Below, piece by piece: positions 1-64,000 of a stretch of DNA of 64,000 nucleotides. A model generated the notes under the pieces. That model had not been told where the DNA came from. It saw only the letters and a list, made by a program, of their open reading frames with translations, and made no database searches. A program made the translations under genes and the position numbers. This DNA is from Rhizobium etli CFN 42 (GTDB lineage Bacteria > Pseudomonadota > Alphaproteobacteria > Rhizobiales > Rhizobiaceae): positions 434,001-498,000 of the forward strand of contig NC_007765.1 of assembly GCF_000092045.1 (NCBI RefSeq), given 5' to 3'. How positions within the stretch are numbered: position 1 is the first letter of the stretch; the number at the start of each line of letters is the position of its first letter.

Positions 1-665
1 CGGTCTTTCTCGCTTTCATCAGGGGACACGACGCCCTTGAGATCGGCGTGACCATGCTGGTCACCGGTATCGCACAGCTGGTCACCGCGCCGGTCGCCGT
101 CGCGCTGGAGAAGCGCATGGATGCGCGGCTGCTGTCGGCTGTCGGTTTTGCCCTGTTTGCGATCGGTGTCGGCATGAGCGCCTTTCAGGATCCGCGTTCG
201 GATTACGACGCAATGTTCTGGCCACAGGTCGTGCGCGGCGTCGCCATCATGTTCTGCCTGCTGCCGCCGACCCGGCTGGCGCTCGGCACGCTTTCTGCCG
301 ATCGCGTTCCCGATGCGAGCGGGCTTTTCAATCTCATGCGCAATCTCGGCGGCGCCATCGGCATCGCGCTGATCGACACCATCATCTACACACGCTCGGA
401 GCCGCTGGGACAAGACCTCTGGGCACGTGTCCAGGCCGGCGACATCGAGGCGGCCATGTTTGTCGGCGCGCCCGCCGAGATCATGTCGCGACATAGCGGC
501 AGCTTCGATGCAGATACCATGGCGACGCTCGATCCGTTGGTCCAGACCGCGGCCAGCGTTCAGGCGATCAACGAAGCCTGGATGGTCGTCGCCGTCCTGA
601 CCGGCTGCGCGCTGCTCTCAGTCCCCTTCGCCAGGCGGCCAGCGCGGCATGAGGCCGGGCAGTGA
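1..665 (+). CDS. MFS multidrug efflux permease, DHA2 (EmrB/QacA) family, 3'-terminal part
   Basis: This is the C-terminal 220 or so residues of an inner-membrane proton-driven drug exporter; the reading frame is open from base 3, so the start lies outside the window. Hydrophobic segments alternate with short charged loops. The stretch around PQVVRGVAIMFCLLPPTRLALG and the NLMRNLGGAIGIA motif are typical of the last helices of DHA2 (14-TM) permeases, where the G-x-x-x-G-x-x-N-x-x-R-x-x-G pattern is conserved. Such genes usually sit beside an HlyD-type periplasmic adaptor, which would be upstream of this window. The substrate cannot be told from this fragment. Confidence 0.85.
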   Translation, partial: VFLAFIRGHDALEIGVTMLVTGIAQLVTAPVAVALEKRMDARLLSAVGFALFAIGVGMSAFQDPRSDYDAMFWPQVVRGVAIMFCLLPPTRLALGTLSADRVPDASGLFNLMRNLGGAIGIALIDTIIYTRSEPLGQDLWARVQAGDIEAAMFVGAPAEIMSRHSGSFDADTMATLDPLVQTAASVQAINEAWMVVAVLTGCALLSVPFARRPARHEAGQ

Positions 666-734
666 TCCATATCTTGCAGCAAGCTGCCGCAAAATATTGC
701 CATGTGTCGACGCGGCTACCTTCTACGGGAACTG

Positions 735-1145
735 TCAATCAGATACGGAAACGTCGATCCATCGACCGGTTCCTTGGCCACCGTAGATATCAACGTCGAT
801 CCATACATTGCCACGCAGGATCATATTGGCGGCCTCTCGCGTCATCGTTCCGTTCCGAAGCATCTGCTCCAGAGCCTGGCGATTTACCGGATCGGCAAAG
901 AATGAGTCTGATTGATCGTCATGATCGCGCACATGGTACTGATGGAAATTCGCCCTGTCTTGTCGGATGATCTGCCACGGCTGGGCAAGTCGAGCCCCAT
1001 TCGAATTGTAAAGATCAGCCTCGCCGATATAGGCGCGATAGCTCTCGATCAGGCGATTGCTGTGGTTGGCCTGGACTCTCGCTTGAGCGTGCGCTGTTCC
1101 CGCCACGATGACCGAGCTGAATAGAATCGATAATAATTTTCGCAT
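735..1145 (-). CDS. small secreted protein of unknown function
   Basis: The product is 136 aa and begins MRKLLSILFSSVIVAG followed by THAQA, a standard Sec signal peptide with an AxA-type cleavage site near residue 21. I start it at 1145, not 1160, because GAGGG lies six bases before this ATG. The mature part is hydrophilic and ends with an NVWIDVDIYGG...GRWIDVSVSD segment. I do not recognise a family. It has one mature-region peculiarity: no cysteines. It is convergent with the efflux permease gene and stands alone. It is probably periplasmic or exported; function unknown. Confidence 0.6.
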   Translation of the reverse strand: MRKLLSILFSSVIVAGTAHAQARVQANHSNRLIESYRAYIGEADLYNSNGARLAQPWQIIRQDRANFHQYHVRDHDDQSDSFFADPVNRQALEQMLRNGTMTREAANMILRGNVWIDVDIYGGQGTGRWIDVSVSD

Positions 1146-1398
1146 ATTGCCCTCTTTCAAAAAGAGGCGTCTTACCTAGCGTCAAGCCAATTCGCCAAGC
1201 AAAAAGTTCAAAAGGATGTGCAGTTGCACTCGATCTTCGCGAACACGGCACGCTCCAACTGCCGATGCATACACAGCGGTGTATACGCAGTAAACCGCTC
1301 CTCGGAACGAGACGCGGCTCCAGCGTGTTAAAGGAACCGCTGGCGGCCGCCAAAGTTTAGCTATTTGAGGCCATCATCGCCTGCCGTGGGAATTCAGC

Positions 1399-1887
1399 AT
1401 GAACACCAAGACGATTGTTTTCGAGCAGAGCGACTGGGTTCCGAACAACCCGCGCCTTCCTGTACTGCTTTACCGGGATGTCTTTGCCGACGGTGGACCT
1501 CGTGATTTCGAAGGTCACTTCGCGGCAAATGGTTGGACCGGTGTCTGGACGAACGGAGTCTTCGATTATCAGCACTACCATTCCGGTGCTCATGAAGTGC
1601 TGGGAATTGCGCGTGGCAGCGCCACACTGCTGATCGGTGGTCCCGGCGGTCGAGCGCTCGAAGTCGCGGCGGGAGACTGTCTGGTGCTTCCAGCCGGAAC
1701 CGGGCACCAAAACCTCGGCTGCACGGCGGACTTCGAGGTCATCGGCGCTTATCCCAAAGGGCAGCATGCCGATATTCAGACTTCGGCTGCTTCAAGCGAA
1801 ATGCTGGCGAAAATCTCGTCAGTGCCCCTGCCCGATACCGATCCTGTTCAGGGACCGTCGGGATTTCTCATCGAGAAGTGGCGGTAG
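1399..1887 (+). CDS. cupin-domain protein (YjlB-like)
   Basis: The product is a 162-aa single-domain cupin. The metal-binding motif 1 is visible as HYHSGAHEVLGIARG (about residues 58-72), with two His and a Glu as likely ligands. Motif 2 is GDCLVLPAGTGHQNLG, with the final His. The sequence around it (VFDYQHYHSGAHEVLG, then GGPGGRALEVAAGD) resembles Bacillus YjlB-type cupins, whose reaction is unknown. No enzyme partner is adjacent: the gene lies alone between a divergent secreted-protein gene and the GH94 gene. The cytoplasmic fold is secure; any catalytic role is not. Confidence 0.75.
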   Translation: MNTKTIVFEQSDWVPNNPRLPVLLYRDVFADGGPRDFEGHFAANGWTGVWTNGVFDYQHYHSGAHEVLGIARGSATLLIGGPGGRALEVAAGDCLVLPAGTGHQNLGCTADFEVIGAYPKGQHADIQTSAASSEMLAKISSVPLPDTDPVQGPSGFLIEKWR

Positions 1888-2026
1888 CCATTTGCGCACC
1901 GCGACCGAGATCGAATATCCCCCTTCACTCTGCTCGTTTTGATACAGGTATGCCGAGACACCGAGCCGCCCAAAGGTAGCCCATGGAGCAACCATGCTTC
2001 CAGGCCAGTGTTAGCGGCGCTCTCAT

Positions 2027-5000
2027 GTGAATCAGTCGCGGCACCTTGTTGATCTTCCCATCACCGGTAAGATTTCTCTCAATCTTTTTGCGCCATCCTT
2101 TGATTCCCCTCTGATATCAATCGACGAGATCTCAATGGCCCGGAACCTCAATCGCAGTTTGCAAATGCCACGACGCGAGGAGCTGGGTCTCCTCGCGATC
2201 AGCAACGGTTCCGGACTGTCGATCTCGGCGCTGCCGAACGGCACGCTGTTTGCGATCGAATACGCCGACGACAAGGGGGTGGTGCAGATCAATCAGATCC
2301 AGGGCTCGCCGCTCTACGGCGGCATCAGCCGCCTTTACCTGCGCATCGGAGGCGGCAAGCCTGATGTCGTCGAGATCATCGGCCCTCGCGCCGATGGCAA
2401 CTTCGGGCACGACGCGACGAGCTTTTCCTGGAGCGGCAAGGCCGGCGATATCAGCTACACCGTCCGCCTCGAGCTTCATGCTTCCGAAACGGCCTGGTTC
2501 TGGCACGTCTCGCTCAAGCATCCGAAGAAGGGAACGCTGCCGGTGGATCTGGTGCTTATCCAAGACGTCGGCCTCGGCGATCGCGGTTTCCTGATGAACA
2601 GCGAAGCCTATGCTTCGCAATATGTCGATCACCATATCGCCGATCACAAGACATACGGCCCCGTCGTCATGAATCGGCAAAATCTCAAGCAGTCGGGCGC
2701 CCGCAATCCCTGGCTCCTCCAGGGGTGCTTCGATGGCGCGGCTGCCTATGCCACGGATGCGATCCAGCTGGTGCAGGCGAAACACCGCCAGGACGACCTT
2801 CTGGTCGGTCCCTTCGGAACGAGTCTGCCGAGCGAACGGCGGCAGCAGGAGACGGCCTGTCCGGCCATTCAGTCGAAATCCTTCTCCGTGCCGGCAAGCG
2901 ACGCGACTGTGAGTTTCTTTGCCCTGTTCGCCGCCGATCATCCCGAGGCGTCCAGCGATGCCGACCTTTTGCGGCTCGAGGATATCGAGGTGCCGGAGAG
3001 TGCAGCCGCCGATCCGCGGGCGGCCGCGGCCGTTCGCAGCCTGCTTCAGGATGCGCCCCTGCTGGAGGCCGAGACGTTGGATCTGAACGCGATCCGAAAT
3101 CTCTATCCGGAGCGGAGCCTCGAAGAGCGCTTGCATGGAAAGCTTCTTTCATTTTTCGTGCCGGACGGCGTTCTCAACCGCCACGTCGTCCTGCGCGACA
3201 AGGAACTCATCGTCGCGCGGCGCCATGGCGCGATCGTGCGAAGCGGTCAAAACATGCTGCTCGACGATTCCACCCTTGCCGCCAGCTGCTGGATGCAAGG
3301 CATTTTCGCCGCGCAGCTGACGATCGGCAATACCTCCTTCCACAAGCTCTTTTCGGTGTCCCGCGATCCCTATAATCTGACGCGCGCCAGCGGGCTGCGC
3401 ATCATGGCCGATCTCGGCGCGGGCTGGCAGCTTCTCGCGGCGCCGTCGGCTTTCGAGATGGGACTAAGCGGCTGCCGCTGGATCTATCAGTGCCCGGAGC
3501 GCAGGATCATCGTCACGGCGGTCGCTTCCGGCGAGGATTCGGCGATGCAGTGGAGCGTGTCCGTGGAAGGCAAGCCGTGCCGCTTCCTGGTGTTTGGTCA
3601 TGTGGTGCTCGGGGAGCGCGAATATGACGCCGGCGGGCAGATCGAATTCGATCCCGGCCGCAAACGCATCTCTTTCCGGCCGGATCCGGCCTGGCTGTGG
3701 GGCGAGCGTTACCCCAATGCCGTTTACTGGCTGGTGAGTTCGACGCCTGACGTCATCGACGAGATCGGCGGCGACGAGCTGCTTTATGCCGATGGCGTTG
3801 CGCGCAATGGCGCCTTCATCGCGCTGAGGTCCCGACGGACGCGGGCGCTCTCCTTTGCCGTCGTCGGTTCGATGGCCGATGACGAAGAAGCCGAACGGCT
3901 GGCGCGCCGTTATGAGGCCGGTGTCACCGATGAGGCCATGCTTGCGCCGGCATCGGCATTCTGGCGCAACGCCGTGCGCGGCATGAGCATCGACAGTCCT
4001 TCGCCCGATCTCGCTGCTCAGGCGGCCTTTCTGCCCTGGCTCGCGCATGACGCCATCGTGCATCTGAGCGTGCCGCACGGCCTGGAACAATATACGGGTG
4101 CGGCCTGGGGTACGCGCGACGCCTGTCAGGGGCCGATCGAATTCCTGCTCGCCTATGAGCACGACCGCGAAGCCAAAGAAGTGGTGAAGACCATCTTCGG
4201 TGAGCAATATCTGGAAGGAGGCGACTGGCCGCAATGGTTCATGCTGGAGCCCTATGCCAACATTCGCGCGGGCGACAGTCACGGCGACGTCATCGTCTGG
4301 CCGCTGAAGGCACTCTGCGACTATATCGAGGCGACCGGCGATCTCGCCATCCTCGACGAGAAGGTCTCCTGGCGTGACGAAAAGACCATGCAGAAGGCGC
4401 CCGAGGCCGATGCCATCGCGACCCATGTCGAGAAGCTGCTCGATACTGTCCGCACACAGTTCATTCCGGGAACGCATCTGATCCGCTATGGCGAGGGAGA
4501 CTGGAACGATTCGCTGCAGCCGGCCGATCCGCATCTGCGCGACTGGATGGTGAGCAGCTGGACCGTCGCCCTGCTCTATGAGCAGATCGTCCGTTATTCC
4601 GCCATCCTGCGCCGCCGCGGCCACAGCGGCGAGGCAAATGCCTTGCGGAAGATAGCAACCGCGATGCGCCGGGATTTCAACCGCCATCTCGTGCGCGACG
4701 GCGTCGTTGCCGGCTATGGCATCTTCGATCCCGCCCATGACGGCGTCGAATTGCTGCTGCATCCGAGCGACAAACGTACCGGCCTTTCCTTCTCGCTGAT
4801 CTCGATGACGCAGGCCATGCTCGGCAAGCTGTTCACGCCGGCGCAGAGGCGGCATCATATGCGGCTGATCGAAGAGCATCTGCTCTTCCCCGATGGCGTG
4901 CGGCTGATGGAAAAGCCGGCGACCTACGCCGGCGGGCCCGAAACTCTGTTTCGCCGGGCCGAATCCTCGTCCTTCTTCGGCCGCGAGATCGGGCTGATGT

Positions 5001-5440
5001 ATGTGCATGCGCATCTGCGTTATTGCGAAACGCTCGCGCTCGACGCTGCGGCGGAGGAGCTGTGGAAGGCGATCGCCGTCGTCAATCCGATCGCCGTCAC
5101 GACGGCCTTGCCGCATGCTTCTCTGCGCCAGCGCAATACCTATTTCAGCAGCAGCGACGCGGCTTTCCATGACCGTTATCAGGCGGCGGCGCAATGGGCG
5201 CGCGCCAAGAGCGGAAAGATCGCCGTCGATGGCGGCTGGCGCATCTATTCGAGCGGACCTGGCCTCTACACCAGGAGTTTCGTCGAAAATATCCTGGGCT
5301 TCAAACGACGCTTCGGCCGGCGCAGGCGCAAACCGCTCCTGCCTGCGGCGCATGCCGCCATCGATCTGCAGACGGATCACGCCGCTTGGCGGCGGTTGAT
5401 GAAGCCGAATATGGAGGGGATAGCGTTGAGAGAACGCTAA
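2027..5440 (+). CDS. GH94-type glycoside phosphorylase (possible 1,2-beta-oligoglucan phosphorylase)
   Basis: The product is 1137 aa, with an N-terminal beta-sandwich half and a C-terminal (alpha/alpha)6-barrel half as in GH94 (old GT36) enzymes. The barrel carries GTRDACQGP, GDWPQWFMLEPY, SHGDVIVWPLKALCDYI and GEGDWNDSLQP. The Asp of GDWND (residue 825 here) aligns with the general acid of the family. These enzymes cleave beta-glucosidic bonds with phosphate to give glucose 1-phosphate. The length is far above cellobiose phosphorylase (about 800 aa) and close to the 1,2-beta-oligoglucan phosphorylases, which would suit a rhizobium that makes cyclic beta-1,2-glucan; that substrate is inference. 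The start is uncertain: the GTG at 2027 opens the frame, but an ATG at 2135 (37th codon) is also plausible. No signal peptide. Confidence 0.75.
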   Translation: MNQSRHLVDLPITGKISLNLFAPSFDSPLISIDEISMARNLNRSLQMPRREELGLLAISNGSGLSISALPNGTLFAIEYADDKGVVQINQIQGSPLYGGISRLYLRIGGGKPDVVEIIGPRADGNFGHDATSFSWSGKAGDISYTVRLELHASETAWFWHVSLKHPKKGTLPVDLVLIQDVGLGDRGFLMNSEAYASQYVDHHIADHKTYGPVVMNRQNLKQSGARNPWLLQGCFDGAAAYATDAIQLVQAKHRQDDLLVGPFGTSLPSERRQQETACPAIQSKSFSVPASDATVSFFALFAADHPEASSDADLLRLEDIEVPESAAADPRAAAAVRSLLQDAPLLEAETLDLNAIRNLYPERSLEERLHGKLLSFFVPDGVLNRHVVLRDKELIVARRHGAIVRSGQNMLLDDSTLAASCWMQGIFAAQLTIGNTSFHKLFSVSRDPYNLTRASGLRIMADLGAGWQLLAAPSAFEMGLSGCRWIYQCPERRIIVTAVASGEDSAMQWSVSVEGKPCRFLVFGHVVLGEREYDAGGQIEFDPGRKRISFRPDPAWLWGERYPNAVYWLVSSTPDVIDEIGGDELLYADGVARNGAFIALRSRRTRALSFAVVGSMADDEEAERLARRYEAGVTDEAMLAPASAFWRNAVRGMSIDSPSPDLAAQAAFLPWLAHDAIVHLSVPHGLEQYTGAAWGTRDACQGPIEFLLAYEHDREAKEVVKTIFGEQYLEGGDWPQWFMLEPYANIRAGDSHGDVIVWPLKALCDYIEATGDLAILDEKVSWRDEKTMQKAPEADAIATHVEKLLDTVRTQFIPGTHLIRYGEGDWNDSLQPADPHLRDWMVSSWTVALLYEQIVRYSAILRRRGHSGEANALRKIATAMRRDFNRHLVRDGVVAGYGIFDPAHDGVELLLHPSDKRTGLSFSLISMTQAMLGKLFTPAQRRHHMRLIEEHLLFPDGVRLMEKPATYAGGPETLFRRAESSSFFGREIGLMYVHAHLRYCETLALDAAAEELWKAIAVVNPIAVTTALPHASLRQRNTYFSSSDAAFHDRYQAAAQWARAKSGKIAVDGGWRIYSSGPGLYTRSFVENILGFKRRFGRRRRKPLLPAAHAAIDLQTDHAAWRRLMKPNMEGIALRER

Positions 5441-5478
5441 ACAACGGCAAGAGAGAACGCCAAGCAACGGGGGTTCTT

Positions 5479-6252
5479 ATGATCCGCAACTCCTCACAAA
5501 GCAAAGCCCTGAACCACACGGCACGATCCGATGCCGAAAAAGCGCGCATTTGTGCCGCTAACAACGCAGACCTGTATCAGGCGGTTTTCCGTGCCCGTGG
5601 ACTGCCGGATCAGCGCACCAGCGCGTTTTGGTCAAGCGACGCGATCGCACCGCCATACTATTCCAACATGACGACACTCGACCCGGATGCAACGGACGAA
5701 CAGCTGGTTGAAATCGGTCGGCTTACAGATCGGCTAGGACGGCGTCCTGGCTGCAAAGACGGGTTTTCCAGGCTCGATCTTGTCGACAAAGGGTTCCAGT
5801 TGTTGTTTTCCGCATCATGGATTTGGGCTGAACCTCACAGAATCTCAGCGCGTGCGCCGCAAGATTGGGCACGCATTCGCGATGGCGCGGCCCTGGAAGG
5901 CTGGGAACATTCGTGGAAAGAGTCGGGCAGCCCCACAGATGCCAACGTCTTCACACCGGCTCTGCTCTCCGATCCCGACATACACATCTATGGCCGATGG
6001 GCCGGCGACGGCTTTGACGCGGGCTGCATCGTAAATCGATCACCCGAGGCTGTCGGGATCTCCAACATCTTTAGCTTGGCTGGCACGCCGCAGGTCTTCC
6101 AGGATGCCAGCTCATTGGCCACTGTCGCCTTTTCACCCGATCTGCCGCTTGTCGGATACGATCGTGATGAAGCACTGGACGAAATGACAAAACTGGGTTT
6201 CAGGCCGGTCGGCCAATTGCGGATTTGGCTATCTGATGAGGGCGGCACGTAA
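5479..6252 (+). CDS. hypothetical protein with GNAT-like C-terminus
   Basis: The product is 257 aa, starting at the ATG at 5479, 38 bases after the phosphorylase stop. The frame is open further upstream inside the previous gene, but that part is a shadow of it. The N-terminal part has YYSNMTTLDPDA near residue 60. The C-terminal part has a pattern seen in N-acetyltransferases: GCIVNRSPEAVGISNIF, then LVGYDRDEALDEMTKLGF and GQLRIWL, as in the 'GYE..eAl..a...GF...G.l.vW' ending of GNAT proteins. The acetyl-CoA loop (Q/RxxGxG/A) is not obvious, so activity is doubtful. It may be co-transcribed with the phosphorylase gene. Function unknown. Confidence 0.6.
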   Translation: MIRNSSQSKALNHTARSDAEKARICAANNADLYQAVFRARGLPDQRTSAFWSSDAIAPPYYSNMTTLDPDATDEQLVEIGRLTDRLGRRPGCKDGFSRLDLVDKGFQLLFSASWIWAEPHRISARAPQDWARIRDGAALEGWEHSWKESGSPTDANVFTPALLSDPDIHIYGRWAGDGFDAGCIVNRSPEAVGISNIFSLAGTPQVFQDASSLATVAFSPDLPLVGYDRDEALDEMTKLGFRPVGQLRIWLSDEGGT

Positions 6253-6313
6253 CGCGTTTCTTCATTTGCGTTATTCAGCGGGTAGCCACGCAACGCCGTC
6301 AAGATGCGAACGT

Positions 6314-7060
6314 TCAGGACAGGTCGGTCGCGCCGCGCAGTTCTTCAAACCGCGCAGCACTCTTCGACAGATGGCTGCGGATGGCACGGCGCGCGGCCGC
6401 TTCGTTGCCGTCGCGGATCGCCGTGAATATGGCATGGTGTTCCCTGCGCATGCGAGCGGCATGGCGCTTGCGCTCCGCAGCCGTCATCTTGTCCAAGCGC
6501 GCCCATTGACGCGGCACCATGATGTTGCCGAACGTATCGAAGAGGCGGCCGTAGTAAGAATTCTGCGTCGCGACCAGGATCGACCGGTGGAAGGCGTAGT
6601 CTTCCTCAGCACCGTATCCACCCTCTTCGAGCGCCCTGTCGAGAGCATCGAGCCGATCCTGCATACGGTCGATATCTTCCTGCGTGCGCCGCAGTGCGGC
6701 GAGACCGGCCGCCCCATATTCGACCCCCATGCGCAGCTCCAGCACCCGCAGAACCTCATCGATCGACTGCAGGTCATTGGGAATGATGGAGAAGGATCTC
6801 GGTGTCGGATCGTCCGAGACGAAAGCGCCGAGGCCCTGGTGCGTGGTGATCAGTCCCTTGGCTCGCAGAGTGGCGAGCGCCTCGCGCACGATCGTGCGGC
6901 TGACACCGCTCGCCGCCATAATCGCCTGTTCGGTCGGCAGGCGCTGGCCCGGCTTGAGGTCACCGGACTCGATCTGCGCCGCCAGCGTATCGGCAAGGTT
7001 GCTACGCAGGTTCGGCGGCTGGCGAATGGTGCTGAAGAGCGCGTTGTCCTTGTCCGTCAT
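6314..7060 (-). CDS. FadR-type GntR-family transcriptional regulator
   Basis: The product is 248 aa. An N-terminal winged helix-turn-helix (LRPGQRLPTEQ-like region LKPGQRLPTEQAIMAASGVS, then TIVREALATLRAKGLI, residues about 36-76) is followed by an all-helical FCD ligand-binding domain (residues about 100-235). FCD metal-ligand candidates are in DYAFHRSI and in the later ARRAIRSHL helix. FadR-subfamily members usually bind sugar acids or organic acids. It lies on the same strand downstream of kduI and kduD, so it most likely controls them in response to a hexuronate intermediate. A TTGT-N3-ACAA palindrome upstream of kduI (8901-8911) fits the usual operator of this subfamily. Confidence 0.9.
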   Translation of the reverse strand: MTDKDNALFSTIRQPPNLRSNLADTLAAQIESGDLKPGQRLPTEQAIMAASGVSRTIVREALATLRAKGLITTHQGLGAFVSDDPTPRSFSIIPNDLQSIDEVLRVLELRMGVEYGAAGLAALRRTQEDIDRMQDRLDALDRALEEGGYGAEEDYAFHRSILVATQNSYYGRLFDTFGNIMVPRQWARLDKMTAAERKRHAARMRREHHAIFTAIRDGNEAAARRAIRSHLSKSAARFEELRGATDLS

Positions 7061-7201
7061 TCCTTGTCAATCCTGCCTCTCGGGGCGGCTGCTCCGGCAG
7101 AATGCTTCAAGCTAACCCGGAAAAGCTCTAGCGCATGCCGGCTGGAAAGGCAAAAACGACGCGAGCCGAGACTCTGTGCTTCGTCAGTCGGCGAAAAGCG
7201 A

Positions 7202-7957
7202 TCACCGCGCCAGCCAGCCGCCGTCGACGGGCAGCACCGTCCCGTGCACGTAATCGGATGCGGGCGACGCCAGGAACACGGCAGCACCGCCAAGTTCGGA
7301 CGGCGTTCCCCAGCGCCCCGCCGGAATACGGGCGAGGATGGCGGCGTTGCGGTCGGCGTCCTCGCGCAGCGCCGTGGTGTTGTTGGTGACGAAATAACCG
7401 GGCGCAATGGCGTTGACGTTGACGCCCTTGCCGGCCCATTCGCAGGCGAGCAGTTTCGTCAATCCGGCAAGCCCGCTTTTCGAGGCCGTGTAGGACGGGA
7501 TGCGAATGCCGCCCTGGAAGGAGAGCAGCGAGGCGATGTTGATGATCTTGCCCCTGCCTTTCTCGACCATGTGGCGGCCGGCGGCCTGCGACAGGAAGAA
7601 GGCGGTCTTGAGGTTGACGTCGATCACTGCGTCCCAATCTTCCTCGGTGAAGTCGAGCGCGTCGGCGCGGCGGATGATGCCGGCATTGTTGACGAGGATA
7701 TCGAGTCCGCCGAAGGTCTGGATGGTCTCGGCAACGATCCCCTTGACCGGTTCGATGGTGCCGAGATCGGCCTTGATGACATGGAAGCGGCTGCCGGCCT
7801 GTTTCACCAGCGCCTCGGTTTCGTCCATCGCGGAGCGCCCGACGGCGGCGATCGCGGCACCGGCCTCGGCGAGCGCCGCTGCGATTGCCTGGCCGATGCC
7901 GGTATTGGCGCCGGTGACGACGGCGGTCCGGCCGGAGAGGTCGAAGGGATTTGCCAC
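7202..7957 (-). CDS. kduD: 2-dehydro-3-deoxy-D-gluconate 5-dehydrogenase (KduD)
   Basis: The product is a 251-aa classical short-chain dehydrogenase, the usual length for KduD. The NAD-binding TGANTGIG is at residues 15-22, NNAG at about 90, and the catalytic Ser is followed by YTASKSGLAGLTK (Tyr/Lys pair). It ends with the KduD-like DYVHGTVLPVDGGWLAR. The enzyme reduces 2,5-diketo-3-deoxygluconate to 2-keto-3-deoxygluconate in the cytosol during breakdown of unsaturated uronates from pectin or polygalacturonate. It starts four bases after the kduI stop codon, so the two genes form one transcription unit. Confidence 0.92.
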   Translation of the reverse strand: MANPFDLSGRTAVVTGANTGIGQAIAAALAEAGAAIAAVGRSAMDETEALVKQAGSRFHVIKADLGTIEPVKGIVAETIQTFGGLDILVNNAGIIRRADALDFTEEDWDAVIDVNLKTAFFLSQAAGRHMVEKGRGKIINIASLLSFQGGIRIPSYTASKSGLAGLTKLLACEWAGKGVNVNAIAPGYFVTNNTTALREDADRNAAILARIPAGRWGTPSELGGAAVFLASPASDYVHGTVLPVDGGWLAR

Positions 7958-7961
7958 GGTG

Positions 7962-8798
7962 TTACCTCAGATCCGCAATGGCGATATGGTCCATGTCGGT
8001 GAAGCTCTTATTGTCGCCGGCCATCGCCCAGATGAAGCTGTAATTCTTCGTGCCGGCGCCCGAATGGATCGACCAGGGCGGCGAGATGACCGCCTGTTCG
8101 TTGGCGACCAACATGTGCCGGGTCTGCTGCGGCTCGCCCATGAAATGGAAGACACGCTGGTCGGCTTCGAGATCGAAATAGAGATAGGCTTCCATGCGCC
8201 GGTCATGCGTATGGGCCGGCATGGTGTTCCAAACGCTGCCAGGCTCGATCATGGTGAAGCCCAGGGTGAGCTGACAGGACTGGCAGACCTCCGGGTGGAT
8301 GAACTGGAAAATCGAGCGCTTGTTGGCCGTCGCGGCTTCGCCCGGCGTCAGGTGGCGCGCCTTTTCGCGGGTGAGCAGCACGGTCGGGTGCGCTTGGTGC
8401 GCTGGCGTCGAGACCAGATAGAACTTCGCCGGATTGGCAGCATCCGCGCTCTCGAAGCGGATGTCCTTGACGCCCTTGCCGGCATAGAGGCAGTCATACT
8501 TGGCAAGGTCGTAGCTCATGCCGTCGACGATGATGCGGCCGGCGCCGCCGATGTTGAGGGCTCCGAGTTCACGTTCGGCGAGGAAAGTTTCCTGGCCGAT
8601 CGCCGTCGGCGCCGTCAGTGTCAGCGCGGCACCGAGCGGCGTGGCGCCGCCGATAACCATCCGGTCGTAATGGGAATATGTCAGCCGGATCTCGCCGCCT
8701 GCGAAGACGGTCTCCACCAGAAAGTGACGCCGCAGCGTTTCGGTGTCGTATTCGCGCACGGCCTCGGGATGGGAGGCGTGCCTCACGTCGATCTGCAT
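7962..8798 (-). CDS. kduI: 5-dehydro-4-deoxy-D-glucuronate isomerase (KduI)
   Basis: The product is 278 aa, the same length as E. coli KduI, a zinc cupin isomerase. The diagnostic metal-binding segment is PAHTHDRRMEAYLYFDLE (His, His, Glu) at about residues 193-210, with a later His in SIHSGAGT. It starts MQIDVRHASHPEAVREYDTE, the conserved N-terminus. It interconverts 4-deoxy-L-threo-5-hexosulose uronate and 2,5-diketo-3-deoxygluconate, feeding KduD. It is the first gene of the kduID unit, about 100 bases downstream of a candidate GntR operator. Confidence 0.95.
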   Translation of the reverse strand: MQIDVRHASHPEAVREYDTETLRRHFLVETVFAGGEIRLTYSHYDRMVIGGATPLGAALTLTAPTAIGQETFLAERELGALNIGGAGRIIVDGMSYDLAKYDCLYAGKGVKDIRFESADAANPAKFYLVSTPAHQAHPTVLLTREKARHLTPGEAATANKRSIFQFIHPEVCQSCQLTLGFTMIEPGSVWNTMPAHTHDRRMEAYLYFDLEADQRVFHFMGEPQQTRHMLVANEQAVISPPWSIHSGAGTKNYSFIWAMAGDNKSFTDMDHIAIADLR

Positions 8799-8900
8799 GT
8801 CAGTTTTCCTTCAGCTTCGTTGTCGTCACGCATCGTCGCTATGGCGCAAGCCGGCCCATCAGCCGTCTTCCGCTGTGGCGGTATCCGTCTGGTTACATAG

Positions 8901-8911
8901 TTGTACGACAA
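8901..8911. promoter_or_regulatory. candidate GntR (FadR-type) operator upstream of kduI
   Basis: The palindrome TTGTACGACAA (arms TTGT and ACAA, 3-base spacer) sits 103 bases upstream of the kduI start. FadR-subfamily regulators typically bind N-T-x-G-T-N3-A-C-x-A-N, which this matches. The only such regulator nearby is encoded at 6314-7060. Single site; binding is inferred. Confidence 0.45.
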
Positions 8912-9002
8912 GTTTGGTGTCAACAAGTTTGTCCGGTACTCGCCTGAGCAGACGTGAGGCGATCGCGAGCGGCCGCGTTCGTCGCGCCCGCATATTCCTC
9001 GC

Positions 9003-9046
9003 CAAAACGAAAAAAGCCTGCCGCGGGAGGAGGTGCGGCAGGCTTT
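9003..9046 (-). terminator. rho-independent terminator closing the hairpin array
   Basis: Read on the minus strand there is a perfect 12-bp stem (arms 9035-9046 and 9013-9024, AAAGCCTGCCGC and its complement). The 10-base loop contains CCTCCTCCC, and the stem is followed by a T-run (TTTTTTCGTTTT). It would end transcripts that come from the DUF1127 gene and the hairpins before it. It is both a terminator and the last copy of the loop motif. Confidence 0.85.
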
Positions 9047-9300
9047 CGGAAAACCGAACGACAGCTGGGAGGAGGAGTGCGGTCGTTCCCGCAGACGTCC
9101 CTGGGAGGAGGATGGAGCGCCTGCATATCGAAGGATGCGGGAGGAGGTGCATCGCTTCGATGGAATAATCATACTTATTTTCTGCTCAGATGATAGGCAT
9201 TTCTTTGCAGGGCAGCTATGCGTTATGTGAAAAGCGGGCAGCTCCGCCATCTGGCAGGCAAGTGCAAAAGCAAAACGCCCGCTCGGGAGGAAGCAGGCGC
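9003..9300 (-). ncRNA. array of CCUCCUCCC-loop hairpins (CcsR / 'cuckoo' sRNA-like)
   Basis: Downstream of the DUF1127 gene the minus strand carries CCTCCTCCC four times (complements of 9025-9033, 9067-9075, 9103-9111, 9139-9147) and one variant CTTCCTCCC (complement of 9285-9293). Each copy lies in a hairpin loop. The stems I see are 9013-9024/9035-9046 (12 bp, perfect), 9056-9062/9082-9088 (7 bp), 9127-9138/9149-9161 (12 bp with one bulge), a weaker one about 9091-9123, and about 9275-9281/9294-9300. In Rhodobacter the CcsR sRNAs have this loop motif, lie downstream of a DUF1127 gene and are processed from a common transcript; the wider alphaproteobacterial set is called cuckoo RNAs. The motif is complementary to Shine-Dalgarno sequences. 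Boundaries of the individual RNAs are estimated. Confidence 0.8.
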
Positions 9301-9335
9301 TGGGCAAGTCTCGAAAATGATGGTCTGTCTGGCCG

Positions 9336-9482
9336 TTACCGGGCGATTGCCGCGCGCGCAACGTTGCGGATGTCGCCGCGGCCGATGCCGAGGTCATCCA
9401 GTTCGCGCGTGGACATACGGCCCAGTTCAGCGACCGTCTGACGGTACTTGCGCCAATTGTTGAAAGAGCGTGCTACGTTCAT
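9336..9482 (-). CDS. DUF1127 small arginine-rich protein (CcaF1-like)
   Basis: The product is a 48-aa basic protein beginning MNVARSFNNWRKYRQT and containing the DUF1127 signature ELGRMSTRELDDLGIGR followed by a short Arg/Ala tail. A strong ribosome binding site (GGAAAGGGG) lies eight bases before the ATG. In Rhodobacter sphaeroides the DUF1127 protein CcaF1 binds RNA and takes part in maturing the CCUCCUCCC-motif sRNAs encoded downstream. In Agrobacterium small DUF1127 proteins affect phosphate metabolism and RNA turnover. Here the same arrangement is present: five CCUCCUCCC-type hairpins follow on the same strand and end in a terminator. The rhizobial function is inferred from those relatives. 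Confidence 0.9.
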   Translation of the reverse strand: MNVARSFNNWRKYRQTVAELGRMSTRELDDLGIGRGDIRNVARAAIAR

Positions 9483-9645
9483 GATGATCCCCTTTCCGTG
9501 GGCTTTCGAAGCCTAGCCGCCAGTCCTTGGCGCTTCGTTTGCTTCGATGCGCTTGATATAATGCGGGACTGGCGATTGTTGCAGCGCCAATGCATCACTG
9601 CACCTATGCGATATCTGCATGGGTTCTCACGGGCAGCAGCCGACG

Positions 9646-10626
9646 TCAGGCTTTGAAGCGATCGAAGGCCGTCAGCCGGACGAGCGGCGGATCGGCCTCC
9701 CTCCACCGATAGATTTCCGAACGCAGATAGGAAAGCTCGTCGCCGAGATCGTCTTCGCCGACTTCGATCCACCAGGATTTCAAGCGGCCGTCGCTTCCGT
9801 CCGACCAGCGGTAGCCCCTTGCCTTCAGGTGATCCTTCATCTCGAATGGGCTGTGTTCGGCAAAGATGCGGACGCGGCAGCGTTGGCTGGCCCGGTACAG
9901 CTCGGCGAAGGGGCTTTCACCGTCGCCTTGCTGTCGATCGAGGATCTCCAGGAGCGCGTGGCAGTCGTCCACCGCGCGGTGGCCTCCGTGGAAGTAACCG
10001 GCCTGGCCGACGAGATAACCGAGCTTCGTGCCCTCGAAACCGCGGGCGCTCCAGTCGATCTCCGAAACCGAGCACGCCCAGGCCTTGCCGGCGAAGATGG
10101 GCGAGAAGGCCTCGCAGAACGGCCGATCGAACCCGGCATTGTGGGCAATGATGAGATCCGCCGGTTCGATCAGGGCATTCAGCGACGGCATGTCGATGGT
10201 CTGTCCTTCGACCATGACGTCGGTAATCCCGGTCAGCCTGGTGATGTCGGGCGGGATCGGCCTGGACGGCTGCTGCAGGCCGCCATAGATGCCGACCACA
10301 TCGCCGACTGCGCCGTCATCGTTGAAGGTGAAGGCGACCGCGCCGATTTCGATGATCTCGTCGCTGCGGTGATTGAGGCCTGTCGTCTCGGTATCGAGAA
10401 TGACGCCGAACCGCGAAAAACCCGGCCGTCTCGCTGCCGCGACCGGCCGGGCGGCGAGTTTCCGCAGGATGCGGTAATTGCCGCTCTCCTCAAGCGCGCG
10501 CGCCATGTCTTCGTCGGAGCGGACCGCCGGCGGTGACGGCCGCCGACGCGAAGGGCCACGTGCCTCGGCCATTGCAGGCGATGCCTTGGCAAACATGTCG
10601 AGTTGCGAATCTCTGTGCACGCTCAT
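9646..10626 (-). CDS. DnaQ-like 3'-5' exonuclease
   Basis: The product is 326 aa. The exonuclease core starts at about residue 73 with the ExoI motif ILDTETTGLNH (Asp78, Glu80). ExoII is in LIIAHNAGFDRPF, and ExoIII is HRAVDDC, which makes it a DEDDh nuclease like DnaQ/ExoX. The first 65 residues and the C-terminal 100 or so (EMKDHLKARGYRWSDG, a segment common in this rhizobial subfamily) flank the core. It is longer than a Pol III epsilon subunit and has no clamp-binding motif I can see, so it is probably an accessory DNA or RNA exonuclease. The start lacks a clear ribosome binding site. Confidence 0.8.
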   Translation of the reverse strand: MSVHRDSQLDMFAKASPAMAEARGPSRRRPSPPAVRSDEDMARALEESGNYRILRKLAARPVAAARRPGFSRFGVILDTETTGLNHRSDEIIEIGAVAFTFNDDGAVGDVVGIYGGLQQPSRPIPPDITRLTGITDVMVEGQTIDMPSLNALIEPADLIIAHNAGFDRPFCEAFSPIFAGKAWACSVSEIDWSARGFEGTKLGYLVGQAGYFHGGHRAVDDCHALLEILDRQQGDGESPFAELYRASQRCRVRIFAEHSPFEMKDHLKARGYRWSDGSDGRLKSWWIEVGEDDLGDELSYLRSEIYRWREADPPLVRLTAFDRFKA

Positions 10627-10743
10627 CGAACTTGTATGTCACGGAGGCGCAGGCGAATCCATCGCCCGCGGCGCGCTATGCCCAGCCCTTGCGTTTAACG
10701 GACAAGAAAGTTTAGCTGAGCGGCAGCGGCTGAAGGAGAATAC

Positions 10744-12012
10744 ATGCCTCGTGACCACATCAGGGACGCTGACGAAGACGTCGTCATTATCGGCGCCGGC
10801 GCTGCCGGTATTGCCGCTGCCCGCCGCCTGCTGGCAATCCGTCCCGGTCTTTCCGTCCTCATGCTCGAAGCCGGCGACCGTCTCGGTGGGAGGGCCTGGA
10901 CGGTTGGGCTGCCTGAAACTGGCGATCTGGGTTTCGATCTCGGATGCGGCTGGCTGCACGGGGCGCGGACCAATGCCTGGACGGCGATTGCCGGTGAGGT
11001 CGGACTGACGGTCGACCGCTCGCCGGCGCCCTGGAACGGCGGGCGGCGGCTTCGGCGGGACGATGCGGAGATCGAGCGCGCGCAGCAGGCGATCGGCGCC
11101 TATTTTGAACGCCTCGAAAGCCATGAAGGCAACGATACCGACTTGGCAGCAAAGCTCCAGCCCGACAGTCGCTGGAACGGCCAGATCCGGGCGATCGGCA
11201 CTTACATCACCGGCGCCGAATTGGAGCGCTCGTCGATCGCCGACTACAACAGATATGATCCCGGCGCCGGTCCCGACTGGCGTGTGCGGCAGGGCTACGG
11301 AACATTGATCGCGCTCTATGGCGCGCCGGTCCGGACAACGCTCGGCGTCGAAGCAAGGCGCGTCGATCACCGCCATTCCGGCCGTATCAGCATCGAGACA
11401 AGCCAGGGAATGATCAGCGCCCGAACTGTGCTCGTCACCGTTTCGACGAATGTGCTTGCCGCCGGCAGGATCGCCTTCGACCCTCCCCTGCCCGACAAGA
11501 TCGAAGCGGCAACTCGCTTGCCGCTGGGGCTTGCCGATAAGCTCTTTCTCAGCCTCACCGATCCGGAGGCGCTGCCGGCGGATACGCATATGCTCGGCTC
11601 GACCAGTCGCGGTGCGACCGGCACGTATCAGTTGCGGCCGTTCGGCGCTCCCGTCGTGGAGGCTTATTTTGCCGGCGATCTCGCGCATGATCTGGAGCTG
11701 GCGGGAGCAAAGGCTGCCTTTTCGTTCGCCGCGGATGAGCTGGCGGCACAATTCGGCACGGACATCCGCAAGCAGTTGTCCGTGGCGGCGATCTCGGCAT
11801 GGGCCGCGACGCCTCACATCGGCGGTTCCTATTCTTATGCGGAACCCGGCGCCTCCGATCTGCGCGGCGTCCTCGCCGAACCGCATGACGAGCGGATTTT
11901 CTTTGCCGGCGAAGCCTGTTCGCGCTCGCGTTATTCGACGGCGCATGGCGCCTACGAGACCGGTGTTGCCGCTGCCGACCGGATCGCCGGCTCGTCGTCG
12001 AGAAATCTATAA
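10744..12012 (+). CDS. flavin-containing monoamine oxidase family protein
   Basis: The product is 422 aa. The dinucleotide-binding motif VIIGAGAAGIAAARRLL (residues about 15-31) is followed by the MAO-family LEAGDRLGGRAWT (about 41-53). The C-terminus has the FAD-contacting FFAGEACSRSRYSTAHGAYETG region. These enzymes oxidise primary or secondary amines with oxygen, giving aldehyde, ammonia and hydrogen peroxide. A GAAGGAG ribosome binding site precedes the ATG. No transporter or aldehyde dehydrogenase is adjacent, so the substrate is unknown; the methylamine genes nearby are separated by the aldo/keto reductase and permease genes. Confidence 0.85.
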   Translation: MPRDHIRDADEDVVIIGAGAAGIAAARRLLAIRPGLSVLMLEAGDRLGGRAWTVGLPETGDLGFDLGCGWLHGARTNAWTAIAGEVGLTVDRSPAPWNGGRRLRRDDAEIERAQQAIGAYFERLESHEGNDTDLAAKLQPDSRWNGQIRAIGTYITGAELERSSIADYNRYDPGAGPDWRVRQGYGTLIALYGAPVRTTLGVEARRVDHRHSGRISIETSQGMISARTVLVTVSTNVLAAGRIAFDPPLPDKIEAATRLPLGLADKLFLSLTDPEALPADTHMLGSTSRGATGTYQLRPFGAPVVEAYFAGDLAHDLELAGAKAAFSFAADELAAQFGTDIRKQLSVAAISAWAATPHIGGSYSYAEPGASDLRGVLAEPHDERIFFAGEACSRSRYSTAHGAYETGVAAADRIAGSSSRNL

Positions 12013-12237
12013 CGGCTGCCGGTCGTGACGGCAGGCGGGAATATTTTTTCCCACTTGTAGCACGGACGGGATTGGTTATTCTGACCTCGCCCCCGCGCTA
12101 CCTTAGCCCGGGGCGCTGTACCTCATCCAGCGGCAGAGGCCGCTTCAAGCACGATATTGTCATTGATTGCAGGAGCCCCGGCTTCTACCCCGACGATTTT
12201 GCGCGTCGGCCGCGGGTATCCGCATGAGGAGGAAGAC

Positions 12238-13269
12238 ATGGATTATCGCAAGCTCGGTCTGAGCGGGACTGTCGTCACTGCCTATTGCCTCGGCACCATG
12301 ACCTTTGGCGCGGAGGCCGACGAAGCGGCTTCGCACAAGCTGCTCGACGATTATTTCGCATGGGGCGGCAATTTCATCGATACCGCCGACGTCTACAGCG
12401 CCGGCAAGTCGGAAGAGATCATTGGACGCTGGCTGAAGGCGCGCCCGACCGAGGCCCGCCAGGCGATCGTCGCCACAAAGGGGCGGTTTCCGATGGGCAA
12501 CGGCCCTAACGATATCGGCCTGTCGCGCCGGCATCTCGGCCAGGCGCTTGATGATTCGCTCCGCCGCCTCGGCCTCGAACAGATCGACCTCTATCAGATG
12601 CATGCCTGGGACGCGCTGACGCCGATCGAGGAGACGCTGCGCTTCCTCGACGACGCGGTTTCATCAGGCAAGATCGGCTATTACGGCTTCTCCAACTATG
12701 TCGGCTGGCATATCGCCAAGGCGTCCGAGATCGCCAAGGCGCGCGGTTATACCCGTCCGGTGACGCTGCAGCCGCAATACAGCCTTCTCGCGCGCGACAT
12801 CGAGCTCGAAATCGTCGCCGCCTGCCAGGATGCCGGCATGGGCCTGCTGCCCTGGTCGCCGCTCGGCGGCGGCTGGCTGACAGGCAAGTACAAGCGCGAC
12901 GAGATGCCGACCGGCGCCACCCGCCTCGGCGAGAACCCCAATCGCGGCAGCGAATCCTATGCGCCGCGCAATGCGCAGGAACGCACCTGGGCGATCATCG
13001 CGACCGTCGAGGAGATCGCCAAAGCCCGCGGCGTCAGCATGGCGCAGGTGGCGCTCGCCTGGACGGCGGCGCAGCCGGCCGTAACTTCCGTCATTCTCGG
13101 CGCCCGCACGTCCGAACAGCTGGCCGACAATCTCGGTGCCATGAAGCTCGCGCTCTCCGGCGAGGAGATGGCCAAGCTCAATGAGGTCAGCGCCCCCCAA
13201 CCCATGGACTATCCCTACGGCAAGGGCGGCATCAATCAGCGCCACCGCAAGATCGAGGGCGGCCGCTGA
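12238..13269 (+). CDS. aldo/keto reductase
   Basis: The product is 343 aa. The start is the ATG at 12238, preceded by GAGGAGGAAG; the open frame runs 27 codons further upstream without a binding site. Catalytic residues of the AKR fold are visible: Asp and Tyr in DTADVYSAGKSEE, Lys in VATKGRF, His in YQMHAWD. The order of motifs (YRKLGLSG at the N-terminus, WSPLGGGWLTGKY in the middle) is that of the AKR11/YajO-like reductases, which use NADPH to reduce aldehydes or ketones. It stands alone with its own terminator. Substrate unknown. Confidence 0.88.
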   Translation: MDYRKLGLSGTVVTAYCLGTMTFGAEADEAASHKLLDDYFAWGGNFIDTADVYSAGKSEEIIGRWLKARPTEARQAIVATKGRFPMGNGPNDIGLSRRHLGQALDDSLRRLGLEQIDLYQMHAWDALTPIEETLRFLDDAVSSGKIGYYGFSNYVGWHIAKASEIAKARGYTRPVTLQPQYSLLARDIELEIVAACQDAGMGLLPWSPLGGGWLTGKYKRDEMPTGATRLGENPNRGSESYAPRNAQERTWAIIATVEEIAKARGVSMAQVALAWTAAQPAVTSVILGARTSEQLADNLGAMKLALSGEEMAKLNEVSAPQPMDYPYGKGGINQRHRKIEGGR

Positions 13270-13295
13270 GCCTTCGGCCTGGATTTGCAGCGACA

Positions 13296-13322
13296 CCGTC
13301 CGCTTCCTGCCGAAGCGGACGG
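13296..13322 (+). terminator. hairpin after the aldo/keto reductase gene
   Basis: There is a perfect 11-bp stem (CCGTCCGCTTC with its complement) around a 5-base loop, 26 bases after the stop codon. No long T-run follows (ATCATTCT), so it may be a weak or factor-assisted terminator. Confidence 0.55.
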
Positions 13323-13353
13323 ATCATTCTCCGATGTCCGGCAACATCAATGC

Positions 13354-13381
13354 AAAAAAGCCGCCATGTTTCTATGGCGAC
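13354..13381 (-). terminator. rho-independent terminator of the APC permease gene
   Basis: On the minus strand, an 8-bp stem (13374-13381 with 13360-13367, one G-T pair) is followed by six T's (13354-13359). It lies 22 bases after the permease stop codon. Confidence 0.75.
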
Positions 13382-13402
13382 TCTTCGGCCTTGGGAGGCT
13401 AT

Positions 13403-15187
13403 TTAGGCCGGGAGCTGGAAGAACCAGTTGGCGATCAGAACGATTGCCAGGCCGCCGACTAGTGCAAGATAAGGGAGCATGCCGGCTTTCCTGATGCCGA
13501 GATCCTGGCCGATGAGACCGAGATCCTCCATCGCGCCTGCCGGGAACTTGCCGCCGTCGCGCACATAGTGGCGATAGGCGAAAACCGGCAGGATCAGGGC
13601 TGCGAAGATGAACCCGACCCAGAGTGCATTGGAGTAACCCCAGACCTTGGCGCCGGCGCCGAGAAAGAGCGCATTGACGAAAGCGAGCACGGTGTTGAGG
13701 CCGATCAGCCAGCTCGGCGCCTTCCAGGGGCGTTCAATATGGCCGGAATCTATTCGGTGGATCCAGCCGGAATTGAGGTTCAGGAAGTTGAAGATGATGT
13801 AGCCGACATTCGAGACGGCAAGCACGAAGAAATAGCCGCCGGCATCCGAAGCGATCGCCAGAAGGAAGAGGTTAAAGGCGAAGTCGGTCCACATGGCCCG
13901 CGTCGGGGCTCCGTGCTCATTGGCGTGGTCGAGATATTTCGGCAGCCAGCCGTCCTTCGAGCCCTGATAGAGCGTGCGCGAGGAGCCGGCCATCGCCGTC
14001 ATGATGGCGAGGAAGAGCGCCATGATCATGAGGATGACGAGCAATTGGGTGATGACCCGGCCGGCGCTGATCAGGCCGCCGAGCGCTTCGGCAACGCCAG
14101 TGCCGTCGACAATGCCGGGGGCGAGCATACCGGCATGGCCGAGAACGCCCTGGAAAGCGAAGGGGACGAGGAAGAAGAACAGGCAGCAGGCCAGGCCGGA
14201 ATAGAAGATCGCCTTGAAGGTGTCGGTCTTCGGGTTCTTCAGTTCCCGGGTGTAGCAGACGGCCGTCTCGAAGCCGTAGGTCGACCAGGCGGCGATATAG
14301 AGGCCGCCGAGAAACAGCGTCCAGCCGCCGTTGCTCCAGGTGCCGTCAGAGGCAGTATAGGCGGCCGTCGGCGGCAGGAGGCCGGTGACGTTGGCGGCGA
14401 CGACCTGGCCGCTGATGATCGGATAGAGGCCGATGATCAGCAGCGGGACCAGCACGATGATCGCCAGCCATTTCTGCACGCTCGCCGTTTCCGAGATGCC
14501 GCGATGCTGGATCGCGAAGATGATCAGCATCAGGACGCCGCCGATGAAAAAGGTGGCGTTGATGTTGGCGGTGGCGAGGTAGGGAATGCTGAAGCTTGCG
14601 AGCGACCAGCTGCGGATCGCCGGCGTCAATGCGGCGACGCCATCGGCGCCGAGCAGCGCCTTGACGGCGTCATCAGGCGTGGTGCCGGCATGGGCTGCGA
14701 TATATTCGGCGACGCGGGGGCTGTCAGCCGTAACGGATGCGGCATGCGCGGCGATCCAGTCGAGGACCATTTGCGAATCGGCCGCCGGAATCGGGAAGAA
14801 TGCATTGAGAATGTAGCCGGCGGCGATGGCGCAGCCGAGCGAAAGCACCGGCGACCAGGCAAACCAGTTGCACCAGACCGAGAGCGGCGCGATGAACTTC
14901 GAATAGCGCAGCCAGGCGGTGGCGCCGTAGACGGAGGCCCCGCCGGATTTATTGCCGAACATGCCGGCGATCTCGGCATAGGTGAAGGATTGCAGGAAAC
15001 CCATTACCATCGAGATGATCCAGACGACGAAGGCGAGCTTGCCCGTCGTGCCTGCGATGCCGCCAATCGAGAAGAGAACGAGCGGCGGCACGCCGGCGGC
15101 CACCCAGAACGCGCCCTTCCAGTCGAGTGCGCGTATAAGCTTACCTTCGGTGCCGGGCGCAATTCCGGCCTCCACAATATCTGTCAT
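13403..15187 (-). CDS. APC-superfamily amino acid/amine permease
   Basis: The product is a 594-aa integral inner-membrane protein with about 12-13 hydrophobic segments. The first segment is preceded by a cytosolic tail ending in DWKGAFWVAAGVPPLVLFSI. Characteristic APC features include the unwound helix 1 glycine region (SIGGIAG) and a later YGFETAVCYTRELKNPKTD segment that resembles the helix 6-7 region of amino acid permeases. A long extracellular loop (about residues 130-210) is unusual. It is transcribed divergently from tdm with a 248-base shared upstream region, so it probably imports a methylated amine such as TMAO, TMA or dimethylamine. That substrate is inferred from position only. 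Confidence 0.8.
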   Translation of the reverse strand: MTDIVEAGIAPGTEGKLIRALDWKGAFWVAAGVPPLVLFSIGGIAGTTGKLAFVVWIISMVMGFLQSFTYAEIAGMFGNKSGGASVYGATAWLRYSKFIAPLSVWCNWFAWSPVLSLGCAIAAGYILNAFFPIPAADSQMVLDWIAAHAASVTADSPRVAEYIAAHAGTTPDDAVKALLGADGVAALTPAIRSWSLASFSIPYLATANINATFFIGGVLMLIIFAIQHRGISETASVQKWLAIIVLVPLLIIGLYPIISGQVVAANVTGLLPPTAAYTASDGTWSNGGWTLFLGGLYIAAWSTYGFETAVCYTRELKNPKTDTFKAIFYSGLACCLFFFLVPFAFQGVLGHAGMLAPGIVDGTGVAEALGGLISAGRVITQLLVILMIMALFLAIMTAMAGSSRTLYQGSKDGWLPKYLDHANEHGAPTRAMWTDFAFNLFLLAIASDAGGYFFVLAVSNVGYIIFNFLNLNSGWIHRIDSGHIERPWKAPSWLIGLNTVLAFVNALFLGAGAKVWGYSNALWVGFIFAALILPVFAYRHYVRDGGKFPAGAMEDLGLIGQDLGIRKAGMLPYLALVGGLAIVLIANWFFQLPA

Positions 15188-15371
15188 CGGTGAAATTCCC
15201 CATTCGATTGTTCCGGACGTATCTCTGTACGTCTCCCTGAACGTGTCTCCCTGACAGTCTCAAGCCCGACCGGATGATTTTGGCGATCCGCGCTCCCGAC
15301 GGATTCTCCGAGTCTGAACTCTTGATGCATAGTGAAGATATTTTCTTTTTAGTCAACATCACTTTACTTTC

Positions 15372-15393
15372 CACAGGCATTTTGTAACCTGTG
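15372..15393. promoter_or_regulatory. inverted repeat between the permease and tdm genes
   Basis: CACAGG (15372-15377) and CCTGTG (15388-15393) form a 6-bp inverted repeat with a 10-base AT-rich spacer, 43 bases before the tdm start. It lies next to an AT-rich stretch (15330-15370) that could hold the divergent promoters. It is a candidate operator for one of the methylamine regulators; no binding evidence. Confidence 0.35.
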
Positions 15394-15435
15394 TGGGCTT
15401 ATGCCGAGCGGCATGCCGATCCCCCTGAGGGTAGA

Positions 15436-17805
15436 ATGCAAGAACTTCATCCTGTCATGCCAGGCCCCCGAACGGTCATTCCGAGCCTCGTCCATTATCC
15501 CGGTATTCCGGCCCTGCCGGAGGGCACTGAACGCTACCGGGCAAAGGGCGGCGGATCGGTCGTCGTGCGCGTCGAGGCGGGCGACCACGTGAGCGTCATC
15601 GACAGCGAAGGGGGGCAGATCTGCGAGCTCTCCCTCCTTGACGAAAAAGGTCGCTTCCAGGCAGCCGGTCTCGGAACGGCATTCAGCAATTCAGCGGATG
15701 GTTTGAAGACCATTCTTCAGGCAGCGGATGAGAGTGCTGCCCGTACGCGCGCGGCACTTCAGCGGCGAGGCGCCGATCTCGCAGCGGCCGGAGCGCTCCG
15801 CGTCTTTGGGGCGGGATCGACGCCGGGCAGCCGGGCGGAGTTCACGATTGCCATGAAGGGTCTGCTGATCGTCGCGGCACCCGCCGGGGCCATGTCGCCG
15901 GAGGCGCAGGACACGGCGACGCCGATCGAGATCCGGATTAAGCGAAGCCTGCTGATTCGCGACTATGCCTCCGCGCTGCCGGAACCGGCGGCCGATCCGA
16001 TCGAGGATATCCGCATCCGGGCGGCGAGCGCCGCCGCCTATTTCGTGCGCGCCGGCGAATTCATCCAGATCATCGACGTCTATGGGCGCCAGTGCACCGA
16101 TTTCCAGGCCTTTGCCGCCCGCAAGGTCGATAAGGGCCTCGATCTCGCGCTCGATTCGACCGTCACCCGCACGCTGCTCGGCCGCAGCTATCCCACGCCC
16201 GGCCTGCCGTCCAAGGCTTTCGACCGCGACTTCGAGCCGCTGGTCGAGATCGTCCAGGATACCGTCGGCCGCCACGACGCTTTCGCGACGGCCTGCAATT
16301 CGCGCTATTATGACGACATGGGTTATCCCGGCCACGTCAATTGCACGGACAATTTCAACGCGGCGCTGGCGCCTTACGGCATTGCCGGGCGCAAGGGCTG
16401 GGAAGCGCTGAATTATTTCTACAACACCAATATCGATCACAACAACCAGCTCTATCTCGACGAGCCCTGGTCGCGTCCCGGCGATTACGTGCTGATGCGC
16501 GCGCTGACCGATCTCGTTTGCGTCTCGTCGTCCTGTCCTGACGATATCGATGCGGCGAACGGCTGGGATCCGACGGATATCCATGTCCGCACCTTTTCCG
16601 GAAAAGAGAAATTCTCACGAGCGGTAGCCTATCGCATGACCCCAGATGCAGAAGCCGAACTGACGCGCGAAACCGCCTTCCATCCTCGCCTTTCGGCGTT
16701 GACGCGAGATTATACGGAATATCGCGGCTACTGGCTGCCGAACCGCTTCTCATCCGAAGGCCCGGTCGAGGAATACTGGGCCTGCCGCGAGCGCGCCGCC
16801 ATCATTGATCTCTCCCCCTTGCGAAAGTTCGAAGTGACGGGTCCGGACGCCGAGGAACTGCTGCAATACTGCCTGACGCGCGACGTGCGCAAACTCTCGA
16901 CCGGCCAGGTCGTCTATTCCGCGATGTGCTACGAAAATGGCGGCATGATGGATGACGGCACGCTCTTCAGGCTCGGCGACAAGAACTTCCGCTGGATCGG
17001 CGGCGATGATTTCAGCGGCATATGGCTGCGTCAGCAGGCCGAGAAGAAGGGCTTCAAGGCGTGGGTTCGATCATCGACCGACCAATTGCACAATATCGCG
17101 CTGCAAGGCCCCAGGAGCCGCGATATCCTGAAGGGGATCATCTGGACGGCGCCGCGCCAGCCCGCGATCGGCGAACTCGAATGGTTCCGCTTCACCGTTG
17201 GTCGCATGGGCGGATTCGAGGGCGCCCCGGTGGTGATCTCGCGCACGGGCTATACCGGCGAGCTCGGCTACGAGATCTTCTGTCATCCGAAGGATGCGCT
17301 GACGGTGTTCGATGCCGTGTGGGAGGCAGGCCAACCGCACGGGCTGAAGCCGATGGGGCTGGAGGCGCTCGACATGGTCCGCATCGAGGCGGGCCTGATC
17401 TTCGCCCATCACGAATTCACCGACCAGACGGATCCGTTCGAGGCCGGCATCGGCTTCACCGTGCCGCTGAAATCCAAGCAGGACGATTTCATCGGCCGCG
17501 AAGCGCTGATCCGGCGCAAGGAACATCCGCGCCATCTGCTCGTCGGCCTTGATATCAAGGCCAACGAGTCGGTCGGCCATGGTGACTGCATCCACATCGG
17601 CCGCGCCCAGGTCGGCGTCGTCACCAGCGCCACCCGCTCGCCTGTTCTCGGCAAGACGATCGCGCTTGCCCGCATCGACGTAACGCATGCTAGCCCGGGC
17701 ACTGAGGTTGAGATCGGCAAGCTGGACGGCCACCAGAAGCGCCTGCCGGCGACGATCGTGCCGCTTTCGCATTACGATCCGCAGAAGACGCGGCCGCGCT
17801 CGTAA
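15436..17805 (+). CDS. tdm: trimethylamine N-oxide demethylase (Tdm), DUF1989-GcvT fusion
   Basis: The product is 789 aa. It converts TMAO to dimethylamine and formaldehyde in the cytosol. The N-terminal half contains DUF1989-type beta folds in tandem (about residues 30-190 and 200-395). The second carries Cys287-x12-His300-x2-Cys303 and Cys367. That spacing is the same as the Cys/His/Cys/Cys zinc site I remember for Methylocella Tdm (263, 276, 279, 343). The C-terminal half (about 415-785) is a GcvT-like tetrahydrofolate domain with SRTGYTGELGYEIF and GLEALDMVRIEAG, which captures the released formaldehyde. The start at 15436 is chosen for its GAGGG; an upstream GTG at 15391 has none. tmm lies 3 kb downstream, beyond the min genes. 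Confidence 0.9.
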   Translation: MQELHPVMPGPRTVIPSLVHYPGIPALPEGTERYRAKGGGSVVVRVEAGDHVSVIDSEGGQICELSLLDEKGRFQAAGLGTAFSNSADGLKTILQAADESAARTRAALQRRGADLAAAGALRVFGAGSTPGSRAEFTIAMKGLLIVAAPAGAMSPEAQDTATPIEIRIKRSLLIRDYASALPEPAADPIEDIRIRAASAAAYFVRAGEFIQIIDVYGRQCTDFQAFAARKVDKGLDLALDSTVTRTLLGRSYPTPGLPSKAFDRDFEPLVEIVQDTVGRHDAFATACNSRYYDDMGYPGHVNCTDNFNAALAPYGIAGRKGWEALNYFYNTNIDHNNQLYLDEPWSRPGDYVLMRALTDLVCVSSSCPDDIDAANGWDPTDIHVRTFSGKEKFSRAVAYRMTPDAEAELTRETAFHPRLSALTRDYTEYRGYWLPNRFSSEGPVEEYWACRERAAIIDLSPLRKFEVTGPDAEELLQYCLTRDVRKLSTGQVVYSAMCYENGGMMDDGTLFRLGDKNFRWIGGDDFSGIWLRQQAEKKGFKAWVRSSTDQLHNIALQGPRSRDILKGIIWTAPRQPAIGELEWFRFTVGRMGGFEGAPVVISRTGYTGELGYEIFCHPKDALTVFDAVWEAGQPHGLKPMGLEALDMVRIEAGLIFAHHEFTDQTDPFEAGIGFTVPLKSKQDDFIGREALIRRKEHPRHLLVGLDIKANESVGHGDCIHIGRAQVGVVTSATRSPVLGKTIALARIDVTHASPGTEVEIGKLDGHQKRLPATIVPLSHYDPQKTRPRS

Positions 17806-17820
17806 CCCATTTCGCGTTCA

Positions 17821-17852
17821 GGAGACGACGATCGGTTCCGTCCGTCGTCTCC
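17821..17852. terminator. bidirectional hairpin between tdm and minE
   Basis: Arms GGAGACGACG (17821-17830) and CGTCGTCTCC (17843-17852) form a perfect 10-bp stem with a 12-base loop between two convergent genes. No strong T-run on either side. Confidence 0.6.
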
Positions 17853-17864
17853 CGGATATTGCCC

Positions 17865-18125
17865 TCAAGCGGCCTGTACCGCTGCGTTCAGCGGGATTTC
17901 GACGTCGATCTCCAGAGTGGAGACAAACTCGTTGCGGTCGATCGTCACCTGCACCTTGTCGTGGTCAAGCTCGACATGCTTTGCGATCACCGCAAGGATT
18001 TCCTCGCGCAGCAGCGAAACAAGGTCCGATCCTGCCGATGAGCGTTCGTGCGCAAGGAGCACCTGCAAGCGTTCGCGGGCGGCGGGTGCCGTTCTCTGCT
18101 TGTTGAAAAGACGGAAGATATTCAT
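17865..18125 (-). CDS. minE: cell division topological specificity factor MinE
   Basis: The product is 86 aa, the standard MinE length. The N-terminal [20 protein letters not shown] is the membrane-targeting and anti-MinCD helix region, followed by [10 protein letters not shown] and the C-terminal alpha/beta dimerisation part ([16 protein letters not shown], then VTIDR). MinE stimulates MinD ATP hydrolysis and drives pole-to-pole oscillation, keeping the division inhibitor away from mid-cell. Its ATG overlaps the minD stop codon by four bases, so it is translationally coupled as the last gene of minCDE. Confidence 0.96.
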
Positions 18126-18937
18126 GCTGCCCTCCGTCCGAAGATCTTGCCGAAAAGATTGCGCTTTTCCTCGGGGATCGTGACCGGCAAGGTTTCGCCG
18201 GCGAGCCGGCGAGCGGCATCGAAATAAGCCATCGCAGCCGCGCTGCGGCTTTCCGCCAGCGTGACCGGCGCACCGATGTTGGAGGCGCGCAGCACATCCA
18301 TGCTCTCAGGCACGATGCCGAGGAGCGGGATGGAGAGGATTTCCAGGACGTCGTCGACCTTCAGCATGTCACCGCGTTCGGCGCGGTTGGCGTCGTAACG
18401 GGTGAGCAGCAGGTGCTTTTCCATCCGCTCGCCGCGTTCGGCCTTGGCGGTCTTGGCATCGAGCAGGCCGATGATACGGTCGGAATCACGGACCGACGAA
18501 ACTTCCGGGTTGGTGACGACGACGGCAACGTCGGCATGGCGCATGGCAAGTGTCGCGCCGCGCTCGATTCCGGCGGGGCTGTCGCAGATGATCCAGTCGA
18601 AATAGCGCTTCAGATCGTTGATGACGCGCTCGACGCCCTCGGCCGTCAGATTGTCCTTGTCGCGGGTTTGAGAGGCCGGCAGCAGGAACAGCGTCTCCAG
18701 CCGCTTGTCGCGGATCAGCGCCTGGGTGAGCTTGGCATCCCCCTGGATGACGTTGATCAGGTCGTAGACGACCCTGCGCTCTGCGCCCATCACGAGGTCG
18801 AGATTGCGCAAGCCGACGTCGAAATCGACCACGACGACCTTTTCATTGCGTTGCGCCAGCGCCGCTCCCAAAGCGGCGGTCGAGGTCGTCTTTCCGACCC
18901 CGCCCTTGCCTGACGTGACGACGATCACTTTCCCCAT
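18122..18937 (-). CDS. minD: septum site-determining ATPase MinD
   Basis: The product is 271 aa. The deviant Walker [10 protein letters not shown] is at residues 10-18, with [16 protein letters not shown] (Walker A'/switch) at about 36-51 and DSPAGIERG (switch II) at about 118-126. The C-terminal amphipathic helix [13 protein letters not shown] is the membrane-targeting sequence. MinD binds the membrane as an ATP dimer and recruits MinC to block FtsZ rings near the poles. It lies between minC and minE in the usual order. Confidence 0.97.
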
Positions 18938-18968
18938 TTCTCTCTCCTTTGCCGTGGCCGCAGCCGGG

Positions 18969-19694
18969 TCAGATCAGTTTTTCCGCCATGATCGCGTCCT
19001 CTTCGAGCCAGAGCTGAACAGCCTGTCCGCGAAGATTGGGGGCCATGTCTTCCGCCATTTTGTAGATGCCGTCGATCGCCACCAGCTCGGCTTCGAGCTT
19101 GCGGCAAAAGATCCGCGCCGATGCGTTGCCGATGGAGCCTGCCATGGCCCGGCCGCGCAACGCGCCGTAGATGTGGACGGAGCCGCCGGCGATGACCTCG
19201 GCGCCCGAGGCAACAGCTCCGATCACGGTGACGTCGCCTTCCGGAAAAATCACCGACTGCCCCGAGCGCACCGGTTCCCTGATGACGATGGATTGCGTCG
19301 TCATTGCCGGGCGGGTCTCGGTCGCTGCCGGCTTGGCCACCGGATCGGCAGGCTCATTCGGCTGAACCTCGATGTCGGAGGCGGAGCGGCCGCCTTTCAG
19401 CGCCGGAGGCATGCCCGCGCCCAGGATCGACGGGCGCGCGCCCTCGATCCCCATGATGCTGACATTGCGCTTGGCAAGTTCGGCGATGAGGTCCTTCAAC
19501 TGCGGCCGGTCGATTTGCAGATCCGTCAAATCGAGCACGACAGGCCGTCCGAGGAAAAAGCCGGCCGAGCGGGCAGCCAGATCGTCCAGCCTGGCCAACC
19601 AATCATCGATCGGAAGGTCCGGGGACAGCATGACCGCCAGGAAAGAGCGGCCCTTGATGCGGATAGAGCGAGCGTCTGTTAGCACTTTGGTCAT
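18969..19694 (-). CDS. minC: septum formation inhibitor MinC
   Basis: The product is 241 aa. The N-terminal FtsZ-inhibiting domain (about residues 10-110) is joined by a proline/alanine-rich linker (about 115-140) to the C-terminal right-handed beta-helix. That helix has the signature GQSVIFPEGDVTVIGAVASG and GGSVHIYGALRGRAMAG, which dimerises and binds MinD. It is first of three co-oriented genes (31 bases to minD). Length and domain order are normal. Confidence 0.95.
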   Translation of the reverse strand: MTKVLTDARSIRIKGRSFLAVMLSPDLPIDDWLARLDDLAARSAGFFLGRPVVLDLTDLQIDRPQLKDLIAELAKRNVSIMGIEGARPSILGAGMPPALKGGRSASDIEVQPNEPADPVAKPAATETRPAMTTQSIVIREPVRSGQSVIFPEGDVTVIGAVASGAEVIAGGSVHIYGALRGRAMAGSIGNASARIFCRKLEAELVAIDGIYKMAEDMAPNLRGQAVQLWLEEDAIMAEKLI

Positions 19695-19904
19695 CTATGT
19701 GAAGAAATCGTTGACCATGTCTACCGCCGGTATGGTTAACAAAAGGTTAACGCGGCCCTAACATTCCCTATAACGGCACGACGTTTTTCGCGGCCGGGAT
19801 AATGCCAAGTTGTTGGAAATACAGAGCGATAAGAAGACGCCCCGCACAGTTAACGGTGCGACTTTCATCGCAAGCCGCAAATTCAACCGTCGCTTGGGCA
19901 ACGC

Positions 19905-20507
19905 TCAGCCTTGCGCCTTGCGTTGGGCGTCGGAAATGGCGCGTGCGGCCTCTTCCGACGAGTTGGCGAGCGTGCGCATCTCGGCGGCAAGCACGGCAAA
20001 GCCTGACCCAGCGGTGCCGGCACGCGCCGCCTCGATGCCGGCGTTGACGGCGAGCAGCTTGAGGTAACGCAGCGACTGCAGGATCTCGTTGGTCTTCGAG
20101 GCGGTGACGCGCATGTCGGCGGTCTGTTCGTCGATTCGCTGATAGAGCGATTCGATATTGATGATGCTGCCTTCGAGATAGAGAAGTTCAGCGTTCTCGT
20201 CCCAGATTCCGCCACCGGTCTCGGTCGCCCAGATGAGATGGCCCCCGGCGTGGCGGATGCGGTATTCCATCGTCCAGTCCGTCCGCTGCTCGAGCGCCCG
20301 CCCGACCACCTCGTCCATCAAGGGCACGTCTTCCTCGTACATGATCGAGGTGAAAGTCCGTGTCCTGTTGCCGATGATTTCGTCGGCAGGGTAACCGAAG
20401 ATGCGCTCGATGCCGTTGGTCATCTCAAGCATCGTGTAGTTTTCGTCGGCGCGGCAGCGGTAAAGAAAACCGCTCATGCGCCCGAGAATGCTTGTTTGAA
20501 AATCCAT
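19905..20507 (-). CDS. PAS domain protein with short MCP-like signalling tip
   Basis: The product is 200 aa with no membrane segment. Residues about 10-125 form a PAS fold with PAC motif (IFGYPADEIIGNRTRTFTSI, then WTMEYRIRHAGGHLIWATE). After a coiled-coil linker comes the hairpin tip of methyl-accepting chemotaxis receptors: LKLLAVNAGIEAARAGTAG then SGFAVLAAEMRTLANSSEEA. Classical receptors have two long helices around this tip; here the protein stops about 15 residues after it, so the methylation region and return helix are nearly absent. It may be a soluble redox or ligand sensor that joins receptor arrays, or a degenerate receptor. It stands alone between minC and tmm. Confidence 0.75.
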   Translation of the reverse strand: MDFQTSILGRMSGFLYRCRADENYTMLEMTNGIERIFGYPADEIIGNRTRTFTSIMYEEDVPLMDEVVGRALEQRTDWTMEYRIRHAGGHLIWATETGGGIWDENAELLYLEGSIINIESLYQRIDEQTADMRVTASKTNEILQSLRYLKLLAVNAGIEAARAGTAGSGFAVLAAEMRTLANSSEEAARAISDAQRKAQG

Positions 20508-20686
20508 GAGGGCCTCGCTCGAAAGGAGGAATTGCGAATTGGATTACTCACTTCACTTTAAACGTTGGAAGGAGCCGCAGCGAACGGCTCTCTTCCTGCC
20601 ATGCGGGGCCGCAGCACTTTGAATCTGCCGCATGACTTTATCCGGAAATCGATTCGGATTTAATAAATTATGCGGCATCCCCGCCA

Positions 20687-22024
20687 TCAGTTGCGCAGAT
20701 ATTCCTCCATGGAATCGTCGAGCGCCTCGACCCACGGCGTATGATGCTTCGGCGACATGTTGCCGGTCATCAGCGACCGGTAGGCATGATCGCGGAAGCC
20801 CATGATGTTGTGGGCCTTGTGATGTTCCCATTCCATGAAGGTCCGGTTGGTGCCTTCGATGTCGAAGGAAGGATAATCGGTCTCGGCGAGCAGTTCCTTC
20901 ACATAGTCACCCTGATACCAGATCATCTGCTCGGCATCCTCGAGCGTCTCCTCGCGGGCGCGCCACATGTCGAAATTCGCCTTCAGTTCCTCTTCCGGCG
21001 GCAGGGTGATGCGGCCCATCATCACGTCGCGCGCCCACCAGGCCTGCACGTCGAACATGTTGAAGGTATAGAACTGGTCCTGCATGCCGATATAGAAGAG
21101 CTGCGGGTTCTTGTCGAAGATTACGCCCTTGTAGAGGCTGTCGGCCCACAGGCGGTTGGCGGTCTTCAGCCGGAGATCGTCGGGCAGGAAGGGGAAATGG
21201 TGCTGGTATCCGGTACATAGGATCAAGGCGTCGACTTCCTTGCTCGAATCGTCGAGGAAATGCGCGGTGCGGTTTTCGAGCCTGGTCAGCAGCGGCCGTT
21301 CTTCGAAATTCTCCGGCCACTTGAAGCCCATCGGCTTTGAACGGTAGCTCGTCGTCACCGATTTCGCGCCGTATTTCCAGCACTGCGAACCGATGTCTTC
21401 GGCCGAATAGCTGCGGCCGACGATCAAGATGTCCTTGCCCTTGAACTCGAGAGCGTCGCGGAAATCATGGGCGTGCAGGACGCGGCCGTTGAAGGTCTTC
21501 ACACCTTCAAAATAGGGCACGTTCGGGGTCGAGAAGTGGCCTGATGCAACGACGACATAGTCGAATTCCTCGTCATACATCCGGTCTTCGATGCGGTTAT
21601 GCGCCGTCACCGTGAATTTCTTCATGGCCTCATCGAAGCGGACCATCCGCACTGGCGTGCTGAAGCGCACCCAGTGGCGGACATTCGCTTTCTCGACGCG
21701 GCCCTTGATATAGTCCCAGAGCACGGCGCGCGGCGGGTAGGAGGCAATCGGTTTGCCGAAATGCTCCTCGAAGGAATAATCGGCGAATTCGAGGCATTCC
21801 TTCGGACCGTTCGACCAGAGATAGCGATACATGCTTCCATGGACGGGCTCGCCATATTCGTCGAGGCCGGTTCGCCAGGTATAGTTCCAGAGCCCGCCCC
21901 AGTCCGACTGCTTTTCGAAGCAGACGATCTCCGGGATTTCGGCGCCCTTCTGGGCAGCCGATTGAAAGGCGCGCAGCTGCGCAAGCCCGGAAGGACCGGC
22001 ACCGATCACGGCTACTCTTGTCAT
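20687..22024 (-). CDS. tmm: trimethylamine monooxygenase (Tmm), bacterial flavin monooxygenase
   Basis: The product is 445 aa, the usual length for bacterial FMO/Tmm. The FAD motif GAGPSG is at residues 8-13. The FMO fingerprint is present as [19 protein letters not shown], and the NADPH-binding [10 protein letters not shown] is in the middle. It oxidises trimethylamine to TMAO with NADPH and oxygen in the cytosol. It is the last gene in a co-oriented run of 11 that starts at mgsA, 108 bases after dmmC, and tdm for the next step is close by. The neighbourhood makes a TMA role far more likely than a generic Baeyer-Villiger or indole-oxidising FMO. Confidence 0.92.
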
Positions 22025-22132
22025 GAAGCATTCCCCTCTTGATTATATGGCATTGTGTGCCGGATAACTCCTCGACCTAAAATCGAAGAAGGCCAGGATT
22101 ATGCAGAAATTCAAACTGTTACGGCATTTCTC

Positions 22133-23173
22133 TCAGTCCGGATAAATGCCGGGGCTGGTCGGAGCCCCGTCGTCATATTTCGAAAGCCAGTCGATTGTCG
22201 TCTCGCGGTAACGGGTGAGTCCCTTGTAGTCGATGAGTTCCGGCGGCAGCGTCTTCAGCACGCGCGGGAAGCGCCGCGCCCATTTCGGCACGGTGACGAG
22301 CTCTTCCATGTTCATCAGGTAGCAGCGTATGACGAAAAGGATGGCGTTCGAGCGCGGCAGGCGCCAGAGGCTTTGCAGCTCGACTCGCAGATGCACTTTC
22401 TCGCCGACATTCTCCGGCGTCACCGTCGTACGGTCGGGGCCCCATTTGTGATAATTCTCCGGGCTGGTGTCGAGCCGCGGATTGATCGTCATCGTCCAGT
22501 TGAAGCGCCGTGTCGGCTTGCCCTGCTGCAGGTTCAAAAGGAATTTCAGCGCCCGGTCGAAGACACCGATCTGATGGGCGAGCGGCACCGGCCCGTGCCA
22601 TTCCATGAAGTTCATGCCGATGTCGAAATCGAGCGACCAATCGGCTTGCGTCGTCACCATGCCGGCATCCATCCACAAATTGCCGTCGCGCTGGTCGACG
22701 ATGCAGAAATCACCCTGGGCCTGGCGGGTGATATATTCGAAGGGTTCATAGGGCAGCGTCGAGGCATCGCCGAAGGTGAAGCTGTCGTCGATGCCGAGCG
22801 GCCGGTTGATCCAGCGCCATTGGTCACCGTTGCGGATCAGGGTGAAATGCTCGGGGTAACCCGCCGCCTGCTCTTCCATCAGCAGTTCGAGCGTGTCCCA
22901 TTGGGCGCTCATCATGTGCGGCAGCGCCTGATAGCGCAGCGGATCTTCCTTCAGCACCAGCGCTCGATCCTGCATCTCGGCGACGTAATGCTCGTCGACA
23001 TCGATCAGGTTTTCGTAGACGGTTCCCGCCCGGCCGCGCACATGCGGTTCCATGTTGACCGAATACATGTATTCGTCGCGATCGAAGGGAAACGGGAAAC
23101 GACGGATATTGCCAGGGCTGTTCCGGTAGCTGAAATCGTCCCGGAATGTTTCTTGCTTGAAGGCGATTGCCAT
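22133..23173 (-). CDS. dmmC: dimethylamine monooxygenase subunit DmmC (heme-dependent oxidative N-demethylase, DUF3445)
   Basis: The product is 346 aa of the DUF3445 / heme-dependent oxidative N-demethylase family. Typical stretches are DEHYVAEMQDRALVLKEDP, GDFCIVDQRDGNLWMDAGMV and RNGDQWRWINRPLG. It is the last of the dmmDABC block, which matches the order in Pseudomonas mendocina where DmmABC converts dimethylamine to methylamine and formaldehyde using NADPH. In this type of enzyme the DUF3445 chain is expected to carry the heme or act next to it. It starts 24 bases after dmmB. Subunit letters follow gene order, so the letter is less certain than the complex. Confidence 0.88.
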   Translation of the reverse strand: MAIAFKQETFRDDFSYRNSPGNIRRFPFPFDRDEYMYSVNMEPHVRGRAGTVYENLIDVDEHYVAEMQDRALVLKEDPLRYQALPHMMSAQWDTLELLMEEQAAGYPEHFTLIRNGDQWRWINRPLGIDDSFTFGDASTLPYEPFEYITRQAQGDFCIVDQRDGNLWMDAGMVTTQADWSLDFDIGMNFMEWHGPVPLAHQIGVFDRALKFLLNLQQGKPTRRFNWTMTINPRLDTSPENYHKWGPDRTTVTPENVGEKVHLRVELQSLWRLPRSNAILFVIRCYLMNMEELVTVPKWARRFPRVLKTLPPELIDYKGLTRYRETTIDWLSKYDDGAPTSPGIYPD

Positions 23174-23197
23174 GTCCGGTCTCCTTTTTTGATGCCG

Positions 23198-24163
23198 TCA
23201 GAGATCAAGATGAAGCGTGTTTCCCTCGAAGCGGGAAACACAGATCATCACCTTGCTGCCGGATGCCTTTTCTTCGCTTGTCAGATAGACGTCGTTGTGC
23301 AGCAGTTTGCCATCGCAGACGGCGACCGCCGTTTCGCATTGACCGCAGGCGCCGCCGCGACAGAGGAAGGGGGCGTCGACGCCGGCCGCCTCGATCGCCT
23401 CCAGCATGCTTTCGTGATGGCCGACCTTCACGGTCTTGCCGGAGCGTAGAAGCTCGATCGTGAAGGGCTTCCCGGGCAAAGAGGAAAGAAACCGTTCCGA
23501 ATGCAGGTTCTGCTCTGGCCAGCCGGCATCGAGCCCCGCTTTCATCACGCCGTCGATCATGCCGGAGGGGCCGCAGACATAAAGATGCGTGCCGAGCGGC
23601 TGGCAGTCGAGCAGACGCGACAGCGGGATGGCACCGCCTTCGGCGTCGCAATAGATCTTGATGCGATGCGGGCCATAGCGCTCCAGGAGTTCCCGCCAGT
23701 AGGCGCCGCGGTCGCGCGTTCGAATGGCGTAATGCAGCTCGAAGGCGGCGCCTCCGCGGGAAAACTGCTCCATCATCGCAATGAAAGGGGTAATGCCGAT
23801 GCCACCGGCGATCAGAACATGCTTGCGCCCGCGCCAGTCGGGCTGGAAGAGGTTGACGGGATAACTGACCTTCAGCTCGTCGCCTTCGCTGACCTTCTCA
23901 TGCATGAAGGTGGAGCCGCCGCGTGAATCCTCGACATGCAGCACGCTGATTTCGTAGGCCGCGCAATCATGCGGGGGAGACATCAGCGAGTAGGCATTGC
24001 GGCGCATATGGCCGCCATCGTTCATCGAGACGATGATATGCGCGCCGCCTGAAAAATACGGCATCGGCTTGCCATCCAGGCGCTCGAAGCGGAAACGCTT
24101 GACGCGCTCGGCGATCGGAGTGATCCGCGCTACGCGCACGGGAATTTCAGTACCGCCGCTCAA
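23198..24163 (-). CDS. dmmB: dimethylamine monooxygenase reductase subunit DmmB
   Basis: The product is a 321-aa phthalate-dioxygenase-reductase-type protein. The FMN/NAD part (residues about 1-225) has RRNAYSLMSPPHDC for flavin and HVLIAGGIGITPFIAMM for the NAD(P) domain. The C-terminal plant-type [2Fe-2S] domain has FLCRGGACGQCETAV plus a fourth Cys further on. It passes electrons from NAD(P)H to the oxygenase part of the dimethylamine demethylase. Its ATG overlaps the dmmA stop by four bases, so it is translationally coupled to dmmA. Confidence 0.9.
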   Translation of the reverse strand: MSGGTEIPVRVARITPIAERVKRFRFERLDGKPMPYFSGGAHIIVSMNDGGHMRRNAYSLMSPPHDCAAYEISVLHVEDSRGGSTFMHEKVSEGDELKVSYPVNLFQPDWRGRKHVLIAGGIGITPFIAMMEQFSRGGAAFELHYAIRTRDRGAYWRELLERYGPHRIKIYCDAEGGAIPLSRLLDCQPLGTHLYVCGPSGMIDGVMKAGLDAGWPEQNLHSERFLSSLPGKPFTIELLRSGKTVKVGHHESMLEAIEAAGVDAPFLCRGGACGQCETAVAVCDGKLLHNDVYLTSEEKASGSKVMICVSRFEGNTLHLDL

Positions 24164-24765
24164 AGGAACAACTCCTCTGGCCCAGGCGCGCTGCCGGGCT
24201 CTTCCGCGTCGATGTTGACGCCCTGGAAGGCGGCGAGCCGCCGCGAATAGTGATCACGGACGAGAAGCGTCAGCCCGCAATGGCTGCAGGCGAAGGGGCT
24301 GGCGGTGACGTCGTCAGTGATACCCTTGCAATGGACGCATTGCACCCGCCTGGCCAGCGAGCCCCGATGCTCGGTGATGATGGAGGCGTGGTCCATGCCG
24401 TAGTCAAGCGCCACGAGCATCGCCTGGCCGATGAAGCCCTCCGTGCCGGAGATATAAAGCCGAGTGCCCATGTGAGCCGTCGCGAGCGAGCCCTTCAACC
24501 GGAAGAGAAGCGTTGCGATCGTCGGCGCCGTGAAGAACATGTCGGAGCCGAGCCGGCGCAGGGACTCATCTAGGCCGGAGCCTTGAGAACCGCGGGCGAC
24601 ATAGAGGATCTCACTGCGGGAAAGAGCCGTTTCGTCAAGCGCGGGCTGCTGATCCAGGAGAGCCCTGGCGCCCTCCCCCTCGAGTGCGAAAATGTGCCGC
24701 CGGGCGCGCGGCTGGATGGTCAGGCCCTTATAGACTGGTCGGCTCTTGATGCCTGCAACGAGCAT
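24160..24765 (-). CDS. dmmA: dimethylamine monooxygenase subunit DmmA
   Basis: The product is 201 aa, the small subunit of the DmmABC complex. The N-terminal part is an alpha/beta domain (GTRLYISGTEGFIGQAM is well conserved in this family). The C-terminus holds two CxxC pairs, CVHC and CSHC, a zinc-ribbon or rubredoxin-like knuckle that may hold a metal or assist electron transfer. It sits 11 bases after the dmmD stop and overlaps dmmB. The family assignment rests on the CxxC-tailed small protein being always paired with a DmmB-like reductase and DUF3445. Confidence 0.85.
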   Translation of the reverse strand: MLVAGIKSRPVYKGLTIQPRARRHIFALEGEGARALLDQQPALDETALSRSEILYVARGSQGSGLDESLRRLGSDMFFTAPTIATLLFRLKGSLATAHMGTRLYISGTEGFIGQAMLVALDYGMDHASIITEHRGSLARRVQCVHCKGITDDVTASPFACSHCGLTLLVRDHYSRRLAAFQGVNIDAEEPGSAPGPEELFL

Positions 24766-24776
24766 TGGCGTGCTCC

Positions 24777-25910
24777 TTAACCTACGGCAGTCCTCTTCTT
24801 CTTTTCCGGGTCGTCGAAGGGAAGCGTATGGGCGGTGGCGCTTGCCTTGACGGTCTTGCCGCGGACTTCGAGTTTCGTCCCGTGCACCGCCTTGTCAACG
24901 TCGAGGCGGGCGATCGCCATGGATTTCTTCGTCAGTGAGGAATAGCTTGGGCAGGTGATGACCCCGACCTTTTTGCCGTCGGCAAAGACCTCGTCGCCGA
25001 GATCGGCCGGTCCGTCGGCGTCGATCAGCATGCCGAAGATCTTGAAGCGCTCCTTGCCCTCGAGACGGGCATGTTCCTCGGCGCCGCGGAAGCCCGTCTT
25101 GCCGGGGCTGACGGTGAAGTCGAGGCCGAGTTCCCAGAGACTGTCGCCGGGCGGCTGGTCGGCGAAGGGATACATTTGCGAATTGTCGTAGGGGTAGAAC
25201 AGCAGATAGCTTTCGACGCGCAGCATGTCGAGGACCGAGAAGCAGCAGGGGATGATGCCCATCTCCTTGCCTTCCTCGACGATCCTGTCCCAAACCATCA
25301 CGGCGTCCTGGCCGCGCACGAAGATCTCGTAGCCGCGCTCGCCGGTATAGCCGGTGCGCGAAATCATCACGGGCGCGCCGAATAGCGTCGTCTGCATGTG
25401 GTGAAAATATTTGAGGTCGCGGATGCCAGGCACATATTTGGCGAGGTAATCGACTGCAAGCGGCCCCTGCAGCGACAGGTCGTGCAGGTCGTCGTCGAAC
25501 AGCACGGCGCAATTGCGGCCCGCCGCCTGCTTGACGACTTCCTCGTGGCCGGAGCCGGAGCCATGCACGAGCATCCAGGAATTCGGGCCGGTGCGATAGA
25601 CGATGCAATCGTCGGTGAAGTGGCCGCGGTCGTTCAGCATGGTCGCGTAGACCGAGCGGCCGGGATAGATCTTCGTCAGGTCGCGGGTGGTGATGTAGTC
25701 GAGGACAGCGATGGCGTGCGGGCCGACCAGGTGCACCTTCTTAAGGCCGGAAACATCCATGATGCCGGCCTTGGTGCGGACTGCGACATGCTCTTCCGAC
25801 ATGTCCTTCTCGTAGGTCCAGGCGGTTCCCATACCGCTCCAGTCTTCGAGCTTCGATCCCAGAGCGCGATGCCGATCCGCCAAGGCGGAGAAACGCCATG
25901 ATAGAGCCAT
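24777..25910 (-). CDS. dmmD: GcvT-like tetrahydrofolate-dependent protein DmmD
   Basis: The product is 377 aa, homologous along its length to the glycine cleavage T-protein. Conserved parts are VRTKAGIMDVSGLKKVHLVG, SRTGYTGERGYEIFVRG and a C-terminal EVRGKTVKASA barrel. There is no gcvH or gcvP nearby. It is the first gene of dmmDABC, so the likely job is to transfer the formaldehyde from dimethylamine demethylation to tetrahydrofolate, giving methylene-THF for FolD just upstream in the same run. The start ATG follows GAGGGAACGG. Aminomethyltransferase in glycine cleavage is the less likely alternative. Confidence 0.85.
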   Translation of the reverse strand: MALSWRFSALADRHRALGSKLEDWSGMGTAWTYEKDMSEEHVAVRTKAGIMDVSGLKKVHLVGPHAIAVLDYITTRDLTKIYPGRSVYATMLNDRGHFTDDCIVYRTGPNSWMLVHGSGSGHEEVVKQAAGRNCAVLFDDDLHDLSLQGPLAVDYLAKYVPGIRDLKYFHHMQTTLFGAPVMISRTGYTGERGYEIFVRGQDAVMVWDRIVEEGKEMGIIPCCFSVLDMLRVESYLLFYPYDNSQMYPFADQPPGDSLWELGLDFTVSPGKTGFRGAEEHARLEGKERFKIFGMLIDADGPADLGDEVFADGKKVGVITCPSYSSLTKKSMAIARLDVDKAVHGTKLEVRGKTVKASATAHTLPFDDPEKKKRTAVG

Positions 25911-25926
25911 TTCCGTTCCCTCTTAT

Positions 25927-25939
25927 TTCCTGTACGGAA
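25927..25939. promoter_or_regulatory. TTCC-N5-GGAA palindrome upstream of dmmD
   Basis: TTCC-tgtac-GGAA lies 17-29 bases upstream of the dmmD start, with a further TTTCC at 25946-25950. Together with the 92-base gap before dmmD it suggests an internal promoter or operator. No regulator is assigned. Confidence 0.3.
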
Positions 25940-26002
25940 TAATTGTTTCCTGACTATATAAATCTTTCACGTCATGGCAAGGCCCGCCAGACGGCATTCC
26001 AC

Positions 26003-26902
26003 TCAAAACTTCGGCGGCACCTGGCCTGCGGCGCGATGGGCGGCGATGACAGTATTGGCCATCAGCATGGCGATGGTCATCGGCCCGACACCGCCGGGCA
26101 CCGGCGTGATGGTGCCGGCAATCTCGGAGACTTCCCGGAAGGCGACGTCGCCGACCAGCCGGGTCTTGCCCTCGCCCTTCTCAGGAGCCGGCACCCGATT
26201 GATGCCGACATCGATCACGGTCGCGCCGGGCTTGACCCAATCGGCCTTGACCATCTCCGGCCGGCCGACGGCGGCGACCAGAATATCGGCGTTGCGGCAG
26301 ACTTCGGCGAGATTCTTGGTTCTGGAGTGCGCGATCGTCACCGTCGCATTGGCGTTGAGAAGCAATTGCGCCATCGGCTTGCCGAACAGATTGGAACGGC
26401 CGATGACGACGGCGTTGAGGCCGGAGAGATCCTCGCCATGGGTGCGGCGAACGAAGACCATGGCGCCGGCCGGCGTGCAGGAGACCAGACCGGTCTTCAG
26501 GTCGCCGGTGGCGAGCTTGCCGGCATTGACGACGCTCAGGCCGTCGACATCCTTTTCCGGCAGGATCGACTGGATGATCGGCTCGCTGTCGAGCGGCTTT
26601 GGCAAGGGCAATTGCACCAGGATGCCGTGGATCGACGGATCGGCGTTGAGCGTGGCGACGAGGCCTGCCAGTTCCTCCTGCGTCGTCTCGGCCGGCAGCG
26701 TGTGCTGCACAGACTTGAAACCGCATTCCTTCGCCATGCGGCTCTTGGAGCCGACATAGGCGTGGCTTGCCGGATCGTCGCCGACGATGATGACCGCAAG
26801 GCCGGTGGTGACGCCGCTCACCATTTCCAGCGCTGCCGTCGCACTCTTGACCGTCTGAATGACCGATGCAGCTATAAGCTTGCCGTCGATGACCTCGACC
26901 AT
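26003..26902 (-). CDS. folD: bifunctional methylene-THF dehydrogenase / methenyl-THF cyclohydrolase (FolD)
   Basis: The product is 299 aa. The substrate site has the conserved [13 protein letters not shown] with Lys, then [10 protein letters not shown] and PEKDVDGLS. The NADP loop is [16 protein letters not shown], a variant of the usual V-G-R-S-x-I-V-G-x-P. It ends with the family's [16 protein letters not shown]. It oxidises methylene-THF to methenyl-THF and hydrolyses it to 10-formyl-THF. It starts three bases after the purU stop, so the pair is set to turn C1 units from methylamine demethylation into formate. It is probably a second copy besides a housekeeping folD elsewhere. Confidence 0.95.
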
Positions 26903-26905
26903 CTC

Positions 26906-27790
26906 TCACCCCATACGTTCGGAGGCGTAGCTCCCGGGGCTCGCCGGGAAGACGACGGTGCGGTTGCCGTTGATGAAGGTGCGGTGATGGATATGGGCGT
27001 GGATGGCCCGCGCCAGCACCTGGCTTTCGACATCGCGGCCGATCGAGACATAGTCCTCGGGCGACTGCGCATGGGTGATGCGGGCGGTGTCCTGCTCGAT
27101 GATCGGGCCTTCATCGAGATCGGCTGTGACGTAATGGGCGGTCGCACCGATCAGCTTGACGCCGCGCTGATAGGCCTGCTTGTAGGGATTGGCGCCCTTG
27201 AAGGACGGCAGGAAGGAGTGGTGGATGTTGATGATCCTGCCCGACATCTGCTTGCAGAGCTGGTCGGAGAGAACCTGCATGTAGCGGGCGAGCACGATCA
27301 GCTCGGTGCCGGTCTGCTCGACGAGGTCGACGAGCTGGGCTTCGGCCTGCGGCTTGTTCTCCTTGGTCACCTTGATGTGGTGGAAGGGGATGTCGTGGTT
27401 GACGACGACCTTCTGGTAGTCGAAATGGTTGGAGACGACGCCGACGATGTCGATCGGCAGCGCGCCGATCTTCCAGCGGTAGAGCAGGTCGTTGAGGCAA
27501 TGGCCGAAACGCGACACCATCAGCAGCACCTTCATGCGGCTCTCGCTGTCGTGGAAATCATAGTCCATCTCGAACGGCGCGGCGACGGCAGCAAAATCGG
27601 CGCTGATCGCGGAACCGGACAGGCCCTCTTCCGAAATGAAGCTGACGCGCATGAAGAACCTGCCGGTATCGAGGTCGTCGAACTGCGAGCTGTCGATGAT
27701 GTTGCAGCCCTTGTCGGCCAGATAGCTCGAAATCGCCGCAACGATGCCGCGCGTCGATTTGCAGGATACGGTGAGTATGAAGCTCTTCAT
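26906..27790 (-). CDS. purU: formyltetrahydrofolate deformylase (PurU)
   Basis: The product is 294 aa. An N-terminal ACT domain (SCKSTRGIVAAISSYLADKGCNI, residues about 8-30) is followed by a GART-like hydrolase domain with HNYDIPFHHIKVT-like NHDIPFHHIKVTKEN, then RIINIHHSFLPSFKG and GATAHYVTADLDEGPIIEQD, which holds the catalytic Asn/His/Asp set. It releases formate from 10-formyl-THF and recycles THF. In methylamine users it gives the formate that a dehydrogenase oxidises for energy; no formate dehydrogenase is in this window. It is coupled to folD. Confidence 0.96.
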   Translation of the reverse strand: MKSFILTVSCKSTRGIVAAISSYLADKGCNIIDSSQFDDLDTGRFFMRVSFISEEGLSGSAISADFAAVAAPFEMDYDFHDSESRMKVLLMVSRFGHCLNDLLYRWKIGALPIDIVGVVSNHFDYQKVVVNHDIPFHHIKVTKENKPQAEAQLVDLVEQTGTELIVLARYMQVLSDQLCKQMSGRIINIHHSFLPSFKGANPYKQAYQRGVKLIGATAHYVTADLDEGPIIEQDTARITHAQSPEDYVSIGRDVESQVLARAIHAHIHHRTFINGNRTVVFPASPGSYASERMG

Positions 27791-27878
27791 GCTGTCTCTT
27801 CCTTCGCCCTTTCAGGTATAAGAGTCCGGCCATGCCGAGCTGTCCAACCCGGCATGGCAAAGACGTCGGTCCGGCTGC

Positions 27879-29186
27879 TCAGATATCGAGCGTGCTGTCG
27901 CGTTCCCACTGGGTGAAATGCGAGCAGTAGGCATTCCATTCCAGGTGCTTGAGCTTGAGATAGGCGGAGGAAAACTCAGCCCCGATTGCCGCCTTCAAGC
28001 CTTCGTCGGCATCAAAGGCGCGCAGTGCATCGAGCAGGTTGAGTGGCAGGCGCGGCGCGTCCTTCACCAGGTGCCCCTCAGCATACATATCGATATCGTA
28101 ATGCTGGCCGGGGTCTGCCTGGCTGCGGATGCCCTCGAGGCCGGCTGCGATGATGATCGCCTGCAAGAGGTATGGATTGACCGCGCCGTCCGGCAGGCGC
28201 AGCTCGAAGCGCCCAGGCCCCGGCACGCGCACCATGTGAGTGCGGTTGTTGCCCGTCCATGTCACGGTGTTGGGCGACCAGGTGGCACCCGAGGTGGTGC
28301 GCGGCGCGTTGATGCGCTTGTAGGAATTGACCGTCGGATTGGTGATCGCGGCCAGCGCGGGGGCGTGCTTCATGATGCCGCCGAGAAAGGTTTTCCCCTG
28401 AGCCGAGAGCCCAAAGGCCATTTCCTTGTCCGCGAAGGCGTTTACCCTGCCATCGACGTCCCAGACCGAGATGTGCGCATGGCAACCGTTTCCGGTCAGG
28501 CCCTTGAAGGGCTTCGGCATGAAGGTAGCGCGAAGGCCGTGCTTTTCGGCGACCGACTTGACCATGAATTTGAAGAAGGAGTGCTTGTCGGCGGTCTTCA
28601 GGACATCGTCATATTCCCAGTTCATCTCGAACTGGCCGTTCGCATCCTCGTGATCGTTCTGATAGGGCTTCCAGCCGAGCTCCAGCATATAGTCGCAGAT
28701 CTCGGCGATGACATCATACCGACGCATCACGGCCTGCTGGTCGTAGCAAGGCTTCTCGGCGGTATCGAACTGGTCTGAAATCACCGAACCGTCAGCAGAG
28801 ATGAGAAAGAATTCGGGCTCCACGCCGGTCTTCACCCGGAGCCCTTCCTTCGCAGCTTCAGCCACCAGTCTTTTCAGCACGACACGCGGCGCCTGTTCGA
28901 CAGGCCGATCGTCCATGACGCAGTCGGCGGCGACCCATGCGACGTCTTTCTTCCAGGGCAATTGGATGACGGAGGAAGCATCGGGAACCGCAAACAAGTC
29001 GGGATGGGCCGGCGTCAGATCGAGCCACGTTGCAAAGCCTGCAAAGCCGGCGCCGTCCTTCTGCATGTCGGCGATGGCTTCTGCCGGGACCAGCTTGGCG
29101 CGTTGGCCGCCGAACAGGTCGGTATAGCTGATCATGAAATATTTGATGCTCTTGTCTCTCGCAAAAGCAGCAAGGTCCAGTGTCAT
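27879..29186 (-). CDS. gmaS: gamma-glutamylmethylamide synthetase (GmaS; type III glutamine synthetase GlnT)
   Basis: The product is 435 aa, shorter than housekeeping GlnA. Glutamine synthetase signatures are present: GVEPEFFLIS for the metal-binding Glu, QFEMNWEYDD, GNGCHAHISVWD, NAPRTTSGATWSPNT and the glutamate-binding RFELRLPDGAVNPYL. In rhizobia this gene was first named glnT; members in methylamine clusters ligate methylamine to glutamate with ATP to give gamma-glutamylmethylamide. Here it is directly followed by purU-folD and preceded by mgsABC, which use its product, so the methylamide role is preferred over ammonia assimilation. No adenylylation loop typical of GlnA is visible. Confidence 0.93.
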   Translation of the reverse strand: MTLDLAAFARDKSIKYFMISYTDLFGGQRAKLVPAEAIADMQKDGAGFAGFATWLDLTPAHPDLFAVPDASSVIQLPWKKDVAWVAADCVMDDRPVEQAPRVVLKRLVAEAAKEGLRVKTGVEPEFFLISADGSVISDQFDTAEKPCYDQQAVMRRYDVIAEICDYMLELGWKPYQNDHEDANGQFEMNWEYDDVLKTADKHSFFKFMVKSVAEKHGLRATFMPKPFKGLTGNGCHAHISVWDVDGRVNAFADKEMAFGLSAQGKTFLGGIMKHAPALAAITNPTVNSYKRINAPRTTSGATWSPNTVTWTGNNRTHMVRVPGPGRFELRLPDGAVNPYLLQAIIIAAGLEGIRSQADPGQHYDIDMYAEGHLVKDAPRLPLNLLDALRAFDADEGLKAAIGAEFSSAYLKLKHLEWNAYCSHFTQWERDSTLDI

Positions 29187-29266
29187 TCTCGTTCCCCTTT
29201 GGATTTCTTCGAGACACTTTGGTTATGGATATGAGACGGCCGGGACATGTGCCCGGCCGGTAGAAA

Positions 29267-30595
29267 TCAAAAGCCTCCCTTGCCGGGGATCCAGTTGGTG
29301 CCGGCGAGCGGCACCTGCGCCATAGCCGATGCCTCGATCGTCAGTGCGACGAGGTCTTCCGGCTCGAGGTTGTGCAGGTGGTTTTTGCCGCAGGCGCGCG
29401 CGATGGTCTGGGCTTCGAGCGTCATGACCTTGAGGTAGTTGGCAAGGCGGCGGCCGGCCGCAACCGGGTCGAGGCGTTTTGCCAGCTCCGGGTCCTGGGT
29501 GGTGATGCCCGCCGGATCCTTGCCTTCATGCCAGTCGTCATAGGCGCCGGCTGTCGTGCCGAGCTTCTGATATTCCTCTTCCCAGCGGGGATCGTTGTCG
29601 CCGATAGCGACGAGCGCCGCCGTGCCGATTGCGACAGCGTCGGCTCCGAGCGCCAGCGCCTTCGCCACGTCAGCGCCCGAGCGGATGCCGCCCGAGATGA
29701 TCAGCTGCACCTTTCGGTGCATGCCGAGATCCTGCAGCGCCTGGACGGCCGGACGAATGCAGGCGAGTGTCGGCATGCCGACATTCTCGATAAAGACATC
29801 CTGCGTCGCCGCCGTGCCGCCCTGCATGCCGTCGAGCACGACGACGTCGGCGCCGGCCTTCACGGCAAGCGCGGTGTCGTAATACGGGCGCGCGCCGCCG
29901 ACCTTGACGTAGATCGGCTTTTCCCAGTCAGTGATCTCGCGCAGTTCCATGATCTTGATTTCCAGATCGTCGGGGCCTGTCCAGTCGGGATGGCGGCAGG
30001 CCGAGCGCTGGTCGATGCCCTTCGGCAGATTGCGCATATTGGCGACGCGGTCGGAGATCTTCTGGCCGAGCAGCATGCCGCCGCCACCGGGCTTAGCGCC
30101 CTGGCCGACCACGACTTCGATCGCGTCGGCGCGGCGCAAGTCCCTAGGATTCATGCCGTAGCGGGAAGGCAGATACTGGTAGACCAGCGTCTGCGAATGG
30201 CCGCGTTCCTCATCCGTCATGCCGCCGTCGCCTGTCGTCGTCGACGTGCCGGCGATCGTTGCACCCCGGCCGAGCGCTTCCTTGGCGTTGCCGGACAGCG
30301 CACCGAAGCTCATGCCGGCAATGGTGATTGGGGTCTTCAGCGTGATCGGCTTCTTGGCGAAGCGCGAGCCGAGCACCACTGTCGTATCGCACTTCTCGCG
30401 GTAGCCTTCGAGCGGATAGCGCGAGATGGAGGCGCCGAGAAACAGCAGATCGTCGAAATGCGGAACCTTACGCTTGGTGCCGGCGCCGCGGATGTCATAG
30501 ATGCCCGTGGCCGCCGCGCGGCGGATTTCGGCGAGCGTATAGTCGTCGAAAGTCGCGGACTTGCGTGGCGGGGTATAGGGGTTGTGATAGCTCAT
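29267..30595 (-). CDS. mgsC: N-methylglutamate synthase subunit MgsC (GlxD; glutamate synthase FMN-domain protein)
   Basis: The product is 442 aa, corresponding to the FMN-binding synthase domain of GltB. Recognisable parts are PITIAGMSFGALSGNAKEAL, KPGGGGMLLGQKIS, and the FMN phosphate site GADVVVLDGMQGGTAATQD, then ISGGIRSGADVAKALALGAD. The GltB-type iron-sulfur cysteine cluster is reduced to one Cys (ARACGKNH near residue 414). With MgsA and MgsB it transfers a methylamine group from gamma-glutamylmethylamide, giving N-methylglutamate. In Sinorhizobium the same gene is called glxD. It is 14 bases downstream of mgsB. Confidence 0.92.
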   Translation of the reverse strand: MSYHNPYTPPRKSATFDDYTLAEIRRAAATGIYDIRGAGTKRKVPHFDDLLFLGASISRYPLEGYREKCDTTVVLGSRFAKKPITLKTPITIAGMSFGALSGNAKEALGRGATIAGTSTTTGDGGMTDEERGHSQTLVYQYLPSRYGMNPRDLRRADAIEVVVGQGAKPGGGGMLLGQKISDRVANMRNLPKGIDQRSACRHPDWTGPDDLEIKIMELREITDWEKPIYVKVGGARPYYDTALAVKAGADVVVLDGMQGGTAATQDVFIENVGMPTLACIRPAVQALQDLGMHRKVQLIISGGIRSGADVAKALALGADAVAIGTAALVAIGDNDPRWEEEYQKLGTTAGAYDDWHEGKDPAGITTQDPELAKRLDPVAAGRRLANYLKVMTLEAQTIARACGKNHLHNLEPEDLVALTIEASAMAQVPLAGTNWIPGKGGF

Positions 30596-30609
30596 GGGTG
30601 TCCCTCGCC

Positions 30610-31296
30610 TCAGTACGCATCTGCGTTGTCAATGTTGAAATTGTAGAGCTTGCGGGCCGAGCCGTAGCGCTTGAATTCTTCGGGCCTGACGTCCGTGACG
30701 CCGGCCTTTTCAAGCAGCTCGGCAAGCTTTTCCAGATGCTCCGGCCGCATCTCTTTCTCGATGCAATCGGAGCCGAGGCTCTTCACCTCACCGCGGACGA
30801 ACAGCTTGGCTTCGTAGAGCGAATCCCCGAGCGCATCGCCAGCGTCGCCAAGGACGACGAGATGGCCGGACTGGCCCATGAAGGCCGACATGTGGCCGAT
30901 GCTGCCATGAACGACGATGTCAATGCCTTTCATCGAAATGCCGCAGCGCGAAGCGGCATTGCCCTTGATGACGAGCAGGCCACCCCGGCCGGTCGCGCCG
31001 GCATACTGGCTGGCGTCGCCCTCGATGACGACGGTGCCGGACATCATGTTTTCGGCAACGCCCGGACCGGCGGACCCATGAACCGTGACCCTGCCGCCGT
31101 CATTCATGCCGGCGCAGTAGTATCCGACCGATCCTCGGACGGAGACCGTGACGGGGCTGTCGATGCCGACAGCGACGGCATGGCTGCCGCGCGGGTTGAT
31201 GACCTCGAATTCAGTGTCGTTGGCACCTTTGGAGAGAGCGTGTAGCGCGCGGTTCAGTTCGCGAAGAGGCGTGTTGGATAGATCGAATGTCGGCAT
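30610..31296 (-). CDS. mgsB: N-methylglutamate synthase subunit MgsB (GlxC; GltB C-terminal beta-helix domain)
   Basis: The product is 228 aa, homologous to the right-handed beta-helix (GXGXG) domain at the C-terminus of large glutamate synthase. It has successive turns such as SVRGSVGYYCAGMNDGG, VTVHGSAGPGVAENM, VIEGDASQYAGATGRGG and DIVVHGSIGHMSAFMG. The domain is structural and holds the amidotransferase and synthase parts together. It is one of three separate subunits (MgsA, B, C) that replace a single GltB-like chain in N-methylglutamate synthase. It lies 56 bases after mgsA. Confidence 0.92.
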   Translation of the reverse strand: MPTFDLSNTPLRELNRALHALSKGANDTEFEVINPRGSHAVAVGIDSPVTVSVRGSVGYYCAGMNDGGRVTVHGSAGPGVAENMMSGTVVIEGDASQYAGATGRGGLLVIKGNAASRCGISMKGIDIVVHGSIGHMSAFMGQSGHLVVLGDAGDALGDSLYEAKLFVRGEVKSLGSDCIEKEMRPEHLEKLAELLEKAGVTDVRPEEFKRYGSARKLYNFNIDNADAY

Positions 31297-31352
31297 TGAA
31301 TCCTCATTGGTCCGGGAGACGGTCCGCGCCGCCTCTTGGCTTTCAGCGCGCC

Positions 31353-32258
31353 TCAGGCGGCCTTGTCGTGATCCCAGAAGTAGACAGTTGCCGGCTCCGG
31401 CTCCCAGACGCGGGCATTCTCGATGCCGGGAAGATTGACCAGCGCGCGGTATTCCGAACCGAAGGCGACATATTGCTCGGTCTCGGCCATGACGGCGGGT
31501 TTGCAGGCGATCGGGTCGCGCACCACGCCGAAGCCGGATTTGGTGCCGACGACAAAGGTGAAGAAGCCGTCGAGGTCGTCGAGCGCGCCGGTCAGAGCCT
31601 GGCCGAGATCCTTGCCCTTCGCCATTTCGGCTGTCAGATAGGCGGCGGCGACTTCGGAATCGTTCTGCGTCTCGAAGGTCATGCCTTCTCGCACCAGTTC
31701 GCGGCGCAGGTTGTTGTGGTTAGACAGCGAGCCATTGTGCACGAGGCACTGGTCGGCGCCGGTCGAGAATGGATGGGCGCCGAGGGTGGTGACGGCGGAT
31801 TCCGTCGCCATGCGGGTATGGCCGATGCCGTGGGTTCCGCTCATTGCGCGGACGCCGAACCGCGCAACGACGTCTTTTGGGAGACCGATTTCCTTGTAGA
31901 TTTCGACGCTTTCACCTGAGCCCATAAGGCGGACTGCCGGGCGAATCCGTTCGAGCGCGTCGCGCACTGCTCCAAGCTTGGAGGCATCAAGCTCAATGAC
32001 CGCGTGCGTGCTCTTGATCCACACATGGGCTTTGATGCCGGCTTCCTCGAGGTCAGCGGCTAAGCCTTCGAAGTCCGCGCCTGGATTGCTGGACTGGATG
32101 GTGATTTTCGCCTTGCCCTCGGCAGAGCCGCCGTAGATCGCGATGCCGGCCGAGTCCGGTCCGCGATCCGTCATGGTGATCAGCATATCCGAGAGCAGGT
32201 TTCCGAGCTGAGGCTCAAGGCTCTTGTCCTTGAGGAACAATCCAACAATGCCGCACAT
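31353..32258 (-). CDS. mgsA: N-methylglutamate synthase subunit MgsA (GlxB; class II glutamine amidotransferase)
   Basis: The product is 301 aa. It begins MCGIVGLFLKD, with Cys2 exposed as the N-terminal nucleophile after Met removal. Class II (Ntn) amidotransferase motifs follow: MTDRGPDSAGIAIYG, GIGHTRMATESAVTTLGAHPF, CLVHNGSLSNHNNLR, and ETQNDSEVAAAYL. It hydrolyses the amide of gamma-glutamylmethylamide to pass methylamine to the synthase subunit. It is the first of the 11-gene minus-strand run. A pair of AAGGACT repeats 20 bases apart lies just upstream. Confidence 0.93.
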   Translation of the reverse strand: MCGIVGLFLKDKSLEPQLGNLLSDMLITMTDRGPDSAGIAIYGGSAEGKAKITIQSSNPGADFEGLAADLEEAGIKAHVWIKSTHAVIELDASKLGAVRDALERIRPAVRLMGSGESVEIYKEIGLPKDVVARFGVRAMSGTHGIGHTRMATESAVTTLGAHPFSTGADQCLVHNGSLSNHNNLRRELVREGMTFETQNDSEVAAAYLTAEMAKGKDLGQALTGALDDLDGFFTFVVGTKSGFGVVRDPIACKPAVMAETEQYVAFGSEYRALVNLPGIENARVWEPEPATVYFWDHDKAA

Positions 32259-32284
32259 AGGCTGTGCCTCCTTTCATGTTGAGA

Positions 32285-32311
32285 AAGGACTAGCAGGTCT
32301 ATGTAAGGACT
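32285..32311. promoter_or_regulatory. direct repeat AAGGACT x2 upstream of mgsA
   Basis: AAGGACT occurs at 32285-32291 and 32305-32311, exactly 20 bases apart (about two helical turns), 27-53 bases before the mgsA start. It is a candidate operator for one of the two adjacent regulators (XRE-cupin or GlxA type) at the head of the 11-gene run. Inferred from spacing and position only. Confidence 0.35.
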
Positions 32312-32347
32312 TCAACTGCCAGGAATAAATTTTTCTTCTAAGGCAAG

Positions 32348-33031
32348 TCAGCTTCGCGAGCTCTGTTGAGGATAGCTGATGATCGAGAGGTACTTGCTCG
32401 GCAGTTTTACCAGTTGCTCCGGCCCATGCGGCGCATCGGCGTCGAAGAACAGGCTGTCGCCCGGCTGCATCTGGAAAAGCTGGTCGCCGTGGCGGTAGAT
32501 GACCTCGCCTTCAAGCATGTAGAGAAACTCCATGCCCTCATGCTGAAAGGTCGGGAAAACATCGGAATCGGCCGTCAGCGTGATCAGATAGGGCTCGACG
32601 ATGACGCCGCTGGTGTTGTTGTCGATATGGCCGAGCAGATTATATTGGTGACCCGCGCGCGTGCCGCGCCGCTCGAGTTCGACGCCCTGCCCTGCCTTGA
32701 CGAAGACGGCATTGCGCGGCTCCTCGTAGCGGCGAAAAAAGGCTGTCAACGGAACGCCGAGCGCCCGCGACAGCGATTGCAGCGTCGTCAGCGATGGCGA
32801 GATGTTGCCATTCTCGATCTTCGATAACATGCCGAGCGAAATGCCGGTGGCGGCCGCCAGATCGGTGACCGTGATGCCGAGTTTTTTGCGGTAGGCGCGC
32901 ACCTCATGGCCGATCGCCATTTCGAGGTTGTTTTCCTTCGGCTCCCGGACAGCGTGCGGATCCTGCGAAAAAGGAGCGCGTCCGCCATGCGCCGGTTCCG
33001 GTTGCTTCTCCGCTTCCTGTTTGGATTTCAT
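32348..33031 (-). CDS. XRE-family regulator with C-terminal cupin domain
   Basis: The product is 227 aa. A helix-turn-helix at about residues 40-95 (EVRAYRKKLGITVTDLAAAT, then GISLGMLSKIENGNISPSL) is joined to a cupin sensor domain with FPTFQHEGMEFLYMLEGEV and MQPGDSLFFDADAPHG. I start it at 33031; the frame is open to 33130 but would overlap the glxA stop. This class senses small molecules in amine, amino acid and C1 pathways. It lies just upstream of mgsA on the same strand, so control of the methylamine genes is likely. Confidence 0.88.
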   Translation of the reverse strand: MKSKQEAEKQPEPAHGGRAPFSQDPHAVREPKENNLEMAIGHEVRAYRKKLGITVTDLAAATGISLGMLSKIENGNISPSLTTLQSLSRALGVPLTAFFRRYEEPRNAVFVKAGQGVELERRGTRAGHQYNLLGHIDNNTSGVIVEPYLITLTADSDVFPTFQHEGMEFLYMLEGEVIYRHGDQLFQMQPGDSLFFDADAPHGPEQLVKLPSKYLSIISYPQQSSRS

Positions 33032-33110
33032 AGATTTTCCGCTGCCGCCTTCTTTTTTGTCCGAGGCAATCCTATCGTGGTAGTGAAATTTCCTCAACCT
33101 TGAAGAAAGC

Positions 33111-34082
33111 TTAGTCTCGCCGCGCCTCACTCGGAGCCGTGCCGTAGACGGATCGGAACATGCGGGAAAAATGGCTCGGACTGGAAAAACCGGTGGCGAC
33201 CGCGATTTCCGAGATGGAAAGCGGGCTCTGCTTCAGCAGGCGTTGGCCATGCTGAAGCCTGATCCGGTGATACTGATCGAGAAAGGTCGTGCCGAGATGG
33301 GTTGAAAAGAGCCTGTCGAGGTGCCGCGGGGTGACACCAGCGATGCGCGCCATGGCGGCGCGGCCGAGCGGCATCTCGATCGTCTCTTCCATTCGCTCGA
33401 GAACGCTGAGAAGGCCGGGATGATGGACGCCGTAGCGCTCGGCGAGCGACGCGCGCTGCGGCGCGGCGGGCTCGTTGACTTCGGTGTGGAGATACCAATC
33501 GCTGACGCGGCGGGCGAAATCCGATCCCATGCGCTCGGCGATCAGCACATGCATCATATCGAGCGGCGCAATGCCGCCGCCGCAGGTGATGCGGTTGCCG
33601 TCGATCACGAAGCGCGCCTGGCGCGGCGTGAGATCTGGGAAGGATTCCAGAAGGGCAGCGGCATGCTCCCAATGGATGGTGAAGTCGCGGCCGGCAAGCA
33701 GACCGGCGGCGGCCATCAGATAGGGTCCGCCCGATATGCCGCCGATCCTGACACCTTCGCGTGACAATTGCCTCAGGCAGGCAAGCGCGCCCGGATATCG
33801 CCAGTTGCGCGGCGAGCCGCCGGCGCAGACGAAGACCGTGCCGAGGCCTGCCCCCCTTACGGGAAGAGATTCAGCCGGCACGGTGACGCCGGAGGAGGAA
33901 AGAGCCGGCGCACCGTCGGGCGAGAAGATCGACAGGCGATAGATCTCGCGCCCCGCCAGAAGGTTTGCCGCCCTGAGCGGCTCGGTCGCCGAGGCATAGG
34001 ACATCAGAGCGAATTCCGGAATCAGGATGAAGCCGATCTCCTGGACACTTCTGCTATCGGGCCTAGTTTCCGCTGAGGACAT
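33111..34082 (-). CDS. glxA: GlxA-family AraC-type transcriptional regulator
   Basis: The product is 323 aa. The N-terminal DJ-1/PfpI-like domain (residues about 15-190: GFILIPEFALMSYASATEPL, then GGISGGPYLMAAAGLL) lacks the catalytic Cys expected of an amidase. The C-terminus has two AraC helix-turn-helices (MARIAGVTPRHLDRLFSTHL and ISEIAVATGFSSPSHFSRMF). The family includes S. meliloti GlxA and the GbdR/SouR regulators of betaine, dimethylglycine and sarcosine catabolism. It is divergent from soxB and upstream of the XRE-cupin gene, so it probably activates soxBDAG and the mgs run in response to a methylated amino acid. Confidence 0.88.
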   Translation of the reverse strand: MSSAETRPDSRSVQEIGFILIPEFALMSYASATEPLRAANLLAGREIYRLSIFSPDGAPALSSSGVTVPAESLPVRGAGLGTVFVCAGGSPRNWRYPGALACLRQLSREGVRIGGISGGPYLMAAAGLLAGRDFTIHWEHAAALLESFPDLTPRQARFVIDGNRITCGGGIAPLDMMHVLIAERMGSDFARRVSDWYLHTEVNEPAAPQRASLAERYGVHHPGLLSVLERMEETIEMPLGRAAMARIAGVTPRHLDRLFSTHLGTTFLDQYHRIRLQHGQRLLKQSPLSISEIAVATGFSSPSHFSRMFRSVYGTAPSEARRD

Positions 34083-34169
34083 GTCTCTTTTCTAATCATT
34101 GAAGTCCCAATTGCGCAAGTCGATCCCTTCCCTTCTGTCATCATGCTGTCATTCTTTTCGGGTTGACCC

Positions 34170-35420
34170 ATGCGCTATTCCGTTCTTTCGATCTTTCTCA
34201 ACGGCCTTCGCGGCAACAAAGGCTGGGCGCCTGCCTGGCGCGACCCGGCACCGAAACCGCATTACGATGTCGTCATCGTCGGCGGCGGCGGTCACGGCCT
34301 TGCCACCGCCTATTATCTCGCCAAGGAATTCGGCATCACCAACGTCGCCGTGCTCGAAAAGGGCTATCTCGGCTCCGGCAATATCGGCCGGAACACGACG
34401 ATCATCCGCTCGAACTACCTGCTGCCGGGCAACAACCCTTTCTACGAGCTGTCGATGAAGCTCTGGGAAGGGCTGGAGCAGGACTTCAACTTCAACGCCA
34501 TGGTCTCGCAGCGCGGCGTGCTCAACCTCTTCCATTCCGATGTGCAGCGTGATGCCTATACGCGCCGCGGCAACGCCATGCGGCTGCACGGCGTCGATGC
34601 CGAGCTGCTCGACCGGCAGGCGGTGCGTAAAAAACTGCCCTTCCTCGATTTCGACAATGCGCGTTTCCCCGTGATGGGGGGCCTGTTCCATCCGCGCGGC
34701 GGCACGGTGCGCCACGATGCGGTCGCCTGGGGCTATGCCCGCGGCGCAGACAGTCACGGCGTCGACATCATCACCCACTGCGAAGTCACCGGCATCCGCC
34801 GCGAAAACGGTCAAGTCACCGGGGTTGAGACCAGCAGGGGCTTCATCGGCTGCGGCAAGCTGGCGCTGGCGGCGGCTGGCAATTCCACCGTCGTCGCCGA
34901 TATGGCCGGCCTTCGCCTGCCGATCGAAAGCCATGTGCTGCAGGCCTTCGTGTCCGAAGGGTTGAAACCCTTCATCGACAATGTCGTCACCTTCGGCGCC
35001 GGGCATTTTTACGTGTCCCAGTCGGACAAGGGCGGTCTCGTCTTCGGCGGCGATATTGACGGGTATAATTCCTATGCCCAGCGCGGCAATCTGGCGACGG
35101 TCGAGCATGTCGCCGAAGCCGGGATCGCGATGATCCCGTCGCTGTCGCGCGTGCGTTTTCTCCGTTCCTGGGGCGGAGTTATGGATATGAGCATGGACGG
35201 CTCGCCAATCATCGACCGCACCCATATCGGCAATCTCTATCTCAACGCCGGCTGGTGCTACGGCGGCTTCAAGGCCACGCCCGCCTCCGGCTTCTGCTAC
35301 GCCCATCTGATCGCCCGCAATACGCCGCATCAGACGGCCCGCGCCTTCCGGCTCGACCGTTTCGAGCGCGGCTATCAGATCGATGAAAAAGGCGTCGGCG
35401 CTCAGCCCAATCTGCACTGA
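34170..35420 (+). CDS. soxB: sarcosine oxidase beta-type subunit (SoxB; N-methylglutamate dehydrogenase MgdA)
   Basis: The product is 416 aa, a DAO-fold flavoprotein. The FAD motif VVIVGGGGHGLATAYYLA is at about residues 32-49, followed by LEKGYLGSGNIGRNTTIIRS as in SoxB. The end has LNAGWCYGGFKATPASG. Sarcosine oxidase and N-methylglutamate dehydrogenase share this subunit set. Because mgsABC and gmaS lie directly across the divergent region, N-methylglutamate is the more likely substrate, giving glutamate plus methylene-THF. It is the first gene of soxBDAG, 12 bases before soxD. Confidence 0.92.
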   Translation: MRYSVLSIFLNGLRGNKGWAPAWRDPAPKPHYDVVIVGGGGHGLATAYYLAKEFGITNVAVLEKGYLGSGNIGRNTTIIRSNYLLPGNNPFYELSMKLWEGLEQDFNFNAMVSQRGVLNLFHSDVQRDAYTRRGNAMRLHGVDAELLDRQAVRKKLPFLDFDNARFPVMGGLFHPRGGTVRHDAVAWGYARGADSHGVDIITHCEVTGIRRENGQVTGVETSRGFIGCGKLALAAAGNSTVVADMAGLRLPIESHVLQAFVSEGLKPFIDNVVTFGAGHFYVSQSDKGGLVFGGDIDGYNSYAQRGNLATVEHVAEAGIAMIPSLSRVRFLRSWGGVMDMSMDGSPIIDRTHIGNLYLNAGWCYGGFKATPASGFCYAHLIARNTPHQTARAFRLDRFERGYQIDEKGVGAQPNLH

Positions 35421-35432
35421 GGACATTCGACC

Positions 35433-35714
35433 ATGGCAAGCCTGATTTCATGTCCCCATTGCGGCCTCCGGCCCAAGGAGGAATTCTCAATCCGCGGCGA
35501 TGCGAACCTTGTCCGGCCGGCGCCGGATGCCGGCGCGGAGGTCTGGTACGACTATGTCTATCTGCGCGACAATCCGAAGGGCAGGCACAGCGAATACTGG
35601 CATCACTCCTCCGGATGCCGCCGCTGGCTGATCGTCGAGCGTGATACCGTCAGCCATGCCGTCCATGGCGTCAGGGATGCCGCCGGTTCGAAGCTCGGCG
35701 GAGAACCGGCATGA
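35433..35714 (+). CDS. soxD: sarcosine oxidase delta-type subunit (SoxD; MgdB)
   Basis: The product is 93 aa, the usual length. Zinc ligands are visible: CPHC at residues 7-10, and His plus Cys in WHHSSGCRRW near residue 60. SoxD holds a structural zinc at the subunit interface of heterotetrameric oxidases. Its stop codon overlaps the soxA start by four bases, giving translational coupling. Confidence 0.93.
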   Translation: MASLISCPHCGLRPKEEFSIRGDANLVRPAPDAGAEVWYDYVYLRDNPKGRHSEYWHHSSGCRRWLIVERDTVSHAVHGVRDAAGSKLGGEPA

Positions 35715-38665
35715 CGAGCTTCCGTCTTTCCTCCGGCGGCCGCATCGACCGGGCCACGACCCTTGGCTTCAGCTTTGACGGCAAGGCGCTGGAAGGCCAT
35801 CCGGGCGACACGCTCGCCTCGGCGCTGCTTGCCAATGGTATCAAGCTCGTCGGCCGCAGCTTCAAATATCACCGCCCGCGCGGCATTCTGACGGCGGGCG
35901 CGGCCGAACCGAACGCGCTGGTGACGATAGGCAGCGGCGGGCGCACCGAACCGAATACGCGCGCGACGATGATCGAGCTCTACGGGGGGCTGGCGGCAAA
36001 GAGCCAGAACCGCTGGCCGTCGCTCGGTTTCGACGTCGGCGCCGTCAACGGGCTGCTCGCGCCTTTCCTCAGCGCCGGTTTCTACTACAAGACGTTCATG
36101 TGGCCGGCGGCCCTCTGGGAAAAGCTCTACGAGCCGGTGATCCGCAAGGCGGCGGGCCTTGGCCGAGCCTCCTACGAAGCCGATCCCGATGCCTATGAGA
36201 AATGCTGGGCGCATTGCGATCTGCTGGTGATCGGCGCCGGCCCTGCCGGCCTTGCCGCAGCGCTCACTGCCGGCCGTGCCGGCGCCCGCGTCATCCTCGC
36301 CGACGAAGGCTCCGAACTCGGCGGCAGCCTGCTCTCGGACAGCGGCGCCGTCGACGGCGAACCGGCGGACGCTCTTCTCGGCGAGCTGTTGGCCGAACTC
36401 GAAGGACTGGCGAATGTGCGCCGTCTGCCGCGCACGACGGTTTTCGGCTGGTACGACGACAATGTCTTCGGCGCACTCGAACGTGTGCAGAAGCATGTGG
36501 CGATGCCCGATCCGGATCGTCCGGTCGAACGGTTGTGGCGTATCGTCGCCCGGCAGGCGATCCTTGCGACAGGTGCCGAGGAGCGGCCGCTCGTCTTCGG
36601 CGGTAACGATATTCCCGGCGTGATGATGGCAGGGGCCATGCGCAGCTATCTCAACCGGCAGGCGGTCGCGCCGGGCCAAAGCACGGTGATCTTTACCACC
36701 AACGATACCGGATATGACACCGCCGCCGACCTTGAAGCCGCCAGCCTTCGAGTTGCGGCGATCGTCGACAGCCGCGCCGATGGCGGCAAGAGCTGGCAGG
36801 GCCGCGCCGAGGTACTGAAGGGCGCCCGGGTGATCGACGCGTTCGGCGGCAAGCGCCTGCGCGGCGTCAGCGTCGGGACCGAAGACGGTGTTCGCCGGAT
36901 TGAGGCGGATGCGCTTGCTATGTCGGGCGGCTGGAGCCCAATCATCCATCTTGCCTGCCATCGCGGCGGCAAGCCGCACTGGTCGCACGAGACTGCAGCG
37001 TTTCTGGCGCCGGCTGCGCAGGATGGTCTTGCCATTACCGGCTCGGCTGCCGGCCTTGCGCAGACTGCAGCCTGCCTCGGCGACGGGGCGGGAAAGGCTG
37101 CCGCGGCATTGAAGGCAATCGGCCTTGCAGCGGAACCGGCCTTTGCCTCAGCCACCGAGACGGCTCAGCGCACGAAGCCGCTCTGGTCGGTCAAAGGCTC
37201 GAAGGGCAAGGCTTTCGTCGATTACCAGAACGACGTGCATCTCAAAGATCTCGGTCTTGCCATGCGCGAGGGCTACGGCCATGTCGAGCTTGCCAAGCGT
37301 TATACGACGAGCGGCATGGCGACCGACCAGGGCAAGCTTTCCAACATCAACGCCATCGGCATTCTGGCCGAAGCGCGCGGCGTTTCGCCGGCGGAGGTGG
37401 GAACGACGACCTTCCGGCCCTTCTATACGCCGGTCTCCTTCGGCGCCTTGACCGGGGCATCGCGCGGCAAGGATTTCCAGCCGGCGCGCAAATCGCCGCT
37501 GCATGGCTGGGCTGAGAAGAACGGCGCGGTCTTCGTCGAAACCGGCCTCTGGTATCGCTCCTCCTGGTTTCCGCGCGCGGGCGAGGCGACGTGGCGCGAC
37601 AGCGTCGACCGCGAAGTGCTGAATATCCGCAAAAATGCCGGCCTCTGCGACGTCTCCACCCTCGGCAAGATTGAAATCTTCGGCCGCGATGCCGCGACCT
37701 TCCTCGACCGGGTCTATTGCAACGGCTTCGCCAAGCTTGCCGTCGGCAAGGCGCGTTATGGCATCATGCTGCGCGAGGACGGCTTCATCTATGACGACGG
37801 CACCACCAGCCGCTTCAGCGACGAGCATTTCTTCATGACGACGACGACGGCGCTTGCCGCCGGCGTACTCACCCATCTCGAATTCTGCGCCCAGACGCTG
37901 TGGCCGGAACTCGACGTCTGCTTCGCCTCCTCGACCGACCAATGGGCGCAGATGGCCGTTGCCGGGCCGAAGTCCCGGGCCATCCTCGCCGAGATCGTCG
38001 ACGAGGATATCTCCGATGCCGCCTTCCCCTTCATGAGCGCCCGCGAGATTTCGCTGTTCGGCGGCCGTCTCGAAGGCCGGCTGTTCCGCATCTCCTTCTC
38101 CGGCGAACGCGCCTACGAGCTGGCGGTGCCGGCCGGCTACGGCGAAAGCGTTGCCGACGCCATCATGGCCGCCGGCGAAAAACACGGCATCTGCGCCTAC
38201 GGCGCCGAAGCGCTCGGCGTCCTGCGCATCGAGAAGGGCCATGTCACCCACGCCGAGATCAACGGCACGGTCACACCGGGCGATCTCGGCTTCGGCCGTA
38301 TGGTCTCGACCACCAAGCTGGATTTCATCGGTAAGGCGATGCTCGCCCGTGAGGGCCTGCAGGATCCCGAGCGTCCGCGTCTTGTCGGCGTCATGCCGCT
38401 CAATCCGGCAAGCAGCTTCCGCACCGGTTCGCATATTCTTGCCGAGGGCGCTGCGGCGACGCTTGAAAACGATCAGGGCTATGTTACGTCGAGTGCCTTT
38501 TCGCCGACGCTCGGCCATAAGATCGGTCTGGCGCTCGTCCGGCGCGGGCCGGAGCGCATCGGTGAGAAGGTGACGGTCTGGAACGGGCTGCACAATGAAT
38601 ACACTGATGCGGTGCTCTGCCAGCCCGTCTTCATCGATCCCGAAAACGAGAAGCTTCATGCCTGA
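35711..38665 (+). CDS. soxA: sarcosine oxidase alpha-type subunit (SoxA; MgdC)
   Basis: The product is 984 aa, the normal size. In order: a ferredoxin-like N-terminal domain (about 15-100, GDTLASALLANGIKLVGRSF, then YHRPRGI), a disulfide-reductase-like NAD domain with LLVIGAGPAGLAAALTAGRAG (about 170-190), a second Rossmann segment, and a GcvT-like C-terminal half (about 600-975) that binds tetrahydrofolate. The enzyme demethylates an N-methyl amino acid and channels the carbon to THF inside the complex. It has overlapping stops and starts with soxD and soxG. Confidence 0.93.
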   Translation: MTSFRLSSGGRIDRATTLGFSFDGKALEGHPGDTLASALLANGIKLVGRSFKYHRPRGILTAGAAEPNALVTIGSGGRTEPNTRATMIELYGGLAAKSQNRWPSLGFDVGAVNGLLAPFLSAGFYYKTFMWPAALWEKLYEPVIRKAAGLGRASYEADPDAYEKCWAHCDLLVIGAGPAGLAAALTAGRAGARVILADEGSELGGSLLSDSGAVDGEPADALLGELLAELEGLANVRRLPRTTVFGWYDDNVFGALERVQKHVAMPDPDRPVERLWRIVARQAILATGAEERPLVFGGNDIPGVMMAGAMRSYLNRQAVAPGQSTVIFTTNDTGYDTAADLEAASLRVAAIVDSRADGGKSWQGRAEVLKGARVIDAFGGKRLRGVSVGTEDGVRRIEADALAMSGGWSPIIHLACHRGGKPHWSHETAAFLAPAAQDGLAITGSAAGLAQTAACLGDGAGKAAAALKAIGLAAEPAFASATETAQRTKPLWSVKGSKGKAFVDYQNDVHLKDLGLAMREGYGHVELAKRYTTSGMATDQGKLSNINAIGILAEARGVSPAEVGTTTFRPFYTPVSFGALTGASRGKDFQPARKSPLHGWAEKNGAVFVETGLWYRSSWFPRAGEATWRDSVDREVLNIRKNAGLCDVSTLGKIEIFGRDAATFLDRVYCNGFAKLAVGKARYGIMLREDGFIYDDGTTSRFSDEHFFMTTTTALAAGVLTHLEFCAQTLWPELDVCFASSTDQWAQMAVAGPKSRAILAEIVDEDISDAAFPFMSAREISLFGGRLEGRLFRISFSGERAYELAVPAGYGESVADAIMAAGEKHGICAYGAEALGVLRIEKGHVTHAEINGTVTPGDLGFGRMVSTTKLDFIGKAMLAREGLQDPERPRLVGVMPLNPASSFRTGSHILAEGAAATLENDQGYVTSSAFSPTLGHKIGLALVRRGPERIGEKVTVWNGLHNEYTDAVLCQPVFIDPENEKLHA

Positions 38666-39203
38666 TCTTCCCCAGCACAAACCGGTTCTCGCCGGGACGG
38701 CACATAACGTAACGGGACCCGGCCTCCGGCTGGAAGCCTTGCCGGAGGGCCATCTGCTGCATGTGCTCGGTGAAATCGAGCCGGCGGCGCTCGCCGCTGA
38801 ACTGACGAAGGCGGGCTTTGCGGAAAGCTCGATCCGTCAGGCCGGTTTCCGGCAATGGTTCGTCGCCGGCGATGAGCCGCTTGCCCCCGCAGGTCTTAAC
38901 GCTCTTACGGCAGCGCTCGCAGGGAAAGCCTTCGTCACCGACCAGAGCCACGGCCGCATCCGCATCGGCGTGTCCGGCCACTCCTCAAGGCTGCTTCTTT
39001 CCAAAGGTACGGCGGTCGATCTTGACCCCAGCGTCTTTGCGGAAGGCCGCTCTGTGATGACGATGATCGGCCACATCTCCGTGCAGATCGCCCGCACCGG
39101 CGACGACAGTTTCGAACTCACGGTCCTACGCAGCTTCGCCGAAAGCCTCTGGGAAGATCTGCGGCACATGGCGGCGAGCGCCGAAAAAGATAGCGGCGCA
39201 TAA
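38658..39203 (+). CDS. soxG: sarcosine oxidase gamma-type subunit (SoxG; MgdD)
   Basis: The product is 181 aa. The start at 38658 overlaps the soxA stop by eight bases; the frame is open further upstream inside soxA without a start signal. The fold is that of a truncated GcvT domain, with LAGKAFVTDQSHGRIRIGVSG and VMTMIGHISVQIAR typical of SoxG, ending in LRSFAESLWEDLRH. It completes the soxBDAG heterotetramer. SoxG is always the least conserved subunit, as seen here. Confidence 0.9.
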   Translation: MPDLPQHKPVLAGTAHNVTGPGLRLEALPEGHLLHVLGEIEPAALAAELTKAGFAESSIRQAGFRQWFVAGDEPLAPAGLNALTAALAGKAFVTDQSHGRIRIGVSGHSSRLLLSKGTAVDLDPSVFAEGRSVMTMIGHISVQIARTGDDSFELTVLRSFAESLWEDLRHMAASAEKDSGA

Positions 39204-39343
39204 GACCATCATGGACCGGGTAGTTCCCTCGCACGGGTCGCCGCGACGCTTGATCGAATTGTCCGTTTTCTCTCCCCACCGATCCAGAAGGCGTCATCCG
39301 CAACTGCGCGCTCCTGTGATCAATCGGCTAGTCGAAAACCCTG

Positions 39344-39760
39344 TCAGTCAACGACAGTTACACGAGCGGTGATCTCCCAAACGCCGGCCTCCGACTCGCT
39401 TGACTCTCGCAACCTTACTTTATCGGATCCGGTGAACCCGGCGCCGGGCGTGTAGTAAACCACAGCTCCGTCGACCTTGCGGCCATTGCATTTGTAGCGA
39501 GGACTGCTTCGCGCGAAATTCGGAAACACCTTTTCATGGACGATTTGGATCTTTCCGTGTTTGCCGCCGTCCAGAACCTTTAGGCGCGGCAGGGCAGCCG
39601 TCGTGCAGTCAGGATGCACAAATGACGATTGGTAAATGACGGTTCGACTGCCTGAGATGACCGTAGCGGAGGTACTCTCCTTCTCGATCGCCTGAGCTTG
39701 GGCGTGCCCTCCCTCAAGGAGAAGGAGCGCCGAATAAAAAAGTGCGTATCGCACGTTCAT
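39344..39760 (-). CDS. secreted protein, paralogue of the neighbouring lipoprotein
   Basis: The product is 138 aa. A signal peptide (MNVRYALFYSALLLLEGG then HAQAQA, cleavage near residue 23) precedes a domain of about 110 residues. Its pattern is shared with the gene at 39815: HPDC...P...V...KHGKI..V.EKVFPN, YKCNG.KV, YYTPGAGFTGSDKVRLR, then a short beta strand end. Two conserved Cys (in PDC and KCNG) probably form a disulfide. The YYTP.AGFTGSD portion resembles cadherin-like/Ig-like repeat segments of bacterial surface proteins. Function unknown; expected in the periplasm. Base composition is lower in GC than the metabolic genes around it. Confidence 0.65.
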   Translation of the reverse strand: MNVRYALFYSALLLLEGGHAQAQAIEKESTSATVISGSRTVIYQSSFVHPDCTTAALPRLKVLDGGKHGKIQIVHEKVFPNFARSSPRYKCNGRKVDGAVVYYTPGAGFTGSDKVRLRESSESEAGVWEITARVTVVD

Positions 39761-39814
39761 GTGAGGCTCACAGTATGGAGGTTGGATTCTGGGGCGACCG
39801 CCATCACAGCATGG

Positions 39815-40234
39815 CTATTCGACAACGGTAATGTTCAGGACCCCTTCGTCGACGACGCCGTTTTTATAGGACGTGCGAACAACAACTCTGTCCTTACCGA
39901 CAAAGCCTTCGTCAGACGTGTAGTACCCTACCGTGGCGGGTACCTTTGTGCCATTGCACTTTTTATATTCGCCCTTGCCATTGGGGAACGCGAGTTCGCG
40001 CACACTCTCCACCTTGCCGTGCTTCGGCGCCTCACGGATGCGGACCTCGGGCACTGTTCTCATGCTGCAGTCAGGATTGATGAGGAAGGCGACACCCAGC
40101 CTGGTGCGCTCGCCGCTCGCCACACTGATGTTCTTTTCATAGCGCGTCAAACCATCGGGAGTTACTGTCGTGCAACCAGCCAATACTGCATTGAACGACA
40201 TTGCGGTGATCGATAGAAGAAATGCTTTCCTCAT
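39815..40234 (-). CDS. putative lipoprotein, paralogue of the next gene
   Basis: The product is 139 aa from the ATG at 40234 (GAGGG six bases before it; the open frame reaches 40339 without support). The N-terminus MRKAFLLSITAMSFNAVLAGC is a lipoprotein signal with lipobox LAGC. The mature part has NPDCSMRTVPEVRI, APKHGKVESVRELAFPN, KKCNGTKVPATVGYYTSDEGF and VGKDRVVVRTSYK, matching the secreted paralogue 54 bases downstream. The two look like a tandem duplication in which one copy is membrane-anchored and the other free. Function unknown. Confidence 0.65.
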   Translation of the reverse strand: MRKAFLLSITAMSFNAVLAGCTTVTPDGLTRYEKNISVASGERTRLGVAFLINPDCSMRTVPEVRIREAPKHGKVESVRELAFPNGKGEYKKCNGTKVPATVGYYTSDEGFVGKDRVVVRTSYKNGVVDEGVLNITVVE

Positions 40235-40339
40235 TGGACCCTCTGTTGTCATTGTTGATTTGTTGTTTGGGCCGGCCCGCCTAGCTGCTCGACGATGGCT
40301 CCGGTCTGATGATGGTGTCTGGAATTGAAGGGAAAGCAT

Positions 40340-40732
40340 CTAGACAAAACAGTATCTGGCAAAATGGAAAATCTGGAAACGAGAGCGTCATTGCCTGGCT
40401 GCAATTAAAGATGACTTAAATCCAAGTTTGGGCTCTTAAACAATTATCGCCGCTGAACAAGGGGCTGGCGCAAAATACCTTTGGAAAGTTGCAATTTCCA
40501 GTACGGTTGCATGATCTCGTGCGGGCGCAAAAGAGCTATTGCAAAACAATCACTTTCCCGGATGGCACGGAGGGATCGAAGACCATCGGCCTGATTGTCG
40601 CAGAGCTGGATAATCTCGAGACCATACACGCGGCCTGCGCAAGCATCATGCCGCCGGTGATGCGGTGCGTGCGAGGTCGTGCGACGGCTTGGACCGGTTC
40701 CGAATGCCCTCAAAACCGGATCAAACCTTTGT
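40340..40732. other. gene-poor stretch without a supported gene
   Basis: About 390 bases between the lipoprotein gene and the fuconate dehydratase gene. Two overlapping 89-codon frames on opposite strands exist (40489-40758 plus, starting with TTG; 40444-40713 minus), but neither has a binding site or a recognisable family. The plus-strand frame has a protein-like middle (DLVRAQKSYCKTITFPDG), so a decayed gene fragment is possible. I call no gene. Confidence 0.4.
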
Positions 40733-42010
40733 TTAGCTCCGGAACGTATATTCGCTGATCGAAGTTGGCTTCATCTCGATAGAAAAGCCCGGCAGGGTGG
40801 GCGGCATATAGGCGGCGTTCTCGATCCGGCAGGGATCGAGGAAATGTTCGTGCAGGTGATCGACATACTCGATGACGCGGCCTTCCTTGGTGCCCGATAC
40901 CGCGACATAGTCGATCATCGACAGATGCTGCACATATTCGCAGAGGCCGACGCCGCCGGCATGCGGCCAGACCGGCAAACCGAACTTGGCGGCGATCAGC
41001 AGGACGGAGAGGACCTCGTTCAGCCCGCCCATGCGGCAGGAATCGATCTGGACAATGTCGATCGCGCCTTCGGCAATGAACTGCTTGAACATGACGCGGT
41101 TCTGGCACATCTCGCCGGTCGCGACCTTCACCGGGCTGATTGCCTGGCGGATCTTGCGGTGGCCGGCGATGTCGTCGGGGCTTGTGGGCTCCTCGATGAA
41201 GAAGGGCTTGGCGAAAGCAAGCGCCTTGACCCAGTCGATCGCCTGACCGACATCCCAGACCTGGTTGGCGTCGATCATCAGGTAACGATCGGGACCGATC
41301 ACTTCGCGGGCGATTCTCAGACGGCGGATATCGTCTTGAAGATCGCGCCCGACCTTCATCTTGATATGGTTGAAGCCGGAATCGATCGCCTCCTGGCAGA
41401 GCCGACGCAATTTCTCGTCCTCGTAACCCAGCCAACCGGCCGAGGTTGTGTAGCAGGCGTAACCCTCCTTTTCGAGGATGGCGATCCGTTGCGCCTTGCC
41501 GGCTTCAGCCTTCTTGAGGATAGCGACCGCTTCATCGCGCGTCAGCACGTCGGTGAGGTAGCGGTAGTCGACAATATCGGCGATTTCTTCCGGCGACATA
41601 TCGGCGACGAGCCGCCAGACCGGCTTGCCAGCCTGTTTGGCGAGCAGATCCCAGACGGCGTTGACGACCGCACCGGTCGCCAGGTGCATGGCACCCTTTT
41701 CCGGGCCGATCCAGCGTAACTGGCTGTCGCTCGTCAGATGCCGCCAGAACTTACCGGGATGGGCAAGCACGTCGCCGAGATCGGCGCCGACGACGAGGTG
41801 GCGCATCGCCTCGATCGCCATGCAGCAAATGTCATTGCCGCGGCCGATGGTGAAGGTCAGGCCATGGCCGGCAAGGCCTGGAACATCCGTGGCGAGAATG
41901 ACATAGGCGGCCGAATAGTCGGGATCGGGGTTCATCGCGTCGGATCCATCCAGGCTTTGCGAGGTGGGAAAGCGGAGATCGAAGACGCGAAGGTCGGTGA
42001 TGCGGGTCAT
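40733..42010 (-). CDS. fucD: L-fuconate dehydratase (enolase superfamily)
   Basis: The product is 425 aa. Enolase-superfamily (mandelate racemase group) residues are in order: Lys-x-Lys in HIKMKVGRD, metal ligands Asp in [10 protein letters not shown], Glu in [10 protein letters not shown] and Glu in ATGEMCQN, then the His base in [12 protein letters not shown]. The sequence [25 protein letters not shown] is typical of L-fuconate dehydratases. It removes water from L-fuconate to give 2-keto-3-deoxy-L-fuconate. The adjacent SDR and lactonase fit the non-phosphorylated L-fucose route. Confidence 0.88.
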
Positions 42011-42088
42011 GGTGTTCCTCCCGATTTATGGGGCCAATTGCGATAGCCGGATCGGCCGGCGGTCTGCCGGCCGCGTCATGAGCGGACG

Positions 42089-42823
42089 TCAGATCGTCCA
42101 GCCGCCGTCGATGGCGATCGCCTGGCCAGACGTGTAGGTAGCGCCGGCGAGATAGACGGCGAGATCGGCGATCTCTTCCGGCGTGCCGAGCCGACCCATC
42201 GGCTGGCGGGCGATGAAGGCGGCGCGGGCCGCATCATAATCGCCCTGGGCGCGCATGCGGTCCTGCAAGGACGGACTTTCCACCGTGCCGGGGCAGATGG
42301 CATTGCAGCGGATGCCTTGAGCAACATAATCGGCGGCGACCGATTTGGTAAGACCGATGACCGCCGCCTTGGTGACACCATAGGCGAAGCGATTCGGCAC
42401 GCCCTTGATGCTGGAGGCGACGGAGGCCATGTTGATGATCGACCCGTCCTTGCGTTCGAGCATGCCGGGCAGCACCGCCCGAATGGTGCGGATCATTGCC
42501 TTGACGTTGAGGTCGAAAGCGAATTCGAGATCGGAATCCGGCATTTCCAGGATCGAGCCGGCATGGACGAAGCCGGCGCAGTTGAACAGCACGTCCACAG
42601 CGCCGATTTCGGCGACGAGCGCCGTGACCGCATCCCCATCGAGCACGTTGAGCTTATGGGTGGAGACGCCGGTTTCCGCGGCAAGGGTCGCCAGCGCATC
42701 GGTGTTGATGTCGGTTGCGTGGACCTTGGCGCCGGCCGCGGCAAAGGCCGCCGCCGTCGCCCGGCCGATGCCCTGGCCGGCCGCGGTGATGAGAACGGTC
42801 TTGCCGGAAAGTCTGTTTGTCAT
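42089..42823 (-). CDS. 2-keto-3-deoxy-L-fuconate dehydrogenase (SDR family)
   Basis: The product is a 244-aa short-chain dehydrogenase. The NAD site is TAAGQGIGRATA (residues about 13-24), with FNCAG for the adenine pocket and the catalytic Tyr/Lys in FAYGVTKAAVIGLTKS. The CNAICPGTVESPSLQDRM segment is shared with Xanthomonas KDF dehydrogenase and with the BDH2/DHRS6 group. It oxidises 2-keto-3-deoxy-L-fuconate after the dehydratase step. It is transcribed toward fucD with 78 bases between them, divergent from the IclR regulator. Confidence 0.82.
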   Translation of the reverse strand: MTNRLSGKTVLITAAGQGIGRATAAAFAAAGAKVHATDINTDALATLAAETGVSTHKLNVLDGDAVTALVAEIGAVDVLFNCAGFVHAGSILEMPDSDLEFAFDLNVKAMIRTIRAVLPGMLERKDGSIINMASVASSIKGVPNRFAYGVTKAAVIGLTKSVAADYVAQGIRCNAICPGTVESPSLQDRMRAQGDYDAARAAFIARQPMGRLGTPEEIADLAVYLAGATYTSGQAIAIDGGWTI

Positions 42824-43007
42824 GTCACGGGCCTCTTCTGGATTGTCTACATGAGACGATGCATGCGGTTATCTTGCCGAAGGCCGAGCAGTGATGGAAT
42901 AGGGCGTCCATCAGAGCCTGCCATTTTCTCTCTTTGCGTTTCGTCCGGTCTGGAGCAAGGCACGAAGCCTCGCCTCGTTTCTGCTGATCAGCTATCTTCA
43001 ATTATGA

Positions 43008-43032
43008 TTTGTCTGTTTATAGACAAACAGAC
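43008..43032. promoter_or_regulatory. nested palindromes upstream of the IclR gene, candidate operator
   Basis: Two overlapping inverted repeats occupy this site: GTCTGTTT (43011-43018) with AAACAGAC (43025-43032), and TTTGTCT (43008-43014) with AGACAAA (43021-43027). It lies 85 bases before the IclR-type start and about 185 bases before the divergent KDF dehydrogenase gene, where an IclR regulator would act on both. Binding is inferred. Confidence 0.55.
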
Positions 43033-43116
43033 GATTGGCCAAGGGTCAAGCGTGAAGTTTTCCTTTTCCGGCCGTGGTTCTGCGGATATGCAGAACAATA
43101 TTCACAGGAGGAAGGA

Positions 43117-43902
43117 ATGGAGATCGACGAATCAGACCGTTACCGCGCTCCTGCCCTCGACAAGGGCCTCGATATCCTGGAGCTGCTCGCCGGCGTCGAC
43201 AGCGGCCTCACCCAGGCGGAGATCGCCAAGCGGCTCGATCGCAGCCCCAATGAATTCTATCGCATGCTCGACCGGCTGGTGCGTCGCGGTTACGTCACCC
43301 GGCTGGATGGCGATCGCTATTCACTGACGCTCAAGCTCTTCGGTCTTGCACAACTGCATGCGCCCGTGCGCCGGCTCGCTTCCTACGCCACGCCGCTGAT
43401 GCGTGAGCTTGCCCAGCGTACGCGCCAGGCCAATCATCTCGCCGTCTTTGACCGCGGCGCCGCCGTTGTCATCGCCCAGCAGGAGGCACCGGACTATTGG
43501 GGCTTCTCGATCCGCATCGGCGCCCATATCAGCCTGTTCGACACCGGTTCGGGACATGTATTGCTCGCCTTCCGCAGCGACGAGGAGCGGGAGATGATGA
43601 TATCGGAACATGCGCGCAACCGCGCCGATATCGACCTTGGCGCCGAATTTTACGATCGTCTCGACCATATCCGCGAGCGCGGCTACGAGATGATGGCAAG
43701 CGCCCAGACATCGGGCGTTTACAATTTGTCGGCGCCGGTTCTCGGGCCGGATCGGCGTTGCATCGCCGCCCTCACCTGCCCCTTTATCGCCCTTGTCAAC
43801 GCGCCGTCCGCCCCCGACATCACCCAGACGATCACGCTGGTGCAGAAGACCGCCGCTCAGCTTTCGCTGCTGGCCGGGGCGGATGTCGTCAATTCCGGCT
43901 GA
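43117..43902 (+). CDS. IclR-family transcriptional regulator
   Basis: The product is 261 aa, starting at 43117 after AGGAGGAAGG; the longer frame from 43009 has no binding site and would run through the operator. The N-terminal winged HTH (LDKGLDILELLAGV, then LTQAEIAKRLDRSPNEFYRM) is followed by an IclR effector domain ending in SAPVLGPDRRCIAALT and CPFIALVN. It is flanked by L-fucose catabolic genes on both sides, so it is probably their regulator, with L-fucose or L-fuconate as effector. Confidence 0.9.
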   Translation: MEIDESDRYRAPALDKGLDILELLAGVDSGLTQAEIAKRLDRSPNEFYRMLDRLVRRGYVTRLDGDRYSLTLKLFGLAQLHAPVRRLASYATPLMRELAQRTRQANHLAVFDRGAAVVIAQQEAPDYWGFSIRIGAHISLFDTGSGHVLLAFRSDEEREMMISEHARNRADIDLGAEFYDRLDHIRERGYEMMASAQTSGVYNLSAPVLGPDRRCIAALTCPFIALVNAPSAPDITQTITLVQKTAAQLSLLAGADVVNSG

Positions 43903-43991
43903 ACAGGTGGGAGGAGCTCGAGAATTTCTATTTGAATAATTCATTCACGAGAAATAGGTTGCGGCAAAGCTCATTCCTGGAGGAGGAACGC

Positions 43992-44828
43992 GTGCTCATC
44001 GACACCCATTTGCACATCATCGACCGGTCGGCGCTTTCCTATCCCTGGCTTTCCGGTGTGCCGGCTCTCGATCATGACTTTCTCTATGAGACCTATGCCG
44101 CCGAGGCGCGGCGCTGCGGCATTACGACGGCGCTGCACATGGAGGTGGACGTCGATCCAGCCGTCATGCAGGCCGAGACCGACCACATTGCCTCTCTCGC
44201 CAAAAGGCCAGGCAACCTGATTGCCGGGGCGATTGTCTCCTGCCGTCCCGAGGAGGAAGGCTTTGCCGCCTATTTCGAGCGGCAGAAGGCCGATCCCTTC
44301 GTCAAGGGATTCCGCCGCGTGCTGCATGTCGTGCCCGACAACGTCTCGGAAGGCGCCCTGTTTCGGGACAACATCCGGCGCATCGGCGGCAGCGGCCTGA
44401 CCTTCGACCTCTGCACATTGCCGCATCAGGCCGGCCGCGTCGCAGCTCTCATCGATCTCGCGCCCGACGTGCAGTTCGTACTCGATCATTGCGGCGTGCC
44501 GGATATCCGCTCCGATGCGTTCCAGCCGTGGAAAGCCGGAATATCGGAGATCGCCCGCCGGCCGAACGTGATCTGCAAGATTTCCGGCGTCGTCGCCTAT
44601 GCGGAGGCGCAGACATGGACAGCGCAGACGCTGACGCCCTATATCGAACATGTCATCGCAAACTTCGGCTGGGATCGTGTCGTCTGGGGCAGCGACTGGC
44701 CGGTCTGCACGCTCGGCGGCGGCCTTTCCACCTGGGTTGCAGCGACCCATGCTCTCATCTCCGGCAGCAGCGAGGCGGAGCGGTCGAAGCTGCTCTTCGC
44801 CAATGCCCAGCGCCTCTGGTCATTGTAA
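43992..44828 (+). CDS. L-fuconolactone hydrolase-like amidohydrolase (COG3618)
   Basis: The product is 278 aa. I start at the GTG at 43992, which follows a perfect AGGAGG; the frame extends 165 codons upstream only as a shadow of the IclR gene. The metal-dependent amidohydrolase fold is shown by IDTHLHIID at the N-terminus, FVLDHCGVP in the middle and VVWGSDWPVC near the end. COG3618 members include L-fucono-1,5-lactonase. With the dehydratase and KDF dehydrogenase it completes lactone hydrolysis in the L-fucose pathway. An L-fucose dehydrogenase and transporter are not in the window. Confidence 0.82.
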   Translation: MLIDTHLHIIDRSALSYPWLSGVPALDHDFLYETYAAEARRCGITTALHMEVDVDPAVMQAETDHIASLAKRPGNLIAGAIVSCRPEEEGFAAYFERQKADPFVKGFRRVLHVVPDNVSEGALFRDNIRRIGGSGLTFDLCTLPHQAGRVAALIDLAPDVQFVLDHCGVPDIRSDAFQPWKAGISEIARRPNVICKISGVVAYAEAQTWTAQTLTPYIEHVIANFGWDRVVWGSDWPVCTLGGGLSTWVAATHALISGSSEAERSKLLFANAQRLWSL

Positions 44829-45038
44829 CCTTTTGTTTACGCCGTCCAGATCCTTTGGCTGGAAGGTCCGCCGCAAACTAGCATGCTCGGCACCCTGAAA
44901 TCGGATGATGTACCCCCCAAAAGTGCTACTTTGGCATGTTTTTTGCTGCTGCTAATATGAGGCGATGCAATGTTTCGGTTTGGGACGACTTACAGCCAAA
45001 CAATTGCTAGCTTTGTGTGTCTCAGTTACAAGTTGTCA

Positions 45039-45073
45039 GACACGGATATGGCGAATAACCTCATGTCCGTGTC
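45039..45073 (+). promoter_or_regulatory. inverted repeat just before the XRE regulator's ribosome binding site
   Basis: GACACGGA (45039-45046) and TCCGTGTC (45066-45073) form an 8-bp perfect stem with a 19-base loop, ending four bases before AGGAGGG (45077-45083). It could be an autoregulatory operator for the encoded HTH protein or an mRNA hairpin that affects translation. Confidence 0.45.
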
Positions 45074-45090
45074 CTCAGGAGGGAAAACAA

Positions 45091-45495
45091 ATGAAAGAAG
45101 AACCGCACGCAGTAGATGTTCATGTCGGAAAGACGATCCGCATACAGCGTCTGCTGCGCAAAGTTTCGCAGACGGAATTGGGCGATCGTGTCGGCGTAAC
45201 GTTTCAGCAGATCCAGAAATACGAAAAAGGCTCCAACCGCGTTTCAGCCAGCATGCTGGTTGAAATCGCCGGCGCGCTGAATGTGGACGTCAGGACGTTC
45301 TTTGACGACCTGTCGACCCCTGTAACGGCTAACGACAACCCGGCTCCCAGCGAGGAATTCGTTATTTCGCGCGAGGGTGTCCTTCTGAATGCGGCGTTCT
45401 TCTCGATCAAAAACGAAGCTCTTCGCAAGAAGATCCTGAAGCTTGTTCAGGCAATCGCCCACACCGAACAGGTCGACGGTGAAGCGGCCGAATAG
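45091..45495 (+). CDS. XRE-family HTH regulator (PraR/PhrR-like)
   Basis: The product is 134 aa, starting after AGGAGGG at 45091. The helix-turn-helix is at residues about 12-66: VGKTIRIQRLLRKVSQTELG, then DRVGVTFQQIQKYEKGSNRV, which is the form found in rhizobial PraR/PhrR-type regulators and many alphaproteobacterial paralogues. The C-terminal half is helical (LNAAFFSIKNEALRKKILKL) and likely mediates oligomerisation. PraR affects quorum sensing, biofilm and attachment in R. leguminosarum; whether this is the orthologue or a chromid paralogue cannot be told. A perfect inverted repeat precedes it. Confidence 0.85.
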   Translation: MKEEPHAVDVHVGKTIRIQRLLRKVSQTELGDRVGVTFQQIQKYEKGSNRVSASMLVEIAGALNVDVRTFFDDLSTPVTANDNPAPSEEFVISREGVLLNAAFFSIKNEALRKKILKLVQAIAHTEQVDGEAAE

Positions 45496-45536
45496 GCCGG
45501 GTCTCCTTCACGCGATCTCAACGGACGGCATGAAGG

Positions 45537-45803
45537 TCAATGGCGATCGATCAGGATCAGATTCTCGCTAGCGTCCTTCATTGCGATCTTGGCCTTGCTG
45601 CCGAGCAGTTTCTCGAGGTTGACGTCAAGTTCCCTGTCCGGATCTATGCCGTCCCAATCGATGACGACCTGCAGCAGCGCCATGTTCGTCAGGTGCATCA
45701 GATTACGCAGCTGAAGCTTTTCAGCCTCCTCCTTGGCTGCCGACAGCAGCCGGAAGATCCTTGCGTATTCACTGCCTGTACCTTCGTTATGTTGTTCAAA
45801 CAT
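45537..45803 (-). CDS. small conserved helical protein of unknown function
   Basis: The product is 88 aa, without cysteines, signal peptide or membrane segment. It starts MFEQHNEGTGSEYARIF; most of the chain is predicted helical (LLSAAKEEAEKLQLRNLMHL, then LLQVVIDWDGIDPD) with an acidic tail. It begins 64 bases after the tfuA stop on the same strand, so it may be the last gene of the YcaO-TfuA unit, or an unrelated gene with its own promoter. I recognise no family. Confidence 0.55.
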   Translation of the reverse strand: MFEQHNEGTGSEYARIFRLLSAAKEEAEKLQLRNLMHLTNMALLQVVIDWDGIDPDRELDVNLEKLLGSKAKIAMKDASENLILIDRH

Positions 45804-45867
45804 TGTCCCGCCCCTTTGGCCGTGAAGCCTCAGATTCCATCACCACTGCATCATTTCGCCGAGACCG

Positions 45868-46611
45868 TTATTCTAGCGTTACAGGAGTCACATTGCGTGT
45901 GACTTCCGCGTGCAAAAGCTCCCAATGCGAGGTTGCGGCAAAGCGCCAGTCACGATTGACGGGTGCGAATTCGTCGCGATGCAGCCACTCCAGCACCAGC
46001 CGCGCGTCGTTGCGTTTGCGTTCGACGCGGTTCTTGCGGAGAGCGGCTAGGAGGTGGTCGCGGCGCGGCTTGCGGAAATGGCACTCGTCGATCACCCTCG
46101 CATAGGTGCGCTCGGAAAAATGCAGGAAGCGACCGGAGAGCAGCAGTTTCTTGCGCTCACCCGTCGAAATCTCGCCGCAGGCATAAAGCGCATCGATCGT
46201 CGGTTCGAAATCGACCCAGGGTACGGAGAGCGGCAGCCAGCCAAGCGCCTGCGGCGCATGTACCAGCGCGACGGCCTCGTCGTCGAGCAGCCTCCCGGAC
46301 TCGTAATCTTCGAAGATCGAGCCGAGGCCGACCATCCCGAACGGAGCGCATTCCGCAGCCCGCAATGCGCCCATGCTAGCGCCGCCGGCTACGGCGACAT
46401 CATGTTCAAGCGCGTAGAGAATTTCCTTGTGCCAGACCGAAGGCAGCTCGCCGAAATAGCCGTCGACGAGGCCGATCGCGGTGGCGCCATCCTCCACCGC
46501 CTTCAGGATGTCGCCGCGGGCGGCGGGCGGGCGGAAATCGATGCAAGGAGAGATATTTCTCGCTGCGGCAAGGCCGCTACCAAGGCTCGGACCGACGAAC
46601 AGAACCTTCAT
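45868..46611 (-). CDS. tfuA: TfuA-like protein (YcaO partner)
   Basis: The product is 247 aa, made almost entirely of the TfuA core domain: MKVLFVGPSLGSGLA at the N-terminus, AIGLVDGYFGELPSVWHKEI, VAVAGGASMGALRAAEC and GMVGLGSIFEDY. TfuA was named from trifolitoxin production in Rhizobium leguminosarum bv. trifolii. Together with YcaO it forms thioamides: in methanogens on methyl-CoM reductase, in actinobacteria on peptides. It is thought to deliver sulfide. Its ATG overlaps the ycaO stop by four bases, so the two are translationally coupled. Confidence 0.9.
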   Translation of the reverse strand: MKVLFVGPSLGSGLAAARNISPCIDFRPPAARGDILKAVEDGATAIGLVDGYFGELPSVWHKEILYALEHDVAVAGGASMGALRAAECAPFGMVGLGSIFEDYESGRLLDDEAVALVHAPQALGWLPLSVPWVDFEPTIDALYACGEISTGERKKLLLSGRFLHFSERTYARVIDECHFRKPRRDHLLAALRKNRVERKRNDARLVLEWLHRDEFAPVNRDWRFAATSHWELLHAEVTRNVTPVTLE

Positions 46612-47876
46612 GATTGGGCTCCTCTCATGGTGTTGACGGCGCGCAGGCCGAGCTGGATGTACTGACCTGATATATCGACCTCCAGGCCCGGCACGATCAC
46701 CCTGACGACTGAGACCGGCAAAGCCGGATGGGCAAAGGGCACGGCGACGATCTGCCCGATCCCGCTCGCCACCAGCCGGTCGGCTATGTTGTGGATGGTC
46801 TCCTGGATCGTCGCGGCACGGCGATGGCGGCTCTGAAAGGCGCGCATCCGGCCGTCGCTCTCGCAGAGTTCGACCAGCTGCTGCATCGCCGCACTCTTGT
46901 CGAGCCGCTGATAGATGCGCGGCGAGAAATCGTCGCGGCTGCCGGCGATCGCCGTCAGCCGGCTCTGCGCCGCCTCGGTGATGGCGCGCAATGCGGCGCG
47001 CACGGGATCGCGATGGCAGCCGCAGCCGCCGCAGACATGCGACCAGCGCGCGTCGACGCGGTCGGAAAGATTGCCCGGCATGATGACGGCCAGAAAAGCC
47101 GGAACGCCGACATCGGTGGTCATGTCGATGAGCAGCAGCCGCATGCCGGCGCGGGTGATCCGGTCGGTCATGACGTCGATGACCGCATCGTCGAAGGAGG
47201 CGGGGTCGATGCGGCTCTCCTGGAGGCGCTGCGGTGATTTCAGCTGGGTCAGAGCCCAGGCGTCGCGCTCGACCAGCTCGCAAAGGCCGTGCAGAACCGC
47301 TTCGGACGGCGTATTGCCGGAGGCAAGCCCATCGCTCGACTGCTCGAAGCCCGGCGGCCGCTCGCCGCGATGGTCGAGGCCGACGAGCCACCAGGGGACA
47401 AAGACGCTGCTGCCGGACAGAATGTCGAGGCCAGAGCACCAAGGGATGGGGTCACCGCCGATGTCATCGGGTGCGCATCGTGCGACATTGTCGAGATCGA
47501 TCATGGCGGCGCGTTCCGCCCGCATGCTCTCCACCGTCGCCTTCGTCAGGTCGGCAGGCGCAATTTCCGCGATTCGCGTCTCGATCGCCTCCATGGCGGC
47601 CGAGGCCATGGCGGCATCATTGTCGATGCCTTTGCCCTGGAAGACCGAAAGCGTGTGGCTGTTCGGCCTCGTCGCAAAGGCGACTGGGATGTTCAGAACG
47701 TCGAGGGCGGTCAGCAGGCCGACGCGCGTGATGCCGAATCCGCGCAGATGCGGCCGGATGGCTGCAAGTGTCTGCGCCGGCATGACTGCGCGGTCGTGAT
47801 ATTCGCTGACGCCGGCGGATGATCGTTTGAGATCAGCGGCTAGCGTTTCAAGGTCGGCAAAGGCGGACATTCCCAT
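46608..47876 (-). CDS. YcaO-domain cyclodehydratase/thioamide synthetase
   Basis: The product is 422 aa. YcaO ATP-binding motifs are visible: SAAMEAIETRIAEI (ExxExR helix, about residues 90-103), SSDGLASGNTPSEAVLHGL followed by CELVERDAW (the second Glu pair), and a C-terminal domain. There is no E1-like or ThiF partner domain, and the neighbouring gene is tfuA, so backbone thioamidation is more likely than azoline formation. The first ATG (47876) is followed by another two codons on; AAGGA overlaps the stop of the 47-aa peptide gene seven bases upstream, so translation is probably coupled to it. Confidence 0.9.
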   Translation of the reverse strand: MGMSAFADLETLAADLKRSSAGVSEYHDRAVMPAQTLAAIRPHLRGFGITRVGLLTALDVLNIPVAFATRPNSHTLSVFQGKGIDNDAAMASAAMEAIETRIAEIAPADLTKATVESMRAERAAMIDLDNVARCAPDDIGGDPIPWCSGLDILSGSSVFVPWWLVGLDHRGERPPGFEQSSDGLASGNTPSEAVLHGLCELVERDAWALTQLKSPQRLQESRIDPASFDDAVIDVMTDRITRAGMRLLLIDMTTDVGVPAFLAVIMPGNLSDRVDARWSHVCGGCGCHRDPVRAALRAITEAAQSRLTAIAGSRDDFSPRIYQRLDKSAAMQQLVELCESDGRMRAFQSRHRRAATIQETIHNIADRLVASGIGQIVAVPFAHPALPVSVVRVIVPGLEVDISGQYIQLGLRAVNTMRGAQS

Positions 47877-47883
47877 CTCGTCC

Positions 47884-48027
47884 TTAGCGGAACTTCAGGG
47901 CATGAGTCAGGTTTTCGAGGGCGTTCGCATTGATGGTGAGTTCGTCCTGCTTCATCGCAGCCTTGGCTGCAGCCGAGAAACGCGGCTGGGACGGAATTGC
48001 GGCATTGGGTTCAACACTGGTTTTCAT
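47884..48027 (-). CDS. candidate precursor peptide of the YcaO-TfuA locus (47 aa)
   Basis: The frame runs from ATG at 48027 to TAA at 47884 with GGAG eight bases before the start. The peptide starts MKTSVEPNAAIPSQPRF, continues SAAAKAAMKQDELTINANAL and ends ENLTHALKFR. It has no Cys and no membrane segment; Ser/Thr are few. The stop codon is seven bases before the ycaO start and forms part of its ribosome binding site. Position, size and coupling are those of a RiPP precursor, with an alpha-helical leader (SAAAKAAMKQDEL) and a C-terminal core of about 10-15 residues as the simplest reading. The absence of Cys/Ser-rich core argues for backbone thioamidation and not azoles. That it is modified is inference. 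Confidence 0.75.
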   Translation of the reverse strand: MKTSVEPNAAIPSQPRFSAAAKAAMKQDELTINANALENLTHALKFR

Positions 48028-48060
48028 TGTCCATCTCCAATGGGATAGGCAGCGGGCTGC

Positions 48061-48117
48061 CGTTAACCATTGAAGAGGAACACTGCCGGCGTCATTTAAG
48101 CGTTACAGGCTTCGTTA
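48061..48117 (-). promoter_or_regulatory. three CGTTA repeats upstream of the peptide gene
   Basis: CGTTA occurs at 48061, 48101 and 48113 in the 103-base gap between the BTAD regulator and the peptide gene (TAACG when read in the direction of transcription). SARP/BTAD regulators usually bind short direct repeats near the -35 region. Spacing here (12 and 40) is not the classical 11/22, so this is a weak candidate site. Confidence 0.25.
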
Positions 48118-48130
48118 AAAGGCCGCATAA

Positions 48131-50086
48131 TCAGGGAAGTCCTGCCAGGTGCAGGCCATGAATCAGCGTTTCCGTGTAGCGAGGATCGCGATCGGGAACG
48201 AAATGGCGGATGTCCTCGCTGCGGAAATCCGGAAAATTATCCAGAACGACGCTCGCATAACCGCCAGCCTTTTTCATATCCCCCGCCATGGCGTGGGCGG
48301 CTGCGAGTAACCGGGCGGTCGCCTGCTTGGACTTCACCGGTTCAAGCGCCTCGATCGCCTGTTGGTATTCTCCGCGATCGAAGTGAATCCCGCCACGATT
48401 CCAGTAGTAATAATCGGGCGGCAGCGGATTGAGCTTGAAGGCCGCGTTGTTCAGGTCCAGCGCTTTGTCAAAGTCGCCGTAGTGGCACAGCGCATCGGCG
48501 TAGTCGGCGAGGATGTCGGCATCGTTGGGATTGAGATCCTGCGCCTGCTGGAAATAGTCCAGGCTTTCGTCGAAACGGCGGCGGTACAGCGCCACGAAAC
48601 CCAACTCGCGGTAGGCCCTGCCGCTGTTCGGATCGGACTGCTGCGCCTGCCGGGCGGCGCCATTCGCCTCGTCGAGCAGTTCGGTGTCCTGCATGCCGCG
48701 GATCAGCCATTCCATGCCGAGCGCACGCGACACGCCGGCGTGGGCGGCCGAAAAATTCTCGTAACGATTGAGCGAGGATTTGAACCATTTGCGCGCCTGA
48801 CGCAGATGCTGCAGGTCGGTCTGGGCGATCAGCCGCTTGCCTTCCAGATAGAGACGGTAGGCGGATGGCGGCGCATCGCCGATCGGCATCGCCAGCTCGT
48901 GGCGTTCGACGGTGTCGGCGAGCGAGGAGACGATGCGCCGTGTCAGATGCGCGAAGGATTCACTGATCTTCTGCATGACCAGCGGCAATTCCAGAGCCCA
49001 GATCACCTCCGATGTCGTCGTCCGCGTCAGACGGCAGGTCGCATAGACATCCTCGTCGCGGCCCTGGATGGTGACGTAAACCGCATAGTCGAAGCTGAGG
49101 TCGAGCGGGCGGGGCACGGCACGGGCCGGATCGACCGAACGGCTGAGGATTTCGAGGCTCGTATGGGCTGCGATCACCCTGAAGCCGCGCTGCTGGCTGA
49201 GGCCGATGGTGACGTCCTCAAGCAAGGCCCTGCCGACGCGCTCCATCAGCGGATCGGTGAAAATGCTTTCCGGCGGCAGGATGATGATCCGCGGCTGGCC
49301 GAGCAGATCGGCGAAGCCACTCGGCCCAGCCGATGGACGTTCGGCCGCAGCGGGCTGAGCTGCCGGGATCAGGCCGAGTTCGCGGGCGAGCGCGGTGGTG
49401 CTTTCCTCCGGCTCGGCGTCGAACTCGTCCTTCAGCTGGCTTTTGCACTTCAGATAAGTTTGGCGCGCCGCGGCCGGATCGTTCATCCTGACATAAGTGC
49501 GCATCAGGGCCCGATAGGCCGTCTCGCTGGCGGGGTCGAGCTCCAGCAGGCGACGGGCAAAGGCCACCTGCTCTTCATCCGATCTGTCTTCAGCGGTTTC
49601 CACCAGCCGGGTCAGATGGGCGGCGCGCAATTCGTCGACGCGCTGGCGCTCGAAAGTCAGCCAGTCCTCGGCGCCCTGCGTCGGCGACTTGGCGCTTTCG
49701 AGCAATTCGCCATTGAGAATGTCGCCGTCTTCGGCTGCGAGCGGCCCTTTCTGCTTCAGCATATGGACGTCGACTTCCCAGCCGTCGGCAAGCCCGATAT
49801 GGGTTCGGGTCGCTTTCAGCAGCGGCGGCAGGGCGGCGGGAATGCTTTGCTCGATGCGCGCCAGCAGCTGGCGCAGACTGCCTGCGCGTTTTTCCGGCGC
49901 TTCCGATTGCCAGAGCTGCCGTCTGATGGTTTCGCGGTCGAGTTCGAGATTGGCTTCGGCGGCGAGCATGGCGAAGAGAAAATAAGACTTCTCCGGCAAG
50001 GGGAGTTCCCTCCCCGCTGCCAGCAATCGCGGTCTTCCGAGCAGGCAGAGCCTGTTCGTCGACATCTGTCCGGATGTCCGTTGCAT
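48131..50086 (-). CDS. SARP-like transcriptional activator (wHTH-BTAD-TPR)
   Basis: The product is about 650 aa. An OmpR/SARP-type winged helix (LCLLGRPRLLAAGRELPLPE, then AMLAAEANLELDRETIRRQL) is followed by a BTAD domain (GELLESAKSPTQGAEDWLTF to RQTYLKCKSQLKDEFD), then a central alpha/beta sensor-like part and C-terminal TPRs (SGRAYRELGFVALYRRRFDE, then NPNDADILADYADALCHYGD). Such activators are typical of Streptomyces antibiotic clusters and are rarer in rhizobia. It lies 103 bases upstream of the peptide-ycaO-tfuA genes on the same strand, the obvious candidate regulator. The start is uncertain: frame opens at 50125 (GTG); I use the ATG at 50086 after GTGAGAAG; ATG 50065 is the last option. 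Confidence 0.8.
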   Translation of the reverse strand: MQRTSGQMSTNRLCLLGRPRLLAAGRELPLPEKSYFLFAMLAAEANLELDRETIRRQLWQSEAPEKRAGSLRQLLARIEQSIPAALPPLLKATRTHIGLADGWEVDVHMLKQKGPLAAEDGDILNGELLESAKSPTQGAEDWLTFERQRVDELRAAHLTRLVETAEDRSDEEQVAFARRLLELDPASETAYRALMRTYVRMNDPAAARQTYLKCKSQLKDEFDAEPEESTTALARELGLIPAAQPAAAERPSAGPSGFADLLGQPRIIILPPESIFTDPLMERVGRALLEDVTIGLSQQRGFRVIAAHTSLEILSRSVDPARAVPRPLDLSFDYAVYVTIQGRDEDVYATCRLTRTTTSEVIWALELPLVMQKISESFAHLTRRIVSSLADTVERHELAMPIGDAPPSAYRLYLEGKRLIAQTDLQHLRQARKWFKSSLNRYENFSAAHAGVSRALGMEWLIRGMQDTELLDEANGAARQAQQSDPNSGRAYRELGFVALYRRRFDESLDYFQQAQDLNPNDADILADYADALCHYGDFDKALDLNNAAFKLNPLPPDYYYWNRGGIHFDRGEYQQAIEALEPVKSKQATARLLAAAHAMAGDMKKAGGYASVVLDNFPDFRSEDIRHFVPDRDPRYTETLIHGLHLAGLP

Positions 50087-50273
50087 CCCGCTTCTCACCC
50101 CTGAAGACCAGACGCGCATACGCACCGGTCAGGAACATGTTAGAGCGATAATAGGCCCGCGCATAGCGCAAAAAGAAGTTTTTACACCGAATATTTGCAT
50201 TTTCTCACATAAGCGGCCGGAAATGCTTGCCAACACTTTGCCCCCGACGTGATTTTGATCCGTTATTCCAGCC

Positions 50274-50296
50274 GTTGCGGCCTCTACAGCCGCAAC
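50274..50296 (-). terminator. hairpin after nadC
   Basis: GTTGCGGC (50274-50281) and GCCGCAAC (50289-50296) form a perfect 8-bp stem with a 7-base loop, 57 bases after the nadC stop. No T-run follows. It is the only structure between nadC and the regulator gene's upstream region (50126-50352). Confidence 0.5.
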
Positions 50297-50352
50297 CAAC
50301 AGCGACCGATCCTGATCGATCACAGCATCGGCGCGATCTATTTGGCGCTGGT

Positions 50353-51219
50353 TTATGCCGCGCCGGCGGCCTCGACGAAATCGAGGCCGATATCCAGCAC
50401 GGGCGCGCTGTGCGTCAGCCAACCGACCGAAATAAGGTCGACGCCGGAAGCGGCGATTGCAGCGGCCGTTGCCGGCGTCACCCGGCCCGATGCCTCAGTG
50501 ATTGCCCGCCCGGCAACGATGGCGACCGCCTCGCGCAGCTGGTCCGGCGTCATATTGTCGAGCAGAACGGCATCGACACCGACGGCCATCGCCTCCTGCA
50601 GCTGATCGAGCCTGTCCACTTCGACCTCGATCTTGACCAGATGACCGACGCCGGCCCGCGCCCGGCGGATCGCCTCGGCAACGCCGCCTGATATGGCCAC
50701 GTGGTTGTCCTTGATCAGCACCGCGTCATAAAGCGCGAAACGGTGGTTCATGCCGCCGCCGGCCCGCACGGCATATTTCTCCAGCGCCCGCAGCCCTGGC
50801 GTCGTCTTGCGCGTGCAGGCGACCGAGGCCTTGGTGCCGCTGATGGCGGCGGCAATGCCGGCCGTGACGGTGGCGATGCCGGAGAGGTGGCCGAGGAAAT
50901 TCAGCGCGGTGCGCTCACCGGTCAAGAGACTGCGTGACGGACCTTCGATAGTGGCGATCACGTCGCCTGATTTGACCGCATCGCCGTCCTCGATGTGGCG
51001 GCGCATGACGATTTCGGGGTCGACGAGCGTGAAGGCGAGGTCGGCCGCATCGAGGCCGGCGATCACGCCGGGCTGGCGGGCGGCCATCACCACCGTGGAG
51101 CGGTGATCTGAGGGAATGACCGACGCCGAGGTGATGTCGCCGGCAAGGCCGAGATCTTCGAGCAGGGCTGCCCGCACCAAGGGTTCGATAATCAGACGCG
51201 GAAGCGGGGCGAGGCTCAT
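50353..51219 (-). CDS. nadC: nicotinate-nucleotide pyrophosphorylase (NadC)
   Basis: The product is 288 aa, starting at 51219 one base after the nadB stop; the longer frame to 51264 lies inside nadB. The quinolinate phosphoribosyltransferase fold shows ALLEDLGLAGDITSASVIP, GERTALNFLGHLSGIATVTA, the Lys-rich TRKTTPGLRALEKYAVRAGG with catalytic Lys/Arg, and KIEVEVDRLDQL. It makes nicotinate mononucleotide from quinolinate and PRPP. It is the last gene of nadABC. Confidence 0.95.
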   Translation of the reverse strand: MSLAPLPRLIIEPLVRAALLEDLGLAGDITSASVIPSDHRSTVVMAARQPGVIAGLDAADLAFTLVDPEIVMRRHIEDGDAVKSGDVIATIEGPSRSLLTGERTALNFLGHLSGIATVTAGIAAAISGTKASVACTRKTTPGLRALEKYAVRAGGGMNHRFALYDAVLIKDNHVAISGGVAEAIRRARAGVGHLVKIEVEVDRLDQLQEAMAVGVDAVLLDNMTPDQLREAVAIVAGRAITEASGRVTPATAAAIAASGVDLISVGWLTHSAPVLDIGLDFVEAAGAA

Positions 51220-51220
51220 G

Positions 51221-52762
51221 TCAGGCGCTCCTGGCCAGCGAATAGGGCGGTGTGGCGCGGGCAATCTCCAGCGCTTGGGAAAGGCGCATCCGGCGGCGCT
51301 TGATATCGGCGAGCTTCAGAGGAAAATCGGTGCGGGCATGGGCGCCGCGCGATTCCATCCGCAGACCGGCAAAGACGGCGATCAGAAGCGCGACGATGGC
51401 CGGATCGGCGGCCGGGCCGTCACTTTCGGCAAGCGGCAGCAGGGCGGCAATTGCGTCCTGGACGGCACCCCCATTGCGCAGCACGCCGAGATGGCGCGAG
51501 ACGACCGGGCGGACCAGCGATGCGTCGGCCAGCGCCGGCAGCCTTTCGGATTGCAAGGGACTGCCGGTTCGTGCCGGCATGCCCGCTACGTCGCGCGCCG
51601 CCCGCATGCCCATCACCGCCGCTTCCAGCAGCGAATTGCTGGCCAGCCGGTTTGCGCCGTGCAGGCCGGTCGAGGCCGCCTCCCCGGCAACCCAGAGGCC
51701 GGGAACGGAGCTGCGGCCATTGGCATCGGTTGCGACGCCGCCCATGTGGTAGTGAACGGCCGGGCGCACCGGAATGAGGTCTTTCGCCGGATCGATTCCG
51801 GCTTCGCCGCAAAGGGCTGCGATCACAGGGAAGCGTGGAGCGAACCGGCTGCCGAGCGCGTCGCGGGCATCGAGGAAGACCCTGCCGCCGCGGGCGATCT
51901 CGGCACTGATGGCGCGCGCCACCACATCGCGCGGCGCAAGCTCGGCGCCCGGGATGCGGGCCATGAACCGTTCACCGCTTTCATTGACGAGCAGAGCCCC
52001 CTCGCCGCGCACCGCCTCGCTGACCAGCGCCAAGGGCCTGCGGCGAGAATCGAGCGCCGTCGGATGGAACTGCACGAATTCCATGTCGGCAAGTTCCGCA
52101 CCCGCCCGTGCCGCGAGCGCAATCCCCTGGCCGAAATTGCCGATCGGATTGGTGGTCGCATCATAAAGGCCGCCGATACCGCCGGTGGCGAGTACCACCT
52201 TCGCGGTCGGCAGGATGGCTGCCCCATCCGCGGTCGCGCAGAGCAGGCCGGCGACCTCCTCGCCGTCCATCAGAATCCGCCGCGCTTCGAAGCCTTCGAG
52301 CATTGAAATGGCAGGCGACTGCGCCACGGCCCGTACCAATGCGGCGATGATTGCCGCACCCGAGCCATCGCCTTCGGCATGGACGATGCGGCGGCGGTTA
52401 TGGGCCGCCTCCAATCCGAGCGAGAATTCTCCCGTCGCATTGCGGTCGAAGCGCACGCCGGCCTGTTCCAGCGCGGCAATTGCTGCCGGTGCCTCGGCAA
52501 TGATGCCCGCCGCGACGGTCCGGTCGCAGAGCCCGTCGCCGGCAGCAAGCGTATCCGCCAGATGAAGCGCCGCACTGTCGTCGGCGCCGATGCTGGCGGC
52601 AATGCCGCCCTGCGCCCAGGCGCTCGATGTTTCGGCGCCGAGGGCGGCGCGGGTGACGATGACGGAGGGTTCCGGCGCCAGCGTCAGTGCCGTCATCAGC
52701 CCGGCGAGGCCGCTGCCGACGATGACGGTGCGCCCGGCAAGATGATCGAGACGTTCGCTCAT
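51221..52762 (-). CDS. nadB: L-aspartate oxidase (NadB)
   Basis: The product is 513 aa, slightly shorter than E. coli NadB (540). The FAD motif is [16 protein letters not shown] (residues about 14-29), then [12 protein letters not shown], the family signature, and [20 protein letters not shown] plus [20 protein letters not shown] for the active site. It oxidises L-aspartate to iminoaspartate for NadA. The ATG overlaps the nadA stop by four bases. Confidence 0.96.
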
Positions 52763-53730
52763 ATCGCCAGCATCCTTTCGACGGCGCGCCGCGCCGCTGC
52801 GGCGATTGCCGGATCGACCGTCACTTCATGGCGGTTTTCCTCAAGTGCGGCGCGAATATTGGTGAGGGTGATCCGCTTCATATGCGGGCAGAGATTGCAG
52901 GGGCGGATGAATTCGACGTCGGGATGGTGGACTGCGACGTTGTCGCTCATCGAGCATTCGGTCAGTAGCACGACGCGCGCCGGCTTCTGCCTGCCGACAT
53001 AATCGGACATCACAGCGGTGGAGCCGGCGAAATCGGCCTCCGCCACCACGTCCGGCGGGCATTCCGGATGGGCGAGCACCGTCACGCCGGGATGGTTTTC
53101 ACGCAGTTGGCGAACATCGTCTGCGGTGAAGAGTTCATGCACTTCGCAATGCCCATGCCAGGCGATGATCTCGACGTCGGTCTCACGGGCGACGTTGCGG
53201 GCGAGATATTCGTCGGGGATCATCAGCACCTTCGGCACGCCGAGCGACTCCACCACCTGTTTGGCATTGCCCGAGGTGCAGCAGATGTCGGAGGCGGCCT
53301 TCACCGCCGCCGAGGTATTGACATAGGTGATGACGGGCACGCCGGGATGAGCCTGGCGCAGCAGCGCAATATCCTGCGGCGTGATCGAATCCGCCAGCGA
53401 GCAGCCGGCGCCGAGATCGGGGATCAGCACGGTTTTTTCGGGGTTCAGAAGCTTGGCGGTCTCGGCCATGAAATGCACGCCGGCCAGCACGATGACATCG
53501 GCATCGACCTCGACAGCCTTGCGGGCGAGCGCCAGGCTGTCGCCGACGATATCGGCCACACCGTGAAAAATCTCAGGCGTCTGATAGTTGTGAGCGAGAA
53601 TGACGGCATTACGGCGGCGCTTGAGCTCGAGAATGGCGTCCACGTCGTCCGCGAACGACATCCATTCGGCTTTGGGGATGACGCGGCTGACGCGGTTGTA
53701 GAGCGAGGATGCGGAAACTGCGTGATTCAT
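52759..53730 (-). CDS. nadA: quinolinate synthase (NadA)
   Basis: The product is 323 aa. NadA motifs are [39 protein letters not shown] and [13 protein letters not shown], with the three [4Fe-4S] cysteines in [16 protein letters not shown] and [12 protein letters not shown]. It condenses iminoaspartate with dihydroxyacetone phosphate. It is the first of nadABC and has two NadQ-type palindromes 15-67 bases before its start, so transcription is likely repressed when NAD is plentiful. Confidence 0.96.
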
Positions 53731-53744
53731 GACCGGCTCCTAAT

Positions 53745-53763
53745 TATGCTCGATTTGAGCATA
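53745..53763. promoter_or_regulatory. NadQ-type operator 1 upstream of nadA
   Basis: A perfect palindrome, TATGCTC (53745-53751) and GAGCATA (53757-53763) with a 5-base spacer, lies 15-33 bases upstream of the nadA start. The adjacent gene encodes a NadQ-type regulator and a second copy lies 34 bases further upstream. Confidence 0.8.
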
Positions 53764-53778
53764 TTGTAGGCAAAGACA

Positions 53779-53797
53779 TATTCTCGCTATGAGCATA
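53779..53797. promoter_or_regulatory. NadQ-type operator 2 upstream of nadA
   Basis: TATTCTC (53779-53785) and GAGCATA (53791-53797) with a 5-base spacer differ from operator 1 by one arm base. The 34-base offset between the two copies is just over three helical turns, which allows two dimers on nearly the same face. Confidence 0.75.
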
Positions 53798-53799
53798 TG

Positions 53800-54765
53800 T
53801 CAATTGCGGGAGAGCGGTAATTTCGTTCCTGCGAGCGCCCGTTCTTCGAGCACGGTGTGGCGGAAGCGGAAGAGCTTGGCCGGTCGGCCGCCGGTTTCGC
53901 TTTCCGTTCCGCCGGTTTCCTCGACCAATTCCTGCTGTTCGATGAGCCGGCGGAAATTCTGCTTGTGCAGCGTCAGCCCGGCCAGGGCCTCGATCGTGCG
54001 CTGCAGCCGCAGGAGCGTAAAACTCTCCGGCATCAGTTCGAAGACGACGGGGCGGTACTTGATCTTGGCGCGCAGCCGAGCGATCCCGGTCGCCAGGATG
54101 CGGCGATGATCGGCAAACATCGCCCGGCCGAGATTGGCTTCCACCCCGCAACCGGCTTCGGCCACCAGGCCGGCTTCATAAAGCAGTTCGTAGCGTTGCA
54201 GGGCCAGATCCTCATTCCAGCCGCCGCCGTCGAGGCCGAAGTTGAAGTCGGCACGGCGATGGCGATGCTCCCGCCGGGCCGGATCGGCATCCGCCCAGCT
54301 CCTGAGGCGTGCCACGATTTCGTCCAGCACGGCCGGCCTGCCCTGCCGATGGTCTTCCCAGGGAAAATAGTCGTACCAGCCGTGCCATCCCGGTCGGCCG
54401 GCGCCCGCCTGCTCGTTGACCAGGCCGAGATAGCTGATCGAGATTGTCCGCCCGCCAAGAATCTCGTTGTTCCGGTCGCGGTCGGCGAAGGTATAGAGTT
54501 GTTCGAGATAACCAACCGGGTGCTCGGTCTGCTCCTGCACCCATTCGCGCAGGCCCGATTGCAGGGTTCGATGGCCCATTTCGAATGGGCCCGACGGCAG
54601 GGCGTTGCCGGAGCGGATGGTCATGACGCGCGGCTCATCCCCCGTCACCGCGACGAGCACCGCAATCAGTTCCGCATGCGCAAAGCCGATCGTCACAGGG
54701 GCCGAATACTCCGTTCCGAATGAATCGAACGGATCATTCCTGCCACAGGCGGCGACGGAAGCCAA
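53800..54765 (-). CDS. nadQ: NadQ-type regulator of NAD synthesis (NUDIX-like plus winged helix)
   Basis: The product is 321 aa of the COG4111-type family predicted to control nad genes in alphaproteobacteria. The N-terminal part resembles a degenerate NUDIX domain (AHAELIAVLVAVTGDEPRVM, then LEQLYTFADRDRN) without an intact catalytic Nudix box. The C-terminal part contains a winged-helix (RRLIEQQELVEETGGTESE, then GGRPAKLFRFRHTVLEER), as in NrtR. The stop lies only 70 bases from the nadA start, with both operators in the gap. The start is uncertain: I take a TTG at 54765 preceded by GGGGGAAAG; no ATG occurs before residue 48. It probably represses nadABC, sensing NAD or ADP-ribose. Confidence 0.85.
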   Translation of the reverse strand: MASVAACGRNDPFDSFGTEYSAPVTIGFAHAELIAVLVAVTGDEPRVMTIRSGNALPSGPFEMGHRTLQSGLREWVQEQTEHPVGYLEQLYTFADRDRNNEILGGRTISISYLGLVNEQAGAGRPGWHGWYDYFPWEDHRQGRPAVLDEIVARLRSWADADPARREHRHRRADFNFGLDGGGWNEDLALQRYELLYEAGLVAEAGCGVEANLGRAMFADHRRILATGIARLRAKIKYRPVVFELMPESFTLLRLQRTIEALAGLTLHKQNFRRLIEQQELVEETGGTESETGGRPAKLFRFRHTVLEERALAGTKLPLSRN

Positions 54766-54775
54766 TGCAACTTTC

Positions 54776-54800
54776 CCCCTCTCCCCGCTGGGGAGAAGGG
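54776..54800 (-). terminator. hairpin downstream of the PanB-like gene
   Basis: CTCCCC (54781-54786) and GGGGAG (54790-54795) form a 6-bp stem with a 3-base loop, extended beyond one mismatch by three more pairs. It lies 17 bases after the stop of the PanB-like gene. This C/G-rich palindrome is of a kind often repeated between rhizobial genes. Confidence 0.55.
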
Positions 54801-54816
54801 ACTCGCCGGGCAGGCG

Positions 54817-55635
54817 TCAGCGCTTGCCCGTCTCGTTGGTCAGCCGGTCGCGGAAAATCTTCAATTCGGCCTCGTCGATACCGACGCAATGACGCTCTTC
54901 CGGGTAGGCGCCGGTCCTGACGTCCTCGGCGAATTCGATGAAGGCGGCGATGCGCTCGCGCTGCAGCCGGTCATGTTCAGCGGCGAAGTTGCGATAGACC
55001 TTGGCGTGGCGCGGATAATGATCACGATTGGCGCCGAGCACATCGTCGGCGAAGAGATATTGGGCGTCGCAGCCGCTGCCCGCGCCCATCGAGATCATCA
55101 GCATCGAGGTGTTGCTGCTGATGGCGGCGGCAACGTCACCCGGCACGACTTCAATTTCGGCGGCGAAGGCGCCGGCCTCCTCGAGCGCTTTGGTCTGCCG
55201 CCAGATCTCGGCCGCACTTGCTGCCGTCTTGCCGACGGCGCGGAAGCCTCCGGTCCAGGTGGCTTTCGAGGGGATCAGCCCGAGATGGCCGCAGACGGGG
55301 ATGCCCTCGTCGCGCAGGCGACGGATCGTCTGCAGGCTCGCGGCGCAATAGACGGCATCACCGCCGGCCTTCAGGGCCGCAAAGGCGGCGCGCAGGTAGT
55401 CTTCGGCCGAGACGTGGTCGCCATATTCGAGACCCGGAATGGCAAAGGGCGTGGGGGCGACCTCGCGGAAGACCGGGCCGAGCAGCGACGGTGGTACCGA
55501 GACGATGTCGATCCCCGACTTTTCGGCGGCTTCGGCCTCCTCGAGCGAGGTGACGCGCAGCATGGTCAGCTGGCGCTTGCCCTTTTCCGCAAGCAGATCG
55601 GCAACGGTTGCACGCTTATGTTTTTTCATCATCAA
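54817..55635 (-). CDS. PanB-like protein lacking the usual metal ligands
   Basis: The product is 272 aa and aligns with ketopantoate hydroxymethyltransferase along its length (VCGHLGLIPSKATWTGGFRA, then EIEVVPGDVAAAIS and GAGSGCDAQYLFADDVLG). The three Mg ligands of E. coli PanB appear changed: VGDSLG (Asp45) is VPPSLL here, ADLPF (Asp84) is IPGLEY-like, and KIEGG (Glu114) is YCAAS. The later Glu (EIEVVP) is kept. It is therefore unlikely to be the housekeeping enzyme and may use another substrate in the PEP mutase/PanB superfamily. No panC is adjacent. It starts 23 bases after the mocF-like stop, so it is the last gene of the mocDEF-like operon. Confidence 0.75.
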   Translation of the reverse strand: MMMKKHKRATVADLLAEKGKRQLTMLRVTSLEEAEAAEKSGIDIVSVPPSLLGPVFREVAPTPFAIPGLEYGDHVSAEDYLRAAFAALKAGGDAVYCAASLQTIRRLRDEGIPVCGHLGLIPSKATWTGGFRAVGKTAASAAEIWRQTKALEEAGAFAAEIEVVPGDVAAAISSNTSMLMISMGAGSGCDAQYLFADDVLGANRDHYPRHAKVYRNFAAEHDRLQRERIAAFIEFAEDVRTGAYPEERHCVGIDEAELKIFRDRLTNETGKR

Positions 55636-55657
55636 TTCCTTTGAAAATATCGGGGGC

Positions 55658-56884
55658 TCAGGCGGTCAGAAGGGATTTCAGCTTGACGTTGCTTGATGTC
55701 AGCGCAGCAGGGTCTGGATGGGCGCCAGCCGCGATCAACATTTCCGCAAGTCTGATGTCGCGCGCCACGGCATTGCCCGGGCCGATGCCGCTTGCGGCGA
55801 TCAACCGGCCATCAGCGTCGAGGTGGAAGAGAATGAAGGCGTCCGGTCCGAGGTCGCGGCGCAGATGCAGGACCGCCCCTTCGGCGAGGCCTGATATCTG
55901 CAGCGTCATGTCGTATTGATCCGACCAGAACCACGGCACGGCTGAAACGGCTTCGTCGCAGCCGAGCATATTGGCGGCGGCCAACGTGCCCTGCTCCTGG
56001 GCATTGCGCCAGGATTCGAGCCTTACCCGCCGGCCGCCATAGATAGGCAGCGGAAAGGAACAGCAGTCGCCGGCGGCAAAAACATCAGGCGCCGAGGTCC
56101 GGAGATAGGTGTCGACGGCAATGCCGTTTTCGATTGTAAGCCCCGCCCTTTCGGCGATGTCGACATTCGGCCGCGCGCCAATGCCGACGAGGGCGAGATC
56201 GGCTTCTATCACCGCGCCAGTCGATAGTTTGACGACGGCCTTCCCGCTTTCCGCAGTCAATGTCTCAATCGAGACACCGCAGCGGATATCGACACCTTCG
56301 GCCCGGTGGCGTTCGGTCAGCAGATGAGCGATCTCGTCCGGCACGCCGCGCTTCAGCACGCGGTCCAGTCCCTCAATGACGGTGACATCGGCGCCAAGCA
56401 AGCGCGCCGTCGCGGCAAGTTCCAGCCCGATGAAGCCGCCGCCGATAATGGCGATATGCCCGCCGGACTTCATGGCCTCGCGCAGAGCGGCCGCATCCTC
56501 ATGGGTGCGAAGCGAACGGATATGCGGATTGCCTTCGGAGGCGCCCGGGAACGATCTCGCGGCCGCGCCCGTCGCCAGCAGAAGCTTGTCGTAGGAGAGT
56601 GCGGCGCCATCCGAAAGCAGGACGGTCCGGGAGGCAGGATCGAAATCCCTGGCTTCAAGACCGATCAGCAGCCGGATGCCGCTTTCGGCGTATTTGTCCG
56701 CAGCCGCGATGAATTTCGGATCGCCCGCATCGGCGGCAGCCGCCTTCGAAAGCGGCGGCCGTTCATAAGGGTGAAGGGGTTCGGCGCCAACGAGCGTTAT
56801 CTCGCCGGCAAAACCCTTTTCCCGCAGAGCGAAAGCGGCGCGAGCACCGCATTCGCCCGCACCGAGGATGACGAAATGAGCCAC
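55658..56884 (-). CDS. mocF: ferredoxin reductase of the MocDEF-like oxygenase (MocF-like)
   Basis: The product is 408 aa. I use a GTG start at 56884, five bases after GGAGG; the frame reaches 57031 inside mocE without a signal. The FAD motif is FVILGAGECGARAAFALREK (residues about 3-22), an NAD motif is HIAIIGGGFIGLELAATARL, and the C-terminal FAD-contact DVFAAGDCCSFPLPIYGG leads into the small reductase domain of the oxygenase-coupled NADH-ferredoxin reductase family. It would reduce the adjacent Rieske ferredoxin. In Sinorhizobium L5-30 MocF has this role in rhizopine demethylation. Confidence 0.85.
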   Translation of the reverse strand: MAHFVILGAGECGARAAFALREKGFAGEITLVGAEPLHPYERPPLSKAAAADAGDPKFIAAADKYAESGIRLLIGLEARDFDPASRTVLLSDGAALSYDKLLLATGAAARSFPGASEGNPHIRSLRTHEDAAALREAMKSGGHIAIIGGGFIGLELAATARLLGADVTVIEGLDRVLKRGVPDEIAHLLTERHRAEGVDIRCGVSIETLTAESGKAVVKLSTGAVIEADLALVGIGARPNVDIAERAGLTIENGIAVDTYLRTSAPDVFAAGDCCSFPLPIYGGRRVRLESWRNAQEQGTLAAANMLGCDEAVSAVPWFWSDQYDMTLQISGLAEGAVLHLRRDLGPDAFILFHLDADGRLIAASGIGPGNAVARDIRLAEMLIAAGAHPDPAALTSSNVKLKSLLTA

Positions 56885-56894
56885 ATCAGCCTCC

Positions 56895-57209
56895 TCAGAC
56901 AGCGATGAAGACGGTGTCGCCTTCGATCTTGACCGGATAGGTCTTGAGATTGACGCAGACCGGTGCACCCTTGGCTTCGCCCGTCTTGTAGTTGAAGCGG
57001 CCGTTATGTTTCGGGCATTCGATGATTTCATCCATCACAAGCCCGTCGGCGAGATGGATATGTTCATGCGTGCAGAGTCCGTCGGTGGCGAAGAATTCGT
57101 CGTCGGGGCTGCGGTAGACCGCGAAGGTGCGCCCGCCATGATCGAAGCGGATGACATCCTCTTCGTCGATCTCGTCCTTGCCGCAGACTTCGATCCAGTT
57201 TCCGCTCAT
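56895..57209 (-). CDS. mocE: Rieske-type ferredoxin (MocE-like)
   Basis: The product is 104 aa. The Rieske [2Fe-2S] ligands are in CTHEHIHLADG (Cys-x-His) and CPKHNGRF (Cys-x2-His), about 18 residues apart, as expected. It has no other domain, so it is a soluble electron carrier between the reductase and the membrane hydroxylase. The stop codon lies ten bases before the mocF start and the start lies 22 bases after the mocD stop. Confidence 0.92.
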   Translation of the reverse strand: MSGNWIEVCGKDEIDEEDVIRFDHGGRTFAVYRSPDDEFFATDGLCTHEHIHLADGLVMDEIIECPKHNGRFNYKTGEAKGAPVCVNLKTYPVKIEGDTVFIAV

Positions 57210-57231
57210 CTTTGTCCTCCTCGATTTTCGA

Positions 57232-58320
57232 TTATTGCGCCGCCGGCGCCAGTTCGTTGTGGAATTCCTCGCGATAGGGCCGCGCGGTGGCCGGCAGTTC
57301 CCGCCTCAGGAAATAATCCTCGTTGCGCAGCTGGCGCAGGAAAGCCGGGATCATCTCGCGGTAGCCCGACCAGATCGACCGGTTCGGCGCCGGCAGATCG
57401 TGCTTGATCATTGCGTGCAGCCGGGGCAGCGCGTGATAGGGCACCATCGGGAACATGTGATGTTCGACGTGGTAATTCATGTTCCAATAAATGAAACGGC
57501 TGATCGGGTTCATATAGACCGTGCGGCTGTTCAGCCGGTGATCGATGACGTTGTCGGCAAGGCCGCCATGCTGCAGGAGCCCGGTCAGCACGTGGTGCCA
57601 GGCGCCGTAGAGGCGCGGCAGGCCGATCAGCATCAGCGGCAGGATCGAGCCGGTGGCAACCGCGACGGCGATCGTCGCGAGATAGATCGTCAGCCAGATG
57701 CGGGCGAAGCGGATCGCCTTCGCCTGCTCCATCTCCGGAATGAAGGTCTTTTCCGCCGCGCTGATGATGCCGAAGGCGTTGCGCAGCATGTCGAGGACAG
57801 CATGCCAGACGTCGAGAATGCCGAAGAAATTGAGGATCAACCGGAGCAGGTCCGGCGGCCGCATGACGGCGATCTCCGGATCGCGGCCGACGATGACCGT
57901 ATCGGTATGATGGCGCGTATGGCTCCAGCGCCAGGTCACCGGATTGCGCATGATCATGAAGCAGGCGATCTGGTAGACGGCGTCGTTCATCCAGCGCGTT
58001 TTGAAGGCGGTGCCGTGACCGCATTCATGCCAGCGGCTGTCGGAGGCCGAGCCGTAGAGCACGCCGTAAGCGAGGAAGAAGGGCAGCGCGATCCAGGAGC
58101 CCCAGAAATAGATGCCGAGACCGGCAAAGACCACCATGCTGCCGAGCCAGATGACCGTGTCACGGATCGCCGGCGCATCGGATCGCTGCATCAGCGCCTT
58201 CATCTCCTTGCGGGGAATATCGGTGTGATACCATTCGGCAGCCGCGAGTCCCGTCTCCACCGCGGTGCGGCCGCTTTCCCCGAGCAGATCGTAGTCTCGT
58301 TTCTTTGTCTGGATCGCCAT
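57232..58320 (-). CDS. mocD: fatty-acid-desaturase-fold membrane oxygenase (MocD-like)
   Basis: The product is 362 aa, starting at 58320 after GAGG; the open frame to 59190 is antisense to the LacI gene. The three His clusters of diiron membrane desaturases/hydroxylases are HECGHG, HTRHH and HVEHH, and the two pairs of hydrophobic segments are about residues 55-95 and 200-235. In Sinorhizobium meliloti L5-30, MocD with MocE and MocF is proposed to remove the O-methyl group of the rhizopine 3-O-methyl-scyllo-inosamine. The electron-transfer partners are present here in the same order. The actual substrate here is unknown. Confidence 0.85.
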   Translation of the reverse strand: MAIQTKKRDYDLLGESGRTAVETGLAAAEWYHTDIPRKEMKALMQRSDAPAIRDTVIWLGSMVVFAGLGIYFWGSWIALPFFLAYGVLYGSASDSRWHECGHGTAFKTRWMNDAVYQIACFMIMRNPVTWRWSHTRHHTDTVIVGRDPEIAVMRPPDLLRLILNFFGILDVWHAVLDMLRNAFGIISAAEKTFIPEMEQAKAIRFARIWLTIYLATIAVAVATGSILPLMLIGLPRLYGAWHHVLTGLLQHGGLADNVIDHRLNSRTVYMNPISRFIYWNMNYHVEHHMFPMVPYHALPRLHAMIKHDLPAPNRSIWSGYREMIPAFLRQLRNEDYFLRRELPATARPYREEFHNELAPAAQ

Positions 58321-58383
58321 TATCCGCCTCCCTATGCCGTTGTCGGGAGAATAGGTTGACTTTGGACGACGCTCAATGCAGGC

Positions 58384-58400
58384 TTGATGTAATCTATCAA
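58384..58400. promoter_or_regulatory. candidate LacI operator between mocD and lacI-type genes
   Basis: TTGAT (58384-58388) and ATCAA (58396-58400) form an inverted repeat with a 7-base AT-rich spacer in the 129-base divergent region. It lies 50 bases before the LacI-type start and 64 bases before mocD. LacI family members often bind such AT-flanked palindromes. Inferred. Confidence 0.4.
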
Positions 58401-58449
58401 AAGCCATCATGAATGGCTCGCATCCATGAGCGAATACATCAGGGATATC

Positions 58450-59478
58450 ATGCGCCGCCCCACCATCTCCGATCTCGCTCGCGCCTCCGGCGTCAGCGTC
58501 GCCACTGTCGACCGCGTTCTCAACGCTCGTCATCGTGTGCGGGAGGAAACGGCGCGGCGGGTCTATGATGCGGCACAGGAGATCGGTTATCATGCCGTCG
58601 GCCTCATCCGGCAGCGCGTCTTCGAAGATCTGCCGCAATACAAGCTCGCCTTCCTGCTGCAGAAGCCGACGCAGGCCTTCTATCAGACCTTCGCCCGCGA
58701 AATCGAGGCGGCGGCGCGCGCCGTCACCACCGCCCGTCTGCAGATCCAGATCGAATACCCGTCTTCGACAACCCCTGCCGCCATCAACGAAAAGATCAAG
58801 TCGCTCGGCGCCCGCAACCAGGCCGTAGCCGTCGTCGGTCCCGACTACCCCGCGGTCACGACTGCGGTGGAGGAGTTGAAGGAGCGCGGCATTCCCGTCT
58901 TCTCGCTGCTCTCCGATCTCGCCACCGGCGTGCGTGACGCCTATGTCGGCGTCAACAATCGCAAGGTCGGACGCACCGCCGCCTGGATGATCGCACGGAC
59001 GGCCGATAAGCCCGGCAAAGTGGCCTGTTTTGTCGGCAGCCACCGCTTCCACGGCCATGAATTGCGGGAGATCGGGTTCCGCTCCTATTTTCGGGAGAAT
59101 GCGCCGGAATTCGATGTCGTCGAAACATTGATCAACCTGGAGACTGCCGAAATCACCCATGAGGCAACGCTGACGCTGCTGCAGAAACATCCCGACCTCG
59201 TCGGGCTTTATGTCTGCGGCGGCGGTATGGAGGGGGCGATTTCGGCGTTCCGTGAAGAGGATGTCGGCGGCCGGATCGTGCTTGTCGTCAATGAGCTGAC
59301 GCCGGAGAGCAAGGCTGGTCTCGCCGACGATATCGTCACCATGGTGGTTGCCACTCCCCTGCCCGCTCTCTGCAAGGAGCTGTTATCGCTGATGCTCGGC
59401 GCGATAGAGCATGGTGAGGCCGCCGTTCCCGGCCAATCCTTCCTGCCATTCGATATCTATATTTCCGAGAATATCTGA
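58450..59478 (+). CDS. LacI-family transcriptional regulator
   Basis: The product is 342 aa. I start at 58450, preceded by AGGGA; an ATG at 58426 is eight codons upstream without a binding site. The HTH is RRPTISDLARASGVSVATVD, then RVLNARHRVREETARRV, followed by a periplasmic-binding-like domain (FLLQKPTQAFYQTFAREIEA, DAYVGVNNRKVGRTAAWMI, GLYVCGGGMEGAISAFRE) similar to sugar/inositol sensing members. It is divergent from the mocDEF-like operon and upstream of the IolI-like gene, so it probably controls both in response to an inositol derivative. Confidence 0.9.
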   Translation: MRRPTISDLARASGVSVATVDRVLNARHRVREETARRVYDAAQEIGYHAVGLIRQRVFEDLPQYKLAFLLQKPTQAFYQTFAREIEAAARAVTTARLQIQIEYPSSTTPAAINEKIKSLGARNQAVAVVGPDYPAVTTAVEELKERGIPVFSLLSDLATGVRDAYVGVNNRKVGRTAAWMIARTADKPGKVACFVGSHRFHGHELREIGFRSYFRENAPEFDVVETLINLETAEITHEATLTLLQKHPDLVGLYVCGGGMEGAISAFREEDVGGRIVLVVNELTPESKAGLADDIVTMVVATPLPALCKELLSLMLGAIEHGEAAVPGQSFLPFDIYISENI

Positions 59479-59641
59479 GGAGTGATGGAATTCTATCATC
59501 GCGCCTGAAATTCTTTCAGCAATGAGGGGAGGACGCCGGCAATGACGGATGGATTGCCCGGCAAATTCGGATAGAGATTCGCTCGCCCATTCACGAGTAC
59601 CTCTCCGCTTCTGTCGCGGAGACGAGGAGGAGATATCCGTC

Positions 59642-60454
59642 ATGACTTCGATCCGTTTTGCCCTCAACCACATGGCTGCGCCGTCGCTCGCTATCGATGA
59701 TTTCTTCGCGCTGGCAAAGTCGCTCGGCATCGACTCGGTCGAGATCCGCAACGACCTTTCCGGCAACGCAATTCTCGACGGCACCAAACCCGAAGCGATC
59801 AGAGAAGCCGCCGCCCGCCACGGGCTGACGATCATTTCGATCAACGCCCTGCAGCGTTTCAACGAATGGAATGAGACGCGTGCCAAGGAAGCGCGGGAAC
59901 TGATCGATTATGCCGCGGCCTGCGGCGCCAAGGCGCTGGTCCTCGTCCCCAAGAACGACGGCACCGGCTGCGCCGACGGCGAACGCCAGGCCAATCTGCG
60001 CCAGTCCCTGGCAGCACTGAAGCCGATGCTTGATAAAGCCGGCATCATCGGCCTCGTCGAGCCGCTCGGTTTCGAGATCTGCTCGCTGCGTTCGAAGACC
60101 GAGGCGGCCGAGGCGATCAGGGAACTCGGCGCGCAGTCGATCTTCAAGCTCGTTCACGACACCTTCCACCATCACCTTGCCGGCGAAGCCGCGACCTTCC
60201 CCGACCTGGCCGGCCTGGTGCACATTTCCGGCGTCAGCGATCCCTCCGTTTCCGTTGCCGATATGCGTGACTCCCATCGCGTACTCGTGGACGGCGACGA
60301 CCGGCTTGACAATGCCGGGCAGATCAAGGCGCTGCTGCAGGCAGGCTACAAGGGTCCGTTCTCCTTCGAACCCTTTGCTGCGGAAGTTCATGCGGTCAAG
60401 GACCCGGCCGCTGCGCTGCGCGCCAGCATGGATTATCTGACCGCGCGGGTCTAA
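59642..60454 (+). CDS. iolI: TIM-barrel protein, 2-keto-myo-inositol (inosose) isomerase-like (IolI)
   Basis: The product is 270 aa, preceded by GAGGAGGAG. The xylose-isomerase-like barrel has SVEIRNDLSG near residue 37, INALQRFNEWNE, metal-ligand Glu in GLVEPLGFEICSL, Asp and His in LVHDTFHHHLAG and HISG, and Glu in FSFEPF. It aligns with B. subtilis IolI, notably NALQRFN versus NALVFFN and DTFHHH versus DSFHFH. IolI interconverts inosose isomers during inositol breakdown. It lies downstream of the LacI gene on the same strand, so the group may handle a methylated inositol or inosamine. Confidence 0.75.
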   Translation: MTSIRFALNHMAAPSLAIDDFFALAKSLGIDSVEIRNDLSGNAILDGTKPEAIREAAARHGLTIISINALQRFNEWNETRAKEARELIDYAAACGAKALVLVPKNDGTGCADGERQANLRQSLAALKPMLDKAGIIGLVEPLGFEICSLRSKTEAAEAIRELGAQSIFKLVHDTFHHHLAGEAATFPDLAGLVHISGVSDPSVSVADMRDSHRVLVDGDDRLDNAGQIKALLQAGYKGPFSFEPFAAEVHAVKDPAAALRASMDYLTARV

Positions 60455-60476
60455 GACCCACGGGTACGCTTCTCTT

Positions 60477-60508
60477 CATGATCGGCCGCCGGCGAGCGGC
60501 CGATCATG
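60477..60508. terminator. bidirectional hairpin between iolI-like gene and cobM
   Basis: CATGATCGGCCG (60477-60488) and its complement (60497-60508) form a perfect 12-bp stem with an 8-base loop, between convergent genes (23 bases after one stop, 6 before the other). Confidence 0.75.
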
Positions 60509-60513
60509 AGACG

Positions 60514-61272
60514 TTATTCCCGGCCCCTGAACCGGCGCTGATAGGCCGGATCATAGAGCGAGCTCTCGCGAAAATCTTCCGCCGCGAGCGACGGTCCGAC
60601 GAAGATGATCGCCGTGCGTTCGATCGGTTCGGCCGCAACCTTTGCCTCGATATCGGAGAGCGTGCCGGAGAGGATGCGCTCGTCCGCCCAGGAGGCCTTG
60701 ACGACGATGACGATCGGGCAGTCCGCGCCGTAGAGCGGCGTCAACTCGTCGACCACCTGCTTCAGAGCATGGATCGCCAGATGGATGGCCAGCGTAGCGC
60801 CCGTCGCGCCGAATTTCGCCAACGTCTCTTCATTCGGCATCGGTGACGCGCGGCCGGACACACGGGTCAGCACCACGCTTTGAGCGATGGCCGGGATCGT
60901 CAGTTCGCGCCCGAGTGCCGCGGCCGCAGCCGCAAAGGCCGGAACACCCGGGGTCATCGTATAGGCGATGCCGTGCTTCTGCAGCCGGCGCACCTGCTCG
61001 GCGACCGCGCTCCAGACGGAGAGGTCGCCGGAGTGCAGCCGGGCGACGTCCTGGCCGGCGGCAGCGGCTCGGAGAAATTCCGCCTCGATCTCATCGAGCG
61101 ACATCGGGGCAGTATCGACGATGCGCACGCCAGTTGGGCAATATTGCAGCAGTTCCGGCGAGACGATCGAGCCGGCATAGAGGCAGACCGGGCACCGGGC
61201 AATGAGATCGCGGCCACGCACTGTGATCAGATCCGCAGCGCCCGGCCCCGCGCCAATGAAATGCACCGTCAT
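60514..61272 (-). CDS. cobM: precorrin-4 C11-methyltransferase (CobM)
   Basis: The product is 252 aa of the tetrapyrrole methylase family. It begins [20 protein letters not shown], the SAM-binding glycine loop of CobM/CbiF, with [31 protein letters not shown] and [15 protein letters not shown] characteristic of the C11 enzyme. It acts in aerobic cobalamin synthesis. It starts four bases after the cobL stop, so the genes are one transcription unit. Confidence 0.94.
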
Positions 61273-61276
61273 CCCG

Positions 61277-62509
61277 TTATCCTTTCGTCCAGCGCCATTG
61301 CGTCACCGGCATCGCCGGCCGCCAGCCGCTCATGCTGCCGAGCGGCGCAGCGCGCGATATTTCGATCCGCGTGAGGGAGCCGCCACGTTTTGCATGTTCG
61401 GCGATCAATACCGCTTCCATCTCAAGTGTCACGGCATTGGCGACGAGCCGGCCTCCCCGCTTCAGTGTGGCGATGGCCGTGTCGATGACATCAGGATCGC
61501 TGCCGCCGCCGCCGAGAAAGATCACATCCGGTTCCGGCAGGCCTTGCAGCGCATCGGGCGCTGAGCCCTCGACGACGGCGAGATGCGGCACGCCGAGGGC
61601 GGATGCGTTGCGGGCAATCCGCGCCGCCCGCTCCGGCGATTGCTCGACGGCGATCGTCTTCAGGCTGGGATCGGCCAGCATCCATTCGATGCCGATCGAT
61701 CCCGAGCCGGCGCCGACATCCCAGAGCAGTTCCCCGTGACGTGGCGCAAGCGCCGAAAGCGTCAACGCCCGGATCTCCCGTTTGGTGATCTGACCGTCAT
61801 GCTCGAACAGATCATCCTCGAGACCTGCGGCAAAAGGCAGGATGCGAGCCCTCTCCCCTGCCGCAACCTCAAGCGCGCAGACGTTCAGGGGATCGATGTC
61901 AGTGAGATCGAAATCCGCCGCCACGGCGCGTTTCTGTCGTTCCCGCGCACCGCCTAACGCTTCGAGCACGGTAAGTCTCGACTGACCGAAGCCGGTTGCG
62001 ACAAGCAAGGCAGCGAGCTCGCCAGGTCCCTTCTCATCAGAGGTCAGAGCAATGATGCGCCGCCCGGGGTGCAGATGCGGTCGGACCAGGTCGAGCGGGC
62101 GTCCGTGCAGCGAGATCGCCGTCACGTCCTGTTGCGGCCAGCCGAGCCGCGAGGCGGCAAGGCTGAAGGCCGACGGCGCCGGAATGACACGCATCTCTTC
62201 GGCCGATACACGGCGGCAGAGGGTTGCGCCGACGCCATAGAGAAACGGATCGCCGGAGGCGAGCACGACAACAGGCGTGCCGCGCCTTTCAAGAACAGCA
62301 TCGACCGAACGCTCGAAGGGGCTCTGCCAGGCAAGCTTTTCGCCCGATATCAGCGATGCGGCAAGCGCGTGGTGCCGCGCCCCGCCGAAGACCGCGGGTG
62401 CGATGGCTATCAGCCTCTTCGCCTCCTCACCCAGCCCTGCTGGACCATCTTCGCCGATGCCGATAATAGTCAGCCAGGGCTGGGTGCAAGTGGGAAAGAC
62501 ATCAGACAT
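61277..62509 (-). CDS. cobL: precorrin-6Y C5,15-methyltransferase (decarboxylating), CobL
   Basis: The product is 410 aa, a CbiE-CbiT fusion. Residues about 10-210 form the CbiE methylase ([38 protein letters not shown]). Residues about 220-405 are the CbiT SAM domain ([36 protein letters not shown]). It methylates C5 and C15 and removes the C12 acetate carboxyl. The start ATG (complement of 62507-62509) overlaps by two bases the start of cobK on the other strand. Frame extends upstream inside cobK only as a shadow. Confidence 0.93.
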
Positions 62510-63278
62510 GGGAAGACTTCGCATCCTGATCCTCGGCGGCACCGGCGAGGCGCGCCTGCTCGCCGAAGCGCTCGCAGCGCGTGACGATTGCGATATTCTG
62601 CTGTCGCTTGCCGGACGTACCGAGAGACCGGCCGTGCAGCCTGTTCCGGTCCGTATCGGTGGTTTCGGCGGTGCCATGGCGCTGGCCGATTTTCTGAAAG
62701 CCGGCGGCTACGGGCTGCTGATCGACGCCACGCACCCTTTCGCCGAACGAATTTCCAAAAATGCCGGCATCGCGGCCAAAGCCGCCGCTGTCGCTGCGAT
62801 CGCTCTGCGCCGCCCCGAATGGCAACGATTGCGGGGTGATCGCTGGCGGAAAGCGCAGAGCATTCCGGCGGCCATCGCGGCGCTCGGCCAATCTCCCCGC
62901 CATGTCTTCCTGGCGACGGGCCGGCAGAGCGCTCACCACGCAGAAGCGGCGCCGCAACATCACTATCTCATCCGCAGCGTCGACCCCGTCGAACGAACGC
63001 TTAGGCTTCCGAATGCCATATACATTCTCGATCGCGGCCCCTTCACGCTGGAAAGTGAATGCACTTTGCTGAGACAGCATCATATCGATGTCATCATTGC
63101 CAAGAACAGCGGCGGCTCCGCCACCTATGCGAAGATCGAGGCGGCCCGTTTGCTCGGCATCGAGGTGATGATGATAGCGCGCGCGCCGTCGCCGATCATC
63201 ACATCGGTGGAAAGCGTCGAGGCGGCGCTTGCGTCGATCGATCACCTCTTCCCCCCCGCCATGAAACGTGGCGTGTAG
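62508..63278 (+). CDS. cobK: precorrin-6A reductase (CobK)
   Basis: The product is 256 aa, starting [20 protein letters not shown], the conserved CobK/CbiJ N-terminus. Further on are LIDATHPFAERISKN, VFLATGRQSAH, and IIAKNSGGSATYAKIEAARLLGIEVMMIARA-like segments (the K-x-S-G-G active-site loop). It reduces precorrin-6A with NADPH. It is the only cob gene here on the plus strand, with its start overlapping that of cobL and its end overlapping that of cobJ by 37 bases. Confidence 0.94.
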   Translation: MGRLRILILGGTGEARLLAEALAARDDCDILLSLAGRTERPAVQPVPVRIGGFGGAMALADFLKAGGYGLLIDATHPFAERISKNAGIAAKAAAVAAIALRRPEWQRLRGDRWRKAQSIPAAIAALGQSPRHVFLATGRQSAHHAEAAPQHHYLIRSVDPVERTLRLPNAIYILDRGPFTLESECTLLRQHHIDVIIAKNSGGSATYAKIEAARLLGIEVMMIARAPSPIITSVESVEAALASIDHLFPPAMKRGV

Positions 63279-64000
63279 ACCAGATCCGGCTTGCCGGGGC
63301 GGGTGACGATCCGCGTTTCGGCGGAGCCGATGATGATACAGGTCGCCATATCGGCAATCGATGCGTCCGCTTGCGATAGCGGCTGCACCGCGATGTGCTC
63401 GTTTACCCGCCCGGCCGCACGGCCGAAAATTACCGGCGTCGTTGCCGGCAGATGGTGGCGCAGCAGCTTGAAAGCCTCACCGAGTTGCCACGGCCGCGCC
63501 CGGCTGATGGGATTATAGAGCGCCATGACGAAACCTGCTCGTGCCGCCAATTCAAGCCTGTTTTCTATGACATTCCAAGGTTTTAAGTTATCTGATAGCG
63601 ATATTGCGCAGAAGTCGTGACCAAGCGGCGCCCCGGCTCTTGCGGCCACCGCCAGCATCGCCGTGACACCGGGCAGCACGGTAAGATCGACGGCGCGCCA
63701 CGCCGCCGGCCCGTTCTCGATCGCCTCGCAGACAGCAGCGGCCATGGCGAAGACACCGGGATCGCCGCCGGAGACGATGCAGACATTGGCGCCATCCGCT
63801 GCCATGGAAAGCGCCGCCCCTGCCCTGTCGAGCTCCTCGCGATTATCCGACGCATGCCGCAGCTGATCGGAGCGGAGCTGCAGCCGGTCGAGATAAGGTC
63901 CGTAGCCGAAGAAATCCGTCGCCGCCTCGACAACCGCCAGCGCTTCCGGTGTCATCTGCTCGGGATTGCCGGGGCCGGTGCCGATGACGAAAAGCCTGCC
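63242..64000 (-). CDS. cobJ: precorrin-3B C17-methyltransferase (CobJ), 5'-truncated by the window edge
   Basis: The product's C-terminal 252 residues are visible; the frame is open to base 64000, where it reads GRLFVIGTGPGNPEQ, the glycine loop near the N-terminus, so only a few residues are missing. CobJ motifs are GYGPYLDRL, VCIVSGGDPGVFAMAAAVCE and GHDFCAISLSDNLKPW, then MALYNPISRARPWQL. It makes the ring contraction and C17 methylation of precorrin-3B. The ATG at 63955 is internal. Its 3' end overlaps cobK (convergent) by 37 bases. Confidence 0.94.
   Translation of the reverse strand, partial: GRLFVIGTGPGNPEQMTPEALAVVEAATDFFGYGPYLDRLQLRSDQLRHASDNREELDRAGAALSMAADGANVCIVSGGDPGVFAMAAAVCEAIENGPAAWRAVDLTVLPGVTAMLAVAARAGAPLGHDFCAISLSDNLKPWNVIENRLELAARAGFVMALYNPISRARPWQLGEAFKLLRHHLPATTPVIFGRAAGRVNEHIAVQPLSQADASIADMATCIIIGSAETRIVTRPGKPDLVYTPRFMAGGKR

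Follow-up and report, generated by a model that had tools for sequence, protein, structure and literature searches.

A regulator-linked ycaO-tfuA cassette with a candidate thioamidated precursor peptide in Rhizobium etli

The DNA analysed here, referred to as the window, is a stretch of 64,000 nucleotides from Rhizobium etli CFN 42 (NC_007765.1, positions 434,001 to 498,000 of the forward strand). It carries a locus of six genes: a BTAD-TPR regulator, a 47-codon peptide gene, ycaO, tfuA, a gene for a small helical protein and an XRE-family regulator (Table 1). The first-pass annotation had described a compact three-gene locus, in which a peptide gene with a ribosome binding site of its own lies directly ahead of ycaO and the ycaO stop overlaps the tfuA start. 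The coordinates and the coupling of these three genes hold, with 7 bases between the peptide stop and the first ycaO ATG (47876) and a 4-base overlap between the adjacent ycaO and tfuA, but the unit is larger: it has six genes and two repeat sites, and the genome also contains a paralogue of it. YcaO and TfuA both exceed their Pfam cut-offs (1.7e-66 and 1.8e-36). The nearest plasmid records are two R. etli plasmids (505 and 512 kb; YcaO identity 99.1% and 98.8%). The annotation of the near-identical 512-kb plasmid calls the peptide a hypothetical protein, and a ycaO start annotated two codons later in a near-identical plasmid gives a 13-base gap. As described earlier, no dedicated exporter or protease adjoins the genes: the near-identical plasmid has 14 features annotated within 6 kb, none of them of either kind, and the cassette itself is devoid of protease, exporter, immunity and sulfur-carrier genes.

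Table 1. Positions of genes, sites and peptide blocks in the window, counted from its first letter.
Feature	Position	Strand	Remarks
XRE-family regulator, 134 aa	45091..45495	+	HTH_3, 7.1e-13; convergent with the small gene
Small helical protein, 88 aa	45537..45803	-	cassette marker
Putative operator 2, GTAACGCTAGAATAACGG	45865..45882	-	overlaps the tfuA stop; 61 nt before the small gene ATG
tfuA, 247 aa	45868..46611	-	PF07812
ycaO, 422 aa	46608..47876	-	PF02624
Candidate precursor peptide gene, 47 aa	47884..48027	-	ATG at 48027, stop ends at 47884, 47 codons
Peptide residues 35-47, NALENLTHALKFR	47887..47925	-	conserved C-terminal block; pN/pS 0.112, five invariant residues
Peptide residues 16-28, RFSAAAKAAMKQD	47944..47982	-	conserved block; pN/pS 0.076, six invariant residues
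Ribosome binding site GGAG	48035..48038	-	read from the sequence; seven bases before the peptide ATG
Putative operator 1, 11-bp direct repeat GTAACGCTTAAATGACGC	48089..48106	-	61 nt before the peptide ATG
BTAD-TPR (SARP-like) regulator	48131..50125	-	664 codons from first possible start; Pfam BTAD, TPRs

The regulator upstream of the peptide gene contains the BTAD domain that marks SARP-type proteins (PF03704, 6e-13) as well as TPRs. The TPR part follows the BTAD domain, and Pfam searches gave no NB-ARC match and, at 1e-3, no N-terminal winged-helix DNA-binding domain. A public homologue of 1956 bases is named "BTAD domain-containing putative transcriptional regulator". At the other end of the locus, the small protein is confidently modelled as a helical hairpin over residues 7-51 (helices 7-29 and 33-51); a fold search with this model returned no informative match (best E 4.3).

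A second cassette lies in the same genome (contig C2) and consists of XRE and BTAD-TPR regulators, a 70-aa peptide, ycaO, tfuA and a homologue of the small protein. Its ycaO and tfuA products are 35% and 44% identical to those in the window, and its peptide is unlike the 47-aa one. A small-protein profile started from this second cassette reaches the gene in the window, and after four rounds it covered 85 loci, duplicates among them. Good matches in the window's genome fall only in the two cassettes; a third match there had an E value of 0.009. In the Rhizobiaceae sample the small protein occurs in 29 of 199 genomes, all within the 54 that have TfuA, and 31 of its 35 matches have a tfuA no more than 2.6 kb away. 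In the sample of the class, TfuA was found in 21 of 385 genomes and the small protein in one, namely the window's own.

We compared loci fetched from 60 of the 68 TfuA places in Rhizobiaceae, 20 of the 26 in the class and 11 hand-chosen stretches. In a quick YcaO tree of 99 rows (three loci without a ycaO match, L099, L100 and L160, were dropped, and 34 of the 44 loci from the genome_contigs search are omitted), a BTAD gene lies directly upstream in 19/19 loci of family A, to which the peptide in the window belongs, in 29/29 of family B and 8/8 of family C, and in 0/43 other loci. Each of the 56 BTAD-linked loci carries a precursor gene of one of three types next to ycaO, which is true of none of the remaining 43. 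Profiles identified families A and B, and the C profile matched the eight C loci and none else. Precursor type follows the tree, with one change for A, one for C and three for B, compared with shuffled means of 17.6, 7.8 and 25.2. The branch joining the regulator-linked rows has an SH-aLRT of 94, just under the starred 95, and includes two reduced loci (L080, L081) with a B-clade ycaO and neither peptide nor BTAD gene in the stretch. An XRE relative is present within the stretch in 18/18 A, 25/29 B, 6/8 C and 1/43 other loci, and the small protein in 18/18, 24/29, 3/8 and 1/43. These counts are not independent events, since some genomes are the same or nearly so (L043/L134, L044/L137). The six genes remain linked, at 42-85% identity, in the nine most divergent family A loci (L042-L044, L083-L088); the neighbouring nadC, IclR, SDR and amidohydrolase genes are unmatched there, and nadB is found in three.

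Alignment of 52 upstream regions brought out a conserved direct repeat, GTNACGS-N5-TNACGS. It occurs exactly twice in the window, where 0.09 occurrences would be expected, and a pair arose in none of 100 shuffled sequences, whereas with one mismatch allowed there are six occurrences against 4.0 expected, which is not above chance. Because the pattern was derived from these loci, its conservation, and not the first count, is the test. A looser form, without the leading G, lies 57-65 nt before the peptide gene in 55 of 56 family A loci (L086 is without site 1) and 55-73 nt before the small gene in all 47 of the 56 whose small-gene start could be parsed (nine could not). Of 124 sites in family A loci, 108 fall at one of these two positions. 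As controls, the reversed pattern gave 4 matches in the same loci and seven other spacers gave 1-26, the highest from a 3-base spacer with 9 matches near the small gene. Sites within -3.5 to +3 kb of ycaO were also found in 24/29 family B loci, all 24 with one right after tfuA, and in 2/8 family C loci, with three more at about +4 kb; among other YcaO-TfuA loci there were 2/43. Genome-wide, the repeat is not enriched (14 sites, three of them in the two cassettes, versus 23 for the reversed pattern), which rejects a genome-wide regulon and makes control look local. By eye, the sites outside the two cassettes resembled background. With neither the genome-wide nor the one-mismatch count above background, the repeat is informative only in its cassette context. 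There, the 11-bp direct repeats stand upstream of the presumed target genes, as for SARP-type regulators, and we infer that the BTAD protein binds them.

The first-pass annotation had asked whether the 47-codon frame is kept in related ycaO-tfuA loci. It is retained upstream of ycaO in 44/44 loci matched by YcaO in the genome_contigs search, a query biased to close kin whose most distant hits, from Metarhizobium and two MAGs, have 69-70% YcaO identity. Among 148 Rhizobium genomes, the peptide is present in 91, the identical set that carries a YcaO of at least 68% identity, and in 91/91 it is adjacent to ycaO on the same strand, with gaps of 5-134 nt. No peptide match was found in the remaining 57 Rhizobium genomes, of which 51 carry only a YcaO that is more distant and 6 carry none. 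Beyond the genus the peptide looks rare: among 297 genomes sampled from the order, a match with E <1e-10 was found in only four, all Rhizobium. In 40 distinct 47-codon sequences, pN/pS by uncorrected counting is 0.61 for residues 1-15 and 0.27 for residues 29-34, and falls to 0.08-0.11 in residues 16-28 and 35-47, two blocks that are, by this measure, under purifying selection. Small ORFs are frequent by chance, but the reading of this frame as a chance ORF or untranslated ycaO leader has next to no probability and is rejected on its retention in all these loci and the low pN/pS; judged by its conservation, the frame is a real gene.

Among the 45 distinct family A peptides from the fetched loci, the first block is invariant at R16, S18, A20, A21, K26 and Q27 and the second at N35, H42, A43, F46 and R47. 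Exceptions among database relatives are P0028, which has Ser43, and P0036, which is frameshifted before the C-terminal block. One source labels another relative, P0034, "Flagellin". This pattern of two conserved blocks is the reason to read RFSAAAKAAMKQD as the probable recognition (leader) part and NALENLTHALKFR as the probable core. No tandem core repeats were found in the 45 peptides, and the family A peptide has no match to a named family in Pfam or NCBIfam. Such repeats belong to sister family B, in which 4 of 30 matched loci (L101, L108, L115, L118; two of the 30 are one place) encode precursors with 3-4 tandem C-terminal units, and database relatives have 2-3. Peptides of families B and C have no Pfam family at 0.1, and in NCBIfam family C and other peptides gave only chance-like matches below cut-off. 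A sister precursor is modelled as three strands and a helix, with 10-residue means of 71-85 over residues 1-50 and 42 in the tail. For family A the reading as a RiPP precursor draws on linkage and selection: conserved, linked to ycaO-tfuA and under purifying selection, the 47-aa peptide very probably gives rise to a RiPP modified by YcaO-TfuA, in line with the coupled RiPP-like precursor first proposed.

The best-scoring curated models for the two enzymes are those for McrA-glycine thioamidation, and neither reaches its cut-off: YcaO scores 198.9 bits with TIGR03266 (curated cut-off 365) and TfuA 174.4 bits with NF033432 (curated cut-off 235.2). The closest solved relatives are MJ1094 for YcaO (6pe3, 8.5e-31) and a TfuA-domain protein for TfuA (6xp8, 1.3e-27). 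Residues 29-401 of YcaO align to MJ1094 and retain the Glu-rich motifs, whose residues we take to be ATP/Mg-binding, which indicates that the ATP-binding core is kept. The likely product, as predicted from these sequences, is a backbone thioamide placed in the C-terminal part of the peptide.

Taken together, we consider it probable that the locus is a self-contained, SARP-type-regulated RiPP cassette whose precursor is thioamidated by YcaO-TfuA. The BTAD-TPR protein would bind the 11-bp repeats before the peptide and small-protein genes and turn on both, perhaps opposed by the XRE protein. The 47-aa precursor would be translated immediately ahead of YcaO and TfuA, which, through ATP-dependent amide activation and sulfur delivery, respectively, would read the RFSAAAKAAMKQD block and turn a backbone amide in the NALENLTHALKFR part into a thioamide. 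Finishing, if any, would fall to housekeeping proteases and transporters.

What the modified peptide is for is a separate matter, and a narrow-spectrum antibiotic, a role compatible with the precursor reading, is possible though doubtful. Trifolitoxin, the rhizobial modified peptide from which TfuA takes its name, is a precedent in Rhizobium. Phazolicin, according to the accessible text of two reports, is an azole-modified rhizobial peptide antibiotic (PMC6783444, PMC10128002). Against such a role stand the almost invariant core, the presence of the peptide in 91/148 Rhizobium genomes and the lack of exporter and immunity genes among the 14 features annotated on the near-identical plasmid. A near-invariant core suggests a conserved partner (a signal, a regulator or another target) over a fast-changing antibiotic. 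With that core, no exporter, protease or immunity gene near, local regulation and a co-resident paralogue, a conserved function, signalling for example, seems more likely than a diversifying antibiotic.

YcaO-TfuA may instead act on another target, such as a host protein like McrA or uL16, with the peptide as a regulatory or accessory factor and not a substrate, which we regard as unlikely. The model scores given above point to McrA-type proteins, if below cut-off, and a near-invariant C-terminus is atypical of a diversifying RiPP. Thioamidation of uL16 by a YcaO is moreover reported in Pseudomonadota, as far as the available part of that report goes (PMC13063428). However, precursor type tracks the YcaO tree (one change each for A and C, three for B), one slot is filled by three dissimilar peptide types, and the sister precursors carry 2-4 tandem C-terminal repeats, all of which argue for the peptide as substrate. 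Also improbable is a self-sensing switch, in which the thioamidated C-terminal peptide would bind, as a ligand, either the TPR part of the BTAD regulator from its own cassette or the XRE protein. The small helical protein would then tune sensing, modification state or sulfur supply would set cassette expression, and paralogous cassettes in one genome would act as separate channels. We know of no thioamide-based peptide signalling circuit.

Returning to the thioamide product of the proposed cassette, an azol(in)e or other YcaO product appears quite improbable. YcaO enzymes as a family also produce azolines and amidines, and the azole-type (SagD-family) model TIGR03604 does match this YcaO, at 117.4 bits, under its cut-off of 219.25. 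That score is lower than the 198.9 bits obtained with the thioamidation model. Yet the peptide, as first described, has no Cys and few Ser/Thr (six), and none of the 13 columns in residues 35-47 is an invariant Ser, Thr or Cys among the 45 distinct peptides; Thr41 is replaced by Val in nine of them. This makes an azoline at a fixed position of the core unlikely and supports the earlier view that the modification is not of the azoline type. TfuA is present, and a dehydrogenase or cyclodehydratase partner is missing among the 14 features annotated nearby on the near-identical plasmid.

The analysis provides a defined candidate substrate whose core is bounded, a sister family in which core units are repeated, co-travelling genes and likely switch sites, with which chemistry, regulation and role become directly testable in a laboratory symbiont. 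An anonymous peptide can thereby be tested for a role in bacterial signalling or as an antibiotic, and further members can be sought with the 11-bp repeat and the small helical protein as markers.

The YcaO-TfuA class as such is known. According to the accessible text of a 2021 survey, Rhizobium YcaO-TfuA clusters were mined, with over 500 unique ones; some have predicted precursors that are berninamycin-like or Nif11-like, and known thioamidated YcaO-TfuA products are stated to come from Actinobacteria (PMC8120280). In the dominant proteobacterial families, according to the same text, clusters commonly include ABC transporters and glycosyltransferases, and none of these was seen at the present locus. 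The earlier statement that this precursor is undescribed therefore stands for the peptide, named only a hypothetical protein in the sources, and not for the class, already mined in 2021 (PMC8120280). Within the openly accessible article text searched, we found no description of the precursor or of the arrangement, and both appear new to that extent.

In comparison with known systems, the locus shares with thioamidated RiPP clusters an adjacent ycaO-tfuA pair, a short conserved precursor and, in the accessible parts of the sources, no dedicated exporter (PMC8120280, PMC6511847). For thiovarsolins, the available text reports that two of the four products require no more than the precursor, YcaO and TfuA, and that VarA, the precursor, has repeated cores, a tandem arrangement matched here by sister family B precursors only (PMC6511847). 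Unlike those clusters, the one described here is alphaproteobacterial and known from genes alone, with other precursors, fixed BTAD-TPR and XRE regulators, a small helical protein and 11-bp direct-repeat sites. The McrA-glycine thioamidation pair (TIGR03266/NF033432) supplies the best models for both enzymes, whereas the present pair scores below their cut-offs and has a linked peptide of its own. The uL16 system is likewise a YcaO-dependent backbone thioamidation in Pseudomonadota, there, as far as its accessible text goes, with a folded protein target and no TfuA near, here predicted and with TfuA and a linked peptide (PMC13063428). Trifolitoxin and phazolicin are rhizobial modified peptides too; in our case the modification is predicted, the peptide has no Cys and no invariant core Ser/Thr, and no dehydrogenase or cyclodehydratase partner is annotated near. 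Finally, although the regulator is rhizobial, with a TPR part after its BTAD domain, no NB-ARC match and putative binding, it resembles Streptomyces SARPs, for which the accessible part of a review gives heptameric direct repeats with 11-bp units as the classical sites, in its BTAD domain, its place within the cluster and the 11-bp direct repeats upstream of biosynthetic genes (PMC10972967).

A second, paralogous cassette lies in the window's own genome, with the gene order XRE regulator, BTAD-TPR regulator, peptide, ycaO, tfuA and small protein, and its precursor belongs to family B (70 aa). Outside both YcaO loci of this genome, the direct repeat (GTNACGS-N5-TNACGS) was matched by a further pair of sites. 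A frame with an integrase-like look, judged by eye, is found near this pair.

In the family C loci, the precursor slot next to ycaO is filled by proteins of roughly 130-160 aa, present in two copies in one stretch (L102). Their N-terminus resembles that of family B, and they may be precursors whose folded leader is larger.

A reduced cassette was also seen: one stretch (L080) carries XRE, ycaO and the small protein, with no BTAD, peptide or tfuA match within it. In two other stretches (L099 and L100) an XRE regulator adjoins tfuA, with no ycaO match inside the stretch.

Among YcaO-TfuA loci without BTAD, frames upstream of ycaO in 13 stretches look by eye like TPR-type helical repeat proteins. 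In two different loci that also lack BTAD (L155 and L158), short frames upstream of ycaO terminate in near-repeats, ASAEIFASSAEIFSAKM and similar, which may be the repeated cores of another precursor family.

Loci and repeat sites by fetched stretch (L-numbers; G000:C2, contig of the window's own genome)
Feature	Location	Remark
Paralogous cassette	L078:4353-9150 (G000:C2)	window's own genome
Direct-repeat matches L189 / L190	G000:C2:2103114 and 2103342	same strand, 228 bp apart
Family C loci	L102, L113, L116, L122, L133, L164, L166, L167	
TPR-like upstream frames	L103, L106, L107, L109, L110, L112, L117, L127, L139, L148, L163, L165, L168	by eye
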